Part shown: positions 1-61,773 of the stretch, in pieces
How positions within the stretch are numbered: the first letter of the stretch is position 1
How the letters are laid out: every line of letters starts with the position of its first letter
Assembly: GCF_026988555.1 (NCBI RefSeq)
Contig: NZ_JALSLB010000026.1
Span: 1 to 61,773, forward strand
Direction of reading: 5' to 3'
Origin: Thermococcus sp.
GTDB lineage: Archaea > Methanobacteriota_B > Thermococci > Thermococcales > Thermococcaceae
Length of the DNA stretch: 61,773 nt
Position numbers and translations under genes: made by a program
The notes under the pieces: model-generated
Databases searched by the model: none
Seen by the model: only the letters and a program-made list of their open reading frames with translations
Told to the model about the DNA's origin: nothing

Positions 1-19
1 CAGTGGAGGAGATGCGCCA

Positions 20-736
20 GTGTCGGTTCTTTTTGTGGAGGGCAAGACCGATGCGAAGTTCTTCAAGGGCGTGTTTAAAAAGCTCTTCGAGTTCAAGGAG
101 AGCCGGAACGCCCCCAGGAAGCTGAAGTTCATCGAACGCGTCTTTGAGAGGGATAACTTCGACCTCATGAGGAGGGGAGACGTTTACCTGGCAATAATAC
201 CCAGTGAAGGCAACTCCGGGGTTATACGGAACCTAGGAAACTTCCTCAGGGCAATGGAGACCTTCAATTTCCAGGTGCATAGAATAGGAACTGCAGTGGA
301 CGTCGATGAGGATAGAGAGGCGGCACTAGCGTCGATACTGGGAAAACTGTCAGAGTTCAGAACCGTGAAGGGCGGCAGGGGCTACCGTACCAGCGGAACC
401 GAAGTGGTTCCACTCGTGATAGGATTGCCCTTTGAGGATAAGCTGGTTGAGTGGAAAAAACCCACCGTCGAAGACCTGATGCTGCACCTGATAGAGAGGG
501 AGGGGCTTCTGGACAGGATAAAACCCGCCCTTGAGGCGCTCTACAGGAGCATGGGAAAGAAATTGAAGCCCAAGGAGACGATGTACCTGGCGCTGGCAGT
601 TTATGGACACTGGGGAAACCTGGAGGGCTTCTACGAGCTCTTCGTCATGCGCTCCCGCTTCAGGAACCTTAAAGCGGTCCTTAGGGAGGCAGGGCTCATG
701 GAGGGGCTGAGCTTCCTGGCATTTCAGGAGCGTTGA
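20..736 (+). CDS. DUF3226-type TOPRIM-like protein
   Basis: This 238-residue protein resembles the archaeal DUF3226 family, a TOPRIM-fold group related to the nuclease half of OLD-type proteins. The TOPRIM-like signature is visible as EGKTD at residues 7-11 and an acidic DVDED at 94-98. The start is a GTG at 20, preceded by GGAGGAGA at 5-12. An ATG at 12 is out of frame. In family knowledge such proteins often sit beside an AAA ATPase; any such partner would lie left of the window edge. A nuclease role is inference, because DUF3226 proteins have no established substrate. Confidence 0.65.
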
Positions 737-777
737 GTTTTTATTCACCTCAACACCCCCTCCAGATGGTGGTGAAG

Positions 778-1491
778 ATGAAACTCGTATCATTCGACGT
801 CTGGAACACCCTCCTTGACATCGACGTCATGCTCGACTCCTTAGCCGTTGAGCTCTCGAAGCTGATGGGGGCGTGCATACTCGACGTAGCCGACGGAATG
901 GTGCTGACGCGTGAAAGGATAAAACGAATGAGGGCCCGGACAGTGGGTGATCCCTCGAGGGCACTTGAAGATAGCCAGGAGATGCTCGCCGAGCTTTTGG
1001 GCACGGACGTTGAGCTCGTCAAGAGGGCCGCCGCCAGGGCAGTTCTGAAGGTCGATGAGGGGATAGTCCTCCCCGGGGCAAAGGAAGCCCTTGAAGGCGT
1101 TAAGAGAAAGGGCCTGAAGGCCACAGTGACCGGCAACGTGATGTTCTGGCCCGGCTCCTACACGCGCCTTTTGCTCGAAAGGTTTGGGCTTATGGACTAC
1201 ATTGACAAAACCTTCTTCGCCGACGAGGTTCTGGCTTACAAGCCGATGCCGGAAACCTTCAGAAAACCGCTCGAAACCTTCGGTATAGAACCTGAAGAGG
1301 CAATTCACATCGGCGACACCTACGCGGAGGACTTTGAGGGGGCGCTGAGAGCAGGCCTCTGGGCGGTCTGGATAAATCCCGAGACAGATGGGGCCAGGAG
1401 AATCCACGAGAGGGGCTTTGAGGTTCCGGCCGTTGAGGGGATTTTAGAGGTGCTGGAAAGGATAGAAAAGAGGGCTAGCGAAGGAGCTTGA
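778..1491 (+). CDS. HAD-superfamily hydrolase
   Basis: The product is a 237-residue haloacid dehalogenase-like phosphatase. Motif I is FDVWNTLLD at residues 6-14, with Asp7 as the nucleophile. The usual second Asp of DxDxT is replaced by Trp, as in the dehalogenase/REG-2-like branch. Motif IV is [11 protein letters not shown] near residue 180. I chose the ATG at 778 because GGTGGTGAAG lies just upstream and motif I then falls at the normal position; a longer frame from 733 adds 15 residues unlike the family. The substrate cannot be told. It ends 3 bases short of the convergent DNA polymerase stop. Confidence 0.8.
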
Positions 1492-1494
1492 CGC

Positions 1495-3822
1495 TCATTT
1501 CTTCCCCTTGGGCTTCAGCCACGCCCCTAAACCCGTCTGCCTGGTCTTCTGGTACCTCAGATCCTCCCCCCGGTAGTTGAAGGCCTCAAGAATCCTCAGA
1601 ACCGCCGGCAGAACCTGGTTCTCGATGTAGTAGTCCGGATCGTACCTGTGCCTTTTCGGGTCGTACTCGCTGACCAAGATGGCGCGGTCGCTTATCTTCC
1701 CCGAGCCCTTCAGGACCACGTAACTTATTATCGTGCCCGGCTTCACCTTGATTCCCCGCGCCTGGAGCCGCTTCGCTATCGCCACGTGCGGGCCTGTGGC
1801 TTTGTAGTCCTTCAGCTCTCTGGTTATCTGCTCGTGGATGACGAGCCTTTCTAGGGGGACGCGATATTTCGTCAGGTCTTCCGTAACGGCCTTAACTATC
1901 TCCACAGCCTCCTTCACATTACCGTCCCGGAGGAGGGCCTCCAGAACCCTCGCTTGGGTCTCTTTGGCTATCTCACTCCAGTCGCGCCGGACGATCTCAA
2001 GCCCGCGCGTGGTTATCTTGCCCTCCTCGTCTATGACCGCGTATTTCTTCTTCGTCACGAAGAACCCCCTGACGTAGAAGCCCTCGTATTCGAGTTCGAG
2101 GAGGCCGGGAAGCTTAGCGTTGATGTATTTAAGAAACTCTCTGGCTTTCTTTTTGACTGTCTCAGCGTCCGCCCCGGGTATAGTCGCGAAGAAGCCGTCT
2201 GTGTCCGCGTAGAGCACTTTAAAGCCGAACTTCTCCCCTATCTCCCGAATGGTGGTCTCGATGTACTGCCGTCCCCATGCCGTAACACTCTCGGCGCATT
2301 CCCTGCAGTACCAACGGGCCTTAGCGTAGCCGTAGTAGCCGTAATAAGAATTGGCCAGGATCTTGATGGCGTGTTGCCTGTAATCAAGGAGCTTCTTCTC
2401 CAGTGGGTCTATGCTGGCCTTCATTTTGCGCTTAATCTTCTGCCTCTCCTCCAAAAGGTCGCCGAGAAGGCTCGGGATGAATCCCGGGACGTCTTTACAA
2501 AAGCGGTGACCGACCTGCGGGGCAGTGTCGTACCCCCTACAGCCCTCGCGGTTTAGCGTGTCCGGAGAGACGTTGTGGGTGATTATGATCGAGGGGTAGA
2601 GAGCCCTAAAATCTAGATAGACAATGTTTGTCCAAAGACCTTTCTCAGGCTCTTTAACGTATCCCCCCGCGTAGCCCCCCCTTCTCCGGGCGAGTTCTCT
2701 GCCGTCTGGTTTGTTGGGGGCCAGTTCGTTCCTCCGGTATGCGGCCCGAAGGAGAAACCACTCAACGAGGTTGCCGGTGCTTGAGCGAGAGACGTCCCAC
2801 AGGCTTTGACCAACCAACCTCGAAAGCTGGGCTTCCATTGGAAGGAACTCCCTGCCGAGTTCAAAGGTCGCCCTGGCATCCTCCATAGAATACTTGGCGA
2901 CGCGCTCAAGCCCTTCCCCACTTTCCCACGCCGCCGCGATTTCCTCGGCGTAGACCTTTTCCTTGGGCTTTCCGAATATAGCCTCGTAAACCGCCTCAAG
3001 GGTGTATGTTGGCAGATTGACGGTGTGCCTTATCACCGGGTAGAGATCGAAGTGAATTCTTCCCTTCACCTCGACGGCAAACCTGTCCCCCATGCGCTGG
3101 ATTTTGGGCTCGCTCCCGTCCCTCCCGAGGACGAACTTTATCCCGAGCTTCTCGCACCGCTTCTTGAGATAGGCAAAGTCAAAATTGTCGCCGTTGTAGG
3201 TTATGAGAACATCGGAATCCTTATCCTTCACGACCTTGAGGAAGCGCTTAATCATCTCCTTCTCGGTGGAGACGACGTCAACGTAGGGCAGGTCTATCTT
3301 CTTCCACGTTATGACCCTCGCCTCGTTCTCGTCGGCGTAGCTTATCATGAGGATCGGCCCCTCTGCGAACTCCTCACCCTCGTGGTAGAGCGTCTCGATG
3401 TCGAAGGACATCATCTTGAGCTCCTCGTCGCCCTCCATCGGGATCAGTCCCTTGTCTATGAGGTAGCGCTTGGCAAAGGGCACATCGTACTCGTAGATTT
3501 CCACAACCGCGGGGTGCTCCCGTATTCTGTCCCTTATCGCTGGAACGTCCTGTGGATGAGTGAAGTAGAGCTTCCAGACCTCTATCGGTCTGCCGAGGAA
3601 CTTCTTCTCCAACTTCTCAGCGCGCTTGACTCTCACTGCAACCCCATGCCTCTCGGCCGTTACCTTCTTAACGTCCTCTATGGCAGAATCGTCCCTCAGA
3701 AGGGCGTAGATGTAAGGTTCGAAATCCCGGTCGTAGTCTATACTGAACTCACCGTTCTCCTTCTTGAATATCCTTATAACGGGCTTTCCATCCTCGGTGA
3801 AGTAGTCCGTATCGAGGATCAT
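1495..3822 (-). CDS. pol: Family B DNA polymerase (PolB), intein-free
   Basis: This 775-residue replicative/repair polymerase matches the Thermococcus and Pyrococcus family B enzymes in length and motif order. The N-terminal uracil-sensing domain is followed by the 3'-5' exonuclease motif [10 protein letters not shown] near residue 140, polymerase motif [11 protein letters not shown] near 404, motif [13 protein letters not shown] near 487 and motif C YADTDG near 540. The C-terminal [12 protein letters not shown] fits a PCNA-interacting peptide. Inteins are common in this gene in the order but both usual insertion sites are uninterrupted. The start is MILDTDY at 3822; three extra upstream codons are possible but atypical. 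It shares a divergent promoter region with the methyltransferase at 3916. Confidence 0.98.
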
Positions 3823-3844
3823 GAGGAACACCTGATGAACTCTC

Positions 3845-3915
3845 GACTTAAGGACTAATAAACCTCACCTAGACAACACCACCACCTTTTTAAACTCCCC
3901 TTCAAAGCCCCAGCC
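3845..3915. promoter_or_regulatory. Divergent promoter region, pol / m5C methyltransferase
   Basis: The short spacer holds a TATA-like tttttaaact at about 3889-3898, correctly placed about 20-25 bases upstream of the plus-strand gene at 3916. On the minus strand gtttattag at about 3853-3861 could serve the polymerase gene. Both leaders would be very short. Confidence 0.5.
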
Positions 3916-5271
3916 ATGGAGCTGTTTTACCGCGTGAGCTTTCAGGAAGTGGTGGCAGACGCTTTAAGCTTAGTTGAGGAGCGCGAGCTCTCATCGAAGC
4001 ACGCCCTTGAGAAGGTCTTTAAGCGGGTAGCCGGGAAAGACCGTGGGAAGGCACGCGGACTGGCTCATGCCTACGTCTTCGAGATAGAGAAGTGGAGAAA
4101 AAAGATAGACTTCATAATAAACTCCGTCCTCAAAGGCTCAAGCTTAGAAGACCTCGACCCCTATCTCGCTAATCTCCTCCGCATAGGTACCTTCGAAATC
4201 CACTTCCGAAAGGTTCCGCCCGCTATAGCCACAGACTCTATAATCCGCGTCGTTAAGGAGCGCTTTGATTTCTCAAGGGCGAAGTTCGTTAACGCGCTGA
4301 TGCACTCGATAGAGAAGTTCGACGTTGAGAGGGCACTTAAGAAACTCAAGGAGCGTGACAGAATCGAGTGGCTCTCAGTCCGCTTCTCGCACCCCCGGTG
4401 GTACGTCGAGTACGCGGTGGAGCTTTTGGGCTACGATGAGGCAGTTAGGTTGCTCCTGAGCAACAACAGGCCGCAGTGCTATTACGTCAGGGCAAACACC
4501 TTCAAGACCGACGTGGACTCCCTGAGGGACTACCTTGAGGAGAACGGCGTGAGGACGGCCTTAACTCCCGTTCCGGACGTGCTGAAGGTCCTCGAATACA
4601 GGACTCCGGTAACGAGGCTCGACTGGTATAAGGAAGGGAAGTTCGTTATCCAGGATTTGGCTTCTGCCTACGTCGCCCACGTTTTGGCCCCTGAACCCGG
4701 TGAGAAGGTCCTCGATTTAGCGGCCGCACCGGGGAGCAAGACCTTCCACGTCGCTGCTCTAATGGAGAACAAAGGAGAGATAATCGCCGTTGACTACTCC
4801 TACGACAGGCTCATGCGCATGAGGGAGAAGATGAAACTCCTCGAAATCAAAAACGTCAGGCTGGCTCATGCGGACGGCCAGAGCTTTAGGGATAAGAGCA
4901 AGTTCGACAAAATCATCCTCGATGCGCCGTGCTCAAGCTCCGGAACCTATCGGCAGTTCCCCGAGGTGAAGTGGCGCTTCAACGAGGAGAAAATCAAGCG
5001 CATCATAAACGTCCAGCGAAACATGCTGAGGAACGCCTACGAGAACCTCAGAGAAGGCGGTGAGATGACCTACTCCACGTGCTCGGTCAGGATCGACGAG
5101 GACGAGGAGAACGTTCTGTTTGCCGTTGAGAGGGTCGGGCTTGAGCTGATGGACTATCCTTTCGGCTGGGGCGATAGGGGCTTCCTTGAAATCGGCGATA
5201 GGGTCTTTAGAGCGTGGACGCACAGGCACGACTGCAACAGCTTCTTCATAGCGAAGATGGGGAAGGGGTAA
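3916..5271 (+). CDS. NOL1/NOP2/Sun-family RNA m5C methyltransferase
   Basis: This 451-residue enzyme has a NusB-like N-terminal helical domain (about residues 1-150) fused to a Rossmann methyltransferase. The SAM motif I is VLDLAAAPGSKTFH near 270. The two cysteines of the m5C mechanism are present in DAPCSSSG (motif IV) and YSTCSV (motif VI). It therefore probably makes 5-methylcytidine in tRNA or rRNA; which target is not visible. A second member of the family lies at 34117-35439. The N-terminal NusB module suggests structured rRNA or tRNA binding. Confidence 0.9.
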   Translation: MELFYRVSFQEVVADALSLVEERELSSKHALEKVFKRVAGKDRGKARGLAHAYVFEIEKWRKKIDFIINSVLKGSSLEDLDPYLANLLRIGTFEIHFRKVPPAIATDSIIRVVKERFDFSRAKFVNALMHSIEKFDVERALKKLKERDRIEWLSVRFSHPRWYVEYAVELLGYDEAVRLLLSNNRPQCYYVRANTFKTDVDSLRDYLEENGVRTALTPVPDVLKVLEYRTPVTRLDWYKEGKFVIQDLASAYVAHVLAPEPGEKVLDLAAAPGSKTFHVAALMENKGEIIAVDYSYDRLMRMREKMKLLEIKNVRLAHADGQSFRDKSKFDKIILDAPCSSSGTYRQFPEVKWRFNEEKIKRIINVQRNMLRNAYENLREGGEMTYSTCSVRIDEDEENVLFAVERVGLELMDYPFGWGDRGFLEIGDRVFRAWTHRHDCNSFFIAKMGKG

Positions 5272-5556
5272 AACTGCTCTCCCCAACATCAACACATGGA
5301 AAGCGTGGTTTCGCGGTTAAATGAGGTGTTTGCACTAGACAACTTTATTTAGGACACATCGCCTTCCCAAAAAAGAGGAAAAAGAAATTAAAAGGATTTA
5401 GAGGGAACTCCGTGAGTGTTTAGTTTCTTATAACCCTATTGTTTACGAAAACTCTTTATAATCTAAATTCTGAGTATATAGCGAGAAACTTTGGGGAGAC
5501 AATGCGAAATTTTCATTATTTTTTAAAACCTAAAAACAACAAAGGGGATGATAAAA
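5272..5556. other. AT-rich intergenic region
   Basis: This spacer of about 285 bases holds no convincing gene. Its only clear element is the TATA box near 5453-5463 for the downstream membrane protein. A run of 18 codons from 5294 lacks a ribosome binding site. Confidence 0.6.
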
Positions 5557-6069
5557 ATGAACGAGGCCATTAAAGGAGTGGTGTACTCTGGAATACTTTC
5601 AGCGCTGTTATCCGTGTATTTCATCAGGATCTTAAAAGCTTCAAAGATACACGTCCTTGGCATCTCGGTGGTTGCCTTTGCTGTGTTTTTGGCACTCTGG
5701 CTTGCAAGGAAGAAGAGCAACGAGAGAACTAGGAGGGCACTCGTTCTAGTTGGTCTTATAGCAATCCTCTCCCTGATCATAGCACCTCTTAGCGTTCCCC
5801 TCGCCGTTAACACGTTCGTAACGTTTACAGTGGGAGCTCTCGCTCTGATTTACCGCGAGGAACTCCTTCCGAGCATGTCAGCCTTCATGTACGCCTGGCT
5901 CGGTGCAATAGTTGGATTCGTCATAGCAGTGATTGTATTCCCCCATACTCACATGGGGGACGTTGCTAGGGCTTTGGGACTGATAGGGCTAATTTTGGTT
6001 TTTGCTACCCTCTTCCTCATGATAGGGCGGAAAGTTCACTACAGGCCCTTCAACAGGTATCCCGTTTGA
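5557..6069 (+). CDS. Conserved small membrane protein, function unknown
   Basis: I do not recognise this 170-residue protein. It is mostly hydrophobic, with about five predicted membrane segments (around residues 5-22, 30-45, 60-95, 105-130 and 140-155) and a basic C-terminus. The ATG at 5557 is preferred because GGGGATGA sits 4-5 bases upstream; an ATG at 5548 is in frame but lies within that Shine-Dalgarno sequence. A strong TATA box, ctttataatct at about 5453-5463, lies in the AT-rich upstream region, so the gene is probably a single transcription unit. It converges on AMMECR1 across a T-rich spacer. Confidence 0.7.
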   Translation: MNEAIKGVVYSGILSALLSVYFIRILKASKIHVLGISVVAFAVFLALWLARKKSNERTRRALVLVGLIAILSLIIAPLSVPLAVNTFVTFTVGALALIYREELLPSMSAFMYAWLGAIVGFVIAVIVFPHTHMGDVARALGLIGLILVFATLFLMIGRKVHYRPFNRYPV

Positions 6070-6070
6070 C

Positions 6071-6080
6071 TTTTTTCTTT
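6071..6080. terminator. T-rich convergent terminator region
   Basis: A run of six T followed by cttt (6071-6080) lies between the convergent stops at 6069 and 6081. Archaeal RNA polymerase terminates at such oligo-T tracts on the coding strand, here serving the plus-strand gene. Confidence 0.4.
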
Positions 6081-6698
6081 CTAAACCAGCGGCTTCCTCT
6101 TCACAGGGCCGTGTGGATACTCTTCTTCAAAAATCTCTGCAGTAAATTTGTAGACCTTCGTGTCCTCATCGAGCCAGCAGTCGGGAGGCAATCCGGCCTT
6201 CCAGCAGGTCTGGGCCAGAAACTCCTCCTCGTCCCAGCCCCACTCTATCGGAACCTGTGGGAGCAGTAAACCGGAGTAAATGCCCTTTTCGATTATCAAC
6301 CCGTCCCTGCCAACCTTAATCTTCTTCGGCCTTTCCTCCGGCGGCCCCTCAATTGACTCAGGGGGCGTCAGAACGCTGACCTCCACCGTTAAGTCGTCCA
6401 GTTCGCTCTCCCTCACCGGTGGGAAGCGCGGGTCGTCAACGGCGGCGTATATGGCGGCTTTAATAGTTGCTTCCACCAGTGGGTAAATCGGCAGGGGAAA
6501 ACCTATGCATCCCCTAAGGGCCATCTGGGGCGGTGCATGGCGCTTGTTGAGAGTCACGAAGACGCCCATCTTCTCCCATAACTCTGGAGGAGTATCTCCT
6601 GGCGGTTTTATCGTCCTGCCGCTTCTAACGTACTCCTCTACAGCCCTCCTCGCGAGCCTAACGAGGAACTCCCCCCACTCATCCCTGATCACGTTCAT
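6081..6698 (-). CDS. AMMECR1 domain protein
   Basis: This 205-residue protein belongs to the AMMECR1 family, known from a Pyrococcus horikoshii structure and from a human disease gene; its biochemical role is unsettled. The family hallmark LRGCIGF is intact near residue 62, together with the DDPRFPPV segment. The start at 6698 (MNVIRDEWG) is chosen because GGGGTGAG lies immediately upstream; a frame opening at 6722 would place this signal inside the coding sequence. The family often co-occurs with Memo/MHO-like and radical SAM genes, but none is adjacent here. Confidence 0.9.
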   Translation of the reverse strand: MNVIRDEWGEFLVRLARRAVEEYVRSGRTIKPPGDTPPELWEKMGVFVTLNKRHAPPQMALRGCIGFPLPIYPLVEATIKAAIYAAVDDPRFPPVRESELDDLTVEVSVLTPPESIEGPPEERPKKIKVGRDGLIIEKGIYSGLLLPQVPIEWGWDEEEFLAQTCWKAGLPPDCWLDEDTKVYKFTAEIFEEEYPHGPVKRKPLV

Positions 6699-6782
6699 CG
6701 GCTCACCCCTACTACAATTCACCTCAAAGGTTATCTATCTTTCCCGCAAAGCTTAAAAAATTGCCGAAAAAAGTTAAGTCGG

Positions 6783-7103
6783 GTGTCGAAAGTGGTGATA
6801 GTTGAGTTCGTTATAGTCCCTCTGGGAGAGGAGAGCCTCAGTGGATACGTGGCGGAGGTAGTAAAGCTTTTAGAGAGGAAGGGTGTTAAATACCAACTGA
6901 CTCCCATGTCAACCGTGATGGAAGTCCCAACCGTGGAGGAAGCGTTTGATGTGATCCGAGAAGCCCACGAGGTAATGTTCCGGTTGGGTGCTAGGCGGGT
7001 CTCAACAACCGTCCGGATAGATGATAGACGGGACAGGGAGAGGCACATGGAGGACAAGGTGAAGTCCGTACTCGAAAAGCTCTCCGGAGAGGGAGGAGGA
7101 TGA
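6783..7103 (+). CDS. MTH1187-family (thiamine-binding type) protein
   Basis: This protein of about 106 residues belongs to the MTH1187/YkoF-like family of small ferredoxin-fold proteins, members of which bind thiamine. The pattern VEFVIVPLG at the N-terminus and KYQLTPMSTVMEV mid-protein are typical. Start choice is open: GTG at 6783 would be nearly leaderless given the TATA-like gcttaaaaaa at about 6750-6759, while GTG codons at 6792 and 6795 lie after GGGTG. It is followed after 7 bases by the DUF373 gene and probably cotranscribed with it. A thiamine role is family-level inference only. Confidence 0.8.
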   Translation: MSKVVIVEFVIVPLGEESLSGYVAEVVKLLERKGVKYQLTPMSTVMEVPTVEEAFDVIREAHEVMFRLGARRVSTTVRIDDRRDRERHMEDKVKSVLEKLSGEGGG

Positions 7104-7110
7104 GTGGGGT

Positions 7111-8235
7111 ATGAAAACGCTCGTGCTTGCCATAGACCGAGACGATGACTTTGGGAAGAAGGCGGGCGTTAAAGGGCCGGTGATAGGCAGGGATGCATGT
7201 GTAGATGCCGCCCTAAAGCTGAGTCTGGCCGATCCCGAGGACAGCGACGCCAACGTCGTTTACGCAGCCGTTAAGCTCGCCGATGAGCTGAGGGAGAAGG
7301 GGGATTTCGATGAGGTTGAGGTGGCACTCATAACCGGTCACCCCAAGGTAGGTGTCAAGAGCGACGTTGAACTGTCGAAGCAGTTGGATAAGGTTCTAAC
7401 GGAGTTCTCAGCCGACGGAGTTATCCCCGTCACAGATGGCGCCGAAGACGAACAAATATTCCCGATAATCACGTCCAAAATCCCGATAATCAGCTCGCAC
7501 CGCGTGGTCGTCAAGCAGAGTGAGAGCATCGAGACAACCTACTACATACTCTACCGCTATCTGAAGGAGATACTGAGCGATCCAGAGGTGGCCAAGGTAG
7601 TCCTGGGAATACCGGGCATGGTGCTTCTCCTGTATGGCATAGCCCGTCTGGTGGGAGTGTGGTATCCGAACAGTGTGAAACTGGTCTCGGCGGCTGTTAC
7701 GGGGGCGATTCTACTTCTAGTTGGGGGGTACTTCTTCGTCAAGGGATTCCGGTTTAACGTCCGGGAGGTCCTGTCAAAGCAGTTTATATTCGTGGTCTCG
7801 GTTGTGGCCGGGCTCCTTATAATAACCGGCGGCGCAATAAACGCTTATTTCAGCCTGGAAACTTACGCAGAGGGGATCCTTGGCAGGCTACCCGGAACAC
7901 CCCTGTTACAGGTTCTGATATACATAAACGCCCTGGGAGCCTCGCTCGTGGTCGGAATCTCCGTCGTGATCACGGGGCGCATTATACAGGCGTACCTGAA
8001 GAAGGATGCTCACATCTGGTACTACGTCTCCGCGCTTCTCACGATGCCGGCACTGTGGGTAACTATAGACCTAACGACGAGGTACGCGATGGCAATACTC
8101 ACTTTCTCGGATATAAACGTGTTCACAAAGGTTATAATAGCCGTTGTGGATATTGGGTTCAGCGTTTTGGTTGGGATGTACCTGAGAGGAAAAGTTAGGG
8201 GATGGGAGAAAGTTGAAGCTGGAACAGGCACTTAA
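7111..8235 (+). CDS. DUF373 family membrane protein
   Basis: This 374-residue protein matches archaeal DUF373. Residues 1-155 form a soluble domain starting MKTLVLAIDRDDD and containing conserved acidic residues and an ALITGHP segment. The remainder is a membrane domain with about seven hydrophobic segments (around 165-185, 190-210, 225-245, 265-290, 305-325 and 335-360). No function is known. It starts with ATG after GGAGGAGGATGAG and overlaps the next gene by 23 bases, which suggests translational coupling with the coiled-coil protein. Confidence 0.8.
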   Translation: MKTLVLAIDRDDDFGKKAGVKGPVIGRDACVDAALKLSLADPEDSDANVVYAAVKLADELREKGDFDEVEVALITGHPKVGVKSDVELSKQLDKVLTEFSADGVIPVTDGAEDEQIFPIITSKIPIISSHRVVVKQSESIETTYYILYRYLKEILSDPEVAKVVLGIPGMVLLLYGIARLVGVWYPNSVKLVSAAVTGAILLLVGGYFFVKGFRFNVREVLSKQFIFVVSVVAGLLIITGGAINAYFSLETYAEGILGRLPGTPLLQVLIYINALGASLVVGISVVITGRIIQAYLKKDAHIWYYVSALLTMPALWVTIDLTTRYAMAILTFSDINVFTKVIIAVVDIGFSVLVGMYLRGKVRGWEKVEAGTGT

Positions 8236-9271
8236 CGAGTACCGGAGGATGAAGGAGGAAGAAGAACGCAGGATTCAAAAATTGAAGGAAAAACACAACA
8301 AACGGATAAAGAAAAAGATAAAAGAGATACTCAAAAGGATCGATAAACTGGAGAAGAAGCGGCTTCCCAAGGACGTTGATGAGCAGGTCGCGAGACTGGT
8401 GGAGAACGACCGGCGGAACTACGTCAGGGCCTTGAGACATGCCCTTGAAAGCGTTGGAGACATAGACGACCTTGGAAAACGTCTGCCCGACCTGGCAAAG
8501 CTCCACGTCGGGCACGGCAAATATCTCCTCATAGTGTTCGAAAAGGACATATACACCATAAACAGGCTCTTAAAGGAGCTCAGCGAGGATTACGCAGAGT
8601 ACTATGGGGAGGTCATGGCGGGAGGCCTTGGGGATGTTGAACCGGAACTGCTTCTGGAGGAGGAGAGGGGGATACAGGAGCTCCTTGAGGAAGCCAGGAG
8701 GGATAGGGACCAGCTGAGGGAAGTTGTAGAGAGGAAAAGAAACGAACTGCGGAACTTCTATCGTGAGAAGGGACTTGACAAATTGGAAGAGGAAATAGCG
8801 TCCCTCAATGCGGACGCAAGACGGATAGAGCTGGAAGTGCGGTCAAAAGCGTCCAAACTTCATAAACCCCTAAAACGGATGCGCTTGGGTGGGTTCGCAG
8901 ACGAGTTCCTGAAGAACAGCGGAACGGCCATCGAAAACCCGGACGAATTCATCAGCCTGATAAAGAAAATCCTGAACGATCTGGATGACAAGCACAGGAA
9001 AACCGCAAACTGGCTGCTCAAACATCTACCCGAGAAAGCGGAGGCCATAAAAGAGAGACGTAGGAAACTTGAAACGCTCCAGGAAAGAAAGGACCGGATT
9101 CTCGAAGAGGGGGCCACCAGAGAAAAGGAGATCTGGGAACTCGAGAGGAAGATAGAGGAGAAAGAGGCTGAGATCAGAAAGCTCAGACACCAGCTGGAGC
9201 ACCTAGAGACCCAGCTCGAAGGGGTGCTGGCCAGACTGGAGGTAGTACTGGGAGAGAAAATCGAACGGTAG
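8213..9271 (+). CDS. Coiled-coil protein, function unknown
   Basis: This charged 352-residue protein is rich in Glu, Lys and Arg. Heptad-like stretches occupy roughly residues 1-55, 140-215 and 275-350, separated by a more globular middle (about 60-130) containing LHVGHGKYLLIVF. I do not recognise the family. The TTG at 8213 follows GGGAG and overlaps the DUF373 gene; an ATG at 8249 is in frame but its upstream GGAGG is too close. The coupling to a membrane protein suggests a peripheral complex, which is inference. Confidence 0.7.
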   Translation: MKLEQALNEYRRMKEEEERRIQKLKEKHNKRIKKKIKEILKRIDKLEKKRLPKDVDEQVARLVENDRRNYVRALRHALESVGDIDDLGKRLPDLAKLHVGHGKYLLIVFEKDIYTINRLLKELSEDYAEYYGEVMAGGLGDVEPELLLEEERGIQELLEEARRDRDQLREVVERKRNELRNFYREKGLDKLEEEIASLNADARRIELEVRSKASKLHKPLKRMRLGGFADEFLKNSGTAIENPDEFISLIKKILNDLDDKHRKTANWLLKHLPEKAEAIKERRRKLETLQERKDRILEEGATREKEIWELERKIEEKEAEIRKLRHQLEHLETQLEGVLARLEVVLGEKIER

Positions 9272-9278
9272 GCTTATA

Positions 9279-9304
9279 AATTAGGCTTCCCTAATTGAAT
9301 TAGG
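9279..9304. promoter_or_regulatory. Candidate operator: three AATTAGG half-sites
   Basis: Directly after the TATA box ttataaa (9274-9280) lie AATTAGG (9279-9285), CCTAATT (9290-9296) and AATTAGG (9298-9304). The last two form the palindrome CCTAATTGAATTAGG, which abuts the ribosome binding site GGTGG of the gene at 9313. The same palindrome with one change occurs upstream of the prenyltransferase at 22224-22238. Placement between TATA box and start fits a repressor site. Confidence 0.5.
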
Positions 9305-9312
9305 TGGTGGAG

Positions 9313-10158
9313 ATGTTCAGGGTTGACCGCCTTCGCTTCGGAACAGCTGGGATACCAATCTCAACGCCAAAACGCTCAACCGTTGACGGAATAGCCCGTG
9401 TGAGGGACCTAGGGCTTGATGCGATGGAGATGGAGTTCGTCAGGGGAGTAAACCTCAAGTCAGAGCTCGCCAAGAAGATAAATTACGTAGCGAAGAAGCA
9501 CGATGTTCTGCTCACCGCCCACGCGCCCTACTACATAAACCTCAACGCGGCGGAAAAGGCCAAGATCGAGGCGAGCAAGAACAGGATAATCCAGAGCGCC
9601 GAAAGGCTCCACGACGCCGGTGGCTGGAGCGTCGTCTTCCACGCCGGGTACTACCTCAAGCAACCCCCCGGAATTGTTTACCAGAGGATACTTGAGGCCC
9701 TTCGGGACATCGAAAAGAAACTCATGGACAGAGGGGTGAAGGTCTGGTTGAGGCCGGAGCTCACTGGAAAACCCACCCAGTTCGGAGACCTAGAGGAGAT
9801 AGTGAAGCTCAGCGAGGAGCTTGAGATGGTTCTGCCGACGATAGACTTCGCACATGCCCACGCAAGGAACAGGGGCAAATGCAACTCCATTGAGGAGTGG
9901 CGCGAGATGCTCTCCCTTATGGAGGATCGGCTCGGAAGGGAGGCCCTGGATAGCATGCACATCCACATGTCCGGCATAGAGTACACCGAGAAGGGCGAGA
10001 GGAGGCACCTCCCCCTCAGGGAGAGCGACATGGAGTGGGAGAACCTTTTAAAAGTCCTAAAGGAGTTCGGGGTCAAGGGCGTCGTCATAAGCGAGAGCCC
10101 CAACATCGAGGAGGACGCCCTCCTGATGAAGAGGAAGTATGAGAAGACAAAGGCCTAA
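9313..10158 (+). CDS. Endonuclease IV-like TIM-barrel protein
   Basis: This 281-residue protein has the pattern of the AP-endonuclease family 2 / xylose isomerase-like TIM barrel. Metal-ligand candidates are His in TAHAPYYIN (near 72), His in VFHAGY (near 105), Glu in RPELTG (near 145), Asp-His in TIDFAHAH (near 180), His in MHIHMSG (near 217) and Glu in ISESP (near 260). This set fits a deoxyribonuclease IV acting on abasic sites, although archaeal sugar isomerase-like members exist. The ATG at 9313 follows GGTGGTG. It meets the convergent radical SAM gene with a 4-base overlap. Confidence 0.8.
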   Translation: MFRVDRLRFGTAGIPISTPKRSTVDGIARVRDLGLDAMEMEFVRGVNLKSELAKKINYVAKKHDVLLTAHAPYYINLNAAEKAKIEASKNRIIQSAERLHDAGGWSVVFHAGYYLKQPPGIVYQRILEALRDIEKKLMDRGVKVWLRPELTGKPTQFGDLEEIVKLSEELEMVLPTIDFAHAHARNRGKCNSIEEWREMLSLMEDRLGREALDSMHIHMSGIEYTEKGERRHLPLRESDMEWENLLKVLKEFGVKGVVISESPNIEEDALLMKRKYEKTKA

Positions 10159-11762
10159 TAGGCCTCAGCTAGACTCGGCTGGCTGTACCATCGGTGCTCC
10201 TCGACCTCGATGTGCAAATCGAGTGGTTCGAGGGGCCTGACCTCATAGCCTTTTCTCTTACCCCACTTTTCTATCTGCCTGAGGACGACCCTCACACCGA
10301 AGCGCGCGAGGGGGTAAAAGGGTATGAGGAAGGGATTACCTCTGAGGATGTGCGGCAGGCCCCTTATGACTTCCTTCGCCAGGTGTTTCCAGGCGTAGTA
10401 GAGGTGTAGGAACTGTCCGTAGGTTATCATGTCCTCGATGCGGTAGAATTCCTCGCCCCTCAGAAGGCCCATGGGCACGAATGCAAGGGGAGTCACGGTG
10501 AAGTGCGCCCTGTTGCCGAGCTTCTCCTCGAGTTCCCTCTCCATCGTGACAATCAGCCGGGCCGTTTCTATCTCGTATTCGTCGGTATCTCCCGGGAGAC
10601 CAAGTATCGTCGTGTAAGCCGGGAACCAGTAGTTCCTGTTGAAGACGTAGGTTCCGTTGAGGAGAACCCAGGGCCACTCCTCGGGGGAGAACGGCTTCAT
10701 CTTGTTGTTCATATACTTTCCAATGAGTTCCGGGGCGGCGGTTTCGAAGCCGGCCTGTATGCCTATCCAGTGGTTTGGACCGGCGTCAACCATCTCCGAG
10801 ATTGCTTCTACCATGCCCGGAGCAGCTAAAGCCGCCGCAACGGTCCCGTGTGTTGGATTGACGTTCCTCGTGTACTTCCTCGCGGTCGCAAACAGCTCAA
10901 CCACAGCATCCGCGTTGGGGTAGAAGTTCTTCCTGTCCTCTACCTTGTAAAGAAAGATGTCCTCGCTGTGGAGCCATGCGTGGTCTATCCCTGCACTGAC
11001 GTTGAGCGCTATTTCCTCCCCGATTTTCTGCAGCGGGATAAAGCGTGCGACCCTCAGATTTGGTTCGCAGAAGCGACAACCACGCCCACAGCCCCGCATG
11101 ACCTCCACCAGCCCCTTGTAGGAGGGGGCGACGATGGTTGGAATCTGCTCAACCCTCGGCCAAGTCTTTACCACTATCGTCTCGTCGGCGCTCCCACTCT
11201 CTATTTCCCTAAAGAGCTTTCCAGCGATGTGGTCACCTTCCCCAATAATTACGTGGTCTATATTGAGCCTCTCGCACTCCTCCCTCCTAAAGTCGAGCTG
11301 CCAAGCCCCAGGACCCCCCACGACGAGTTTGAACTTCAAGCCCTTCCTTTCCCTCACGCGGTTAATCCTCTCGACGAGCCCCCTGAACTTGACGCTCGTG
11401 TAGTTCCTCCACTGGCCGCCGTTGGTGAACATCATGCTCACCGGGCCAAGACCGAGGGGGTCCATCTCGTAGAGGGAAACCACCGTGGTGTCCTCACCTA
11501 TGAAGCGCTCAACCTTCCTCGGGTGGGCGACTATCACTTCATCCCTCAGGAAGCCGTCCCTCAGCAGGGCTGCCTCTATTTTCCTCAGCCCGTAAGGAGC
11601 CTGCGTTAAAACGCCGTCCTCGTCCGGGAGCTGGGTGTCCATGAGCCTGAAAACCCATCGGGGAAGTTTGTCATAGGGTGCACAGCCAAGGAAGTCCAGC
11701 AGGGGGACGTCGTGGTACGTGCTCGTCAGGGTCTCGTCCGTCGTCAGGACCACCCTCGCCAT
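10155..11762 (-). CDS. B12-binding-type radical SAM protein
   Basis: This 535-residue protein carries a radical SAM cluster motif CGRGCRFC near residue 223, preceded by a Rossmann-like region (LVVGGPGAWQL, IIGEGD) typical of B12-binding radical SAM enzymes. A C-terminal region of about 200 residues is rich in aromatic and basic residues. Conserved archaeal homologues are unassigned. The start at 11762 (MARVVLTTDE) follows GGTGATTGAG; two in-frame ATG codons up to 11780 are possible. A TATA-like cttaaatatg near 11797-11808 precedes it. Substrate unknown. Confidence 0.85.
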   Translation of the reverse strand: MARVVLTTDETLTSTYHDVPLLDFLGCAPYDKLPRWVFRLMDTQLPDEDGVLTQAPYGLRKIEAALLRDGFLRDEVIVAHPRKVERFIGEDTTVVSLYEMDPLGLGPVSMMFTNGGQWRNYTSVKFRGLVERINRVRERKGLKFKLVVGGPGAWQLDFRREECERLNIDHVIIGEGDHIAGKLFREIESGSADETIVVKTWPRVEQIPTIVAPSYKGLVEVMRGCGRGCRFCEPNLRVARFIPLQKIGEEIALNVSAGIDHAWLHSEDIFLYKVEDRKNFYPNADAVVELFATARKYTRNVNPTHGTVAAALAAPGMVEAISEMVDAGPNHWIGIQAGFETAAPELIGKYMNNKMKPFSPEEWPWVLLNGTYVFNRNYWFPAYTTILGLPGDTDEYEIETARLIVTMERELEEKLGNRAHFTVTPLAFVPMGLLRGEEFYRIEDMITYGQFLHLYYAWKHLAKEVIRGLPHILRGNPFLIPFYPLARFGVRVVLRQIEKWGKRKGYEVRPLEPLDLHIEVEEHRWYSQPSLAEAY

Positions 11763-11780
11763 CTCAATCACCATAGACAT

Positions 11781-12175
11781 GAAGTAAAAATTGCATATTT
11801 AAGAATTTCTCATCTGCAGGCTATACACAGTTGCATCATGAATTCTTTTCGTTTTAACCTTTAACTAATGTAATAAGAAGCATGAACTAACGATGAGGAA
11901 CTTTGAGAGCACCTCGGAGAAGGGATGTATCCAACGTAAGCTGTTTCCCGCGTTAGTCCGCTAAACAGGGGCCGGATCCGTGTTCGCCTTCAATTTCAAC
12001 GACCCAACAACAACTGTATCCTCCACCCTGCCGGCCTTCCCCATAAAATCTTATTAAGCACCCGCAACACCGATTTACACATAGGTTATCCCCTATTATG
12101 GAGCCCTCATGACACCACAGGAGCAACACCTTTGCTCAATCAAGGCTTATAAACCATCACAACCGAGTTGTGAGC
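11781..12175. other. Intergenic region with hairpins and ABC promoter
   Basis: This gap of about 390 bases has no convincing gene. It contains the minus-strand promoter of the radical SAM gene, a hairpin with arms CTGTTT (11941-11946) and AAACAG (11963-11968), and GGCCGG/CCGGCC segments at about 11980 and 12030 that could pair. A 27-codon minus-strand frame at 11961-12044 lacks a ribosome binding site. At the right end the TATA box gcttataaa (12145-12153) serves the permease gene, implying a nearly leaderless message. Confidence 0.5.
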
Positions 12176-13801
12176 ATGGGGTTAAAGCCTTTCAAGGTAC
12201 TCCTCCTGATGCCACTGGTGTTCCTGCTGATTTTCTTCTACATCCCGTTAGTCAGCATAGTAAAAACCGGTCTGTGGGATGGGGAGCCAACCCTGCGGTA
12301 TCTCGGTGAGGTTCTCTCCAACGGGTACCACAGGCACGTCATAGCCTTCACCGTGGAGCAGGCAATCGCCTCCACCCTCCTGACACTTGCCCTCGGCCTC
12401 CCCGGAGCGTACATCTTCGCAAAGTATGATTTTCCAGGAAAACGCACAATAAAAGCTTTCCTGACCGTTCCGTTCGTGATGCCCAGCGTAATGGTGGCCC
12501 TGGGCTACATCCTTCTCTTTGGAAAGAACGGCTTCGTAACCGAACTTTTGGGCCGTGATCTTGGTATCCTGTACTCGTGGAAGGCCATACTCCTAGCCCA
12601 CGCGTTCTACAACTTCCCCATAGTTATCAGGATGGTTTCCTCCCTCTGGCAACGCATCAACCCCCACTACGAGGAGGCGGCCATGGCGCTTGGGGCAAGG
12701 GGATGGAGGCTGTTCTGGAGGGTGACCCTGCCGATGATCTCCCCCGCGATCTTTGCCTCGGCCATGCTCACTTTCGTGTTCTGCTTCTTGAGCTTTTCAA
12801 TTCCCCTGATAATCGGCGGCTACCAGTACGCTACGATGGAGGTGGATATATTCACGCAGGTGATGACCCTCCTCGACTTCAAGACGGGGGCGGCCCTGGC
12901 ACTTATTCAGATAACACTGAGCGCGGTTTTTATGTACCTCTACCTGAGGAGTCTGGAGGCGTATTCCAAACGGGAGGAGCAAAGGATATTCCAGAAACCC
13001 GCTGGTTTTAGATGGAAAGACCTTCTGAGCATCAAAGGGCTCTTGATGGCTGCGTATTCCCTCATCGTGTTCCTCTTTATAGTTGCGCCTCTCCTGGCAG
13101 TCCTCTACGACTCGCTCCGGTTCCAGGGGAGCTGGTCTCTGGAGTGGTACAGGAGGGTCTTCTCACCAGAGTACAACCCCATGTTTGGGGCCAGCACGAT
13201 GGTAACGATAAGGAATTCCCTGGCCTTTGGCATCTCAACCGTGCTCCTCTCAACACTGGTGGTCCTTCCGGTAGCTTACATCCTCCACCGCTGGAACTTC
13301 CGCGGAAAAAGGCTGTTCGATGTACTGGTCATGTTGCCCCTTGCTAGCTCGCCGGTGACGTTGGCCCTCGGGTACATCAAAGTTTTCCATTCAACTCCCC
13401 TTTATTACACGGCGGCCATAGTGGCCATAGCCCATACGGTGATCGCGTATCCCTTCGTGCTGCGCTCCGTCTCAATGGCGCTGAGGAAGATAAAACCCAA
13501 CCTGTTTGAGGCGGCGCTGAGCCTCGGAGCAAGGGAGTGGAGGGCGTTCCTGAAGGTTGAGCTGCCCATCGCCATTGGCGGAGTGATAGTCGGCGCCATA
13601 TTCGCCTTCGCCATGAGCATAGCCGAGCTCGGTGCCACCTACATGCTGGCCAAACCGGAGTACACGACCATGGCGGTAGCGGTCTACAGGTTCCTGGGCT
13701 CCCGCCAGTTTGGAAGCGCCTCCGCGTTATCCGTCATGCTGATGGTGCTCTCGGCGCTAAGCTTCGTGGTTATAGAGAGGGTAGGGGAAGAGGTATGGTA
13801 A
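12176..13801 (+). CDS. ABC transporter permease, two fused permease domains
   Basis: The product is a 541-residue inner-membrane permease with two homologous halves of about six membrane segments each, as in ThiP and ferric-type (FbpB/AfuB) importers. Each half has the EAA loop that docks the ATPase: EEAAMALGARGWRLFW near 165 and FEAALSLGAREWRAFL near 440. ATG at 12176 is preferred given the nearby TATA box; GTG at 12170 is also possible. It overlaps the ATPase gene by 7 bases. No substrate-binding protein gene is adjacent, so thiamine, iron or another substrate cannot be chosen from context. Confidence 0.9.
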   Translation: MGLKPFKVLLLMPLVFLLIFFYIPLVSIVKTGLWDGEPTLRYLGEVLSNGYHRHVIAFTVEQAIASTLLTLALGLPGAYIFAKYDFPGKRTIKAFLTVPFVMPSVMVALGYILLFGKNGFVTELLGRDLGILYSWKAILLAHAFYNFPIVIRMVSSLWQRINPHYEEAAMALGARGWRLFWRVTLPMISPAIFASAMLTFVFCFLSFSIPLIIGGYQYATMEVDIFTQVMTLLDFKTGAALALIQITLSAVFMYLYLRSLEAYSKREEQRIFQKPAGFRWKDLLSIKGLLMAAYSLIVFLFIVAPLLAVLYDSLRFQGSWSLEWYRRVFSPEYNPMFGASTMVTIRNSLAFGISTVLLSTLVVLPVAYILHRWNFRGKRLFDVLVMLPLASSPVTLALGYIKVFHSTPLYYTAAIVAIAHTVIAYPFVLRSVSMALRKIKPNLFEAALSLGAREWRAFLKVELPIAIGGVIVGAIFAFAMSIAELGATYMLAKPEYTTMAVAVYRFLGSRQFGSASALSVMLMVLSALSFVVIERVGEEVW

Positions 13802-14796
13802 CGGTCGAACTTCGAAACGTCGAGAAGAAGTGGGAAGACTTCAGGCTCAGGATAAACCACCTGGGGGCTCGGGATGGGGAATTCCTCACCCTGCTCGGGC
13901 CAAGCGGATGTGGGAAGACCACGACACTGAGAATAATAGCAGGGTTTGATAGGCCGGAGGGGGGAGAAATACTCTTTGATGGAATACGGATGAACGAAGT
14001 TCCCCCCTACGAGCGCGGGATAGGAATAGTATTCCAGGACTACGCCCTCTTTCCACATATGACCGTTTTTAAAAACGTCTCCTTCGGACTGGAGATGAGA
14101 AGGGTCCCCAGGAGGGAAACGGAGGAGCGTGTGAAGCGGGCACTTGAGCTAGTCGGTTTGAGGGGGATGGAGAACAGATATCCAGAGCAGCTCTCCGGCG
14201 GTCAGCAGCAGCGCGTTGCACTCGCGAGGGCCCTTGTAGTCGAGCCTGAGGTTCTCCTTCTGGATGAGCCTCTAAGCAACCTCGACGCAAAGATCCGTGA
14301 GAAGCTCAGGGGAGAGGTAAGGAGGATCCAGCGGGAGCTCGGGATAACGACGATATACGTCACCCACGATCAGGAGGAGGCGATGGCTATAAGCGACAGG
14401 ATCGCCGTCATGAACGTCGGAACCGTCGAACAGGTCGGAAAACCTCTGGAGCTTTACTATCGCCCAAAGACTGAGTTCGTGGCCCGTTTTCTCGGCCTCA
14501 GCAACATACTGAAGCTCGAAGCTGAGAACGGAAGGGCTTGCCTGGGGAGACTGTGCTTCAAAGTTGAAAAGGAGGGAAGTGTTCGCCTCTTCTTCAGACC
14601 AGAGAGCGTGTACATAAAACCCGGAAAAACGGGGAGGATAATCGACTACGAGCTTCTACCAGGTAGGGTGCGCCTGAAGATTGACGTGGAGGGGAACACA
14701 ATACTGGCGGAACGGTTCCTACATGAACTGCCATTTTCAATAGATGAACCGCCGAAGGATGTTGACCTGGAGGTACTCTCTTTCTCCACGATTTAA
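13795..14796 (+). CDS. ABC transporter ATP-binding protein (PotA/FbpC/ThiQ type)
   Basis: This 333-residue ATPase pairs with the overlapping permease. It shows Walker A GPSGCGKTT near residue 34, the signature LSGGQQQRVALARAL near 130, Walker B LLLDEPLSN near 155 and the H-loop THDQEEAM near 187. The C-terminal third is a TOBE/MOP-like regulatory domain as in CUT1/FbpC-type ATPases. Translation is coupled to the permease through the ATGGTAA overlap. Confidence 0.92.
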   Translation: MVTVELRNVEKKWEDFRLRINHLGARDGEFLTLLGPSGCGKTTTLRIIAGFDRPEGGEILFDGIRMNEVPPYERGIGIVFQDYALFPHMTVFKNVSFGLEMRRVPRRETEERVKRALELVGLRGMENRYPEQLSGGQQQRVALARALVVEPEVLLLDEPLSNLDAKIREKLRGEVRRIQRELGITTIYVTHDQEEAMAISDRIAVMNVGTVEQVGKPLELYYRPKTEFVARFLGLSNILKLEAENGRACLGRLCFKVEKEGSVRLFFRPESVYIKPGKTGRIIDYELLPGRVRLKIDVEGNTILAERFLHELPFSIDEPPKDVDLEVLSFSTI

Positions 14797-14843
14797 CTCC
14801 CATGTTTTTACAAAAAATTGTATAAAAAAGCTTTAAAAAACAC

Positions 14844-14871
14844 GTTTATTAGCAGATATCAGTCAATAAAC
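14844..14871. promoter_or_regulatory. Dyad element upstream of purine permease
   Basis: GTTTATT (14844-14850) and AATAAAC (14865-14871) are perfect inverted arms around a central palindromic GATATC (14855-14860). The element follows the TATA-like ctttaaaa (about 14831-14838) and ends just before the ribosome binding site GGAGGG. Position and symmetry suggest a repressor site for the permease. Confidence 0.4.
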
Positions 14872-14884
14872 CGGAGGGAACAAG

Positions 14885-16210
14885 ATGGGATGGCTGGAGA
14901 ACTACTTTGAATTTGAACGCTACGACACTAACATGAGAACGGAGGTTTTGGCGGGTATAACAACCTTCATGACGATGGCGTACATCCTATTCGTCAACCC
15001 TCAGATACTGAGCGTCGCTATGGGAAAGGGCGCATTTGACAGCCTTGTGACGGTAACCGCTCTCTCGGCGGGGATAACCACGATAATAATGGCCCTTTAC
15101 GCCAAAAAACCTTTCGCCCTTGCCCCCGGAATGGGCCTGAACGGCTACTTCGCCTACAGCGTCGTTAAAGGAATGGGATACAGCTGGCAGGTGGCACTTG
15201 CGGCGGTTTTCGTGGAGGGCATAGTGTTCATGATCCTGAGCGTGACCAAGGTCAGGAGCGCGATAATCCACGCGATCCCCCTAAGTCAGAAATACGCGGT
15301 CGGTGCTGGAATAGGTCTCTTTCTGACGTTCATAGGGCTCAATGATATTGGACTCATAAGCGCCACGACTTCAGGCGGAGTCCTTCAATTCACGGGGCTA
15401 CATGCGCAGGTCCTCTCCACCAGAGCGGGGCTTCTTTTCTTCTTCGGGTTGTTCTTAACGGGGGTACTGATCTCCATGCGCGTAAAGGGAGCACTTCTAA
15501 TCTCGATACTAAGCACCAGTGTATTGGGTTGGATTACAAAAGCAGCCCCCTGGCCCCATACGTTGTTCTCGACGCCAACCCTCAGTTACACGTTCATGAA
15601 AATGGACATCCACGGCCTTCTGAACGTAGGGGCCCTGGGGGTCATATTTGCCTTCTTTATGGTCGATTTCTTTGACACCATAGGGACCGTGACGGGTCTA
15701 AGTGCCAAAGCCGGCTATCTCACGGAGGAGGGGAAGATCCCGGATGCGGAGAAAATCCTCCTAACGGATGCTATAGGCACCACATTGGGTGCGGTTCTGG
15801 GAACCTCAACGGTCACCACATACATCGAGAGCGCCGCCGGAATCGAGGAAGGCGGAAGAAGCGGAATGACCGCATTGATCACGGGCGCCCTCTTCCTCGG
15901 CATAGGGCTCTTCATAGCTCCCCTGGCCGGAGCTATTCCGGCGTTCGCGACGGCACCCGCACTGGTGATAGTCGGATACTACATGCTCAGTGCGCTGAAG
16001 GAGGTTGACTTCGGCGACCACACCGAAGCACTGCCCGCGTTCCTCGTGCTGATGGCCATACCCTTCACGTACTCAATATCCATAGGAATCGGCCTGGGGT
16101 TCATAAGCTACACGGTGCTAAAAGTTTTCAGCGGGCGCTGGAAGGAGGTACATCCAATCATGTACGCCTTGGCGGTGATATTTGCCGCGTATTTTGCCTA
16201 TCTCGCCTGA
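14885..16210 (+). CDS. NCS2 (AzgA/PbuG-type) purine permease
   Basis: This 441-residue membrane protein belongs to the AzgA-like branch of nucleobase-cation symporter 2, which imports adenine, guanine or hypoxanthine. The N-terminal pattern WLENYFEFERYDTNMRTE followed by AGITTFMTMAYI, the ALAPGMGLNGYF segment and DFFDTIGTVTGL are family hallmarks. It has about 12-14 membrane segments. The ATG follows GGAGGGAACAAG. It is a single gene with its own promoter, so purine-responsive control through the upstream dyad is plausible. Confidence 0.93.
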   Translation: MGWLENYFEFERYDTNMRTEVLAGITTFMTMAYILFVNPQILSVAMGKGAFDSLVTVTALSAGITTIIMALYAKKPFALAPGMGLNGYFAYSVVKGMGYSWQVALAAVFVEGIVFMILSVTKVRSAIIHAIPLSQKYAVGAGIGLFLTFIGLNDIGLISATTSGGVLQFTGLHAQVLSTRAGLLFFFGLFLTGVLISMRVKGALLISILSTSVLGWITKAAPWPHTLFSTPTLSYTFMKMDIHGLLNVGALGVIFAFFMVDFFDTIGTVTGLSAKAGYLTEEGKIPDAEKILLTDAIGTTLGAVLGTSTVTTYIESAAGIEEGGRSGMTALITGALFLGIGLFIAPLAGAIPAFATAPALVIVGYYMLSALKEVDFGDHTEALPAFLVLMAIPFTYSISIGIGLGFISYTVLKVFSGRWKEVHPIMYALAVIFAAYFAYLA

Positions 16211-16281
16211 TTTATTCTTTTGACGTTTGTTATGAGGCGTAAAATAATGAAAGCAGAGAAAGTCAGAGAAGCAAACGGACT

Positions 16282-16716
16282 TCACTCGGAAGGTTCATCC
16301 CCTTGTTTTTCCTTTAAGAACTGCTTGAGGACGTAGGGGCACTGCTCCTGAATAAAACGGGCGAATTCCCTCATCCTCCTGACCGTTATCTCGTGGACGT
16401 AGTGCTCGAACTGACACGCGTCCTGCTCCGCCACCTCGGGCGGGATACCCAGTATATCGATGAAGAACTGGGTCAGCAAGAGGTGCTTTGAATAGATAGT
16501 TTCCGCGAGCCCCTTTCCCTCCTCGGTCAGGAGAATCCTATCGTATTTCTCGTACTCCACAAAACCCTTCTCGGCGAGTCTCTTCAGGGCATCCACAACG
16601 CTCGGTGGTTTAACGCGCATCGTTCTGGCAATGTCCTTAATCCGTATTACACCCTTGTTTTTGTGGAGGATGTACATGGTTTCAAGGTACTCCTCCTCTC
16701 TTTTGCTTACGGTCAC
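16282..16716 (-). CDS. DtxR/MntR-family metal-dependent repressor
   Basis: This 144-residue regulator has an N-terminal winged helix (EEEYLETMYIL, RIKDIARTMRVKPPSVVDAL) and a metal-binding dimerisation domain with the DACQFEHYVHE motif near residues 95-105, as in MntR and DtxR. It lacks the C-terminal SH3-like domain, so it is the short MntR/TroR type and should sense Fe2+ or Mn2+. GTG at 16716 is chosen because AAGGTGAGG lies just upstream; a TTG at 16743 would start inside the operator-like sequence. The metal and the regulon cannot be told from this window. Confidence 0.85.
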   Translation of the reverse strand: MTVSKREEEYLETMYILHKNKGVIRIKDIARTMRVKPPSVVDALKRLAEKGFVEYEKYDRILLTEEGKGLAETIYSKHLLLTQFFIDILGIPPEVAEQDACQFEHYVHEITVRRMREFARFIQEQCPYVLKQFLKEKQGDEPSE

Positions 16717-16726
16717 AGACCTCACC

Positions 16727-16743
16727 TTGGTTAGGTTACCCAA
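16727..16743. promoter_or_regulatory. Candidate autoregulatory operator of the DtxR-type gene
   Basis: The 17-base imperfect palindrome TTGGTTAGGTTACCCAA lies between the TATA box (minus strand cttaaatattt, about 16743-16754) and the chosen GTG start. On the minus strand its symmetry reads TTGGnTA-N3-TAnCCAA. DtxR-family operators are rich in TTAGG, so self-regulation by the product is plausible. Confidence 0.4.
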
Positions 16744-17234
16744 AAATATTTAAGTAGTTTTCGTACCACAGGAACCTTTGCCAGTGCAAAGTTCTACCAA
16801 AGCTCGTGATTCTTTGTGTATGAACCGTCCGGAAGAGTTCTCCGAGTAAAACAAGAAAATCCACCAAAAACCGCTTACCCAAGAGGAATCACTGGATTTT
16901 GATGGAACTTTCCACCAGCAAGCCTTTGGAAAAAGCTTGACCAAAAGTTCGTAGCTCCTAATAAGAAATGCTCATGCATTTGCGAGTGCACAGTAGATTT
17001 TCACTCTTTAAGCCCTATTTTTCAAGAGAGAACCTCTGAAAAAGCCCACCGAAATTTGGGTTTGTTCTATCCTGACGCCCTCCGGGCGTCAATTTTAAAG
17101 TTAAATCCACACTCAAAGAGCAACTTGAAAAGTTCTCGCTCTTAAATTAGTCATTTGGTGAAAATCACCCGAAAATTAACTTTTCAGAAAAGAGCCATGA
17201 ACTTTGATGAAACTTTGCTTGCACAAAGTTTCTA
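16744..17234. repeat. tRNA-associated hairpin repeats, left block
   Basis: This non-coding region of about 490 bases holds hairpins related to GAAACTTTTGC...GCAAAAGTTTC. One lies at 16772-16794 (GAAC, bulged C, TTTGC, loop, GCAAAGTTC). A second, split copy runs from TTTTGATGGAACTTT (16897-16911) to GCTTGACCAAAAGTTC (16935-16950). The third, GAAACTTTG/CAAAGTTTC (17209-17232), is 2 bases from the tRNA-Lys 3' end. The text upstream of it (about 17040-17208) is a diverged copy of that before tRNA-Asp. I see no gene here. Confidence 0.6.
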
Positions 17235-17312
17235 TGGCGGGCCGGACGGGATTCGAACCCGCGGCCACGGGGTTAAAAGCCCCGCGCTCTAACCAGGCTG
17301 AGCTACCGGCCC
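17235..17312 (-). tRNA. tRNA-Lys (anticodon TTT)
   Basis: On the minus strand the sequence folds as a full cloverleaf: acceptor GGGCCGG/CCGGCCC, anticodon stem CGGGG/CCCCG with loop CTTTTAA (anticodon TTT), and T loop TTCGAAT. The 3' CCA is encoded. No intron is present. It lies downstream of tRNA-Asp on the same strand and is followed at once by a 9-bp hairpin trailer. Confidence 0.97.
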
Positions 17313-17654
17313 ACTTCCGATGGGATAACTGCAGGGAGGTTTTATAAGCTTTGCCCTACAGCCTTTGAGAAAGGCTGGCGAAAAGAATGTCTTCCTCATC
17401 AAGAGGGCAAGAATCAATCGTGCACTCGCAAATTGCATCCTTAAGCTTGGGTTTAACTCTCAAAACAGACCTCTTCATGCAGTTTCATTTTTATTGGTGC
17501 CCTTTGGGTGCTTTTTGGACTGAAACACTCACCAAAGAGTAACTTGCAAAGTTCTCAACTCTAAAACAGCCAATTGATAAGAAATCACACAGAACTGAGC
17601 CATTAGAAAGTAGATACTGAATTTGATGAAACTTTTGCTTGACAAAAGTTTCTA
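17313..17654. repeat. tRNA-associated hairpin repeats, middle block
   Basis: This spacer between the two tRNA genes holds a hairpin GAAACTTTTG/CAAAAGTTTC (17628-17652, 10-bp arms, loop CTTGA) directly 3' of tRNA-Asp. Its text from about 17450 to 17654 is recognisably related to that before tRNA-Lys (shared ctcaaagag-like, caacttg, aaagttctc and gagccat blocks). GTGCACTCGCAAATTGCA at 17420-17437 is an inverted copy, with one extra base, of TGCATTTGCGAGTGCAC at 16975-16991. No gene is visible. Confidence 0.6.
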
Positions 17655-17732
17655 TGGCGCCCGGGCCGGGATTTGAACCCGGGTCACGGGAGTGACAGTC
17701 CCGTATGATGGGCCGGGCTACACCACCCGGGC
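17655..17732 (-). tRNA. tRNA-Asp (anticodon GTC)
   Basis: On the minus strand the cloverleaf has acceptor GCCCGGG/CCCGGGC, anticodon stem ACGGGA/TCCCGT with anticodon GTC, T loop TTCAAAT and an encoded CCA. It starts only about 11 bases after the 5S rRNA 3' end, so 5S and tRNA-Asp are probably one transcript, an arrangement known in Thermococcales. Confidence 0.97.
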
Positions 17733-17743
17733 GCGTGAATAGC

Positions 17744-17865
17744 GGCCGGCGGCGTTCCTGGTTTCCCGCCCCCTCCCGGAGGGCAGTACACCCAGGAACG
17801 CAGGCGGGCTTAACTTCCGGGGTCGAAACGAGACCGGGTGTGACCCCACCGCTATGACCGCCGTA
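17744..17865 (-). rRNA. rrf: 5S ribosomal RNA
   Basis: On the minus strand this segment of about 122 bases begins TACGGCGGTCATAGCGG and ends in CGCCGCCGGCC, which pair as helix I. Archaeal 5S core sequences are present, including CACACCCGGTCTC, CGACCCCGGAAGTTAAGC and GTACTGCCCTCCGGGAGG. A TATA box ctttataaa lies at about 17891-17899 on that strand, 25 bases before the 5' end. The gene is not linked to 16S or 23S here. End positions are within a few bases. Confidence 0.95.
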
Positions 17866-17988
17866 CCGCTATTGACCTCCAGAGTTGGGTTTATAAAGAT
17901 TGCGGTAGTTGTAAATGATACTGCCCCAGTGGAACGGGGGAAAAAGATTATAGCCAAGAAGGAGAGTTCTAAAAGAGAGGTGATGGTT

Positions 17989-18564
17989 GTGGGACTCATT
18001 GAAGACAAAGCCCTCGTCGAGGCGGCACTCTTCGTTTCTGGACGACCGCTCAGTGTGAAGGAACTCTCAAAGGCACTGGGGATAAGATCACTTGACTACC
18101 TGGAGAAGCTAATAGAACTGATCGCCGCCGAGTACGCTGAAAGAAAGAGTGCAATAGAGGTGGTTCGCGTTTTGGGGGACAAGTACGTAATGCAGGTAAA
18201 GCAGGAGTACTCCCAGCGGGTCATCCATCTGATGCCGAGACCCGACCTCCGGACCGGGGAGCTGAAAACGCTCGCCATTATAGCGTATCTCCAGCCAATA
18301 GAGCAGAGCAAGCTCGTCAAACTCAGGGGGAGCCAGGCGTACGAGCACGTAAAGAACCTCATCAACATGGGGTTGGTATACGCCGAACCTTACGAGAGGA
18401 CAAAGCTCCTCGGGACAACGCAGAAGTTCGCAGAACTCTACGGCTTTCCCGAAAACGACCCCATGATAATAAAGGAGGCTTTCAAAAGAGTCGTGCACGC
18501 GGAGTACAGCGACCTCATGGATAAGCTGGAGGAGAAGGAAGGGAGTGCGGAGGAGAGTGCCTGA
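17989..18564 (+). CDS. scpB: Segregation and condensation protein B (ScpB)
   Basis: This protein of about 191 residues matches ScpB, the winged-helix kleisin-associated subunit of the SMC-ScpA condensin complex. Two winged helices are recognisable, with KALVEAALFVSGRPLSVKEL at the N-terminus and the conserved LKTLAIIAYLQPIEQSKLVKLRG region mid-protein ending at a LLGTT-like turn. GTG at 17989 follows GAGGTGAT; ATG at 17983 is 2 codons upstream but too close to the signal. The frame is open further upstream, into the 5S promoter, which is not credible. ScpA and SMC are not in the window. Confidence 0.9.
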   Translation: MGLIEDKALVEAALFVSGRPLSVKELSKALGIRSLDYLEKLIELIAAEYAERKSAIEVVRVLGDKYVMQVKQEYSQRVIHLMPRPDLRTGELKTLAIIAYLQPIEQSKLVKLRGSQAYEHVKNLINMGLVYAEPYERTKLLGTTQKFAELYGFPENDPMIIKEAFKRVVHAEYSDLMDKLEEKEGSAEESA

Positions 18565-18688
18565 TTTCTCCGAGCCTCAATCCTCTTATTTCTCAGGTAA
18601 AAAAGAAACGCAGGCAGGTTTTTTGAAACTCTCTTCCCAGAGAAAAGCTTAAATAGTCAGACCCATTATTACCATTAAGGTGAGTTCT

Positions 18689-19753
18689 ATGGCAGTGCTG
18701 ACGAAGGCACAAATCGTGGATGTCATAGAGAGGCAGAAAGGCCTCTCAAAGGATGAAATAGAAAGGAGGATATCGGAAATCGCTTCTCGCGAGGGGATAT
18801 CCGAACACGCGGCCGCCTTAATGCTGGCGGAGGAGTTGAACGTTAACATCGAGGGTGAGGAGGAACTCCTCCATATTGGAGATCTGGTTCCCGGAATGAG
18901 TGGAGTCAACGTGGTGGCAGGCGTCCTGAGAAAGTATCCATCCAGGGAGTACACAAGAAAAGACGGTTCTAAAGGACATGTTGCCAACCTCGTAATCTAC
19001 GACTCAACTGGAAAGGCAAGGTTGGTCCTCTGGGACGGGGGAATGACCAAGTACTACAATGAGCTCAGTGTGGGAGACGTGATCAAGATCATAGACCCCT
19101 CCGTCAGGGAAGGGAGAAACGGAGTGGAACTCCACGTAAACTTCAGAAGCAGGATCATCAAGAACCCGGATGATCCACGCGTGAAGGAGATACCCCCCGT
19201 GGAGGAGGTCAGAAGCTACAACTACAGGCGCGTTAAGATAGGGGAGTTACTGGGAGGAGAGCGCTTCGTAGAGGTGAGGGGAACAATCGCGAAGCTGTAC
19301 CGCGTAACCGTTTACGACGCATGCCCCCAGTGCAGGAGAAAGGTGGATCACAACCCCACAACGGACACCTGGATCTGTCCGGAGCACGGGGAAGTAAAAC
19401 CGGTTAAGGTCGTCATTCTGGACTTCGGCCTGGACGATGGAAGCGGTTACATAAGGGCAACCCTCTTTGGAGACGACGCGGCGGATCTAATTGGAAAGGA
19501 CGTTGATGAGATCGGAGAGAAGTTCAAGGCTCTCACAGAAGACGGACTCACCCCCAAGGAGGCGGGGAGGAAGCTGGCAGAGGAGGAGTACTACTACCTC
19601 ATAGGAAAGGAGGTCATCGTCAGAGGCAACGTTGTGGACGACAAGTTTCTGGGTCTTCTCCTAAAGGCCTTCGGATGGGATGACGTGGATTACCGCAGGG
19701 AGATAGCACGGATACGGACCGAGCTCAAAGAGACTCTGAAGGGGGTGCTCTAA
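18689..19753 (+). CDS. rpa41: Replication protein A 41 kDa subunit (RPA41)
   Basis: This 354-residue protein is the large subunit of the Thermococcales heterotrimeric single-stranded DNA binding protein. After a helical N-terminus it has an OB fold (about 65-165, GKARLVLWDG) and a second OB fold interrupted by a zinc finger, CPQCRRKVDH...WICPEH, near residues 210-235. ATG at 18689 follows GGTGAG; GTG at 18680 would include the signal. It heads the operon RPA41-RPA14-RPA32 with zero or overlapping spacing, downstream of a TATA box cttaaatag near 18647-18656. Confidence 0.95.
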   Translation: MAVLTKAQIVDVIERQKGLSKDEIERRISEIASREGISEHAAALMLAEELNVNIEGEEELLHIGDLVPGMSGVNVVAGVLRKYPSREYTRKDGSKGHVANLVIYDSTGKARLVLWDGGMTKYYNELSVGDVIKIIDPSVREGRNGVELHVNFRSRIIKNPDDPRVKEIPPVEEVRSYNYRRVKIGELLGGERFVEVRGTIAKLYRVTVYDACPQCRRKVDHNPTTDTWICPEHGEVKPVKVVILDFGLDDGSGYIRATLFGDDAADLIGKDVDEIGEKFKALTEDGLTPKEAGRKLAEEEYYYLIGKEVIVRGNVVDDKFLGLLLKAFGWDDVDYRREIARIRTELKETLKGVL

Positions 19754-20122
19754 ATGGAAGAGGTTCGGTTCAGGCGAAGAAAACCCGCAGTTGAGAGGGA
19801 GATATCCGGTATCAAAGAGGAGGACACCCGTGTCGCACTCATAGGCAAAGCTTTCAAGATAGACAAGATGGACTACACGTTCTGGCTTGACGATGGAACG
19901 GGAGTGATTCTCGTGGAGAGCGAGGAGAACATACTTCCCGAGGCGGGACAGGTCGTTAGGGTCATCGGAAGGGTAATCCGGAACGACGAGGGTGTCCACA
20001 TCTACGGGGAGGTCGTACAGGACTTCAGCGACGCCGATCTAGACGCGCTGGAGGAGATTAGAGGGCTGGAGAAAAAGGTCCTGCCCAAAGTTGAAAGCGC
20101 GTTAATGTGGTGGTCAGAATGA
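19754..20122 (+). CDS. rpa14: Replication protein A 14 kDa subunit (RPA14)
   Basis: This 122-residue protein is a single OB-fold subunit of archaeal RPA. The strands IKEEDTRVALIGKAF, FWLDDGTGVILV and VVRVIGRVI are typical of the small RPA subunit. It starts immediately after the RPA41 stop and overlaps RPA32 at ATGA, so the three subunits are translationally coupled. Confidence 0.93.
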   Translation: MEEVRFRRRKPAVEREISGIKEEDTRVALIGKAFKIDKMDYTFWLDDGTGVILVESEENILPEAGQVVRVIGRVIRNDEGVHIYGEVVQDFSDADLDALEEIRGLEKKVLPKVESALMWWSE

Positions 20123-20922
20123 GGAAGCGCCTACCTGCCAGCAGGATTTACATAAAAGACATCCTTGAAGGGTACTACGTCAAAAGCGAGGGTGATTTCG
20201 AACCCAACTACGTGATAACAAAGGATGCCCGTAAGGTCTACCGTGTCAAGCTGGTGGCAACCGTCGTTAGGGACCCGGTTATAAGCGAAGACGAAACCTA
20301 TGGAAAGCTTCAGGTTGATGATGGGACAGGAACCATCTGGGTTCTTGGATTCCGCGACGACACACGGTTTATCCGGCTCGTCAAAAAAGGCGACCTGGTT
20401 CAGATAATCGGGAAAGTCGGCGAGTGGCGCGATGACAAACAGGTGCTCATCGAAGGTGTAACCCAGGTTCACCCGAACATGTGGATACTCCACCGCTTCG
20501 AGACCCTCAGGGAGAAAGTAGAACACTCGAAAAAGGCCAAGGACGCGTTTGAAATCTATGACAAGTACGGGATAACCGCAAAGGCCAAGGTGATAGCCAA
20601 GAACAAGGGCATCAGTGAGGAGCTCCTTATGACGATAGACGAACTGTACACCCTCATGCTCGAACAGAGGAGCATGGAAGAGGAGCTCTTTGAAGAGGAG
20701 GCTGCAACAGGGGAGGAGAAAGAGTTAAGTCCCGAACTTGAAAAAGCCAAAAAATCCGTGATGAAGCTTTTAAAAGAAAAGGGGAAAGCCCTATCTCACA
20801 AGTTCGTTATCAAGAAGCTCTCGCAGGAGTTCAGTGAGGAGACAATAGAAGAGGCCATAACCCAGCTGTTGGCGGAGGGAGAGATATACGAACCGGAGAT
20901 AGGCTACTACGAGCCCCTGTGA
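20119..20922 (+). CDS. rpa32: Replication protein A 32 kDa subunit (RPA32)
   Basis: This 267-residue protein has an N-terminal OB fold (about 40-130, with LQVDDGTGTIWVLGF and LVQIIGKVGEW), an acidic linker and a C-terminal winged helix (about 205-265) used for partner binding. That order is the RPA32 architecture. ATG at 20119 overlaps the RPA14 stop as ATGA; a GTG 12 bases upstream is less likely. A T-rich tract follows the stop. Confidence 0.93.
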   Translation: MRKRLPASRIYIKDILEGYYVKSEGDFEPNYVITKDARKVYRVKLVATVVRDPVISEDETYGKLQVDDGTGTIWVLGFRDDTRFIRLVKKGDLVQIIGKVGEWRDDKQVLIEGVTQVHPNMWILHRFETLREKVEHSKKAKDAFEIYDKYGITAKAKVIAKNKGISEELLMTIDELYTLMLEQRSMEEELFEEEAATGEEKELSPELEKAKKSVMKLLKEKGKALSHKFVIKKLSQEFSEETIEEAITQLLAEGEIYEPEIGYYEPL

Positions 20923-20924
20923 GC

Positions 20925-20933
20925 TTTCTTTTT
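20925..20933 (+). terminator. Oligo-T terminator after the RPA operon
   Basis: TTTCTTTTT starts 3 bases after the RPA32 stop. Such T tracts suffice for archaeal intrinsic termination. Confidence 0.4.
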
Positions 20934-20992
20934 AACAGTTCTTTTCCCTCTGCTCCAAATCAACGACACAGACTCCAGTGTAAAAAGGGAAA

Positions 20993-21373
20993 TCAGTACT
21001 GCTCCCTCATTGTCCTTATCACAGGGTCGTAGATGAGCGTTGAAGTTATGCTATCAACCATGCGGAAGAACTCCTCCTTCCCGGCCTCCAAAGGAAGGTT
21101 GTCTACCCTGATGAGCTGATATCCGTTGCCGAGTATCCATTTACCCAGCAGTATCTTCTCACGTCCGTCCCGCTTCAGGTCGAGACGTATAAGACCGTAA
21201 GGAATATCAGCCGTCCACCAGTTGGCTTTAAACGTAACCCGCCATCCTGAACCCTCCACCGCCTCGACCATCTCGGCCATCGTTACACCCGGTCCGTGAG
21301 GTGTCCTAAAAGTGATTATGGTCCAGGGATCCTCCGTCTCAAGATTTTCAAGGATTTTGGCTTTGAACTCCAC
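20993..21373 (-). CDS. Conserved hypothetical protein
   Basis: I do not recognise this 126-residue soluble protein. It mixes alpha and beta segments, with TIITFRTPHGPGVTMAEMV and a Trp-rich WRVTFKANWWTADI section. The start ATG follows GGGGGTGATACTGTGG on the minus strand. It lies 11 bases downstream of the prenyltransferase gene on the same strand and is probably its operon partner. No catalytic motif is evident. Confidence 0.75.
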   Translation of the reverse strand: MEFKAKILENLETEDPWTIITFRTPHGPGVTMAEMVEAVEGSGWRVTFKANWWTADIPYGLIRLDLKRDGREKILLGKWILGNGYQLIRVDNLPLEAGKEEFFRMVDSITSTLIYDPVIRTMREQY

Positions 21374-21384
21374 AGTATCACCCC

Positions 21385-22215
21385 CTAAACGAGCGCCGCG
21401 ATTAGGAATGCCGCTACCGCCAGGAATATGCTCGCTTTGAGCAGTACCTGGGCCCTGTGAGCACTCCCTGTATCCTGGCTTTTAAGTATTAGCCATGCGG
21501 CGTAGATTATCACGGCATCAACCGGAACCATCGCCCAGTACCCAACGCCCACACCCATCCTGACTGGCAAGAACGAGGAGACCACGGTTAGTAGCGCAAA
21601 TAAGACGCCGACGTACGCGGCCCGTTTCTTCCCCCAGATTATCGGAAGGGTCCTGGCACCCTTAGCCAGGTCACCCTCCACGTCCTCGATGTCCTTGATA
21701 ACCTCGCGGGCAACGTTGACTAGAAAGGCACAGAGAGCAAGGTAGCCCGCCAGTCCAATCTCCCCAACGGCAACCGCACCGTAAAGCGGCGTCGCTCCGG
21801 TCAGACTTGCAACCACAAGGTTGCCCACGAACGGCATTGGCTTGAGCTTCCATGCATAGAGGAACATTGCAGTATAAGCCGCTAAAGCCAATACAAACGC
21901 GTAACGATTCACCAGTGTGGCAAGCCCAAGCCCCAGGGCGAACAGCAGAAGCGCGTACCGGAACGCAGCTTCCCTAGTCATTGCTCCCCGGGGGAGGGGT
22001 CTTTCAGGACGGTTTATCCTGTCGATTTCGTAGTCAAAGTAATCATTTATCGTGTTTCCCCCGGAGCAACCGAGGGTAACGACTAGGAATACGAGAACGC
22101 TGATTTTCAAGTCAGGGAAGTGCCCCGCCGCCACTATTGAACCCAGCAAACCAACTAACCCCGCAAGGAAACAGTTGTGCGGCCGGGTTATCTCAAGGAA
22201 CGCCTTGATTTCCAT
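21385..22215 (-). CDS. UbiA-family prenyltransferase (DGGGP synthase)
   Basis: This 276-residue integral membrane enzyme matches digeranylgeranylglyceryl phosphate synthase, which adds the second geranylgeranyl chain in archaeal membrane lipid synthesis. Both Asp-rich prenyltransferase motifs are present: NDYFDYEIDRINRPERPLPRG (first part at residues 57-65) and DIEDVEGDLAKGART near 175. About eight membrane segments are expected. The ATG at 22215 follows AGGTGG; a GTG three codons earlier lies within that signal. The start is preceded by a palindrome shared with the endonuclease IV-like gene. Confidence 0.92.
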   Translation of the reverse strand: MEIKAFLEITRPHNCFLAGLVGLLGSIVAAGHFPDLKISVLVFLVVTLGCSGGNTINDYFDYEIDRINRPERPLPRGAMTREAAFRYALLLFALGLGLATLVNRYAFVLALAAYTAMFLYAWKLKPMPFVGNLVVASLTGATPLYGAVAVGEIGLAGYLALCAFLVNVAREVIKDIEDVEGDLAKGARTLPIIWGKKRAAYVGVLFALLTVVSSFLPVRMGVGVGYWAMVPVDAVIIYAAWLILKSQDTGSAHRAQVLLKASIFLAVAAFLIAALV

Positions 22216-22223
22216 TAGGGCCA

Positions 22224-22238
22224 CCTAATTCAGTTAGG
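22224..22238. promoter_or_regulatory. Candidate operator, CCTAA palindrome (second copy)
   Basis: On the minus strand CCTAACTGAATTAGG lies between the TATA-like tttttaagg (about 22244-22254) and the start at 22215, and runs into the ribosome binding site as AGGTGG. It differs by one base from the element at 9290-9304, including the shared extension GTGG. Confidence 0.5.
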
Positions 22239-22259
22239 TCGTTGCCTTAAAAACCTTTG

Positions 22260-23327
22260 CTAGATTTCCTCCCGTCTGAGAAGGCCAAGCTCCTCCCCAC
22301 TCTCCAGCAGCCTTATGCGGCCAAAGCGCATCTCAACCGATTCAGACAGGTCCTCATCACTGAGGGGCGTGAGAACCTGAGCCTTCATCTCATGGAAGTT
22401 GAGCCACTTCAGAATTCCAAGACCCAGGCAGAGGCCACTTTCATCAATAAAGCCAACAAGCAGGTTGCTGAGCTTTTCGAAGTCCACCGCGTGAAGGGCA
22501 GACCTGTTGAAGTGACGTGGAAGCTTTCCCGAGTCGGCCTTGACAACGACGTAGCCCCTCCCCTTCCATCCGGCGAAAACCACCCAACCGAAGACGGATT
22601 CAAGGAGCCCCTTCTCTTCCACACCAAGAGGACTACCGTGGAAAAGCTCCGTGCCGGTCGGCACGACCTCCCTGAGATCAACATCAACGGTACCGGCCCC
22701 GGAGAAGTATTCTCCCCATTTGGCGGCCCGAATAAGCCTGCGTTCTTCCGGGGAATGGGGCCGGACCCTATCACTCACAGAAAGCGTTAATACCCGAGTG
22801 TAAGGAGATAAAATACGTTTTAGGCCCCCCATCTCGCCCGAACGCTCCAGCACAATGGTGAAATCGGGCCTCAGGAGTTCCGCCTTAAGACGTTTCATAT
22901 CGATCCCCTCACCGGTCACGAAACCCGTGGTATCCACCAAGACGACGTCCGCCTGCCCAAAGGCCAGGTCAGCGAGCTTTTTAACCCCTATTGCCATCTC
23001 ACCAACGTACTGGGCCGGAGACGTCGTTCCTATGAAATAGTGAGCAAAGGGCTCCAGATCACTGACTGTTGAGACCTTCCCAGAGGGAAACGCCAGACTG
23101 ATCGTGGCCGGGGGCAGGATACCCTTCTGACCGACATCGCTGTCTACGACTGCAACATCGAGTCCTCTCTCAACTAGGGAGTTGACCAGAAAGGTCAAGA
23201 GGGTCGTCTTCCCGCTGTCGACGCCCCCGACCAGCATGAGCTTCAGCGGCTTTTCGTGTTCCACGATGACCTCTAGTACATCAAACCTATCGCCGGGCAC
23301 ATCAACGGTGTAAGTAGCTTTGTTCAT
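22260..23327 (-). CDS. Clp1/Grc3-type polynucleotide 5'-hydroxyl kinase
   Basis: This 355-residue protein belongs to the Clp1/Grc3/NOL9 P-loop family; the Pyrococcus horikoshii member phosphorylates 5'-OH ends of RNA and DNA. Walker A is GGVDSGKTT at residues 34-42, followed by the VVDSDVGQKGI motif near 60 and VDTTGFV near 135. The C-terminal third is a beta-rich domain. The ATG at 23327 lies about 23 bases from the TATA-like ttttaattta and lacks a clear ribosome binding site, so the message may be leaderless. Likely roles are tRNA or rRNA end repair. Confidence 0.88.
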   Translation of the reverse strand: MNKATYTVDVPGDRFDVLEVIVEHEKPLKLMLVGGVDSGKTTLLTFLVNSLVERGLDVAVVDSDVGQKGILPPATISLAFPSGKVSTVSDLEPFAHYFIGTTSPAQYVGEMAIGVKKLADLAFGQADVVLVDTTGFVTGEGIDMKRLKAELLRPDFTIVLERSGEMGGLKRILSPYTRVLTLSVSDRVRPHSPEERRLIRAAKWGEYFSGAGTVDVDLREVVPTGTELFHGSPLGVEEKGLLESVFGWVVFAGWKGRGYVVVKADSGKLPRHFNRSALHAVDFEKLSNLLVGFIDESGLCLGLGILKWLNFHEMKAQVLTPLSDEDLSESVEMRFGRIRLLESGEELGLLRREEI

Positions 23328-23420
23328 GGTTCAAGGTACCGTCCGTTAAATTAAAAACTTGTCCCCGCACCGCAACCGGTGAGATGAGCTCAGCGCTTTA
23401 TTTCAGAGAAAGCCTTATAA

Positions 23421-23461
23421 AATGTCAACCTGTTATCTCAATGAATCAAAACTTTGACATT
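23421..23461. promoter_or_regulatory. Spaced inverted repeat upstream of Lrp-type gene
   Basis: AATGTCAA (23421-23428) and TTGACATT (23454-23461) are perfect inverted 8-mers with a 25-base spacer. They lie between two TATA-like boxes, ccttataaa (about 23413-23421) and gcttaataaa (about 23480-23489). This could be a cooperative binding site for the adjacent regulator. Confidence 0.35.
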
Positions 23462-23524
23462 AACCCAAAACGACGGTTGGCTTAATAAACACCTGATCCA
23501 AGAAAGTGTAAAGGAGGGTTAAAA

Positions 23525-23989
23525 ATGAGAGAGGGATCAACACTTACCTCACGGCAGGTCAGACTTCTGAAGAAGCTCTACGGTGAAGGAAAAACCATAG
23601 AGGTTCACACCGTTGAGAAGACCCAGGACGAACTGGCACAGGAGCTGGGAATAACGAGGCAGGCTCTGAGCAACCACCTGAAGGTGCTCAAGGAGCTCGG
23701 ATACATCAGAACAGGCAGGGGATTCATAGACCTGACCGACAAGGCCCTCGACCTCTTAGGAGAGAAGAAGGGCGACGTCTTTGTCTTTGTGAGGATAGAG
23801 CCAACGAAGAGGAAGAAGGTTTACGATAGTGTCAAGAACCTTAACATAAAGAGGATTTATAGGGTCACCGGCGACATAGACCTCATAATAGAGGCGGACA
23901 AGACAAAGCTCGACGAGATACTTGAGGAGATAGCCTCACTGGATGGTGTCCGCGAGACCATCACCCACGTTGTCCTGGAGGTCCTCTGA
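23525..23989 (+). CDS. Lrp/AsnC-like transcriptional regulator
   Basis: This 154-residue regulator has an N-terminal winged helix (TQDELAQELGITRQALSNHLKVL, first 20 residues recognisable as HTH) near 35-60 and a C-terminal RAM/AsnC ligand-binding-like domain (VFVFVRIEP, VTGDIDLIIEA). The mid-protein helix differs from standard Lrp, and the basic N-terminus is unusual. ATG follows GGAGGGTTAAAA. It is monocistronic and overlaps the tail of the convergent engB gene by 54 bases. Targets are unknown; autoregulation is plausible from the upstream inverted repeat. Confidence 0.85.
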   Translation: MREGSTLTSRQVRLLKKLYGEGKTIEVHTVEKTQDELAQELGITRQALSNHLKVLKELGYIRTGRGFIDLTDKALDLLGEKKGDVFVFVRIEPTKRKKVYDSVKNLNIKRIYRVTGDIDLIIEADKTKLDEILEEIASLDGVRETITHVVLEVL

Positions 23990-24544
23990 GACCCTTCTTT
24001 TTCCCAGATTTTTCTCAATCATCAGTCTGAGTACATCGAGGTTCTTGCCAAACTTCGCCGATATCGGAACGAAGACCTCGGATATCTCTTGGTAGGGAAC
24101 CTCAAACTTCCCAGCGAGGAAGTTCAACCTCTCCCCCACGTTGCGGACTTTGTCGATCTTATTGACGGCGACTACCGTTGGGATCCCAAGTTCTCTGAGG
24201 AAAGCGTAGAACTCCACATCTATTGGGATCTCCCCCCTCTTTTCCCATCGCTCTATTATCTCCGGCGCCGCCTTCCCATCGATCACCAGAACCGCCAGCT
24301 CTATATCCGCGGCGTTCTCTTCTACGAAACGGACTATATCATCCTTTATCCTCTCCATTTTCGCCTTTGGAACACCGCTCATAAACCCAAAGCCGGGCAT
24401 GTCGATGACCTTCCGGTTGCGCCAGTTGACCTCAACCGGTTTTCTCGTCACTCCCGGTCTCTTACCCCTCCTCACCAGCTTCCCCGTGAGTCTGAATATG
24501 AGGGTGCTCTTACCCACGTTCGAACGTCCCACAAAGATTATCAT
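23936..24544 (-). CDS. engB: GTP-binding protein EngB (YsxC/YihA family)
   Basis: This 202-residue GTPase matches EngB, a ribosome-associated TRAFAC GTPase implicated in large-subunit assembly. G1 is GRSNVGKST at residues 6-14, G2 includes the RPGVTRKPV segment, G3 is DMPGFG near 50 and G4 is NKID near 130; G5 ISAKFG follows. The ATG at 24544 follows GGGGTGAGACC and puts the P-loop at the usual N-terminal place. The C-terminal 18 codons overlap the convergent regulator gene. Confidence 0.93.
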   Translation of the reverse strand: MIIFVGRSNVGKSTLIFRLTGKLVRRGKRPGVTRKPVEVNWRNRKVIDMPGFGFMSGVPKAKMERIKDDIVRFVEENAADIELAVLVIDGKAAPEIIERWEKRGEIPIDVEFYAFLRELGIPTVVAVNKIDKVRNVGERLNFLAGKFEVPYQEISEVFVPISAKFGKNLDVLRLMIEKNLGKRRVSEDLQDNVGDGLADTIQ

Positions 24545-24634
24545 GGTCTCACCCCTCCCACGTAGTCCCTCCCGTTTATAAGACTTGGCGGAAAGGTTAA
24601 GTAGTTGGGGACACAACTAATGGTGGTGAGGTTC

Positions 24635-25297
24635 ATGGTGGAGGCTACGGAGGCCAAGGCGAATCAGCTCATTAACAAGTTCGTCATCTCACTGACGGAG
24701 GGCAGGATACTGGGATACATAACCGATATAAACGTTGAAGTTGAGGGGGACCAGTTCTACTTCATCCTCAAGATGAAACTCGTGGAGAACCTCGGCAAGG
24801 GAACACACCCAGGGATGTTCTCCAACGAGAAAAAGCTGAAGATACGGCCCCAGGACATAGTCAACGTTGGCCCAGATGTTATAATCCTCGGTAACGGGAA
24901 AGTACCGCCATTAAGGGAGATAGAACGGCTCAGCCAGATAGCCGAGGAGTACAACAGCCTGGTGAGGGAGCTTGAAACCAAGGAACGGCTCATCGAAAAG
25001 CTCAAGGAGGAGAACTACGAACTGAACAAGAAACTCGATGAACTTCAGCATGAGCTCAGGAAGTTCCAAGTCATGAAAGAGGACTTCGAGCACCTTAAAG
25101 AGCAACTCGTGAGACAGGAAGGCCAGCTGGAGATGGCGAGGGAGTACATAAAGCTGCTTGAGGGCCTCAGGCACGACATCGACAAGATAAAGGACGATGT
25201 TGATAAGCTCCTCCAGGGGCAGCTGGAAGAGGTTGTAAGGGGAATCATAAACGAAGAATTAAACGCGAGAGGGTTAAAGAAAACCAGCTTTATTTAG
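24635..25297 (+). CDS. PRC-barrel-like and coiled-coil protein
   Basis: This 220-residue protein has a beta-rich N-terminal domain of about 90 residues (LTEGRILGYITDINVEVEGD and VGPDVIILGNG, resembling a PRC-barrel) and a long coiled coil at about 95-185. I recognise no enzyme motif. ATG at 24635 follows GGTGGTGAGGTTC; the frame extends 10 codons upstream without a better start. Its stop overlaps the convergent Sec61-beta stop by 4 bases. Conserved in Thermococcales as hypothetical; role unknown. Confidence 0.75.
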   Translation: MVEATEAKANQLINKFVISLTEGRILGYITDINVEVEGDQFYFILKMKLVENLGKGTHPGMFSNEKKLKIRPQDIVNVGPDVIILGNGKVPPLREIERLSQIAEEYNSLVRELETKERLIEKLKEENYELNKKLDELQHELRKFQVMKEDFEHLKEQLVRQEGQLEMAREYIKLLEGLRHDIDKIKDDVDKLLQGQLEEVVRGIINEELNARGLKKTSFI

Positions 25298-25464
25298 CCG
25301 AATATCTGCGATCCAAAGGCGTAGAGGAGAACCTCCGCAGCGATCAATATAAGGGTCAGGGCTATAACACCCTTTGGGCCCACCTTTATTGCTTTTGTGT
25401 CCTCATCAAAGAACCTCATCAATCCAGCGCCCGTGGGTGGAAGTGTGGTCTTCTCCCTTGCCAT
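25294..25464 (-). CDS. secG: Protein translocase subunit Sec61-beta (SecG)
   Basis: This 56-residue protein is the small beta subunit of the archaeal SecYE-beta channel. The N-terminus MAREKTTLPPTGAGLMRFFD is the typical cytosolic part, followed by KVGPKGV and one C-terminal membrane segment (about residues 33-50, ending IFG). ATG follows GAGGTGAGAGAG. A TATA box cttttttatac lies at about 25498-25509 on the minus strand. Short genes of this size are easily missed. Confidence 0.95.
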   Translation of the reverse strand: MAREKTTLPPTGAGLMRFFDEDTKAIKVGPKGVIALTLILIAAEVLLYAFGSQIFG

Positions 25465-25510
25465 CTCTCTCACCTCTTGTGAAGGTTAAACCTGTTGTGT
25501 ATAAAAAAGT

Positions 25511-25615
25511 TGTGATTGATGCACGGGCCTGTCGCCGCCCACAGGTTGAGTGCACCATCAGACCCAGAACTGCTGTACCACCCGAGCGGAGGTCAACCTC
25601 CATACAATTCCAGGG
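25511..25615. other. GC-rich structured intergenic island
   Basis: Between the divergent promoters of Sec61-beta and S6e lies about 105 bases of relatively GC-rich sequence with two possible hairpins, CCTGT/ACAGG near 25527-25544 and GGAGGT/ACCTCC near 25587-25600. It is not needed for either promoter. It has no credible coding frame and could be a small RNA, but C/D and H/ACA hallmarks are not clear. Confidence 0.3.
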
Positions 25616-25630
25616 GAAACTTTTTAAAGA
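25616..25630 (+). promoter_or_regulatory. TATA box of rps6e
   Basis: The sequence aaactttttaaagat at about 25616-25630 is a good archaeal TATA element. The start codon at 25703 then has a leader of about 50 bases ending in GGAGGTGGGAGGAA. Confidence 0.5.
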
Positions 25631-25702
25631 TCGAACCACAGCGCTCACTGGATAAGGGACTATCCCAATGAATCCCGCTAATGACACAGGAGGTGGGAGG
25701 AA

Positions 25703-26080
25703 ATGGCTACTTTCAAGCTTGTAATATCCAACCCAGAGAACGGCATAGCCAAGCAGGTCGAGATAAGCGGCGACACTGCTGAAAAGCTCCTCGGGAAGCG
25801 CATAGGAGAGGAAATTCCCGCGAGCGAGCTCGGACTCAACCTCACTGAGGTGTTCGGTGAGGAGATTCCCGCCGGCGCAAAGCTCAGGATAACCGGGGGT
25901 ACTGACAAGGACGGCTTCGCCATGCGTCCGGATGTCCACGGTCCGAGAAGGGTCAAAATTCTCGTCTCAAAGGGACCCGGCTTCAGGCCCAAGGAGCGGG
26001 GAGAAAGGAGAAAGAAGACTGTTAGGGGCAACACCATCAGCCCCGAAATAGTTCAGATCAACATGAAGCTCGTTTTCTGA
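25703..26080 (+). CDS. rps6e: 30S ribosomal protein S6e
   Basis: This 125-residue protein is archaeal S6e. The N-terminal [20 protein letters not shown], the [20 protein letters not shown] core and the basic [20 protein letters not shown] tail (given here in parts) are diagnostic. The strong ribosome binding site GGAGGTGGGAGG fits a highly expressed gene. It is monocistronic here, upstream of an AT-rich region of small ORFans and then aIF2-gamma, with which S6e is often associated in archaea. Confidence 0.97.
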
Positions 26081-26308
26081 GCTTCTCCCTCTTTGTTCCC
26101 CTTTCTGCAGTCGTTAAATACTCAAGGTTGTATCGCCATGCAACTCTTTTACTCAGGTTTCTTTTGAACAATTCTAAAAGGAAAACATGTGTTAGAATAA
26201 ATTCATACTCGAAAAAAAAAGGAATAGTCTTTACTTTAAATAAGAGGAAAAGCTTATAAGAGAAAGTCGCACAGTATTGATTGCAGACAACCAATGGAGG
26301 TGAACCAC

Positions 26309-26527
26309 GTGAGGTGGAAGCCGCTGTTCGCAGTCCTGCTGGGAATGCTCCTGCTTGGAGTGACGGCAGAGATTACCAACGCACAGACTTCTGGAAATCC
26401 TATCGCTGGAACCCCTAGTGTTAACCCTCTAACAAACTCAACACGGAACAAAGAGTACGATTATTACAATCTTAATAACCCTAAGAAAGATGAAGATGGG
26501 AAAGCTACTTATATTTGGAAAACGTAA
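26309..26527 (+). CDS. Short secreted ORFan
   Basis: This 72-residue product begins with a basic stretch (RWK) and a hydrophobic core LFAVLLGMLLLGVTAEI, then NAQ, which fits a signal peptide cleaved near residue 25-28. The mature part is Asn- and Tyr-rich and ends IWKT. GTG at 26309 is preferred because GGAGGTGA lies 5 bases upstream; an ATG at 26294 lies before that signal. A TATA box gcttataag is at about 26250-26258. I do not recognise it; it may be a truncated surface protein. Confidence 0.5.
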   Translation: MRWKPLFAVLLGMLLLGVTAEITNAQTSGNPIAGTPSVNPLTNSTRNKEYDYYNLNNPKKDEDGKATYIWKT

Positions 26528-26546
26528 TCTAAAACAGGTGATTATC

Positions 26547-26957
26547 ATGGGGGGGATAATAAGAAATGTGGGAGTCTCCGCCCTCATAGTCTCTCTTTCT
26601 TTTTTGGCAGGCGTTCTCCTCGGAGTCAACGCAGGAGGGATATTCCCTCTTGCACTCTATCTCGTGGGTCTGCTATTGGGCTCCATTGCGGTGGCGTTCG
26701 TTGCCTTCAGGCTCGGCGTTGGGCCCAGGGACCTTGCAAAGACCACCTTAATAATCGTCCCGGTCGTTCTCGCGGCTGTCCTGGGGCTGATAAGGATCGT
26801 GGCCCCCCTCTTTGAAGCGCCGGCATCCGGTCCAACCGAGGGCGACGGCCTAGTCATCCTACTCCTCTTCCTTTTGCTTCCCGCGTTCCTGCTTGGACTC
26901 CTCGGGAGTCTCTTTGAGCTATCATTTTGGGGAGGAGATCAGAGCTCTTCCTCGTGA
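26547..26957 (+). CDS. Small polytopic membrane protein
   Basis: This 136-residue protein has about four hydrophobic segments (residues 8-28, 33-55, 65-87 and 105-128) and a polar C-terminus GGDQSSSS. No family is recognised. The start at 26547 follows GGTGATTATC. It lies 19 bases after the short secreted ORFan and may share its transcript. The GC content returns to coding-like values compared with the spacer before it. Confidence 0.6.
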   Translation: MGGIIRNVGVSALIVSLSFLAGVLLGVNAGGIFPLALYLVGLLLGSIAVAFVAFRLGVGPRDLAKTTLIIVPVVLAAVLGLIRIVAPLFEAPASGPTEGDGLVILLLFLLLPAFLLGLLGSLFELSFWGGDQSSSS

Positions 26958-27068
26958 CGTTTAATTTTGACTTTAGGAGGGGGAGATTAAAGCATGCTGG
27001 TATAGCCTCTGCAACGTTGTTGCGTAGCGTTTTGAGTACTCATACCAATCCCATTTTAAGGTGAGACT

Positions 27069-27179
27069 GTGAAACGCTGGGGGCCGATATTACCTATCAT
27101 CTACTTCTACTTTCTATTCCTTTTCCTGCTGGCCTTCGCCTTTGATTTCCCGTGGGAAGTAACCCGCCAGTTAATGTGA
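27069..27179 (+). CDS. Candidate 36-residue single-span membrane peptide
   Basis: From GTG at 27069, after GGTGAG, a 36-codon frame encodes a start KRWGP, a strongly hydrophobic aromatic segment (residues 7-25) and a polar end. The shape is that of a small membrane protein. It belongs to a run of small ORFans between S6e and aIF2-gamma. Evidence is limited to the ribosome binding site and composition. Confidence 0.35.
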   Translation: MKRWGPILPIIYFYFLFLFLLAFAFDFPWEVTRQLM

Positions 27180-27429
27180 TTCAGGTTGAGGGGAATGTGA
27201 CACTGCCCCGGTGATCTTTAATTTTAGCCTATCGTTGGACACGCTACGTTTATGGGTCGATCATCTTCCAAGTGTTCACGACGACATAGGTTGAGGGTTG
27301 AAAGATGAGGTTTTCAACAACCAAAAACAATTCAGATAGCGAGCAAAATCAGAACGAATTTACAGTTCTCCCCATCAAGGTAACCTTAATAAGTGCACCT
27401 TCTTCTTACTCATAGAGGGGTGAGAGAAA
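27180..27429. other. Intergenic region before aIF2-gamma
   Basis: This region of about 250 bases has no convincing gene. A TATA-like accttaataag near 27382-27392 fits the promoter of the gene at 27430, with the ribosome binding site GGGGTGAG just before the start. Confidence 0.5.
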
Positions 27430-28662
27430 ATGGCAAAGAAGAAAGAGTTCAGACAGGCTGAGGTTAACATAGGGATGGTAGGTCACGTTGATCACGGTAA
27501 AACCACATTAACGAGGGCGCTCACCGGGATATGGACTGACACGCACAGTGAAGAGATGAGAAGGGGCATCACAATAAAGATCGGGTTCGCCGATGCGGAG
27601 ATAAGGAAGTGTCCGAGCTGCGGCAGGTACTCCAACTCACCGGTCTGCCCGTACTGTGGCGCCGAGACTGAGTTCGAGAGGCGCGTTTCCTTCATAGACG
27701 CGCCCGGCCACGAGGCGCTCATGACAACGATGCTCGCCGGTGCCTCCCTCATGGATGGTGCGGTTCTCGTCATAGCCGCCAATGAGGGCGTCATGCCCCA
27801 GACGAGGGAACACCTCATGGCCCTGCAGATAGTCGGGAACAGAAACGTTGTCATAGCACTCAACAAAATCGAACTAGTGGAGAGGGAGACCATACTGCAA
27901 AGATACAGGGAGATAAAAGAGTTCATAAGCGGAACCGTGGCGGAAAATGCGCCGATAATCCCAATATCAGCGCTCCATGGTGCAAACGTAGACGTCCTCC
28001 TCTCGGCCATAGAGGAGATCATACCCACGCCAAAGCACGACCTCCGGAAGGCCCCCAAAATGTTGGTTCTGAGGAGCTTTGATGTAAACAAACCCGGAAC
28101 ACCCCCAGAAAAGCTCATTGGAGGTGTCATAGGGGGGTCAATAGTTCAGGGAAAACTCAAGGTCGGGGACGAGATCGAGATAAGGCCAGGTGTCCCCTAC
28201 GAGGATCACGGCAGGATAAAGTACGAGCCGATAACCACCGAGATAGTCTCCCTCCAGGCCGGCGGAAGGTTCGTCGACAAGGCTTACCCCGGCGGATTGG
28301 TTGGCGTTGGAACGACTCTTGACCCGTTCCTAACAAAGGGCGACCTGATGGCCGGAAACGTCGTTGGAAAACCCGGCAAACTGCCGCCCGTCAGGGGGGA
28401 CCTGCGGATAGAGGTGCACCTCCTTGATAGAGTCGTTGGGACTGAGGAAGAACTGCGGGTCGACCCCATCAAGAAACGCGAGGTTCTCCTGCTCAACGTG
28501 GGCACCGCAAGAACCATGGGGCTCGTCACGGGACTTGGAAAGGATGAAGTCGAGATGAAGCTCCAGATACCAATCTGCGCCGAGAACGGCGACAGGGTGG
28601 CCATAAGCAGGCAGGTCGGCTCAAGATGGCGCCTCATAGGCTACGGTCTCATCAGAGACTGA
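27430..28662 (+). CDS. eif2g: Translation initiation factor aIF2 gamma subunit
   Basis: This 410-residue GTPase is the core of aIF2, which brings initiator Met-tRNA to the ribosome. G1 is GHVDHGKTT at residues 18-26, G3 DAPGHE, G4 NKIE and G5 SALHG. The zinc-binding knuckles at Cys61/64 and Cys73/76 (CPSCGRY, CPYCGAE) are intact. Domains II and III are beta barrels, as in EF-Tu. It is followed by a PIN-domain gene, a linkage common in archaea. Confidence 0.97.
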   Translation: MAKKKEFRQAEVNIGMVGHVDHGKTTLTRALTGIWTDTHSEEMRRGITIKIGFADAEIRKCPSCGRYSNSPVCPYCGAETEFERRVSFIDAPGHEALMTTMLAGASLMDGAVLVIAANEGVMPQTREHLMALQIVGNRNVVIALNKIELVERETILQRYREIKEFISGTVAENAPIIPISALHGANVDVLLSAIEEIIPTPKHDLRKAPKMLVLRSFDVNKPGTPPEKLIGGVIGGSIVQGKLKVGDEIEIRPGVPYEDHGRIKYEPITTEIVSLQAGGRFVDKAYPGGLVGVGTTLDPFLTKGDLMAGNVVGKPGKLPPVRGDLRIEVHLLDRVVGTEEELRVDPIKKREVLLLNVGTARTMGLVTGLGKDEVEMKLQIPICAENGDRVAISRQVGSRWRLIGYGLIRD

Positions 28663-28684
28663 CCTTCTTTTTTTGGTGATTTTT

Positions 28685-29104
28685 ATGGCCCCTAAAAAAC
28701 GGGAGTGGCTCGTTCTGCCTGACACAAACTTCCTACTGGTACCGGGACAGTTTGGAGTGGACATTCTGGGGGAGTTGAACCGGATCCTGGACGTCAGGTT
28801 TCGCGTGATCGTCCCGAACGTCGTCCTCCAGGAGCTGGAGGTTATAGAGAGGAAGTCGCGTGGAAGGGACCTTATGGCCATAAAGATGGCTAGGAAGCTC
28901 GCGGAGAGGTTTGAAGTCATTGAAATCGGCCGTTTTGGTGAAAGACCAATAGACGACCAGATTCTTGACTTCGCGATGAACAACGAACGCATTATAGTAT
29001 GCACGAACGATAAGGGGCTCAAAAAAAGGCTCCGCGCAATGGGAATACCCGTCGTCTACCTGCGCTCGAAGAGGATACTGGAATTTGAAGGCGTGCTGGA
29101 GTAG
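28685..29104 (+). CDS. PIN-domain protein (FCF1/UTP24-like)
   Basis: This 139-residue protein has a PIN nuclease fold. Acidic residues are placed as expected: Asp in LPDTNFLL near 17, Glu in LQELEVIE near 57, Asp in IDDQILDFA near 100 and Asp in CTNDKGLKKR near 118. Short FCF1-like PIN proteins next to aIF2-gamma are usual in Euryarchaeota and may act in rRNA processing rather than as toxins; no antitoxin gene is adjacent. ATG at 28685 follows GGTGAT; an ATG 12 bases upstream is less well placed. Confidence 0.85.
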   Translation: MAPKKREWLVLPDTNFLLVPGQFGVDILGELNRILDVRFRVIVPNVVLQELEVIERKSRGRDLMAIKMARKLAERFEVIEIGRFGERPIDDQILDFAMNNERIIVCTNDKGLKKRLRAMGIPVVYLRSKRILEFEGVLE

Positions 29105-29176
29105 AGCACAGGCCAAGACGTTAAACCGTTCAAAACCCTTAAAACACCCTCTCTTCCACATCCTTGGGTGGGAACC

Positions 29177-29947
29177 ATGTACACAGAGGAGGAGCTCCTG
29201 AGGGAGATCCGGGAGTTGATGGGAGATGAAGAACTCTACGCTATGTATGAGAAGGCGTTCAGGGAGCACAGGGAGTATTTCGAAACCACGAACTACATCG
29301 TTCTGAACGTCTACCAGTTCAACGACCACGGACCGATTCACGTTCTGCTCACAACGAGACGCGCGCTTGAGCTCCTGCGGATAATAAAGGAGGCCGGCAT
29401 AAAAACAACGGCCGAAAAGCTTGGAAAGCCGATACGGTGGAGCAAGTTCATCGTAGCCTTCAGCGCGCTGTTTCACGATCTCGGCAACATGATCCACAGG
29501 ATAAATCACTACCAGTTCAGCGTTCTCCTGGCCGAGCCGATAATCGAGGGGCTGGCGAGGGAGTTTGATGGGGAAGATCCCCTCCTACTGAAGGCCCTGA
29601 CTCTCAACTCGATATACACGCACGATGAGCACGTGCCATGCACGACGATCGAGGGGAGTCTCGTAACGATAGCGGATGGATGCGACATGGAGGCCGGAAG
29701 GAGCAGACTGGTGCACAAAAAGGACAAGGTGGACATCCACGCGGTCTCGGCCCTGGCCATCGAACGCGTCGAGATACGGAGAGGAGACGGAGAGGAGCCA
29801 ATAATGATTGAAATATGGATGAAACACCCCGCGGGAGTCTTTCAGGTGGACGAAATCCTCACGAAGAAGGTCAAGAGTTCCCTCCTGAGTGGCAGGGTAA
29901 AGCTGAGGATACACACCATGGGGGAGGTACTGGAGAAGGTCGCATGA
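29177..29947 (+). CDS. HD-domain metal-dependent phosphohydrolase
   Basis: This 256-residue protein has the HD superfamily ligands: His in DHGPIHVLLT near 52, the HD pair in ALFHDLGN near 100 and Asp in IADGCDMEAGRSR near 170. Such proteins hydrolyse phosphate esters of nucleotides or nucleic acids; the substrate is not evident. ATG at 29177 follows GGGTGGGAACC, and a GTG three codons upstream is the alternative. The next gene, DUF434, lies 34 bases downstream. Confidence 0.88.
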   Translation: MYTEEELLREIRELMGDEELYAMYEKAFREHREYFETTNYIVLNVYQFNDHGPIHVLLTTRRALELLRIIKEAGIKTTAEKLGKPIRWSKFIVAFSALFHDLGNMIHRINHYQFSVLLAEPIIEGLAREFDGEDPLLLKALTLNSIYTHDEHVPCTTIEGSLVTIADGCDMEAGRSRLVHKKDKVDIHAVSALAIERVEIRRGDGEEPIMIEIWMKHPAGVFQVDEILTKKVKSSLLSGRVKLRIHTMGEVLEKVA

Positions 29948-29981
29948 GCCACCACTCCGGCCCCCGGTCCGAGGTAATGGT

Positions 29982-30623
29982 ATGAGAGTTGAGGATGCCT
30001 GTACCGACCTCAAATACCTTCTCAACCGTGGTTACAGAAAGAGCTACGCCCTCAGGGTTGTCTCCGACCACTACCGCCTAACTCTTGAAGAACGCCACCT
30101 CCTAGCCCGATGCGTCTTCCCAGACGCGTGGATCGCGGAGGTTCAAGGGAAGCTCCTGAGACCCAATGAACTCAGGGGGAGGAGCCTCGCAATCGACGGC
30201 TTCAACGTGCTCATAACCATTGAATCGCTCATCGACGGGAAGGCAATACTCTGCGAGGACGGTCTCGTGCGGGACCTGAAGCACCAGGGTAAGTACAGGG
30301 TCAGCAAACGAACTGGACCCATTATTAGGGAGATGATAAAAGCCCTTGCGGAACTAGATGTTTCAGAACTGTTGGTCTTTTACGGGAGGGCCGTTCCGAA
30401 GAGCGGCATCGTCAGAAAACTCACCGAAGAGGCCCTGGAAGAGTTCCACCTCCCTGGAAAGGTTGAGCTGGTGAAAAACCCGGATTTTAAGCTGAAGGAA
30501 TACGGAACTGTTGCGACGGCGGACGTGGGGATAATCTCCAAGGTGCCCCATGTTTTCGATGTGCCCCGTCTAATTGGAGAGATGTGGGGTATTGAGATCC
30601 CCTCGTTTAGAAGTGTCATTTAA
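29982..30623 (+). CDS. DUF434 family protein
   Basis: This 213-residue protein matches the uncharacterised archaeal DUF434 family. The N-terminal DLKYLLNRGYRKSYALR and the RSLAIDGFNVLITIES and VFYGRAVPKSG segments are conserved in the family. The last two contain Asp residues arranged somewhat as in NYN/PIN-like nucleases, which is speculative. It follows the HD gene closely and may be cotranscribed with it. Confidence 0.85.
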   Translation: MRVEDACTDLKYLLNRGYRKSYALRVVSDHYRLTLEERHLLARCVFPDAWIAEVQGKLLRPNELRGRSLAIDGFNVLITIESLIDGKAILCEDGLVRDLKHQGKYRVSKRTGPIIREMIKALAELDVSELLVFYGRAVPKSGIVRKLTEEALEEFHLPGKVELVKNPDFKLKEYGTVATADVGIISKVPHVFDVPRLIGEMWGIEIPSFRSVI

Positions 30624-30740
30624 AGATTTACAAAAGAATCATAACACTCAGATCATATTCGAATTGTTGCAACTCAAATTAAAGTTTTAGCAAATGTTTA
30701 ATAGTATAACACCGTAGTCTATAAGAAGATTGCACACTAT

Positions 30741-30762
30741 CCGGCTTTTCCGTTTTAGCCGG
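30741..30762 (+). promoter_or_regulatory. Leader hairpin before lipoprotein gene
   Basis: CCGGCT (30741-30746) and AGCCGG (30757-30762) pair around a T-rich 10-base loop directly upstream of the ribosome binding site GGAGGGGAG. A TATA-like gtctataag near 30716-30724 lies before it, so the hairpin would be at the 5' end of the message and could stabilise it. Confidence 0.4.
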
Positions 30763-30776
30763 TTGGAGGGGAGAAT

Positions 30777-31949
30777 ATGAAGAAAATTGCAGGAGTGGTG
30801 TTGAGCCTAATTCTCTTGGGGTTAGTCGTTGCCAGCGGTTGCCTAGGTGGTGGTAGAGGCGCAACCTCAACCACACCCCCTACCCACACGACTGGGGGGA
30901 GCTCCCCAACGGGCACCACGGGGAGTCCAACCACCACCCCTCCCGGCACGACGACTACATCCGGCCAGGCGACGGGTACAACAACCAGCAGCCCGGAAAC
31001 TCCAACTTCAACCGAAACACCGGGCGAAAACCCAACGACGACCACGACGCAGACCCCAGCGGAAGAGGCCTACTGGGAGCACCCATGGGAATACGCACCT
31101 GTAACCATCAACGGGAAGAAGTACCTCGTAACGTACTACAAGATCCACTACAAAGTCCAGCCCAACCAGAGCTCCCCAGTGTACGAGTACATTGTCGAGA
31201 AAAGCGTTGAGAAGACGAAAGTTCACGTTTACGGGACAGATCTAACCGGAGGCACCGTCGATCTTGGAGAGCACGGGGTCTACGAGTACACCACCGTGGT
31301 CACACCAATCAAAGCCGCCGAGCTTAGGGGCAAACTCGTCCTGAAGGTCTGGTACAAGGAACCGGTTGGGGAGGCGTTCATATACCCGTGGGACGCGGTG
31401 TGGGCAACGTACTTCAATCCCTACGGAAGCACACAGGTGAACAACTTCGTCGGCATGGAGATGGACTACGAAGGTCAAAAGATGGTCATGACCAACGGTG
31501 CGGCGTTCAAAACAGGCCTGTTCCCCCACCTCGAAGGCAGCAGTGACTGGATGAACGAGGTAAAGACAGACCTGAACAACCTCTACATGGGGTGGTTCGC
31601 GGTTGTACACGTTGCAATATGGAACGACGTTGGGGCCCACAACATGATGGCCCCCCAGAGCGGTGCCATTGCCGATTCATTTGGCCACAAGCTCGAGTGG
31701 AGCTCAAACCCCGACGGAACAGTGACGTTTTCGGAGGTGGCATTCAAGCTCGTGGATTTTCAGTGGAAGTACAGCAGCGCTTCCGGGGACCTGAGCGCGA
31801 TAAGCGGCAAAGGCAAACTCTCACCGTACCTGTTCATGCCGGTCGAGGTCGATGGACACGTCAGCTACCTGGATGAAAAGACTGGAGAAAGCACGACGAT
31901 CTACGGTTATATGAAGATTGAAGACCTCAAACTGGAGAAGGTGGACTGA
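30777..31949 (+). CDS. Surface lipoprotein, one copy of an unnamed domain
   Basis: This 390-residue protein has a lipobox VASGC with Cys22, so it should be a membrane-anchored lipoprotein. Residues 25-95 are a Thr/Pro/Ser/Gly-rich linker, likely glycosylated. The rest is one large beta-rich domain opening HPWEYAPVTINGKKY and closing with LMPVEVDG-type and MKIEDLKLEKV motifs. The same domain occurs twice in the next gene. No catalytic motif is evident; ligand binding outside the cell is an inference. Confidence 0.8.
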   Translation: MKKIAGVVLSLILLGLVVASGCLGGGRGATSTTPPTHTTGGSSPTGTTGSPTTTPPGTTTTSGQATGTTTSSPETPTSTETPGENPTTTTTQTPAEEAYWEHPWEYAPVTINGKKYLVTYYKIHYKVQPNQSSPVYEYIVEKSVEKTKVHVYGTDLTGGTVDLGEHGVYEYTTVVTPIKAAELRGKLVLKVWYKEPVGEAFIYPWDAVWATYFNPYGSTQVNNFVGMEMDYEGQKMVMTNGAAFKTGLFPHLEGSSDWMNEVKTDLNNLYMGWFAVVHVAIWNDVGAHNMMAPQSGAIADSFGHKLEWSSNPDGTVTFSEVAFKLVDFQWKYSSASGDLSAISGKGKLSPYLFMPVEVDGHVSYLDEKTGESTTIYGYMKIEDLKLEKVD

Positions 31950-31962
31950 GAGAGGTGTTTCT

Positions 31963-31968
31963 TTTTTG
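31963..31968 (+). terminator. Oligo-T terminator after first lipoprotein gene
   Basis: TTTCTTTTTTG begins about 8 bases after the stop and contains six T in a row, suitable for archaeal termination. The next lipoprotein gene lies 205 bases downstream and may have its own promoter near 32027. Confidence 0.4.
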
Positions 31969-32154
31969 CCGTCCTCCTTCCCCTCAGGAGGAAAATAGTC
32001 TGAAGCGCCGGTGTTGGGGAACACCCTATATGGACCCCGCATCCGACGGGAGTCTCCCGGCGGCCATCGACTGGAACCGGGGAACCCAATGGGGGATTTT
32101 CGGTTCTGCACTCTACGATATCAAGTTCAGGGGTGAAATCACAATGAAGGGGGT

Positions 32155-34032
32155 ATGGAGATGGTGCGCATGAGGAGTGAAGGTTTGGCATTGCTCTTGA
32201 TTATTGTTGTCCTATTGAGTGTAGCGGCCAGCGGCTGTCTCGGCGGCGGTAACGGGGGGGAGTCATCCACCAGCGAAACGTACCAGGAGGGTGGGGGAGA
32301 AACCCAGGAGATCAACAGCCAAAGCGGGGGAGGAGAATCCGGGGTTTCAACCTGGAAAACTCCCTGGGATGCCTACAACCCGGTTAGGGTTAACGGTCAG
32401 AGTTATTATATAACCTACATAAAGTACACATTCACTGTCAAAACCTCGGAGGGAGAGCGCTCCTACAAGGTAATAAAACAGAGGGGATACGTGAGGGCCC
32501 ACATCTACTCCGACGACAACGGCAACAAGAAGGACCTCGGCGAGTACAACCTCTTTGCTTACTACGGGAAGATAACCCCCCTGAACGACCCCGACATGAA
32601 GGGGCCGCTCGAGTACCTTATACTTATAAAGGAGAGAACCAAGGACAGCGACTCTTACTTCCTCACCCCGTTTCCGGACTTTGGAGCCATGACCTCCGGA
32701 ACGACCACGGTCATTGAGGCATCGTACGGTGACGACTACTTTTACTGGAGCAACCCCGCGGCGGTAGGTAACTACTCGGAGCTACCTTACACGGAGGGGA
32801 ATCTCGAAACCGTCATGGGAGGCGTACCTAGCTCCACAATCCAAGGATGGATGGCGATGGTAAGCTCCGCCGTCTGGAATGGACTTGAGAACCACGACCT
32901 CTCAAAGCCGGGCGAGTACAGCTTCTCGTTCATGGGCATGGGATACAACTACAAGATCAAACCAGACGGAAGTGTGAGCCTCAGCGGGAAGAGCTTCAAA
33001 GTGAGCAACGTCGAATGGAGCTGGACCTTTGGAAACGTTAAGGGACAGGGAAAGGCCAGGATAGCACCGGAGCTACCGATACCAGTGGAGACGGAGGGGA
33101 CATTCAGTCAGATGGGCGGCGAGAGTTACCACTCAAAGCTGATGCTGGAGGACTTAAGGTTATCAAAGGAGTTCGAGGGGATTAGCGTCGAGGTAGGGCA
33201 TGGCGCTTCCCCCGGGGAAAGTGGAACCCCCACGGAAACCCAAACGGAGACCTCAACCTCAACCGGAACACCGAGCGAGAGTTTATCGGACAACTGGCAG
33301 CTCGCCTGGGACGCGAGTAAACCCATAACCATAAACGGCAGGGACTACGTTGTGAGGGAGGTAACCTTTGAAGCTAACTACCGCGTCTCCGGAGGCTCTC
33401 ACGTCCGTATGATCATCAGAAAAGGATACTACGAAACCAAACTCAACGGGAAGGACGTTTATGACCTCTACGCAATCCTCAACATCAGTGGGGAGACCTA
33501 CAACTACAGTGTCTACGTTGAGCCGGACTACCTCGACGAGTACACCTCCGGGATTCTGTGGGTTCCGGCGGTTTATGACATGATCAACGGCCCGGATTGG
33601 GTTAAGATCGTGGTTACTGGACCGAGCTGTCACTATTCAATGGACGATTCTGGGAACATGGAGGGCGACACGAACTGCGGGATGATAAGCGAGGACTTCC
33701 AGCGGTACAACATGGTGTGGAGCTATCCAACGGGCTTCTACGGCGGTATCTATGGAGACGTGCTCAGCTACGTGACCCTGACCGGGAACGGGCAGGGCTA
33801 CACAGTTGGACCGGGAGAAGAGGTATCCTTGGCAGGTATGAACTTCAAGACGTACCGGGTAACCTGGAACGGCATCGTCCAGGGTGGGCTAGCCCAAGCC
33901 AACGGAGGCACGATAGTTGCACCCGAACTTCCGTTTCCGGTCGAGGTAACCGCCTCGCTCGCCATGCCCGGGGGTGGAGCCATATACGTCCACGCAAAGC
34001 TCATCAACGTAGGGTTAGAGGGGGTCGGTTGA
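32155..34032 (+). CDS. Surface lipoprotein, two copies of an unnamed domain
   Basis: This 625-residue paralogue of the preceding gene has a lipobox AASGC followed by CLGGG, a Gly/Ser/Glu-rich linker, then domain copy 1 (about 62-345), a second Thr/Ser linker (about 350-380) and domain copy 2 (about 381-620). Copies open with WKTPWDAYNPVRVNGQSYY and WQLAWDASKPITINGRDYV and close with APELP(I/F)PVE. Copy 2 alone has cysteines (SCHYS, TNCGM). Start is uncertain: ATG at 32155, 32161 or 32170. The strongest upstream signal GGGGTGA instead serves an out-of-frame ATG at 32144. Confidence 0.8.
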   Translation: MEMVRMRSEGLALLLIIVVLLSVAASGCLGGGNGGESSTSETYQEGGGETQEINSQSGGGESGVSTWKTPWDAYNPVRVNGQSYYITYIKYTFTVKTSEGERSYKVIKQRGYVRAHIYSDDNGNKKDLGEYNLFAYYGKITPLNDPDMKGPLEYLILIKERTKDSDSYFLTPFPDFGAMTSGTTTVIEASYGDDYFYWSNPAAVGNYSELPYTEGNLETVMGGVPSSTIQGWMAMVSSAVWNGLENHDLSKPGEYSFSFMGMGYNYKIKPDGSVSLSGKSFKVSNVEWSWTFGNVKGQGKARIAPELPIPVETEGTFSQMGGESYHSKLMLEDLRLSKEFEGISVEVGHGASPGESGTPTETQTETSTSTGTPSESLSDNWQLAWDASKPITINGRDYVVREVTFEANYRVSGGSHVRMIIRKGYYETKLNGKDVYDLYAILNISGETYNYSVYVEPDYLDEYTSGILWVPAVYDMINGPDWVKIVVTGPSCHYSMDDSGNMEGDTNCGMISEDFQRYNMVWSYPTGFYGGIYGDVLSYVTLTGNGQGYTVGPGEEVSLAGMNFKTYRVTWNGIVQGGLAQANGGTIVAPELPFPVEVTASLAMPGGGAIYVHAKLINVGLEGVG

Positions 34033-34116
34033 AAACCCCAAGCCCCAACACAATTTTTGCTTATGTTCTGGGCACATATGGAACGGGGTTGAATACTACC
34101 GGGTGGGAGGTCGCCC

Positions 34117-35439
34117 TCACCCCTTTTCCAGCAACGCGTAGAAGAACCCTATCGTCCCGTGACTGTGAGGCCATGCCCTCATCGTCCCCAGCAAAAGGCC
34201 CTCATCGTAGGGGCCGGTCAGGGGGACAAGCCCCGCATCGGGGTGCCTGCCCAGGAACCACTCCACAACGCCCTCGTTCTCCTCGTGAAACATCGAGCAT
34301 GTCGAGTAGAGTAACCTTCCCTCCGGCCTCAGGAGCTTCCACGCGCTCTCAAGGAGTTCTTTCTGGAGGGAGACAACCTTTGGGATGTTCTTCTCGCGGA
34401 GACGCCACCTCAGCTCCGGGTTCTTGGCTATCGTCCCGTCGCTCGTGCACGGCGCATCGAGCATCACCCCATCGGCGATCCCCTCCCCAAGAATATCCGG
34501 TGCCTTCCTTCCGTCCGCCCTGACTATCTCGGCAATTTCAACGCCAGTACGCCTGAGAACCTCATTCATGCGCTTTATTCTGGCTTTATCAACATCGAAG
34601 GCGTAGATTTTCCCCTCGTTTTTCATCAGCTCCGCCATGTGGGCTGTCTTGCCACCGGGAGCAGCTGCCAGGTCGACGACGGTCTCGCCGGGCTTCGGAT
34701 CCAGTACAAGCGATGCGACGGCAGCAGCTTCCTCCTGCGCTATGGCGAAGCCCTTGTTGAAGAGCCATTCCGGGTTGAAGGGGTCAAGAATCCTGATGAC
34801 GGTCTCAACTCTCCCGCTCCTCTCGAAGCGGACGCTCTTTTTTCTCAGATAGTGCTCAACGTCCTCAACGCTTGCCTTCAGGAGGTTGACCCTGATGCTC
34901 GTGGGCAGGGTCTCGTTGAGTGCCTTGAGGAGCTCCCCTGCCTCGTCCCCCACCAGCCCCCTCATCTTCACTATGAACCACTCCGGGAACAGGTAGTCCC
35001 ATTTCAGCCGCTTTTCCTCCGTATCGATAACCGGGACGTATTCGAAAACCTCCGGAAGAAGGTCGTAGTAATAATAGCCCACGTAGGGATGCGTCCTCTT
35101 CGACAGAAACTGGGCAAGGCCCCTAAGGTGCCCCCGGGTTTTTTCACTCGGATCCCTGAAAACCGCGATCTCAACTGCCACCCTGAGTGTCGCCCTCAGC
35201 CACGGGTCGAGTATCAGCGGGGAAACCCCAACAAGCTCCTCGATAACCTCATCTATAAGCCCGAGCCTCCTCTGGACGGAGTAGAATATCCCCGTCAGTT
35301 TGGAGTTCTCCCATCCCTCCACCCTGTACCTCGCAAAGGCCTTCCTCCTCGCCTGCTGGCTCGGCTTTACCTCCTCGCCGAGCTTCACGGCCTCAACCAG
35401 TGTATACAGCTGCCTATCCGAGAGTTTGAGTTTCCCCAT
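34117..35439 (-). CDS. NOL1/NOP2/Sun-family RNA m5C methyltransferase (second)
   Basis: This 440-residue enzyme has an N-terminal NusB-like helical domain (about 1-140) and a methyltransferase domain with motif I VVDLAAAPGGKTAHM near 255. The catalytic cysteines are in LDAPCTSDGT and YSTCSM. It is a paralogue of the gene at 3916-5271, with a GG in place of GS in motif I and a different N-terminus, so the two probably modify different RNA sites. It shares its strand with the HEAT gene upstream, separated by about 43 bases. Confidence 0.9.
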   Translation of the reverse strand: MGKLKLSDRQLYTLVEAVKLGEEVKPSQQARRKAFARYRVEGWENSKLTGIFYSVQRRLGLIDEVIEELVGVSPLILDPWLRATLRVAVEIAVFRDPSEKTRGHLRGLAQFLSKRTHPYVGYYYYDLLPEVFEYVPVIDTEEKRLKWDYLFPEWFIVKMRGLVGDEAGELLKALNETLPTSIRVNLLKASVEDVEHYLRKKSVRFERSGRVETVIRILDPFNPEWLFNKGFAIAQEEAAAVASLVLDPKPGETVVDLAAAPGGKTAHMAELMKNEGKIYAFDVDKARIKRMNEVLRRTGVEIAEIVRADGRKAPDILGEGIADGVMLDAPCTSDGTIAKNPELRWRLREKNIPKVVSLQKELLESAWKLLRPEGRLLYSTCSMFHEENEGVVEWFLGRHPDAGLVPLTGPYDEGLLLGTMRAWPHSHGTIGFFYALLEKG

Positions 35440-35482
35440 GTTCCTCCCACGCTAAATTTCAAAAGCTCTTAAAAACCTGCCG

Positions 35483-36751
35483 TCATCGTCCCAACCTGTC
35501 TAGGATGCGGCGGGCTATCTTCGAGTTCTCCTCCTCCGCCGAAGTCGCAACCTCCCCAAGCTTTGAGAGGAGGATCTCTCCTAACACCTCCGGGCACTTT
35601 ATGGAGACTGCCTCAAGCACAAGTAGTGCATCGAACTGAAGCTCCCTACTCGAGAGGGACTTACCCGCAAAATCCACGACGGTGCGGGCGATCTTTGGGT
35701 CGCAGTCCCGGAGGAGGTAATAGCTGAAGAACTGGAATGCCGCAACTGGATGCGACTCCATAAAGCTGAGGACTCTCTCCGCTATTCTCCTTCTACCACC
35801 TTCAGCGGATACAACCGCAAGAACCCTGGCGGCCTTTGAACTCCCCCAGGGGGTACCACTCAACAGTATCCCAATTAACTCATCCACAAGGGGTTCCAGA
35901 ACTAGGGCATCCTTCCCCTTAACACGGGATGAAACTGCCTGCAGGGTCCACAACGTGTCCGCCCGTGTTCTGGGGTTCCTGAGCAGTGCTTTAATCTCTT
36001 CAACGGATGAAGGATCGGATCTAAGAGCGGCCAGCAGAGCCTCGGCGTCCCCTTCTTCAACCGCCCTCGACACATCTACGGCCCTCTTGGTAGACCGGAT
36101 ATCATCGCTACCGCCGAACACAGTCTCCTTCACGCGTATACGTGTCTTCCTTGGAGGGGCCAGCTGGGTAAGGGGCGGGGACATGAACACCACCTTGCGC
36201 TTTTGAGGGGTCCTAAAGGGACCTGGGATCATTCGGGCGGGAACATCCATCCGCACTCCTCTGGTCTTCAACACGCTTCCCAACCACTTCAGGATGAACT
36301 CATCGGCGATGGCCACGGCAAGGTCAATGGCGGCGTTCACCTCACCCCTAACTATGAGCTCGTGTAGGACCTCCCTTGCTTCCTCGGGCCTCGATGAGTA
36401 GTATGAGTAGAGAAAATCTTCAATGGCGTGGGCAACCTCCCTGGCCTTGGACTTCACGAGGAAGTCTTCAGAGCCAGTTGCCAGGGATTTAACCCTATCA
36501 AGCAGGGGAGGGAGGTCCCCGATGATCTCAGCAGGTACGGGGCAGCCGAATACGTCCACCAGAATGCCCAAAACAAAATCCAGCAGGAGGGGATCCTTCT
36601 CGGATAGGAGCTCCCGGATGGAACCCAGCAGGAGCTTCAGAGTTTTAACATCCCCTGTAAAAACGAAGACGTTGAGTAGAAGCCTGAGCCCCATAGCCCG
36701 GATACGGGGGTTCCGTGAGGATATCAACCTCAAAATCTCAGAGCGCAGCAT
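35483..36751 (-). CDS. HEAT-repeat protein, C-terminal part
   Basis: This 422-residue helical protein is built of HEAT/ARM-like repeats, with a basic proline-rich insertion around residues 170-215 (PGPFRTPQKRKVV, PPRKTRIRVKE). No ribosome binding site precedes its ATG, and the upstream gene, also HEAT-like, runs 22 bases into it in another frame. A single extra C in the CCCTCCCCC tract just before the ATG would fuse both into one protein of about 570 residues. It is probably half of a frameshifted gene, though a coupled gene pair is possible. Confidence 0.7.
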   Translation of the reverse strand: MLRSEILRLISSRNPRIRAMGLRLLLNVFVFTGDVKTLKLLLGSIRELLSEKDPLLLDFVLGILVDVFGCPVPAEIIGDLPPLLDRVKSLATGSEDFLVKSKAREVAHAIEDFLYSYYSSRPEEAREVLHELIVRGEVNAAIDLAVAIADEFILKWLGSVLKTRGVRMDVPARMIPGPFRTPQKRKVVFMSPPLTQLAPPRKTRIRVKETVFGGSDDIRSTKRAVDVSRAVEEGDAEALLAALRSDPSSVEEIKALLRNPRTRADTLWTLQAVSSRVKGKDALVLEPLVDELIGILLSGTPWGSSKAARVLAVVSAEGGRRRIAERVLSFMESHPVAAFQFFSYYLLRDCDPKIARTVVDFAGKSLSSRELQFDALLVLEAVSIKCPEVLGEILLSKLGEVATSAEEENSKIARRILDRLGR

Positions 36752-37200
36752 GGGGGAGGGTAGAGGATATTTAGATGAGCCACAACGTCGGAGAGTTCGC
36801 CGGAAATGACGTCATCGCCATATTTCTTGACGAGGGGGACTATCGTATGGACCAGTCTCAGAAGGGCCTCATCCGAAAGAGGGAACCCTTCAACCAGGTT
36901 TTTGAGGACCCTCACCGCCTTCATGGCCACCTTTGAGTCACCACTGCTGAGCCCCTCAAGGATGGCATCGAAACCCTCCGTGGCCACCGTGAACCTAACC
37001 CTCTCATCCCCCCTCTTCACAACCTCGTTGAGGGCCATAAACGCACGCGTCCTGGTGGTTCCATCCCGGTCCTCCAAAAGCTTCAGGAGTATACGGAGTA
37101 CCCCGGTGTCCCGGAGGGCGAGCTCCACAGCATCCACTATCCTCCAGGACAGGATGAGATTCCTGATCTCCTCCTCACTTAAATTGCCCTCGGCACTCAT
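36730..37200 (-). CDS. HEAT-repeat protein, N-terminal part
   Basis: This 156-residue protein has alpha-helical repeat character (LRILLKLLEDRDGTTRTRAF, VAMKAVRVLKNLVEGF) like the gene that follows. Its last residues, PPPCCALRF, look like a frameshifted tail. The start at 37200 has a TATA-like gatatatg about 25-30 bases upstream and would be nearly leaderless. Read with the downstream gene after a one-base correction it would continue smoothly as PPPMLRSEILRLI. Confidence 0.65.
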   Translation of the reverse strand: MSAEGNLSEEEIRNLILSWRIVDAVELALRDTGVLRILLKLLEDRDGTTRTRAFMALNEVVKRGDERVRFTVATEGFDAILEGLSSGDSKVAMKAVRVLKNLVEGFPLSDEALLRLVHTIVPLVKKYGDDVISGELSDVVAHLNILYPPPCCALRF

Positions 37201-37244
37201 TCCAGTTATAACTACGAAGCTGGGGACATATATCGGTTTCGCTT

Positions 37245-37877
37245 TTAAACCGGTGTCCCATCAACGGTTAACCGCTCAAACCGATACACGTCCACAAGAA
37301 TCCGCTCAACGGATTTTCTGTGAAAGAAAAACTGGGCCGGGAGCTCAAAGGGAAGGGTAACCCTATGCGTTATCGAAAAACCGAAGTCTCTCACAAAGGC
37401 TTCGATGAAGCGTCTCACCTCAGGCTTGGCAAGGTGAATTGAGTAAACAACCTCCGCTACCTCAAAGGCCTTGAGGAGAAATGGCCTGTCTGCGTGGGGG
37501 CTCTGGCTCCCAAAGGGGGGATTCATAACGACAGTGTCAACCGCTTCGCTGAACCCCGATACGTCCATGTTCAGGAATTCAATGCAATCCCCCAGGCCCA
37601 ACGCCCCCGCGTTCTCCTCCGCAAGGGCAAGGGCACTCTCATCGATCTCAACTGCGTAAACCCTTCCCGCTCCCATAACGCATGCCCCGATCGCCAGCAC
37701 CCCGGTTCCCGCACCTAAGTCCGCCACGATCTTTCCCTGGATGTCCCCAATGGAACCGGCCAGCCAAAGCATCTCCGCAGCAACATCTCCGGGGGTTCGG
37801 TACTGCTCCAGTTCGGGTTTTGGGGAGGAAAACCCCTCCAAACGGGAGAGCATCATTGCAAGGTACCTTTTTCTCAT
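37245..37877 (-). CDS. METTL5-like RNA methyltransferase
   Basis: This 210-residue class I SAM enzyme resembles METTL5, which makes N6-methyladenosine in small-subunit rRNA. The N-terminal EQYRTPGDVAAEML, motif I VADLGAGTGVLAIGA and the catalytic NPPFGSQS are typical. ATG at 37877 follows AGGTGAGTGAC; a GTG three codons earlier lies in that signal. It overlaps or abuts the membrane protein gene upstream and is in the Dph2 transcription unit. Confidence 0.88.
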   Translation of the reverse strand: MRKRYLAMMLSRLEGFSSPKPELEQYRTPGDVAAEMLWLAGSIGDIQGKIVADLGAGTGVLAIGACVMGAGRVYAVEIDESALALAEENAGALGLGDCIEFLNMDVSGFSEAVDTVVMNPPFGSQSPHADRPFLLKAFEVAEVVYSIHLAKPEVRRFIEAFVRDFGFSITHRVTLPFELPAQFFFHRKSVERILVDVYRFERLTVDGTPV

Positions 37878-37882
37878 GTCAC

Positions 37883-38263
37883 TCACCTGTAGGCCATCTC
37901 CAACAGATCCCTGAGGGTTCCATGCATCTCGTATCCGGGGACGTGCAGGGCAGTGCCAATTATTCCGGACAGTATCGTAACCGACACCGCGCCTATAAGG
38001 AAGAACACGGACACGAAGACAGAGACCGAGAGGGCCAGTTTGACACCGGTTTTCTTCCAGAGGAGGTACGTGAGGAGGAGCAAAAAGCTCGCCAGGAAGT
38101 TCACCTTTATGAAGATCACCGCGCTAACGACGGAGAGAACGGCGGCGGTGGAACGTCTGGGCTGTATGTAAGTCATAAGCTCAAGAACCAAGGTGAGGGC
38201 CCAGTAGTAGATTCCAAATATCGCTATCCAGTTCAATACCTCAAAGGGAACCTCCAGCTCCAT
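37883..38263 (-). CDS. Small membrane protein in the dph2 operon
   Basis: This 126-residue protein has about four hydrophobic segments (residues 8-30, 40-52, 56-72 and 80-105). No family is recognised. The start at 38263 follows GGGGG with 8-base spacing and overlaps the dph2 tail by 23 bases; earlier in-frame ATGs at 38287 and further upstream exist. Its conserved placement between a translation-modification enzyme and an rRNA methyltransferase gives no clear functional hint. Confidence 0.65.
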   Translation of the reverse strand: MELEVPFEVLNWIAIFGIYYWALTLVLELMTYIQPRRSTAAVLSVVSAVIFIKVNFLASFLLLLTYLLWKKTGVKLALSVSVFVSVFFLIGAVSVTILSGIIGTALHVPGYEMHGTLRDLLEMAYR

Positions 38264-39281
38264 GGAACGATACCCCCACGGGTTCATCCTCCTCTCTTCC
38301 AGCGCCGAGGATCTCATCGAAAGCGTAGTCCTCGCGGAGGCCCAGAATTATTTCGACCTCAGTCGGTGTCAGCACGGGCTTCCTCCAGTTCTCGTAGTCG
38401 TCCATCGGAACCCTCGGACAGGCGACGACGACGTAAGCATCGAAGTCGAAGCCCTCCAAAGCCGGGTAGTTGATGTGGTTCATGGCTATGAGCCCCGCGT
38501 ATTTCCCGTGCTCCCGGAGGAGGCTGACTATCTTCCTTGCCTCGGCCAAGCGAAGCTGGCCCTTCTTGGTGCTGACTACCACTCCAAACCTTTGAGCATC
38601 CATGGCCTTTGCTATCTGCGCCCAGCGCTTCCTTATGAGACGCTCCGCTTCCCCCCCCATCCATATGGCATCGCCGGAATAGGGGTTGACCGCCAAGGTC
38701 GGTTTGCCCGTTGCGACAGCAACGCCAAGGGGATGGAAGTAGCCGGCACCGATGAAGAGAACCCCCTCGGCATTGACCTTAGCCGCGGCAAAGTTGCAGC
38801 CAAGAACCTGACCGGGCCAAGAAACGCGGGAGTCACCTTCTCCAACGAGGACGTCAAAGCCTTTCCCTTCCAGAAACCCTCTTGCCCTTCTGAGCTGGTG
38901 AATGTGCTGGGCGGTTGTAACGAGGGCTATCCTCTTTCCGAGCTTTCGGATTTCCCCAAGGTTCTTCTCCAAGGCCGGAACCACATCAACGTTCGCAAAT
39001 GCCGGGACAAATATCGTTGGAACTTCGAGGTGGAGCGTCATGTAGCTGTGGCCGAGATGGATAAGAGCATCGCAGCCGAGGAGTTTGGCCTCCCTATCTG
39101 CAGGGTCGCAGGCGCCGTAGTTGATGTCCCCGCTTATTATAGCCTCGATTCCGTTCTCCTCAAGGAAATCGGCCAGGGACCGGGCCTCTCTCTTCAACCC
39201 TTCAGGTGTCTGGATGAGCACCCGCTTGGCGTTGAGCTCTCGAAGGATTTTCAGTATCTCGCGGCTCGAAACTTCGTGCAT
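38241..39281 (-). CDS. dph2: Diphthamide synthase Dph2
   Basis: This 346-residue enzyme catalyses the first step of diphthamide synthesis: transfer of the 3-amino-3-carboxypropyl group of SAM to a histidine of elongation factor 2. It is a non-classical radical SAM enzyme whose [4Fe-4S] cluster is held by three cysteines, one per domain. They are visible as Cys58 (YGACDP) and those in VLGCNFA and VVACPRVP. ATG at 39281 follows GGTGGTTCA. It heads a minus-strand unit with TATA-like catttaaac near 39310-39320. Confidence 0.95.
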   Translation of the reverse strand: MHEVSSREILKILRELNAKRVLIQTPEGLKREARSLADFLEENGIEAIISGDINYGACDPADREAKLLGCDALIHLGHSYMTLHLEVPTIFVPAFANVDVVPALEKNLGEIRKLGKRIALVTTAQHIHQLRRARGFLEGKGFDVLVGEGDSRVSWPGQVLGCNFAAAKVNAEGVLFIGAGYFHPLGVAVATGKPTLAVNPYSGDAIWMGGEAERLIRKRWAQIAKAMDAQRFGVVVSTKKGQLRLAEARKIVSLLREHGKYAGLIAMNHINYPALEGFDFDAYVVVACPRVPMDDYENWRKPVLTPTEVEIILGLREDYAFDEILGAGREEDEPVGVSFHGAGGSL

Positions 39282-39340
39282 TGAACCACCAGTCAATGAT
39301 TAGGACGAACGGTTTAAATGGGCATCGGAAGGATTCACCG

Positions 39341-39388
39341 TACCGTGATATTCTGCACCATAAACCCCCGCTGGTGTACTATACGGTA
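39341..39388. repeat. Imperfect long hairpin between dph2 and secreted hydrolase genes
   Basis: TACCGT (39341-39346) pairs with ACGGTA (39383-39388), and TGCACCA (39354-39360) with TGGTGTA (39372-39378, one G-T), leaving an 11-base loop and an internal bulge. It lies upstream of both divergent promoters. It may be a regulator site or relic. Confidence 0.35.
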
Positions 39389-39483
39389 TATTCAGGCACG
39401 CATGTCCGCATCAAAAATCATCCATAAGCTTTATTAACCAATAAAAATCATGTTATTTCCGCAATACATTGGAGGGAATTTAA

Positions 39484-40071
39484 ATGAAGAAGGTTGCTCC
39501 AATAGTTGCCCTGTTGGTACTTGCGACAGTGTTGAACCCCGTTGCGGCGTCCAGCAGTCTTGGCAGTTCGAACTACTACCACCCGTACCCTACCGGCATA
39601 GTACCCGGAGACATCGTCATAGGACACAACTCCCTGAGCAGCATCATAATCCCGGGCTACTGGACCCACACGGGTATAATCGCATACTACGACTACTCCG
39701 CAAACGACTGGGTCGTTGTGGAAGCCTGGGACAACCCCAGTGAGGTCAGGCTTGTATACCTCTCAGATTTCCTCAGGAGGTACGATACGGTCGCGGTTCT
39801 GCGCGTCGCCACCAGCAACTCCGTCAGACAGGCCGCGGTTCAGTTTGCCCTCCAGCAACTTGGCAAGCCGTACGACTGGCACTGGTACAGCAAACACGTT
39901 TATGGAGACAGCTACTACTGCTCCCAGCTCGTCTGGGCGTCATACATGGCCGCGGGTGGACCGGACATCGATGCCAACCCAGGCTGGAGCTGGAAGTATC
40001 TGGACGGCGTTGCTCCCCAGGAAATTTACGGCGACAGCGACACATACGTGATATACTATGACTCAGCCTGA
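39484..40071 (+). CDS. Secreted papain-like (YiiX/NlpC-P60 type) protein, copy 1
   Basis: This 195-residue protein has a signal peptide (residues 1-22, cleavage after AAS) and resembles the YiiX/YebB branch of permuted NlpC/P60-like cysteine hydrolases. Candidate catalytic residues are His62 in GYWTHTGI, Glu80 in VVVEAW and Cys146 in YYCSQLVWASY. Known relatives cleave amide or thioester bonds in cell wall or lipids; archaea lack murein, so the substrate is unknown. ATG follows GGAGGGAATTTAA, and a TATA box gctttattaa lies near 39427-39436. Confidence 0.8.
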   Translation: MKKVAPIVALLVLATVLNPVAASSSLGSSNYYHPYPTGIVPGDIVIGHNSLSSIIIPGYWTHTGIIAYYDYSANDWVVVEAWDNPSEVRLVYLSDFLRRYDTVAVLRVATSNSVRQAAVQFALQQLGKPYDWHWYSKHVYGDSYYCSQLVWASYMAAGGPDIDANPGWSWKYLDGVAPQEIYGDSDTYVIYYDSA

Positions 40072-40172
40072 ACTCTTTGTTCACTTTTTATTATCCTTTA
40101 TCCACATTTAGAGCGTCACTTTTTTTAAGTTCTATTGGGTAATCATTCCGCTAAAACCCAGGAGGTGATGAA

Positions 40173-40787
40173 ATGAAGAAGCTCGGTGCCATCGTGCTTG
40201 TCTTTCTGTTTGTGGCGGCAACGGCCGCCCCGGCCAGCGCCGGCAACCTGCTGAACTATATCTGGGACACCAGAACCTACCAGCATCCGTACCCAACCAA
40301 CGTTCAGGTGGGAGATCTAGTGTACGGCCACAGCCCGGACCTCTTCGGCGCAATAATCCCCGGATACTGGGTACACGTGGCGATAATCGCCTGGTACAAC
40401 GAGAGCATTAACGATTGGATGGTCATCGAGGCCAAAATCGGGAAAGGGGTTATTCTGACTCCCCTTAAGAAGTTCCTGAGCAGGTACGATGTCGTCGCAA
40501 TCCAGCGCGTTAAAACGGACGATGCCATTAAGGAGAGGGCGGTGCAGTTCGCCTACGCGCAGCTTGGCAAGCCTTACAACTACAACTACCTCAGCAAACC
40601 AAAGGTCTACAGCGACAAGTACTACTGCTCCCAGCTCGTCTGGGCGTCATACATGGTGGCCAGCAACTACAGGATAAATCTGGATGAGAACGACGGTGGC
40701 TGGAGCTGGAAGTACTTCTACTCCGTCGCCCCGCAGGAAGTCTACGACGACCCAATGACTTACACGGTCTACTACAACTCCGCTTGA
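40173..40787 (+). CDS. Secreted papain-like (YiiX/NlpC-P60 type) protein, copy 2
   Basis: This 204-residue paralogue of the preceding gene has a signal peptide ending APASA and the same candidate triad: His68 (GYWVHVAI), Glu86 (MVIEAK) and Cys152 (YYCSQLVWASY). The pair shares the HPYPT opening and the WSWKY...VAPQEVYDD ending, so it arose by tandem duplication. ATG follows GGAGGTGATGAA. A T-rich stretch precedes it and oligo-T follows, so it may be separately transcribed. Confidence 0.8.
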   Translation: MKKLGAIVLVFLFVAATAAPASAGNLLNYIWDTRTYQHPYPTNVQVGDLVYGHSPDLFGAIIPGYWVHVAIIAWYNESINDWMVIEAKIGKGVILTPLKKFLSRYDVVAIQRVKTDDAIKERAVQFAYAQLGKPYNYNYLSKPKVYSDKYYCSQLVWASYMVASNYRINLDENDGGWSWKYFYSVAPQEVYDDPMTYTVYYNSA

Positions 40788-40797
40788 CCCTTAATTC

Positions 40798-40805
40798 TTT
40801 TTTTA
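40798..40805 (+). terminator. Oligo-T terminator after tandem hydrolases
   Basis: Eight consecutive T residues (40798-40805), preceded by ttc, lie about 10 bases after the stop. This is a good archaeal intrinsic terminator. Confidence 0.5.
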
Positions 40806-40960
40806 TTAACCCACCAGGCCAACTGATGGACGACACGTTCTACGGCACGTTTTATGTCCTCCCAGAAGGATTCTCAAAAACTTTAAATACCATAACCGCC
40901 AACCATACATCGAGGTTCGAGGTATTGGGGTGATCGCTATGGGGGGCCGCTGAAGGGATT

Positions 40961-41278
40961 ATGGTGGTGACGACCGAGGGCATCCCCGGGTACCGTATCA
41001 TTGAGGTGAAGGGGCTAGCCAGGGGAGGGGTGGTCATGGCCACCCACCTCGGCAGGGATATAATAGCCGGCTTTAGAAACCTCGTGGGCGGGGAGGTCAC
41101 GGAGTACACAGAGATGATGGCAAAGGCAAGGGAGATAGCCCTCCAAAGGCTCATTCAGAGTGCCAAGGATATGGGCGCCAACGCGGTCGTCGGGATGCGT
41201 TTCATGACCTCCAACGTTGGCCAGAGAATGGCAGAGGTTTACGCCTTCGGAACCGCAGTCGTGGTTGAGAGGGGGTAG
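40961..41278 (+). CDS. YbjQ/UPF0145 family protein
   Basis: This 105-residue protein matches the YbjQ (DUF74) family of pentameric small proteins, sometimes called heavy-metal-binding. The opening TTEGIPGYRIIEVKG and GANAVVGMRF are diagnostic. The start ATG at 40961 has only AAGGG upstream. A better ribosome binding site GGGGTGATC precedes an ATG at 40939 that encodes just four codons before TGA. TATA-like ctttaaata lies near 40881-40889. The next gene starts one base after its stop, so they are an operon. Confidence 0.88.
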   Translation: MVVTTEGIPGYRIIEVKGLARGGVVMATHLGRDIIAGFRNLVGGEVTEYTEMMAKAREIALQRLIQSAKDMGANAVVGMRFMTSNVGQRMAEVYAFGTAVVVERG

Positions 41279-41279
41279 C

Positions 41280-42269
41280 ATGAAGAGGACGGTCCTCCTC
41301 CTCTTTTTTACCCTTCTTCTGGTCGGTTACTCGGCGGCCGTAACGCCTCAGGAGGCCATGATGGAGGCTCTGAAGACCGGCAACTACTCCCTCGTCGAAC
41401 CATACCTAAGTCCAACTATGGAAAGAGCCTTCTCCAGGGACGTCTTCGAGCTAACGCGGAACAGTTTAATCCACTCACACGGTGAGATAAAGGACTACGA
41501 ACTAACCAGGAGCGAGAAAAAGGGTGGCTACACTGTATATTACTACCGGGTCACGGCCGAAAGGGGGAACTACACCGTCAGTGTAACCGTAAAAGACGGA
41601 AAAGTGGAGGGGTTTCACCTCACGAGCCTCCCACTGAGGTTCTCCCCCCCGGCCCTCTATCCAGTAGCCGGCGCCCTCCTGGCCTTCCTGCTGCTATGGT
41701 TCTACCTCAGAAAGCTCGGAATAGCGGAGGTGATCTTCGGCGCCGTCCTCCTCCTCATAGTTCTTGTAGTTCAGCCCCCGCTACAGGCCCTCCCAAAGTT
41801 CCTTGGGGTAAACGGGACGGCTTTCACGGTACTCTGGAGCGGCCTTATTGCTGCACTCGTCCAGGAGGTCCTCAAGTACTTCGCGGCCAGGGGTAAGCCC
41901 CTGCGAAAGGCCCTGTACATAGGCGCCGGCCTCGGTCTCGGCGAGGGCTTCTACGTTGCGGCCATCTCGATTTTCATGGGCACCGTCTCACCGCTCGCGG
42001 TCCTTGAACGTTTTCTGGTCCTGCTCTTTCACTCATCGACGACGGCCCTCTTCGCATACTCATACAAGAACGGCTGGGGGAGAACAGCGCTCCTTGCGAT
42101 GGTTTTAACCCACTGGTTAATCGATTCCTTGGCAGCCTACTGGCAGTACAATCCAAGCTACTTAATACTGACCGTCAGTTACGTGACAATGGCAGTCCTG
42201 GCCATTCTCGTACTACTGAAGCTACTGCCCCTGGCAAAGCTGGAAAGGGAGGAAAACGTTAAATGGTGA
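41280..42269 (+). CDS. Membrane protein, DUF3887-like and YhfC/PrsW-like protease domain
   Basis: This 329-residue protein has a signal peptide, an extracytoplasmic alpha-beta domain of about 100 residues resembling DUF3887 (QEAMMEALKTGNYSLVEPYL), then about seven membrane segments. The membrane part has VQEVLKYFAARG, GLGEGFYVA and TALFAYSY...THWLIDSL, reminiscent of the Glu, Glu and His positions of YhfC/PrsW/CAAX-type intramembrane proteases. Protease activity is inference. It sits in an operon with YbjQ upstream and PadR/SdpI downstream, a neighbourhood suggesting envelope stress or peptide defence. Confidence 0.7.
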   Translation: MKRTVLLLFFTLLLVGYSAAVTPQEAMMEALKTGNYSLVEPYLSPTMERAFSRDVFELTRNSLIHSHGEIKDYELTRSEKKGGYTVYYYRVTAERGNYTVSVTVKDGKVEGFHLTSLPLRFSPPALYPVAGALLAFLLLWFYLRKLGIAEVIFGAVLLLIVLVVQPPLQALPKFLGVNGTAFTVLWSGLIAALVQEVLKYFAARGKPLRKALYIGAGLGLGEGFYVAAISIFMGTVSPLAVLERFLVLLFHSSTTALFAYSYKNGWGRTALLAMVLTHWLIDSLAAYWQYNPSYLILTVSYVTMAVLAILVLLKLLPLAKLEREENVKW

Positions 42270-42296
42270 CCCATTTATTTTTCCGGAGGCGGTGCC

Positions 42297-42656
42297 TTGC
42301 TGAGGGATCCAAAGATAAAGGCCCTAAAAAAACTGAGAAAGGACCTCCGCTCCGGGCTCTACTCGTACCTGGTGCTCCTGCTCCTTGAGAAAGAGGGCGA
42401 GCTCCACGGCTACGCGATAAGAAAAAAACTTAGCGAGCTGAGCGATGGAAAACTCGTGCCGAGCGAAGGGGCCCTGTACGGCATTCTCAAGAGCCTGAAG
42501 AAGTACAAACTGGTTCAGGACACCTGGGCTGAAGTTGGCGGAAGGCCGAGGAAGTACTACTCCCTGACGAAGCTGGGCAGAGAAGTCCTGAGCGAGCTGA
42601 AGATGGAGATAGGGGCGATAATGGAGACGCTTGAAAAACTGGGGGTGGAAAAATGA
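42297..42656 (+). CDS. PadR-family transcriptional regulator
   Basis: This 119-residue winged-helix regulator matches PadR: ELHGYAIRKKLSELSDGKL, PSEGALYGILKSLKKY and GRPRKYYSLTKLGREVL are typical. The start is a TTG after GGAGGCGGTGCC. Its stop overlaps the next ATG as ATGA, so it is coupled to the SdpI-like gene, which it may control. PadR proteins often repress adjacent transporter or membrane genes. Confidence 0.9.
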   Translation: MLRDPKIKALKKLRKDLRSGLYSYLVLLLLEKEGELHGYAIRKKLSELSDGKLVPSEGALYGILKSLKKYKLVQDTWAEVGGRPRKYYSLTKLGREVLSELKMEIGAIMETLEKLGVEK

Positions 42657-43381
42657 AAGAGTTCGAGGTCCTGATTTCCCTTTTCCTGCTGTTTTCCTCG
42701 CTCCTCGTTCTGGCATTCAGGGGAAGACGGAACATCCTGATAGGCTTCCGCGTAGGCTACACCTATCACTAGGAAAGGGTTTGGAAGAAGGTGAACACGT
42801 TCTCCGGAACGGCGATGCTGATGATATCTCTCCTCCTGCTCGGGGTGGCCATCAAAGGCGTTTCCACCAACGTTTTCGTTCTCCTCATGGTTTCCCTCGT
42901 TATGGGCGTGGTTTCTGCGGGACTGTTCATGGCAAAGCGCGAGTACGAGCTTGAGGAGCTCCCGGAGAAAGCGCCCGAGAAACCTGGAAAGGTGATAAAA
43001 CCCCCAGATTTAAAGAAGTACATCACCCTCCAGACAGCTTTTCTGGCCATCTTCACCGGCCTTTGTATAACTGGAAGAGTTCCCCGGGAAACCGCCATCG
43101 TTCTCGGCGGGGCGCTCATTCTGCTCCTCGCACTGACGTTTTTAGTTTCCCGGCCGCTGGTTTTCCAGCTGGCTCCGAAGTTCAAGGGAGTCATGGCGAA
43201 GAGGTTTGCGAAGGCACTAACTCTAGTCTCGGGCCTGACAACGACAGAGGTTGCCTTAGCGACACTCGGCTATGAAACCGGGCCGCTTGGCGTCGTCTTG
43301 CTTCTTATGACCTCGCTCGGCGTTATCTTCTACGCCGCTTTCATCGCCCTAACGGGAGCCTATGAGGAGGGCTACTACTAA
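42653..43381 (+). pseudogene. SdpI-family membrane protein interrupted by in-frame TAG
   Basis: From ATG at 42653 the frame encodes a membrane segment then RGRRNILIGFRVGYTYH, stops at TAG (42770-42772), and continues in the same frame as ERVWKKVNTFSG and five further membrane segments to 43381. The junction is the SdpI family signature (NxxxG-x-R-T...xxxVWxKxN), so the TAG lies inside one conserved motif. Without it the protein would have 242 residues. It is either a nonsense-mutated gene, a sequencing error or, less likely, two separate genes, the second starting at GTG 42791 without a good ribosome binding site. SdpI proteins act as immunity or signal transducers for toxic peptides in Bacillus. 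Confidence 0.75.
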
Positions 43382-43456
43382 CACCCAAAGATTTTATCGA
43401 CATCCATATTCCGATAGGTTTAAATAATTTCATGCATTCTTCAAGGTGGTGATATC

Positions 43457-44251
43457 ATGTCCCTTGAAGGGCTCTACCGTTACGCCAGGGCGTATATGGA
43501 GCCGGGCAACGAGGGGGCGAGAAAAAGGTTCATAGAACTGTCGGAATTCTTTGAAAAGCTAAAGCTCCCCAGAGAGGGGAGGATCCTTGACCTCTGCGCT
43601 GGCACGGGAATAGCCGGAACCGCGGCGGCAAAGGCAACAAACGCCAAAAAGCTAACCCTGCTCGACCTCAGGGCCGAAGATCTAAAGAGAGTCCGAGAAT
43701 GGCTCGAATTCGCAGGCCTGGGAATTGTCCCGACAAAGGTTCGCGGGGACGTGAGGGAAGTGGCAAAACTTACTGGGGAGCACGAGGTCGCGCTTCTCTT
43801 CGGCAACACCATGATACACTTCGATCCCTTCGACGCGGTCAGGATATTCTCCAACGTAGCCTTGACACTGACCGAGGACGGTGTTTTCATTGTAGAAGAC
43901 ACCGACAGGGTTTACAGGATATTATACAGCATCGGCTACAAGGAATTCTTCGTCGAGAGTAAGGGAGAAAACCACACCCTCGCCTCCGTCCACGAGGGAT
44001 ACGACGTCAGAAGGGGGACGTTCAAAAGAGCCTACTACCTACTGCCTGGCTTCAGAAAGGTGGGGGAGTTCGACTTCCACCACTGGGACCTGGCGACACA
44101 GCTGGCGATCGGGCGGATATTCTTCGGGGAAGCTAGGCTGATACGGCCGGGGGAGCACGGATTCACGCGCGTGGGGGATGTACTCTACTTCAAGCGCCCA
44201 AGAAAGGACATCGCCGTGCTTGTTCTCGACGACTTCAGCGGTCCGCGCTGA
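43457..44251 (+). CDS. Class I SAM-dependent methyltransferase
   Basis: This 264-residue enzyme has motif I ILDLCAGTGIAGTAAA near residue 40, an acidic post-motif strand (KKLTLLDLRAEDL) and a LLFGNTMIHF motif IV region. The substrate is unknown. ATG follows GGTGGTGATATC, with a TATA box gtttaaata near 43419-43427. The C-terminus overlaps a possible minus-strand small frame. Confidence 0.8.
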   Translation: MSLEGLYRYARAYMEPGNEGARKRFIELSEFFEKLKLPREGRILDLCAGTGIAGTAAAKATNAKKLTLLDLRAEDLKRVREWLEFAGLGIVPTKVRGDVREVAKLTGEHEVALLFGNTMIHFDPFDAVRIFSNVALTLTEDGVFIVEDTDRVYRILYSIGYKEFFVESKGENHTLASVHEGYDVRRGTFKRAYYLLPGFRKVGEFDFHHWDLATQLAIGRIFFGEARLIRPGEHGFTRVGDVLYFKRPRKDIAVLVLDDFSGPR

Positions 44252-44384
44252 ACGCTATCTCTATCTCCTGTCCCGTGTTCCCATTCTTTACGACGAGGTA
44301 CTGGGGCCTTCCAATACGATGCGCTGGATAGAAACCCACGATATTACTGGAAAATCCGGAACCTGCTAATGGGATATTGACCAC
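44235..44384 (-). CDS. Possible 49-residue remnant or small protein
   Basis: On the minus strand a frame from GTG at 44384 encodes 49 residues, including GFYPAHRIGRPQYLVVKN and ending FSADR. Codon choice and residue mix look protein-coding. The ribosome binding site is weak and no clear TATA box is seen, so it may be the C-terminal remnant of a lost gene. It overlaps the methyltransferase tail by 17 bases. Family not recognised. Confidence 0.3.
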   Translation of the reverse strand: MVNIPLAGSGFSSNIVGFYPAHRIGRPQYLVVKNGNTGQEIEIAFSADR

Positions 44385-44461
44385 TTTCCAAAGGAATTAG
44401 ATTTTCGTGATCGTAGTAATGCGATAATGACAGCACACAAAAGAAAGGCGGAGGGATGCAA

Positions 44462-45256
44462 TCACAGGGCGTAGTGCTCGGGGCGCCTGTCCCTAAAGAC
44501 GTCGTTCATCTCGTTGAGCTTCTTGTTCCTCGCCATCCCGAGGTCTATCTCGACAACGGCCACTTCCTCCTCATCCTCGCTCCCCACCGCCAGCACTTCG
44601 GCCCTCGGCGATGCTATCGTGCTCTTACCGATGAACCTCAATCCAAACTCCTCGCCGATCCTGTTGGCGGTTATCGTGTAGACACGGTTCTCCAGGGCCC
44701 GTATGGGCATCGCCCTGGGGGCGTAGGGCATCACCAAGTTGCTGGGGTGGGCTATGATGCCGGCCCCTTTGAGGGCGAGCGTTCTCGCGGACTCCGGGAA
44801 GAACCAGTCGAAACATATCATAACGCCGACCTTTGCGATCCCGAGGTTGAAAACATGGAAGCCCAGATCCCCAGGTTCAAAGAATAGCTTCTCACGGTAG
44901 AAGAGGTGAACCTTGCGGTATTTGCCTATGTATCCGCTGCCTATTGGGCCGGTAACGACCGCGGAATTGTACAGCCTTCCCCTCTCGTCCCTCTCTGCCG
45001 TCCCCGCGACAATGAAGACACCGAGCTCTCTGGAGAGCTCCATGAGGAACTGGGTTGTGGGTCCGTCGGGTATCTGACCTGCGACTTCCAGAACCTCCTC
45101 CCTGCTCCTGAAGTTGTAGCCCGTGTCAAAGAGCTCCGGAAGGACGATGAGTTCCGCGCCTTCATCGGCGGCGGCACGTATCAGCTCCCCCGCCCTGGAA
45201 TAGTTCGCCTCAGGCTCAAGAAAAACGGGTTCCATCTGGACATAGGCCACCCTCAT
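44462..45256 (-). CDS. Nitrilase-superfamily amidohydrolase
   Basis: This 264-residue carbon-nitrogen hydrolase has the Glu-Lys-Cys triad: Glu41 in VLPELFDTGY, Lys115 in YRKVHLF and Cys148 in VMICFDWFFPE. Its close relatives are the Pyrococcus nitrilase-like enzymes of about 262 residues, which hydrolyse small nitriles or omega-amides such as those made during glutamine transamination. ATG on the minus strand follows GGTGGTATT. No operon partner is apparent. Confidence 0.93.
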   Translation of the reverse strand: MRVAYVQMEPVFLEPEANYSRAGELIRAAADEGAELIVLPELFDTGYNFRSREEVLEVAGQIPDGPTTQFLMELSRELGVFIVAGTAERDERGRLYNSAVVTGPIGSGYIGKYRKVHLFYREKLFFEPGDLGFHVFNLGIAKVGVMICFDWFFPESARTLALKGAGIIAHPSNLVMPYAPRAMPIRALENRVYTITANRIGEEFGLRFIGKSTIASPRAEVLAVGSEDEEEVAVVEIDLGMARNKKLNEMNDVFRDRRPEHYAL

Positions 45257-45605
45257 AATACCACCAAAGAAGTTACGTCAACCAGGTTGATAAAAGTAGT
45301 GGGTCGAAACTCCGTAGCGAGAGCAACCGTAACATCGAAATCAAGGATTATATACAATTTAAACAATCAATGTGTTACAATACAAAACGCATAAGGCAAA
45401 TTAATAGCATTAAACCTCTAAAAAACACAGAAACCCCTTGCAAAGTACGGGAAAAAACAGATTCTAAAAAGGAACCTCCTAATCTTTAACGGGGCAAAGG
45501 GGGGGTTAAAAATGCCGTTGGGCTGTACAAAATTATTGCGGCGAGAACGAGGGAAAAACTTAAAAGGCAACCTCCACAGCTAAGCTTGCTAGTGAGGTGA
45601 TGCTC
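45257..45605. other. AT-rich intergenic region
   Basis: This region of about 350 bases is AT-rich. It contains a TATA-like aacttaaaag near 45557-45566 for the L41e gene and, on the minus strand, possible TATA elements for the nitrilase. A 23-codon frame at 45512-45583 has a strong GGGGGGG upstream but overlaps the L41e promoter; I do not call it a gene. Confidence 0.45.
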
Positions 45606-45716
45606 ATGAAGAGGAGACCGAGGAAGTGGAAGAAGAAGGGCAGGATGCGCTGGAAGTGGATGAAGAAAAGGATCAGGCGCCTCAAAAGACAGAGAAGGAA
45701 GGAGCGCGGGCTCTGA
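45606..45716 (+). CDS. rpl41e: 50S ribosomal protein L41e
   Basis: This 36-residue peptide is almost entirely Arg, Lys and Trp ([18 protein letters not shown], then [18 protein letters not shown]). That is the composition and length of L41e, the smallest ribosomal protein. ATG follows GAGGTGATGCTC. Genes this short are often left out of annotations. It is followed after 39 bases by a phosphoesterase gene. Confidence 0.93.
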
Positions 45717-45755
45717 GTTCCGCCCTCCCTTTTAAAGTTCTCTTTTGGTGATCAT

Positions 45756-46475
45756 ATGGACTTTTCTGGAGAGTTCCAAAGGCTCTCCCTTGAGATTGAA
45801 ACGGAAAACGGCAGGGCACTTCTGATGGCGGATCCTCACATAGGCTTTGAGCTCTCCAGGGGACTGAGGGTCAGAACCCGATTCGAAGAGCATCTAGCAG
45901 CGTTCATCCTAGAGAGTGACCCAGATATCCTCGTAATTCTGGGCGATGTAAAGGAACCGATAGGGCTGAGCTTCACGATGAAACGCATTTTAACGTGCTT
46001 CTTCTCCGAAATACGTGAGGTGCCCACGGTAATAACAAGAGGCAACCACGACGGAAGGATCGAGGAAGTAACGGCGAGATTTCCCGACGTGGAGGTTGTT
46101 GATCACCTGCTCCTGGGGGACCTTCTCTTCCTGCACGGCCACACGAAACTGCCAGATGTGGATTTCAAGGAAGCCTACCTCGGACATATTCACCCCACCT
46201 ACACGTTCAACTCGAACGGTGTTAGGAGGAGAGTAAAAGTGCTACTGCGTGTCGGACGGTTCCTGATGCTGCCCTCAGTGAACCCGTTTATAGAAGGATT
46301 AGATGTAAGGGAAGGGATACTTATGGTGCCGTTCCTGAAATTCGCCAAATGGGGCGATATCTTCCTGAACGACGGGACGTACCTCGGCAGGGTGAGATTT
46401 GAAGGGAGCAGCGCCCATATCATGAAACCCCCACACCTTAAGGGGAGAGGCTTAAGAAGAAAAAGGACAAAATAA
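45756..46475 (+). CDS. Calcineurin-like metallophosphoesterase
   Basis: This 239-residue phosphoesterase shows all five family motifs: ADPHIGFE near 25, ILGDVKE near 62, RGNHDG near 95, FLHGHTK near 125 and YLGHIHP near 141. The set corresponds to the archaeal ICC-like group with a dinuclear metal centre. Bacterial relatives are often linked to DNA-ligase-associated repair, but no such genes are nearby. The C-terminus is basic (LKGRGLRRKRTK), suggesting nucleic acid contact. Confidence 0.9.
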   Translation: MDFSGEFQRLSLEIETENGRALLMADPHIGFELSRGLRVRTRFEEHLAAFILESDPDILVILGDVKEPIGLSFTMKRILTCFFSEIREVPTVITRGNHDGRIEEVTARFPDVEVVDHLLLGDLLFLHGHTKLPDVDFKEAYLGHIHPTYTFNSNGVRRRVKVLLRVGRFLMLPSVNPFIEGLDVREGILMVPFLKFAKWGDIFLNDGTYLGRVRFEGSSAHIMKPPHLKGRGLRRKRTK

Positions 46476-46559
46476 AGAAAAACGTCAAATTTCACTTTTT
46501 CACAGGGTTTGGCAGGGTTTCCATATGATTTAGCTTCAAAACGTCTTTGAGTGGGCCTG

Positions 46560-46843
46560 CTCAGGACCTTCAATGAGACTCCAGCACCGAGGAGGATTAG
46601 GACGGGGAGGCTGAGGGTGTGGATGATTAGTCCGATGAGGACGCTTAGTTTTCGGCTGATTTTATCTGCTACTCCTCCTGTCGGGACTTCAAAAAGGACG
46701 TATCCGGCGGCCATTACTGCCGTTGTGGTTCCTATTTGAGCGTAGTTGAATCCTTTAGTCAGGTAGTAGATGATGAGGATATTTCCGACGAAGCCCGTGC
46801 TTATCAGGGTGTAAAAGAGCCTGTACTTTTGAAGTAAGCCCAT
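46560..46843 (-). pseudogene. MFS transporter remnant, N-terminal fragment
   Basis: From ATG at 46843, after GGGGGACGTT, the frame encodes about 94 residues with three membrane segments and the MFS loop 2-3 signature GGVADKISRKLSV (here VPTGGVADKISRK). Beyond about 46560 the homology stops; the frame runs on into unrelated sequence antisense to the phosphoesterase gene to 46199. The gene is therefore truncated to its first quarter. It is a decayed transporter of unknown substrate. Confidence 0.7.
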
Positions 46844-47118
46844 TTAACGTCCCCCAACGTGGTTTTAGCGATTTGTCTCTCAATTTCTTAATGTAGAATG
46901 CTTTTGTCTTTGTGCACCAAAATAGAACTCACTAATTATGGTTATCCAAAAACATATTGCGACGAGCAGAGCTTTGAAATTTGTGTTCTATCAATACCCA
47001 AAATCGAGTTTAGTTTGTCCAGGTGTTCCATTGACGGGATTAATAGAGGGCAAACCTTATTAAGGCCCTATGAAAATAAGGTTTCATAGGTGCGATATTA
47101 AGAGGTCAGGTGACGGGG
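46844..47118. other. AT-rich intergenic region
   Basis: No gene is seen in this region of about 275 bases. Its right end contains the TATA box accttattaa (about 47054-47063) and a perfect inverted repeat for the downstream regulator; the left end is the promoter side of the MFS remnant. Confidence 0.5.
47067..47090. promoter_or_regulatory. Palindromic operator before HTH regulator gene
   Basis: CCTATGAAA (47067-47075) and TTTCATAGG (47082-47090) are perfect 9-base inverted arms with a 6-base spacer. The element begins about 4 bases after the TATA box and covers the expected transcription start. It is well placed for negative autoregulation by the HTH protein at 47119. Confidence 0.55.
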
Positions 47119-47466
47119 ATGAGCGATATCTACGAGAAGCTTGAGACGCTACTGCGTTCTCTAGGAGTGAAGAAGACGGAGCTCAGGATATACCGGCTCC
47201 TGCTCAACAGGAACGAACCCATGAGAATAACCGAGATACAGCGGGAGCTCAACATAAGTGAGAGGAGCGTTCGCGAGCACGTGCTGAGTCTCTACAGAAG
47301 GGGGATACTGAAGAGGACCCTAATCCAGCAGGGGTGGCTCGGGTACGTCTACACCGCGGTCTCCCCCAGCGAGGTCCTCGAAAACCTCAAAGAGAACATC
47401 ATAAAGAAAATCAACGAAATCGAAAGGGAGCTCAAGAACTCCCCTAGCCAGAATGGACAGACCTAA
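47119..47466 (+). CDS. Winged-helix transcriptional regulator (TrmB-like)
   Basis: This 115-residue protein has a TrmB/ArsR-type winged helix: KKTELRIYRLLLNRNEPMRI, TEIQRELNISERSVREHVL and RRGILKRTLIQQGWLGYVY, followed by a C-terminal helix (about 85-110) likely for dimerisation. It lacks the TrmB sugar-binding domain. ATG at 47119 follows AGGTGACGGGG. The tail overlaps the convergent peptidase gene by 23 bases. The palindrome upstream suggests autoregulation; its other targets are unknown. Confidence 0.85.
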   Translation: MSDIYEKLETLLRSLGVKKTELRIYRLLLNRNEPMRITEIQRELNISERSVREHVLSLYRRGILKRTLIQQGWLGYVYTAVSPSEVLENLKENIIKKINEIERELKNSPSQNGQT

Positions 47467-49141
47467 CCATTCCCGCCTCCTCAAGAAGACCAACGAGCTC
47501 CGCCAACACCCCCCGGTTCACTTTCCCGTACTCCTCCTCAAGCGCCTTGAAGGCCTCCTCCCTCGGCAGGAGCTCACCGAGCATGAGGAGTTCATGGAGC
47601 TGCACCAAGACCTTTCTGTCCTTGGTCAATTCTTTAAACTTCCCAACAAGGGATGGAGCTACCCTTTTAACAACGTCTTCGTTTACAAGGCCCTTAATTA
47701 CCCAGTCGAGCCACGGGTACCTCCCAATTTCATGTCCACTCTCGATGCCGAGGAACCTCGAGTCCCTGGCGAGACCCCACATGACGAGCTTCTCCGCCAC
47801 CTCCGTATTTCCCTCCATCCCAAGCTCACCGAGGTACTTCATTGCGTAGCCCCTTGCAAAGCGTCCGAGTTCATCCTCTCCGGCTTCAGCGAGGGCAAGT
47901 GCCGCTGCCGTGACCGCACGCCCTATCACCTCCACGCTCTCCTTGCTGACCTTATCCACCGTGTCCTCGCTGGAGTGGTAGAACCGGTCTGGCCAGGTTA
48001 TCGACATAACCGCAGGGACACCGAAGAAGTTGAAGACGTCGTGGTCGCTACCCATCTCGTACGGGTAGGATTTAAACCGGAGCTTCGGTAGCGGGGAGCC
48101 CGAAAGACTCTCTCCCACCGCGTTGGTCATCCCAAGGAAGTACTCCATCAGACCGGAGACTACAGAGAACCGGGAGAGTGGTGTTCTAACCAGCATCAAG
48201 GTCGAACCCGCCCGATCCCAGCTTCCAGCAACCATGTCTAGGTTCACAACTGCGTAGTACCTATTCAGGTCTGCGTGGCGCTCTATGAATGCCTGAGTGC
48301 CGTAGTACTCAGGAACCCAGAGGAACGCAAAGCCAAAGCGAAAGGAATCCCTGTAAAGGGCATTCAGAACCCTGGCAAGTTCCACAAGCGTTGCACTCCC
48401 GCTCGCGTTATCGTTGGCCCCCGGCTTCGGATGACAGAGGTGAGCGGTGAACAGAATAAACGGCGGCTTCCCAATCTCGGCGTAGAGGATCGGGAGAACC
48501 TGGTGCTCTCTGACCTCCACCTCAATTGAACCACTGGCCTCCACTCTCCCACCGGAGAGAACCTTCGAGATGGCCTCCCTCGCCCACGTTTCTGGAACCG
48601 CAAAGGCGGGTATCCTGGCCCATTCCATGTCCTCTTTTGTCAGAAACAGGCCTATGTACGGGACGGCATTTCCCGTTCCTTCACGGTACGCTATGAAGGC
48701 CACGGCACCAGACTCGTTGGCCTTTCTGTAAGCTTCCCTCCAGGATTTCCCAACCAGAACCACCCTGCCCTTCGCCAGTTTCCAGTCCTCGTCCCTGAGT
48801 ATGGGGAAGACATCACCCTTGAAGCTTCCACCGGGGGAGTGGGCCAGCGAGACGAGGGGTGTTTCCCAGGAGCCGAGCTCCCTCCCATTGAATCGAATTT
48901 CTGCCCTGATCAAGTCCCACGCTATCGGACTTCTGAGGGTCAAGTACCATTCGGACCCATCGTAAACGTCCCCGTAGAGAATGGCCTGTATGCCCAATAA
49001 CTCAAGTTCCTCACGCAGGAACCTGGCGGCCTCAACAAGTTCCTTCGAACCCTGAATGCGGTGGAACTGACTTATCTCCGAGATGTAATGGAGAACCTTC
49101 GTGGAATCAAAAAGTCTGGCTTCGTCTAGAAAGCGTCTCAT
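47444..49141 (-). CDS. M28-family metallopeptidase with accessory domains
   Basis: This 565-residue protein has an M28 aminopeptidase core. Zinc ligands and catalytic residues are visible in HLCHPKPGANDNASG (His and Asp), VPEYYGTQ (catalytic Glu), VNLDMVAG (Asp) and ITWPDRFYHSSEDT (His). An inserted PA-like domain (about 90-210) lies before the core, and the last 130 residues are helical. It has no signal peptide, so it is probably cytoplasmic. ATG at 49141 follows GGGGATGTTC, and TATA gcttaaatat is near 49171-49180. Confidence 0.88.
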   Translation of the reverse strand: MRRFLDEARLFDSTKVLHYISEISQFHRIQGSKELVEAARFLREELELLGIQAILYGDVYDGSEWYLTLRSPIAWDLIRAEIRFNGRELGSWETPLVSLAHSPGGSFKGDVFPILRDEDWKLAKGRVVLVGKSWREAYRKANESGAVAFIAYREGTGNAVPYIGLFLTKEDMEWARIPAFAVPETWAREAISKVLSGGRVEASGSIEVEVREHQVLPILYAEIGKPPFILFTAHLCHPKPGANDNASGSATLVELARVLNALYRDSFRFGFAFLWVPEYYGTQAFIERHADLNRYYAVVNLDMVAGSWDRAGSTLMLVRTPLSRFSVVSGLMEYFLGMTNAVGESLSGSPLPKLRFKSYPYEMGSDHDVFNFFGVPAVMSITWPDRFYHSSEDTVDKVSKESVEVIGRAVTAAALALAEAGEDELGRFARGYAMKYLGELGMEGNTEVAEKLVMWGLARDSRFLGIESGHEIGRYPWLDWVIKGLVNEDVVKRVAPSLVGKFKELTKDRKVLVQLHELLMLGELLPREEAFKALEEEYGKVNRGVLAELVGLLEEAGMVRSVHSG

Positions 49142-49206
49142 GAACATCCCCAACGAGTATTTGAATGAAGGGATATTTAAGCTGTTGCCCGGTGAGGAAT
49201 GAAAAC

Positions 49207-49620
49207 TCAAAAACCCAGGCGAAGCATCTTGGGTGGCCTTATGTTCTTCAGTGTGTCCAGGAGATCGGGGGGAAGATAAAGCCGCGTGGTTTCAATGAAC
49301 CTGATGAACTCCCCTTCAATCTCCTCCGAAGTCTCCTCAAATGGGAAAACCTCCGGGGCTCCACGTCCATCCAGGATGGGGGCCCCCTTACCGAGGCCTT
49401 TTCTGATGTCCTCCTCCTTCTTCTTTGCTCCCTCCGCTTTTCCCCGCCGATATGCATCCCGTACAAGCTCAAGAACCCCAAGCTCTTCCGCAAGGGAGTA
49501 CATCTGAACCTTCTTCCGTCGTATCCATCCCGCCCATTCGCTGTGTCCCCCGTAACCCACGAAGTAGCCGAAGCGGTAGGCCTCCTCAACCAGACGTTTG
49601 AGCTCGGAGGAGTCCCCCAT
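49207..49620 (-). CDS. Conserved hypothetical protein next to RAD55-like gene
   Basis: This 137-residue protein has a helical N-terminal half (LKRLVEEAYRFGYFVGYGGH, then EWAGWIRRKKVQMYSLAEEL) with a repeated AYRxG motif (AYRFGYF, AYRRGKAEG), and a C-terminus rich in charged and proline residues. No family is recognised. It starts 9 bases after the RAD55-like gene, so the two are an operon. It may be a partner of that ATPase. Confidence 0.7.
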   Translation of the reverse strand: MGDSSELKRLVEEAYRFGYFVGYGGHSEWAGWIRRKKVQMYSLAEELGVLELVRDAYRRGKAEGAKKKEEDIRKGLGKGAPILDGRGAPEVFPFEETSEEIEGEFIRFIETTRLYLPPDLLDTLKNIRPPKMLRLGF

Positions 49621-49629
49621 TCTCCCACC

Positions 49630-50343
49630 TCAAAACGGGGCCTCAGGGTAGACCCTAAGCCCTTCATCGGTGAAGCGTATCCTCTTGAGGTTGCTGTCGT
49701 GAGGAATCCCGTGCATCTTGAGAACCTGGAGGGCACGGATCATCTGGTAGTTCCGCATGAAGTGGTGGATTACGATGACCCCATCGGCCAGGTAGTACTC
49801 GTCTGTGTACGTCTCAGAGCTAAGCATTTCGGAGACAAGGACCGTGGTAACGTTCATCTTCTGCAGTTTCCTGACGAACCTGCCCATGGCTATACGTTTG
49901 TTCTCGGCGTCGCGCGTTGAGTACTCAAGGGACGTGAAAGAGTCCACGACCACACGTTTGGCATTCTCCGCCTCCACAACATGGAGTATTGAGCCGAACA
50001 GATCGTTCCACGTGAACTTGTACTCGGATTCAAATATCATCCTCCCGAGGTCGTGGAGGGTTATCCTCTTTGATTTGACGTAGTCCAAAAGCCCGAAGTT
50101 GTATTTGAGCATGTTCTGGATGATTATCTCCGGGTGCTCAATCAGTGATATGAAAACCCCCTTCTCATCGTTTTTCGCCCCCTCTACGAGAAACTGCATC
50201 CCCAGGGTGGTTTTCCCGCTACCGGGTGGCCCTACCACAAGGTAGACCCTACCTGGAAGGAACCCGCCATTCAGCAGATCATCGAGTCCAGGAACCCCGC
50301 TTGGTACCCTTTCCAATGTCCTCAGAAGGTCTCCCACGTACAT
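49630..50343 (-). CDS. RAD55/KaiC-family ATPase
   Basis: This 237-residue protein is a single-domain RecA-like ATPase. Walker A is GPPGSGKTT at residues 38-46, preceded by the family pattern VPSGVPGLDDLLNGGFLPGR; Walker B is RVVVDSFTSLEY near 130. ATG at 50343 follows GGGTGGGGGATAGC. TATA cttaaatac lies near 50369-50377 on the minus strand. Archaeal members of this group act in repair or in signalling; which applies is unknown. Confidence 0.88.
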   Translation of the reverse strand: MYVGDLLRTLERVPSGVPGLDDLLNGGFLPGRVYLVVGPPGSGKTTLGMQFLVEGAKNDEKGVFISLIEHPEIIIQNMLKYNFGLLDYVKSKRITLHDLGRMIFESEYKFTWNDLFGSILHVVEAENAKRVVVDSFTSLEYSTRDAENKRIAMGRFVRKLQKMNVTTVLVSEMLSSETYTDEYYLADGVIVIHHFMRNYQMIRALQVLKMHGIPHDSNLKRIRFTDEGLRVYPEAPF

Positions 50344-50470
50344 GCTATCCCCCACCCGAATATACAGTGGAGGTATTTAAGTTTGTGGTCTCCAGTATGA
50401 GGTCATCTCAATGGAGGACCAAATAGAGATTAATATAACATAAAGTTATAAAACTGCAATATCACCTGGA

Positions 50471-51529
50471 TCAACCCCACGTAACGTGCCGGTTGAAGAG
50501 GAAGCGGACGATGAAGGAGAAACCAATTCCCACAAGGTTCGCGATGAGGTAGTTCATCCCGAAGAGGATCAATCCGGCGTAGACCATCCACTGGACAACC
50601 GCGCCTGTAAATGCGGCGAGATGGAAGTTCAGAAGCCGATTCGGCAGGGGCTTCCCCCGGACGTCCCTGAAGGTCCAGATATCGTTCCAGGCGAAGTTGT
50701 TGAGTATCGCCAGCTCCGTGGCGGCCACGTTGGCCAGTATCTTGTCCCAGCCCGGGAACGTCACAAACGCCCAGAGAAATCCCTCATTGACCAGTATTCC
50801 AGAAGCCCCGACTACCGAAAACTTGATGAGCCTGTCCAGTTCGCCTTCCCATTTCATCAGCCTCAGCACGTGCCGGAGGTAGTTCCACATAGTTCTGCCG
50901 CTCAGCTTGCTCTCGCCCGCCCTCCGGAGTCCGAACGTGAACGGGACCTCAACAACCTCCAGGTAGTGCCCTTTAATAAGAACCTCCATCAGTATCTTAA
51001 AACCAACGGGATTGAGCTCGGCCCCCGCGATAACCTCCCGCCTGAGGGCAAAGAAGCCGCTCACGGGATCTTTAACGTCCCTTATCTTTGGCAGGGCCAG
51101 TCTCCCGATGAGGATGGCCCCTTTGGAGATCAGCTTCCGGTACCAGTACCAGTTCCTTACCCGCCCCCCATGAACGTACCGCGATCCTATGGCCACATCA
51201 GCCCCTCCCTCAATCGCCCCCACGAGTTCGGGAATCTTCTCGGGAGGGTGCTGAAGATCGGCGTCCATGACAACAAAAACGTCTCCAGATGCCTCTTTAA
51301 ATCCCCTTATCACCGCAGAGGAAAGGCCCTTCTCACCAACCCTTCTGATAACCCTAACCGGATACCTCTCTCCAAGTTCCAAGGCCAGCTCCCAGGTTCC
51401 ATCGGGGGAATCATCATCCACAACGATGATCTCGTAGTCACGTCCATTGAGTGCCCGGTCGATCCTCTCAAAGAGTTCTCCAAGGTTGTCCCTTTCATTG
51501 TAAGTCGGAATGATTACGGATACCTTCAT
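50471..51529 (-). CDS. Dolichol-phosphate mannose synthase-like glycosyltransferase
   Basis: This 352-residue protein has a GT2 catalytic domain (about 1-230) and a GtrA-like membrane domain with four segments (about 235-350), the architecture of the structurally known Pyrococcus furiosus dolichylphosphate mannose synthase. Key motifs are IPTYNERDNLG, VVDDDSPDGTW, VMDADLQHPPE (DxD) and the RRAGESKLSGR acceptor-binding stretch. It would load mannose or another sugar onto dolichol phosphate for N-glycosylation at the cytosolic membrane face. The gene is divergent from tRNA-Pro. Confidence 0.92.
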   Translation of the reverse strand: MKVSVIIPTYNERDNLGELFERIDRALNGRDYEIIVVDDDSPDGTWELALELGERYPVRVIRRVGEKGLSSAVIRGFKEASGDVFVVMDADLQHPPEKIPELVGAIEGGADVAIGSRYVHGGRVRNWYWYRKLISKGAILIGRLALPKIRDVKDPVSGFFALRREVIAGAELNPVGFKILMEVLIKGHYLEVVEVPFTFGLRRAGESKLSGRTMWNYLRHVLRLMKWEGELDRLIKFSVVGASGILVNEGFLWAFVTFPGWDKILANVAATELAILNNFAWNDIWTFRDVRGKPLPNRLLNFHLAAFTGAVVQWMVYAGLILFGMNYLIANLVGIGFSFIVRFLFNRHVTWG

Positions 51530-51603
51530 GCCTATCCTCCCCAGGGTGGGACTGATAACGCCGCAAACTTTATAAGTTTTACAAATTCTCTAAGGGCGGG
51601 TAT

Positions 51604-51681
51604 GGGGCCGTGGGGTAGCTTGGCCTATCCTTCCGGCTTCGGGAGCCGGGGACCCGAGTTCGAATCTCGGCGGCCCCACCA
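51604..51681 (+). tRNA. tRNA-Pro (anticodon CGG)
   Basis: Acceptor GGGGCCG/CGGCCCC, anticodon stem CCGGC/GCCGG with loop TTCGGGA (anticodon CGG), T loop TTCGAAT and an encoded CCA give a full cloverleaf. TATA ctttataag lies at about 51568-51576. A short hairpin CTAAAAA/TTTTTAG at 51730-51749 follows and may aid termination. Confidence 0.96.
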
Positions 51682-52014
51682 TAACAGCCTTTTCTGAAGA
51701 AAGCAGTGACGGGAAGAGCGCGTGCGATTCTAAAAATGCTTGTTTTTAGGTGGTTTACTCCCCAGTTGCACATCTACAGCGTTTCACTCTCCACAAGGCG
51801 TCCGAAAAAATGCCAGAACAAAAAGCGAAACCCGTTTAACCGCATTTTCAGAGCCAGGGGGCCCGTCATACGGGCAAGAGTTTACATACGTTAGCTCCAG
51901 TCAATTTAACAGATATTGTCCCAGATACAACTAGGGGTTCATTTCAAAACTTTGCCCCGCAAAGTTTCGAGGGATAAAATTTATAAATACCGCCCTGAAC
52001 CTACCAACGGGTAT
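51682..52014. other. Spacer between tRNA-Pro and tRNA-Gln
   Basis: No gene is seen. The region holds the hairpin CTAAAAA/TTTTTAG (51730-51749, loop TGCTTG) and, upstream of tRNA-Gln, the perfect hairpin AAACTTTGC/GCAAAGTTT (51947-51967, loop CCC), a member of the family found around the other tRNA genes. TATA tttataaata (about 51980-51989) precedes tRNA-Gln. Confidence 0.55.
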
Positions 52015-52090
52015 AGCCCCGTGGTGTAGCGGCCAAGCATCGGGGACTCTGGATCCCTGGACCGGGGTTCGAATCCCCGCGGGGCTACCA
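52015..52090 (+). tRNA. tRNA-Gln (anticodon CTG)
   Basis: Acceptor AGCCCCG/CGGGGCT, anticodon loop CTCTGGA (anticodon CTG), T loop TTCGAAT and an encoded CCA form a complete cloverleaf without intron. The TATA box lies about 26-35 bases upstream of its 5' end. Confidence 0.96.
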
Positions 52091-52468
52091 AAGCCCCAAA
52101 TTCATAACATGTACATTCTCGAATTTCAAACCGCATGTTATACTTCATTTAGTACTATTTGATCTTGGGACTTGCCCCAGCTATGTGATTTTTGCGGGTT
52201 ATGCTCCCACGTTAGTTGGGACGTGCATTTTAAATCCTCCTCTCTCGAGTTGTGTTGTAAAATATCCAATATCTTGCTAAATTAAGCATGGGGACAGGCT
52301 AGTTCCCCGGCGCCGCTATGGAACATACAACCCGGTTCACACGAAAAACGCCTTATAAACGGAGTTATCCACCAGATTCCTGTTTTCGAACTTTTAGAGC
52401 AGGTTTAAATACCCCTTTACATTACATAGTTTAAGACTGGACCTTACTCCAGTCGGGAGGTCGTAGTC
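52091..52468. other. Intergenic region before the surface-fibre locus
   Basis: This region of about 380 bases has no convincing gene. ATAACATG (52104-52111) and CATGTTAT (52134-52141) form an inverted repeat shortly after tRNA-Gln. Near the right end TATA gtttaaatac (about 52402-52411) and the palindrome at 52435-52454 form the promoter of the following regulator gene. Confidence 0.5.
52435..52454. promoter_or_regulatory. Palindromic operator before winged-helix gene
   Basis: GACTGGA (52435-52441) and TCCAGTC (52448-52454) are perfect inverted arms with a 6-base spacer. The element begins about 25 bases after the TATA box, on the expected transcription start, and ends just before the ribosome binding site GGGAGG. 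It would suit autoregulation. Confidence 0.5.
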
Positions 52469-52675
52469 ATGGGTAGGGACTTTGAGAGTGAGATTGTGGA
52501 TATGCTTCGAGGGAGAGAACTCACAGTTGCGTTTATCACCCGCTTTCTGATGGAGAGGGGTTTTGAGATCACCAGACAGAAGGTGGAGAGGACACTGAGA
52601 CGACTGGTCAACACGGGCATCGTCGAGGCCAGAATCGGAAACAACGGCAGAAAGCACTACAGGTTGGCACGGTGA
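52469..52675 (+). CDS. Small winged-helix DNA-binding protein
   Basis: This 68-residue protein is one winged helix: IVDMLRGRELTVAFITRFLM, ITRQKVERTLRRLVNTGIVE (recognition helix) and a wing RIGNNGRKHYRL. ATG follows GGGAGGTCGTAGTC. It overlaps or abuts the next regulator gene and sits just upstream of the DUF1102 locus, so it is a likely regulator of it and of itself. Confidence 0.75.
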   Translation: MGRDFESEIVDMLRGRELTVAFITRFLMERGFEITRQKVERTLRRLVNTGIVEARIGNNGRKHYRLAR

Positions 52676-52680
52676 TCGCC

Positions 52681-53112
52681 ATGGGGGCCTCCTCGGTCAT
52701 ACTTGGCAACAGCAGGAGGATGCTGCTCATAGAGTACCTCCGCAGTTGCGAAGGAAAGGCCGAGCTGAGGGACGTGGTCGAGTTCATAGCCAAGAACGAG
52801 GGTAACACCGACCGAAAGCACCGAAAGAGTGTCTACGTGAGCCTCGTTCAAACACATATCCCCAAGCTGGAACGGGAGGGTGTCATAGCCCTGAAGCATG
52901 GGGTGATAACCCTTGTCAGGGTCCCCAACGACGTTACAGTTTATATGGAGACCGTAAAGAAGAACGATATAAGCTGGAGTTCCTTCTACATAGGTCTCTC
53001 CCTGATATTCTTTATAACGGCAATCTACCTGAACAACCTCCACCTTGCGCTGGCCTCAATTATCTACGCCGGCGTTGGCGTTGTCCACCACAGAAAGATG
53101 AGACGTATCTGA
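52681..53112 (+). CDS. DUF7344-type winged helix with membrane anchor
   Basis: This 143-residue protein has an N-terminal winged helix resembling archaeal DUF7344 (RRMLLIEYLRSCEGKAELRD, KSVYVSLVQTHIPKLEREGV) and two C-terminal membrane segments (about residues 98-115 and 118-135) ending in basic residues. ATG at 52681 follows GGTGATCGCC; a GTG three codons earlier lies in that signal. Membrane-tethered regulators of this kind are found next to surface protein genes in archaea. It likely senses the envelope and controls the locus downstream. Confidence 0.75.
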   Translation: MGASSVILGNSRRMLLIEYLRSCEGKAELRDVVEFIAKNEGNTDRKHRKSVYVSLVQTHIPKLEREGVIALKHGVITLVRVPNDVTVYMETVKKNDISWSSFYIGLSLIFFITAIYLNNLHLALASIIYAGVGVVHHRKMRRI

Positions 53113-53157
53113 CCGCCATCCCCAGGGTAATCCCCCGTTACCGGCCGTTAACCTGCC

Positions 53158-53175
53158 ATTTCATATATACCCCAA
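53158..53175 (+). promoter_or_regulatory. TATA box of DUF1102 locus
   Basis: The sequence catttcatatatacccc at about 53158-53174 is a TATA element. The first start codon is at 53334, so the leader would be about 130-140 bases, exceptionally long for this genome. Confidence 0.45.
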
Positions 53176-53308
53176 CGGCCCAAGTAATGGACAGGCAACC
53201 CACGCGGTTGCACGAGGCACTGCGTTGATTTCACCGTTGCAGTGGTTGTGAGTGTATACAAGGTTTAGGGATGAACCCCACTTCACCGCTCGCTTCCTTC
53301 TCCACAGT

Positions 53309-53326
53309 GCCTCCTGATTCGGAGGC
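53309..53326 (+). promoter_or_regulatory. Hairpin covering the ribosome binding site of DUF1102 gene 1
   Basis: GCCTCC (53309-53314) pairs perfectly with GGAGGC (53321-53326) around the loop TGATTC. The 3' arm is the Shine-Dalgarno sequence of the gene starting at 53334. Folding would hide it, suggesting translational control. Confidence 0.55.
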
Positions 53327-53333
53327 GAAAAAG

Positions 53334-53927
53334 ATGAGAAAGAATATTGCCCTTGGAATTTTTGGCCTGCTGGTGGCCTTTGGCCTTGTATTGGGGGCCG
53401 GAGCCAACTTCAGGGACTACAACGCTGACAGGAGTGTCCACTGGGACATCGTCAGCGATGACAACGAGCTCATCGACCTGACGCCCATTCAGCCCTACGC
53501 ATACATAAACGAGGGTGGCGTTCTGGTGGTTGACATAAGCCCGGACAATCCGAACTACCCAGGTTACGGCCAGGGTCTTAGCCCGAACTCGGAGTACAAC
53601 TTCGACGAGGTCTTTGAGGTAAGCAACGACCTCTGGGAGAACAACATGAGTATAGTTGTCAGGATTACCAACGCCAACACCGCGATACAGTTCTACGGCG
53701 CAGACCACGACATCCACGATGCCAGCACCGGCAACATCGTCTACGCCAGTGACATGGCGAAAAACGACGTCTGCTTCGTCGTTGGTCCAGGAGAGGCCGT
53801 TAAGGTCGGCATGGACTTTACAGTTGGCAACGCAGCTCTGAACACCACAGAGAGCAGCAACATACATATAGAGGCCTACAGGCTCGGCACCGAACCCGCA
53901 GAACTGGCCGGAAAGTGTGGGCAGTGA
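53334..53927 (+). CDS. Secreted DUF1102 protein 1 (candidate fibre subunit)
   Basis: This 197-residue protein has a signal sequence (KNIALGIFGLLVAFGLVLGAGA) followed by NFRDYNADRSVHWDIV, the N-terminal signature of archaeal DUF1102. The conserved core DDNELIDL...QPYAYI and PNYPGYGQGLSPNS and FEVSNDLWENN follow. The mature part is Asn/Asp-rich and beta-like with two cysteines. DUF1102 proteins are compared with TasA/camelysin-type matrix proteins; polymerisation is inference. ATG at 53334 follows GGAGGCGAAAAAG. A longer frame to 53271 runs through the hairpin and is unlikely. Confidence 0.85.
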   Translation: MRKNIALGIFGLLVAFGLVLGAGANFRDYNADRSVHWDIVSDDNELIDLTPIQPYAYINEGGVLVVDISPDNPNYPGYGQGLSPNSEYNFDEVFEVSNDLWENNMSIVVRITNANTAIQFYGADHDIHDASTGNIVYASDMAKNDVCFVVGPGEAVKVGMDFTVGNAALNTTESSNIHIEAYRLGTEPAELAGKCGQ

Positions 53928-53938
53928 GGTGAAGAAAG

Positions 53939-54475
53939 ATGAACAAGCTATTTGGACTGGCTTTACTGATGGTTGGAATGCTCCTGGCAGTTGGAGCCGG
54001 GGCCAACTTCAGGTACTACTCCGCCGACAGGCAGGCGAGCTTCGACGTCGTCGCGGATGACAACGAGCTCATCGACCTGACGGCCCTTCAGCCTTACGTG
54101 ACCTACGACGCTGGAAAGCTCTACGTGGACATAACCCAGTACAACCCGAACTACCCGGAGGGTGCAGGCCAGGGCATGAGCCCGAACACAACGTACGTCT
54201 TTGAGGAGATGTTTGAGGTAAGCAATGAGCTCTGGGAGAACAACCAGACCGAGTACCCGATATGCGTCGACATAAAGACCAACCATGAGGGTGTCCTGCT
54301 CTTCGCCGGGAACTACACCAACCCGATTGCAGGACCGGCCAACAACCTGGAGTTCACGGTCTACCACGGAAACCCCGTGCCCATTGGAATGATATTCGAC
54401 AACACAAACGCAACCCTCGGAAACTATCAGTTCCAGATGAGCATAGAAGCCCATGCCGGGGCCTGTGAACAGTGA
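53939..54475 (+). CDS. Secreted DUF1102 protein 2 (candidate fibre subunit)
   Basis: This 178-residue paralogue of the previous gene has the same plan: signal sequence ending GAGA, then NFRYYSADRQASFDVV, DDNELIDLTALQPYVTY, PNYPEGAGQGMSPN and FEVSNELWENNQ. It differs in the C-terminal half. ATG follows GAGGTGAAGAAAG and the spacing of 11 bases shows cotranscription. Two similar but distinct subunits in tandem would suit a main and a minor fibre component. Confidence 0.85.
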   Translation: MNKLFGLALLMVGMLLAVGAGANFRYYSADRQASFDVVADDNELIDLTALQPYVTYDAGKLYVDITQYNPNYPEGAGQGMSPNTTYVFEEMFEVSNELWENNQTEYPICVDIKTNHEGVLLFAGNYTNPIAGPANNLEFTVYHGNPVPIGMIFDNTNATLGNYQFQMSIEAHAGACEQ

Positions 54476-54521
54476 TTTCTTTCCGGGGCCTTTGCCCCAA
54501 ACCCTTTGAGGGGGGGTGCCC

Positions 54522-55580
54522 ATGAAAAAACTAATCGAACTCATCCTTGCGGTCATCATCTTGGTTTTCATTATAGGCTCATTAGCGGGCTTCCTCCTCA
54601 ACAGACCGGTTTTTCTGTCGTACGCTTATTCCAAGAGCATGACCCCCACTATAGATAAGGGCGACCTCTTCATCATGAATCCCTTAGCCAGAAACTTCGA
54701 CGTTGGTGACATCATCGTATTTCACAGGCACGGGGGCTGGACCGTTCACAGGATCTTCGCGGTCACCGATGATGGCTTCATAACCAAGGGAGATAACAAC
54801 GTAGCCACCGATCAGCAGGATGGGCTTTATCCCCCGGTTAAGAGACCGGATATAGCCGGAAAAGTCGTTGTTCTCTTTAGAAAACCCCTCGTCATCCGCG
54901 GTGGTGGAGCGTTTATTCAATCCGCCAGGGCAAAGCTAAGCAACGTCTACGTCATAGCGGTTCTCCTATTCATTGGGGCGTTTCTAACGTTCTCCGGGAG
55001 CTCCAAAAGGAGGAAGAGGATAAAGTATTACCGGGTAAGTGTTAGAACCCTCTACGCAGCCATATCAGTGCTCATCATAGCGGGCTTCCTTTTCGTAACG
55101 GTTGCATCTTGGGGAACGCTGGCCTTCACCTACTCCTCTACCCTCGCGGGCGGTCAGCGGGCCGGCTGGTACCTTCCCGGTTCAACCTTCGAGAAGAACT
55201 TAAGTGTGGAAAACAGGGCAGTTTACCCCTTTTACTACTTTGTAAGTGGGGGAAACGAGAGGGTAGAACTCCTGGGCCCCACGTTCCTCCGCCTCGATGG
55301 TGGTTCAAGCGCCAGCGTTTTGGCTCACGTTACTGTTCCAACAGACACCAGGATCTACCGCGAGGAGTTCCAAGTAAGGTCGTATCCGGCCATTCTACCG
55401 GTGTCCCTCGTCACGTTCCTGTACTCCTTCAACCCGTACCTGCCGCTCGTTGCATATGCTCTCTTCCTGTCGGCAGTCCTGTGGACCTTCTACGTTCTTT
55501 CAGGGGTTTCTGAGGGGGATATTCTTAGAATCAGGAAGCGGAGAGGAAGTCTCCTCTCCAAGATACTCGGAGATGGTTAG
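54522..55580 (+). CDS. Sec11/SipW-type signal peptidase I with extra domain
   Basis: This 352-residue membrane protease has the ER/archaeal-type Ser-His-Asp arrangement: Ser39 in SYAYSKSMTP, His76 in GWTVHRIFA and Asp91 in KGDNNVATD, with GDIIVFHRH between. Beyond a usual archaeal Sec11 (about 150-180 residues) it has a membrane segment near 125-143, another near 168-188, an extracytoplasmic beta-like domain (about 190-295) and a final membrane segment near 308-330. Its position between DUF1102 genes parallels SipW beside TasA, so it probably processes those proteins. ATG at 54522 follows GGGGGGGTGCCC. Confidence 0.88.
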   Translation: MKKLIELILAVIILVFIIGSLAGFLLNRPVFLSYAYSKSMTPTIDKGDLFIMNPLARNFDVGDIIVFHRHGGWTVHRIFAVTDDGFITKGDNNVATDQQDGLYPPVKRPDIAGKVVVLFRKPLVIRGGGAFIQSARAKLSNVYVIAVLLFIGAFLTFSGSSKRRKRIKYYRVSVRTLYAAISVLIIAGFLFVTVASWGTLAFTYSSTLAGGQRAGWYLPGSTFEKNLSVENRAVYPFYYFVSGGNERVELLGPTFLRLDGGSSASVLAHVTVPTDTRIYREEFQVRSYPAILPVSLVTFLYSFNPYLPLVAYALFLSAVLWTFYVLSGVSEGDILRIRKRRGSLLSKILGDG

Positions 55581-55581
55581 T

Positions 55582-56454
55582 ATGAGAAAAGTCATGATAT
55601 TCACGGCCTTCCTGCTTGGACTGCTCCTCATCATGGGTTCGAGTGGGAACTTTCGGGCTTACACATCACAGAGGAGCGCGGAATTCACGGTGGTTAATGG
55701 TAGCAATTCATACGTCGCCTACCGCTGTCTTTCAGAGCCGGTTCCCGTCAATGCAAGCTCCGGCGTCGACTTCACCGCGATAATCGTTGAGAACCTGATG
55801 GACAAATTAATAACCGTGCACGTCGTCGGTGACTACTCAAACCTACCGGACGGGCTCAACGGCAGCGTTGACAGTTCCACCTATACACTTGAACCGGGCG
55901 AGTCCGTCTCAATCGGAGGAAGTTTCTCTACGGGCGACGAAGTTACCAGCGGAACCTACGGTGTTCCACTCACTGTCTACGCCCAGTGGGAAGGGGGAAG
56001 CGCCGAGCTGAGGGACTGTTCCATGTACGCTAAGGTTGAACAGCCGACCTACGTTCTAAAGAAGGGCATAGTGGGGGGTGTTTATGAGTACACGGTTGGG
56101 GAGTGGTATACAATAACACTACAGCTCAACTTCACGAACAACGGCCCGGACGGCGACTTCGTCATAAAGGACGTTATTCCCAACCCCGGATGGAGGGCAT
56201 TTTACCTGGTGGGCCCGCCCCAGCCAAGCTCGGGCAACGCCGACATGTTTATCAGCGCCGGCCACTGCGGTTGTGCCGGCTGGCTAATAGTGTGGCACGT
56301 CCACGTGGCCCATGGAGAGACCGTGACCCTAAACATCCCCATGGAAGCGGTTTTCTTCTGCAGTGGGAACTACATTCTCAACTGTGGGGCGCATCTGTGC
56401 GGGACGCACGTCGTCTCGAACCGCATCACCGTTCATGTAGCTGGAGGTAGATGA
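55582..56454 (+). CDS. Secreted protein with DUF1102-like start and Cys-rich domain
   Basis: This 290-residue protein opens with a signal sequence (VMIFTAFLLGLLLIMGSS) and GNFRAYTSQRSAEFTVV, the same signature as the two DUF1102 proteins. Residues about 40-155 form a first beta domain. The C-terminal half resembles a surface repeat domain (LNFTNNGPDGDFVIKDVIP) with seven or so cysteines in HCGCAGW, FFCSGNY, NCGAHLCGTH. It could be a tip or anchor subunit. ATG at 55582 follows GGAGATGGTTAGT and lies one base after the peptidase stop; earlier frame positions are unlikely. Confidence 0.75.
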   Translation: MRKVMIFTAFLLGLLLIMGSSGNFRAYTSQRSAEFTVVNGSNSYVAYRCLSEPVPVNASSGVDFTAIIVENLMDKLITVHVVGDYSNLPDGLNGSVDSSTYTLEPGESVSIGGSFSTGDEVTSGTYGVPLTVYAQWEGGSAELRDCSMYAKVEQPTYVLKKGIVGGVYEYTVGEWYTITLQLNFTNNGPDGDFVIKDVIPNPGWRAFYLVGPPQPSSGNADMFISAGHCGCAGWLIVWHVHVAHGETVTLNIPMEAVFFCSGNYILNCGAHLCGTHVVSNRITVHVAGGR

Positions 56455-56456
56455 CC

Positions 56457-57428
56457 ATGAAGTTTTATGAAAAGATCGATAAAAAACGGACCATCCTGAT
56501 TGGGATTGCCGTTTCAATTTCCCTCGCCGTTCTGTTCGGGGCCTACTCTGGTCTGGCCTACTCACGGACCCCAATAACGACGAAGGCAACGTATTCCACA
56601 CTGTACACGGAGGAAGGGCACTTTAGACACACCGGGATATTCTCCAACGAGACCATCTACAAGAGTGGAGTATCGCTCAATTACTACCCGTCGAAGATAA
56701 CCGAGGAACTGCTGGGGAACTACACGTTCAGGTTATCCCCACAGGCCACTGGCAGATACGAGGCGGCACTTCACGTCAACTACTACGTGTCGTCCGCCAG
56801 GAAGAAGGTGTACATCCTCAACGAAACGTCGTTCATTGGCCGGGGAGCATTTTCGGGCTCGTTTACCATACCGGTACATCTCAACATGACCGAGCTCGAC
56901 GAGAGGCTTAAGGAGATACGGGAGGGCACCGGACTCTACCGTGCCGAGAGGGAAGTCTATATAACGGTCAAAGTGCTGAGCGACGATAAAGAGCCCTTTA
57001 CTCAGGAAATCCGGCTAAACCGCGACGCCTCAGGGATGCTCTATTTCACGGGGTCCGACAAGGAATACAGAAAGGTCGTCCGGAACGTCAGCACAACGAC
57101 GAACTCACTCTCCTTTGTAGGCTCGGACGTCGGGGTTTCAACTGCCAGAACGGTCTTCCCTGCGATGGCGTTGCTCTTCGCAATTCCCCCAGCGGGCTTC
57201 ATCTACACCAAGAGGGAGAGGAAGCTGGACAAGCTCAAGGGACTAAGGAAGTACGTAGTCGAGGGGACGGCACCTTCAGCAGAGAGAAAGATCGAACTAT
57301 CCTCGCCCAAGGACCTTGAAAGAGTTTTTGAACTTGTTGATCGGCCCATAGTCCATTACCGTGATGGCGAGACCGATGTCTATGTCGTAACCGATGGTGG
57401 AACAGTTTACGAGTATCGGGCTTCCTAG
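56457..57428 (+). CDS. DUF5305-type membrane protein of the fibre locus
   Basis: This 323-residue protein has a membrane segment near residues 12-32, an extracytoplasmic domain of about 190 residues with several NxS/T glycosylation sequons, a second membrane segment near 225-245 and a basic then acidic cytoplasmic tail of about 80 residues. This plan matches archaeal DUF5305 proteins, found beside signal peptidases. It probably serves assembly or anchoring. ATG at 56457 follows GGAGGT; ATG at 56451 is too close to it. It overlaps no later gene and ends the locus. Confidence 0.75.
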   Translation: MKFYEKIDKKRTILIGIAVSISLAVLFGAYSGLAYSRTPITTKATYSTLYTEEGHFRHTGIFSNETIYKSGVSLNYYPSKITEELLGNYTFRLSPQATGRYEAALHVNYYVSSARKKVYILNETSFIGRGAFSGSFTIPVHLNMTELDERLKEIREGTGLYRAEREVYITVKVLSDDKEPFTQEIRLNRDASGMLYFTGSDKEYRKVVRNVSTTTNSLSFVGSDVGVSTARTVFPAMALLFAIPPAGFIYTKRERKLDKLKGLRKYVVEGTAPSAERKIELSSPKDLERVFELVDRPIVHYRDGETDVYVVTDGGTVYEYRAS

Positions 57429-57503
57429 CCCGACCAACAACTTTAAAAGACCTACCCGAAAGCCTAACCTAGAAGTTCTTCAAGAGGTAAGAGGTGATTA
57501 GAG

Positions 57504-58040
57504 ATGAACCCGTTCCACGACATAGAACCCGGACCGGAGGTTCCAGAGGTAGTAAACGCCGTCATAGAAATCCCTAAGGGGAGCAGGAACAAATACGAGC
57601 TCGACAAGAAACACGGCCTTATAAAACTCGACCGCGTTCTCTACAGCCCGTTCTTCTACCCGGTCGACTACGGAATCATCCCCCAGACCTACTACGACGA
57701 TGGAGACCCCTTCGACATAATGGTCATCATGCGCGAGCCGGTCTACCCGCTCACCCTTATCGAGAGCAGGCCGATAGGCATTATGAAGATGAACGACAGC
57801 GGCGATAAGGACTGGAAAGTTCTCGCCGTCCCCGTTGACGACCCGTACTTCAAGGAATGGAAGGACATAGATGACGTTCCCAAGTCTTTCCTCGACGAAA
57901 TCGCTCATTTCTTCAGGCGCTATAAGGAGCTCCAGGGCAAGACCACCGTCGTTGAGGGTTGGGGCAACGCCGAGGAGGCCAAGAGGGAGATCCTCCGCTC
58001 CATTGAGATGTACAAAGAGAAGTTCGGAAAGAAGGAGTGA
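57504..58040 (+). CDS. ppa: Inorganic pyrophosphatase
   Basis: This 178-residue enzyme is a family I soluble pyrophosphatase. Motifs include [16 protein letters not shown], the Asp cluster DGDPFDIMV and [15 protein letters not shown]. The length and lack of transit sequence match the hexameric archaeal enzymes. ATG follows GAGGTGATTAGAG, with TATA actttaaaag near 57441-57450. It precedes the RNA polymerase subunit gene by 32 bases and probably leads that operon. Confidence 0.96.
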
Positions 58041-58072
58041 GCCTCCTCCAACTTTTTTCAGGAGGTAAAGCC

Positions 58073-58633
58073 ATGTACAAACTCCTAACGGTTAAGGACA
58101 TCGTCAGAATCCCCCCCAAGATGTTCACCGTGGACCCAAAGGAAGCCGCGAAGATCGTGCTCCGCGAGACGTACGAGGGCATCTACGACAGGGATGAGGG
58201 CGTGGTGCTCTCCATCCTGGACGTCAGGGAGATAGGTCCGGGGCTCATAGTACCCGGCGATGGTGCGACGTATCACGACGTCGTTTTCGACGTTCTGGTG
58301 TGGAAGCCCGAGATGCACGAGGTCGTTGAGGGGGAGGTCGTCGATGTGGCCCCCTACGGGGCTTTCATCAGGATCGGTCCCGTTGATGGCCTTGTTCACA
58401 TCTCCCAGCTGATGGATGACTACGTCGTCTTCGACGAGAAGAACAAACAGTTCGTCGGTAAAGAGACAAGGAGAACACTTCAGCTTGGCGACAAGGTTCG
58501 CGCAAGGATAATAGCGGTCAGCATAAAGAGCAAGGTCATACGGGAGAACAAGGTAGGCCTCACCATGCGCCAGCCAGGACTCGGAAAGGAGGATTGGATA
58601 GAAAAGGAGAAGCGCAAGGAGGCCGAAACATGA
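58073..58633 (+). CDS. rpoE: RNA polymerase subunit Rpo7 (RpoE')
   Basis: This 186-residue protein is archaeal Rpo7 (RpoE'), the stalk subunit homologous to Rpb7. The N-terminal RNP-like domain begins MYKLLTVKDIVRIPP, and an S1/OB domain follows (GEVVDVAPYGAFIRIGPVDG). ATG at 58073 follows GGAGGTAAAGCC. Its stop overlaps the spt4 start as ATGA. The Rpo4 partner is not in this window. Confidence 0.96.
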   Translation: MYKLLTVKDIVRIPPKMFTVDPKEAAKIVLRETYEGIYDRDEGVVLSILDVREIGPGLIVPGDGATYHDVVFDVLVWKPEMHEVVEGEVVDVAPYGAFIRIGPVDGLVHISQLMDDYVVFDEKNKQFVGKETRRTLQLGDKVRARIIAVSIKSKVIRENKVGLTMRQPGLGKEDWIEKEKRKEAET

Positions 58634-58818
58634 CCAAAGAGAGGGCATGCAGACACTGCCACTACATAACCACAGAGGACCGCTGCCCGGTCTGCGGCAG
58701 CAGGGACCTGAGCGAAGAGTGGTTCGACTTGGTGATAATCTCAGATCCCGAAAACAGCAGAATCGCCCAAAAATTGGGCGTTACCGTGCCCGGAAAGTAC
58801 GCTATAAGGGTTAGATGA
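58630..58818 (+). CDS. spt4: Transcription elongation factor Spt4 (RpoE'')
   Basis: This 62-residue zinc-binding protein is Spt4, the partner of Spt5 in processive elongation. The zinc site is ACRHCHYIT...CPVCGS near residues 6-24, followed by LSEEWFDLVIIS and the VPGKYAIRV end. It overlaps both neighbours by ATGA-type junctions, in the common archaeal order Rpo7-Spt4-DPCK-S24e-S27ae. Confidence 0.96.
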   Translation: MTKERACRHCHYITTEDRCPVCGSRDLSEEWFDLVIISDPENSRIAQKLGVTVPGKYAIRVR

Positions 58819-59348
58819 TGTACTTCAGATTAACCTCCGACCTGCGGAAACTCCTGAAGGAGCCCCTCGGCCGGCTTGAGAGGGGTGAAATCCCCGAACC
58901 GTACCTTCGGGCCAGGGGAGAACTCGAGAGAGCAGGTTACCTGATTACAGTGGGGGACGTTGTCACGGAGAACGTCCTTAAACTTGGGTTGAAGCCCGCG
59001 GTGGCCATATACGACCACCGAACCCACAGAAGGGAGTACGACCCGGACATAACAGACAGTGCAGTTGTTATGACCGTTCAAAATCCGCCGGGGACTATAA
59101 CGAAAGCTTTATTAAACGCGATTAGAAAGGGCTTCCTGCTCGCCAAGCGAGGGAGAAGGGTCTACATAAAGGTGAACGGCGAGGAAGACCTCGCGGCGAT
59201 TCCAGCCGTGCTCTACGCCCCAGAAGGGTCGGTGGTGGTTTACGGGCAGCCGAACGAGGGGGTAGTGCTTATAAAGGTAACATCCGAATGCAAGCTCAAG
59301 TGCGGAAAACTCATGTCGAAGATGGAGGTGATTCAAGATGGAGATTAA
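58815..59348 (+). CDS. GTP-dependent dephospho-CoA kinase (DUF359)
   Basis: This 177-residue enzyme matches the archaeal GTP-dependent dephospho-CoA kinase first shown for Thermococcus kodakarensis, which does the last step of coenzyme A synthesis. Conserved features include [29 protein letters not shown] and [13 protein letters not shown], with the acidic residues in the first, second and last segments. It lacks a P-loop, as the family does. It overlaps spt4 and S24e. Confidence 0.94.
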
Positions 59349-59634
59349 GGTTACCGAGATTAAAGAGAACAAGCTCCTCGGAAGGAAGGAGATACACTTC
59401 GACGTCCTCCATGAGGGAGAGGCCACACCCTCCAGGAAGGAAGTAAAGGGCAAACTCGTCGCAATGCTCGACCTGAACCCAGAGACAACGGTCGTTCAGT
59501 ACATCAGGTCATTCTTCGGAAGCCACGTGAGCAGGGGGTACGCAAAGGCCTACGAGAGCAGGGAAAGAATGATGAACGTCGAGCCGGAGTACATCCTAAT
59601 TAGAGACGGGATCCTTCAGAAGAGTGAGGAGTGA
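59338..59634 (+). CDS. rps24e: 30S ribosomal protein S24e
   Basis: This 98-residue protein is S24e: [36 protein letters not shown] and [13 protein letters not shown] are diagnostic. ATG follows GGAGGTGATTCAAG and overlaps the kinase gene by 11 bases. Confidence 0.97.
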
Positions 59635-59647
59635 GGTGGTGGTTTAA

Positions 59648-59824
59648 ATGGCCAAGGGAAAGAAGAAAACCAGCCAGAAATGGAAGCTCTACGAGGTACA
59701 GGGGGGGAAGATAAAGAGGAAAAACCGCTTCTGCCCCCGCTGCGGTCCGGGTATCTTCATGGCAGACCACGGCGACCGCTGGGCATGCGGAAGGTGCGGC
59801 TACACCGAATGGAAGAAGAAGTGA
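59648..59824 (+). CDS. rps27ae: 30S ribosomal protein S27ae
   Basis: This 58-residue zinc-ribbon protein is S27ae. The basic start [17 protein letters not shown] is followed by the zinc ligands in FCPRCGPG and [11 protein letters not shown] (four cysteines). ATG at 59648 follows GAGGTGGTGGTTTAA. The gene is short and easily overlooked. T-rich sequence follows its stop. Confidence 0.97.
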
Positions 59825-59880
59825 TTTCTTTTTCCTTCCATTTAAAACCGCTTTTCTACGGGCATCTGGGATGAGGAGAA

Positions 59881-60492
59881 TTGCCAACGTACTACGGCCT
59901 CAACCTCAAACTCCATCCTCAGGTCTACGAGCCCGCGGAGGATACCTTCCTCCTAGCTGAAAACCTCGCGGTCAGCGAAGGGGATACAGCCCTCGACGTT
60001 GGCACGGGCACGGGACTGATAGCCCTTCTGATGGCGAGGAAAGCCAGCTTTGTCCTCGGTGTGGACATCAATCCCCTCTCAGTTGAATTCGCCAAAGAGA
60101 ACGCCCGACTCAACGGGATCACCAACGTGGAGTTTCGCTTAAGCGACCTCTTTGAGAACGTCCGCGAAAAGTTCGACGTGATAACGTTCAACGCCCCCTA
60201 CCTGCCAGGTGAACCTGAGGAACCGATAGACCTAGCCCTGGTTGGGGGGAAAGACGGACGAGAAGTTATCGATAGGTTCATCGAGAGGGCAACGGAGCAC
60301 CTCAAACCCGGGGGAATCGTCCAGATAGTTCAGAGTTCAGTGACGGGGATAGACGAAACACTGAGAAAACTGGGGGAAAAGGGGCTGACTGGAAAGACCG
60401 TGGCTAAGAAACATATGTTCTTCGAAGACATAGTTCTGATAAACGGCCGTGCACCCGTCAGGCGAGACGATAACGTGGAACCTCAAACATGA
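59881..60492 (+). CDS. HemK2/MTQ2-type methyltransferase
   Basis: This 203-residue enzyme resembles HemK2 (Mtq2/N6AMT1), which methylates the glutamine of the GGQ motif in release factor aRF1. The opening VYEPAEDTFLLAENL and motif I LDVGTGTGLIALL are typical. The catalytic NPPY is replaced by NAPYLPG, an unusual change beside the target-binding Asn, although the Tyr is kept. The start is TTG at 59881 after GAGGAGAA. Another minus-strand small gene overlaps its tail. Confidence 0.85.
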   Translation: MPTYYGLNLKLHPQVYEPAEDTFLLAENLAVSEGDTALDVGTGTGLIALLMARKASFVLGVDINPLSVEFAKENARLNGITNVEFRLSDLFENVREKFDVITFNAPYLPGEPEEPIDLALVGGKDGREVIDRFIERATEHLKPGGIVQIVQSSVTGIDETLRKLGEKGLTGKTVAKKHMFFEDIVLINGRAPVRRDDNVEPQT

Positions 60493-60595
60493 GTTTAACC
60501 CGCGGGTATCCCTCGGATTCAACGTCCTCCTCGAAGAAGTTGATATGTATCTCCCTCGCTTTGATCTCGGGTTCGGGTTTTATTCGCTCAAACAT
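60458..60595 (-). CDS. Candidate leaderless small protein, 45 residues
   Basis: On the minus strand ATG at 60595 opens a 45-codon frame (start MFERIKPEPEIKAREIHINF, end FEVPRYRLA) whose codon use (GAG, AGG, ATA, CTC) matches the genome. TATA gtttaaaagg lies at about 60616-60626, near 28 bases upstream, so the message would begin at the ATG. The product is soluble, acidic-basic mixed and beta-like. No family is recognised. It overlaps the methyltransferase tail by 35 bases in the opposite direction. Confidence 0.5.
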   Translation of the reverse strand: MFERIKPEPEIKAREIHINFFEEDVESEGYPRVKLMFEVPRYRLA

Positions 60596-60744
60596 GAATT
60601 GGAAGGTCTCTTAACCCCTTTTAAACCTTTCGCAAATTGCCGAACTATTTTTCGACGATAAAATAACCAAACCACATCGCCAGGCCATCACATTTTTAAG
60701 AAGACCCGAGAAAGCTCACTCAGAGGGAGATTTAGGTGAGGCTA

Positions 60745-61746
60745 ATGGCGATAACATTTGTATTAAACCCCAACATGCCCGAGAAGATAACGGACCTCTT
60801 CAGGAAACAGCACTACGCGCTCGTGGGCAGGCACAGCTCGGTGAAGCTCTGCCACTGGCTCAAGGAGAGCATAAAGCACGACCGCTTCTGCTACAAGCAG
60901 AAGTTCTACAACATACACTCCCACCGCTGCCTGCAGATGACGCCTGTTACGGCATGGTGCACCCACAACTGCATATTCTGCTGGCGCCCGATGGAGGGCT
61001 TCCTCGGCACGGAGCTACCACAGCCCTGGGATGACCCAGCATTCATCGTCGAGGAGAGCATAAAAGCCCAGAGAAAACTCCTCGTCGGCTACAAGGGAAT
61101 GCCCGGCATAAACATGAAGAAGTTCGAGGAGGCATGGAACCCCAAGCACGCAGCCATAAGCCTATCCGGCGAGTCGATGCTCTACCCCTACATGGGCGAC
61201 CTGGTGGAGGAGTTCCACAAGCGCGGATTTACCACCTTCATCGTCACCAACGGAACCGTTCCGGAGAGGCTCGAGGAGATGAAGAGAGAGGACAAGCTGC
61301 CGAGCCAGCTCTACGTATCCCTCACCGCCCCGGACATCGAGACCTACAACCGGGTGAACGTCCCCATGATTCCGGACGGATGGGAGAAGATAAAGAAGAC
61401 GCTGGGACTCATGAATGACGCCCAGACCAGGACGGTGGTAAGGCTGACCCTCGTCAAGGGCGAGAACATGGGCAACCCCGAGGGCTACGCGAAGCTGATA
61501 AAGCTCGCCAACCCGATGTTCATTGAGGCAAAAGCCTACATGTTCGTCGGATTCTCGCGCAACAGGCTCACCATCAACAACATGCCGAGGCACGAGGAGA
61601 TTAAGGCCTTCGCCGAGGAGCTGGTGAAGCACCTGCCCGGCTACCACATCGAGGATGAATACGAGCCGAGCAGGGTCGTGCTCATAATGCGCGACGACGT
61701 TGATCCCCACGGAACCGGAATCGGTGGCAGATTCATAAAGCACTGA
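60745..61746 (+). CDS. taw1: 4-demethylwyosine synthase Taw1 (TYW1)
   Basis: This 333-residue radical SAM enzyme builds the tricyclic 4-demethylwyosine base at position 37 of tRNA-Phe from m1G and pyruvate. The radical SAM cluster is Cys72/76/79 (WCTHNCIFCW). A second cluster is held by Cys36, Cys49 and Cys62, with the 13-residue spacing seen in the Methanocaldococcus enzyme. ATG at 60745 follows AGGTGAGGCTA; a GTG three codons earlier lies in that signal. T-rich sequence follows the stop. Confidence 0.96.
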   Translation: MAITFVLNPNMPEKITDLFRKQHYALVGRHSSVKLCHWLKESIKHDRFCYKQKFYNIHSHRCLQMTPVTAWCTHNCIFCWRPMEGFLGTELPQPWDDPAFIVEESIKAQRKLLVGYKGMPGINMKKFEEAWNPKHAAISLSGESMLYPYMGDLVEEFHKRGFTTFIVTNGTVPERLEEMKREDKLPSQLYVSLTAPDIETYNRVNVPMIPDGWEKIKKTLGLMNDAQTRTVVRLTLVKGENMGNPEGYAKLIKLANPMFIEAKAYMFVGFSRNRLTINNMPRHEEIKAFAEELVKHLPGYHIEDEYEPSRVVLIMRDDVDPHGTGIGGRFIKH

Positions 61747-61773
61747 GGCCTGTCCCTTTGTTTTATAAGTTTT

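Follow-up and report, generated by a model that had tools for sequence, protein, structure and literature searches.

The window, that is, the whole stretch of 61,773 nucleotides analysed here, carries seven genes on the + strand at 52469-57428 (P0001-P0007). The first is P0001 (52469..52675, +), which encodes a small winged-helix protein with weak TrmB/HTH matches, likely a local transcription regulator. The start of the second, P0002 (52672..53112, +), overlaps P0001 by 4 nt; its product is a DUF7344 winged-helix protein (PF24035, 62 bits) with a C-terminal hydrophobic hairpin (hydrophobic stretch, residues 100-131), and it is probably a membrane-bound regulator. This regulator pair was separated by 221 nt from the first DUF1102 gene, while the gaps within the structural part were 11 nt (P0003/P0004), 46 nt (P0004/P0005), 1 nt (P0005/P0006) and -4 nt (P0006/P0007).

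P0003 (53334..53927, +) and P0004 (53939..54475, +) encode DUF1102 proteins, scoring 183.5 and 183.1 bits against PF06510 (curated cut-off 22.2 bits), and are paralogues with 84 identities over 174 aligned residues. The former is a probable fibre subunit with an N-terminal signal peptide and the latter a candidate second subunit. Their starts (MRKNIALG... and MNKLFGLA...) were of the plain Sec type with no twin-arginine motif, and both contained the signal-adjacent signature G-A-G-A-N-F-R-x-Y-x-A-D-R.

P0005 (54522..55580, +) is an S26 Sec11-type signal peptidase (TIGR02228, 62.3 bits, cut-off 51.85) that also matched SEC11A (2.8e-11), and it is the third signal peptidase of this genome, in which two ordinary ones are encoded elsewhere by open frames 179 and 189 codons long. 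Its catalytic domain extends over residues ~30-120, where S39, H76 and D91 were invariant in 31 sequences; from general knowledge of Sec11, we take these residues to be the Ser-His-Asp site. Membrane spans were predicted near 1-33, 137-162, 172-203 and 306-329, and an extracytoplasmic beta-domain is fused at ~204-305 (domain model pLDDT 88). The nearest folds of this domain were MSP/PapD-like, with a best E of 5e-3 that is below significance and indicates the fold class only; Ena fibres, the top hit by E-value, gave a TM-score of ~0.25 and were not used.

P0006 (55582..56454, +) encodes a further secreted DUF1102 paralogue, a candidate tip or adaptor subunit, aligning with DUF1102 in hhalign at 98.6% (E 1.4e-15; 1.9e-10 for the mature part alone). 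It ends in a C-terminal DUF11-like domain, and DUF11 was found in 9 of the 27 members of the P0006 family. No solved relative was found by searches with the thermococcal P0006 family profile. P0007 (56451..57428, +) is a DUF5305 membrane protein (PF17231, 31.1 bits, cut-off 29) with two predicted spans, near 12-37 and 227-253, and a cytoplasmic tail, and is a candidate anchor. An earlier note on this DNA had described a co-directional, closely spaced set consisting of two winged-helix genes, a tandem secreted pair sharing one signal-adjacent signature, a Sec11-type signal peptidase, a third secreted protein with a related start and a two-span membrane protein. Every one of these genes was found where it had been placed, and the related start of P0006 is the motif GSSGNFRAYTSQR, which resembles the DUF1102 signature. 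The note had the gene set right but lacked the DUF1102 paralogy of P0006, the fusion in P0005 and the leader RNA.

The leader RNA of P0003, about 140 nt, contains a conserved ribosome-site hairpin, which cannot form together with a second element, a covarying long-range helix. A TATA-box-like sequence for the structural genes was located at 53164..53169 (+), its TATATA being invariant in an 11-sequence alignment. Hairpin P1 (53195..53211, +) joins GCAAC (53195-53199) to GTTGC (53207-53211); across 28 leaders, 99.3% of its cells were paired and 2 of its 5 pairs showed double changes. Strand A, GAGGCACTG (53214..53222, +), pairs across ~90 nt with strand B, CAGTGCCTC (53305..53313, +); in the same 28 leaders 98.0% of cells were paired, with double changes at 3 of the 9 pairs. 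Strand B is common to two mutually exclusive pairings, and the hairpin GCCTCC-TGATTC-GGAGGC (53309..53326, +; 98.8% paired, 28 leaders) masks the ribosome-binding site. Its loop varies freely, from 3 to 7 nt in relatives, and because these lengths disrupt the frame, the in-frame upstream ATG at 53271 was rejected as the start of P0003. The pattern GTGCCTC...GGAGGCGA occurred once in the genome, the structure was found once per genome and only ahead of the first DUF1102 gene, and the Rfam 15 covariance models gave no match to the leader up to E 1.

Such exclusive pairings suggest that the leader may act as a switch. There is a considerable chance, somewhat short of even, that the hairpin simply results from a strong ribosome-binding site and does not act in switching: its stem never covaries, as one side of it is the ribosome site, and the predicted balance of the two pairings varies among species. 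Against this, strand A is free of the ribosome-site constraint, yet 98% of its cells pair and compensating changes occur. Slid controls of the whole leader structure were only 35-52% paired, and across 14 sequence classes the native pairings did better than swapped ones (p 0.001, by a statistic that ignores kinship). Prediction puts the ribosome-site hairpin at the margin of stability at 80-90 °C.

The gene unit was retained in 87 of 94 Thermococcaceae genomes. DUF1102 and the peptidase were jointly present or jointly absent in 92 of the 94 (Fisher p 6e-8); the six genomes without both comprised four incomplete drafts and two near-complete genomes (G047 and G062). A synteny search had been proposed earlier, and the gene order did recur: 19 loci sampled from six genera of Thermococcaceae have it, most of them in full, and it is kept even where the flanking genes differed. 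A P0001 orthologue heads the cassette in most of these loci and a P0002 orthologue was present in 19/19. Since the order recurs and DUF1102 co-occurs with the peptidase, the seven-gene grouping exceeds chance. The cassette is also present in Archaeoglobi, and haloarchaea have a diverged form with a diverged subunit set. The collection of papers searched contained nothing usable on DUF1102 or on the haloarchaeal Taf proteins.

The AlphaFold model of P0003 (AF2, pLDDT 81) was searched with Foldseek against 350,542 chains. The earlier note had named predicted monomers lacking a TasA-like beta-sandwich as evidence against its reading, and this was not the outcome: the predicted sandwich fitted AbpA (7ueg) above any other solved structure (E 1.5e-5, probability 1.00), with a near full-length alignment of 178 columns. 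The overall TM-score was only ~0.4 with an rmsd of 9.9, so the match rests on local structure. AbpA has been assigned to a TasA-like system (PMC9674648). The second-ranked match was 9bab (E 8.9e-4), an archaeal filament forming a tube ~27 nm wide, followed by the donor-strand pilins SafA and FimG. No TasA or AbpA sequence match to the DUF1102 proteins was found with single sequences or the thermococcal family profile. A match of P0003 to a phage major tail protein (9lwa, E 7.5e-4) began within the signal peptide, was absent with P0004 and with the family profile, and was set aside as chance. Residues 23-43 of P0003, just past the signal peptide, remained unfolded in the modelled monomer (pLDDT <50) yet are among its best conserved parts, as would be expected of a donor strand.

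The closest structural counterpart is the AbpA bundling pilus of Pyrobaculum calidifontis, which is likewise built of a secreted beta-sandwich protein in a hyperthermophilic archaeon. AbpA has no detectable sequence similarity to the Thermococcus DUF1102 proteins, and the present locus differs in having two paralogous subunits, a third with two domains and a peptidase fusion. Among named loci, the nearest is that of the haloarchaeal Taf fimbriae (presumably 'Tat-fimbriae'), to which NCBIfam assigns TafA, TafC, TafE and TafF. These share with it a similar signal-adjacent motif (G-S-G-A-F...A-x-R), a DUF7344 gene at the locus and a long signal peptidase homologous to P0005, the second half as well (E 8e-44 to 4e-58); a DUF5305 protein is present at the haloarchaeal XH8 locus, and the H. 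coriense counterpart locus includes NCBIfam TafA, TafE and TafF proteins. The haloarchaeal subunits begin with a twin-arginine motif and are weakly similar, and the gene order differs. P0003 scored 24.5 bits for TafA and 17.4 for TafE (cut-offs 190 and 155). The solved TafE-like haloarchaeal pilin 9p0a was reached at E 1.9e-14 by a joint profile including haloarchaeal members and was absent from the Foldseek matches listed for the P0003 model, and haloarchaeal subunit matches were much weaker without the signal region (E 5e-4 to 0.04).

The earlier note had likened the locus to TasA-SipW. In Bacillus subtilis, the operon TasA-TapA-SipW unites a subunit, an accessory subunit and the signal peptidase dedicated to them (PMC9674648), and the Thermococcus locus keeps the same three together; the dedicated peptidase, close subunit genes and linked regulators of that proposal hold. 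The label itself does not, because there is no TasA sequence match, P0005 scored 30.1 bits for the NCBIfam SipW model against a cut-off of 190, the peptidase has a second half fused to it and the nearest named locus is Taf; the envelope is also archaeal. The system thus resembles AbpA and haloarchaeal Taf more than TasA-SipW, and we know of no counterpart in TasA-TapA-SipW of the two-span DUF5305 protein or the membrane regulator. The Sulfolobus acidocaldarius thread is likewise a donor-strand fibre exported by Sec, with a putative cap protein that is paralogue-like; the authors of that work were unable to assign a chaperone or usher to the locus (PMC9715654). Thread pilins were absent among the P0003 fold matches listed.

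Taken together, there is good support for a surface fibre that has a peptidase of its own, and the locus probably makes a thin one of the AbpA/TasA kind. P0003 and P0004 would be exported by Sec and cut by P0005 after the signal peptide, near G-A-G-A/N-F-R, and would polymerise as the freed N-terminal strand passes into the next subunit. P0006 may cap or decorate the fibre, P0007, together with P0005's non-catalytic half, may hold or guide it at the membrane, and production would be set by the winged-helix proteins and the structured mRNA leader. A bolder version, in which P0005 with its PapD-like domain both frees the subunits and shields their open groove while a translational RNA switch meters the main subunit, is rather doubtful.

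It is unlikely that the DUF1102 proteins are S-layer-associated or soluble secreted proteins which the peptidase and anchor serve and which form no polymer. Archaeal surfaces commonly carry beta-sandwich folds, the matches of the P0003 model include non-fimbrial Ig-like MSP domains (E 0.01-0.04), and P0003 and P0004 both have glycosylation sequons; but the top two solved structures (7ueg and 9bab) are polymerising archaeal surface proteins, and donor-strand fibres usually combine paralogous subunits, an N-terminus that is strongly conserved but unfolded, and a dedicated peptidase. A product akin to the Pyrodictium cannulae, either a tube or a connector between cells, for which donor-strand complementation is the subject of work cited in the reference list of PMC12326000, is very improbable despite the second rank of 9bab, since AbpA matches better and the operon, like fimbrial loci, includes a processing enzyme along with an adaptor and an anchor.

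In conclusion, a thin fibre of the AbpA/TasA kind gives a likely function to a DUF1102/DUF7344/DUF5305 neighbourhood, including the unnamed P0006 family, that is near-universal among Thermococcaceae. The predicted subunit fold links this neighbourhood to AbpA, and its peptidase and regulator link it to haloarchaeal fimbriae. Relatives of such fibres bind biofilms together in other microbes, and roles of this locus in fibre formation, anchoring and biofilms may be envisaged. As some Thermococcus are genetically tractable, fibre assembly with neither usher nor outer membrane is open to testing. Should the leader prove to be a switch, an archaeal surface structure would be under the control of an RNA element close to the highest temperatures at which RNA can fold.

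The seven co-directional genes at 52469-57428 on the forward strand are present exactly as the earlier note had described them: two for small winged-helix proteins (P0001 and P0002, the latter of the DUF7344 type), two for DUF1102 proteins (P0003 and P0004, both assigned strongly, 183 bits each), one for a signal peptidase (P0005), one for another secreted protein (P0006) and one for a two-span membrane protein (P0007, DUF5305). The genome containing this contig is 1.97 Mb, and its named relatives belong to Thermococcus. A tRNA-Gln gene (anticodon CTG) lies at 52015-52090 of the window, about 380 bases ahead of the cassette.

Sequence searches returned no convincing match between the thermococcal DUF1102 family and a solved relative. 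Modelled with AlphaFold2 from 58 sequences (mean pLDDT 81), P0003 consisted of a signal helix and then a beta-sandwich, with residues 23-43 unfolded. Its top Foldseek match was the archaeal bundling pilin AbpA (7ueg; E 1.5e-5, probability 1.00, 178 columns), followed by the tube-forming protein 9bab (8.9e-4) and then by SafA and FimG, which are pilins known for donor strands. The total TM-score against AbpA was 0.4, for which the unplaced N-terminus of the model may be the cause. The core idea of a surface fibre, proposed in the earlier note, is supported by fold and synteny, whereas TasA-SipW is not the best model, AbpA and the haloarchaeal Taf fimbriae being closer.

A recurrent gene order (regulator, DUF7344, DUF1102a, DUF1102b, a DUF1102c in some, peptidase, P0006 and DUF5305) was seen in 19 loci from six Thermococcaceae genera and in one outgroup locus, independent of whether the flanking pyrophosphatase and RNA polymerase subunit genes matched. 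DUF1102 and the peptidase were both found in 86 of 94 Thermococcaceae genomes and both missing from 6, with one alone in 2; draft gaps account for several of these exceptions. One relative (L081, G050) carries a decayed copy interrupted by stop codons, and in another (L073, G101) the DUF1102 genes are deleted, leaving a remnant, while the peptidase, P0006-like and DUF5305 genes are retained. Archaeoglobus and Geoglobus carry the same cassette and haloarchaea a diverged one. In the peptidase tree, the rooting of which is unsure, Archaeoglobi fall at three positions within Thermococcaceae, and this suggests cassette transfer. At one site among Thermococcus species, beside the pyrophosphatase and RNA polymerase subunit genes, two deeply diverged versions occur (L077-L080 compared with the window's cassette), as an in-place swap of the cassette would leave; in the tree the three-subunit version joins Archaeoglobus and other genera.

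NCBIfam (June 2026) holds models for the fimbrial proteins TafA, TafC, TafE and TafF. In Halorubrum coriense, TafA, TafE and TafF over the cut-off were located close to a DUF7344 gene and a long peptidase homologous to P0005. The likeness of DUF1102 to TafA was weak (best 1.9e-6 among 58 members), and that to haloarchaeal subunits fell largely within the signal region; a joint profile of the thermococcal and haloarchaeal groups matched the pilin 9p0a (E 1.9e-14), itself TafE-like. The Taf and thermococcal loci are therefore related as systems through peptidase and regulator, whereas their subunits have diverged to the detection limit and the export signal has changed.

By profile comparison P0006 is a third DUF1102 paralogue: its first domain matched DUF1102 at E 1.4e-15, and at 1.9e-10 with signal peptides removed. 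The second domain is DUF11-like in relatives and missing from one genus, where the gene in this position has 123-141 codons (L065/L006, L069, L070). Many relatives have an additional third DUF1102 copy (L029:2631-3125, L077:7511-8026 and equivalents), not present in the window's clade, which lacks the signal-adjacent motif NFR.Y.A.R. At its N-terminus a hydrophobic span precedes K/R-P-I-x-x-S-Y-A, similar to how the adjacent peptidase begins (D-R-P-V-x-x-S-Y-A). This copy seems to retain a membrane anchor and could serve as an anchored terminal subunit.

P0005 belongs to the Sec11 type (SEC11A match 2.8e-11), with S39, H76 and D91 invariant; two more S26 signal peptidases of ordinary size are encoded elsewhere in the genome. 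After the catalytic domain, three more spans and an extracytoplasmic domain are predicted, and both the outgroup and haloarchaeal relatives retain this second half (profile matches spanning positions 7-326 of 356, E 4e-58, and 4-320, E 8e-44). The better superpositions of the extracytoplasmic domain model (pLDDT 88) were on MSP and PapD-like Ig folds, which are common, at TM about 0.5 and E 5e-3 to 0.04, below significance. That this domain might shield subunits in the manner of PapD is offered as a hypothesis only.

The presumed leader of DUF1102a, about 140 nt, falls between a TATA-like box (53164), from which the transcription start was inferred, and the DUF1102a start. Comparison of 28 main-clade relatives gave a hairpin P1 (53195-53211), the strand GRGGCACTG, and CCACRGTGCCTC(C), after which come a short loop and the ribosome site GGAGGC. 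P1 was 99.3% paired, with double changes at 2 of 5 pairs; strands A (53214-53222) and B (53305-53313) were 98.0% paired, with double changes at 3 of 9, and slid controls gave 35-52%. The ribosome-site hairpin (53309-53326) was 98.8% paired, with an invariant stem and a loop of 3-7 nt. Since it shares one strand with the A-B helix, the two are mutually exclusive. Over 14 classes taken together, own A-B pairs did better than swapped ones (p 0.001, without correction for kinship). In each of 34 genomes a covariance model located a single copy of the element (E below 1e-18), which preceded DUF1102a in every case where positions were compared, and its other matches were weak; a simple pattern was consistent with it, barring a few matches at other places. 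Extrapolated folding energies for the ribosome-site hairpin are close to -1.8 kcal/mol (80 °C) and 0 (90 °C), and the predicted balance of pairings is species-dependent. Lineages without the window-type hairpin (loci L027, L070, L071, L072, L077) have other stable, unrelated-looking stem-loops just upstream of the DUF1102a start, with the ribosome site mostly uncovered.

Established here are the anatomy and conservation of the locus, its catalytic residues and the predicted folds; beyond these we infer a fibre mechanism. Sec would export the subunits, P0005 would cut off the signal and free an N-terminal strand, and the subunits would link head to tail. P0006 is best viewed as a tip or adaptor and P0007 as an anchor, and in relatives the anchored third DUF1102 copy may terminate the chain at the membrane. 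The regulators would set transcription and the leader translation. At a fibre locus a specialist would expect neither the peptidase fusion nor the leader.
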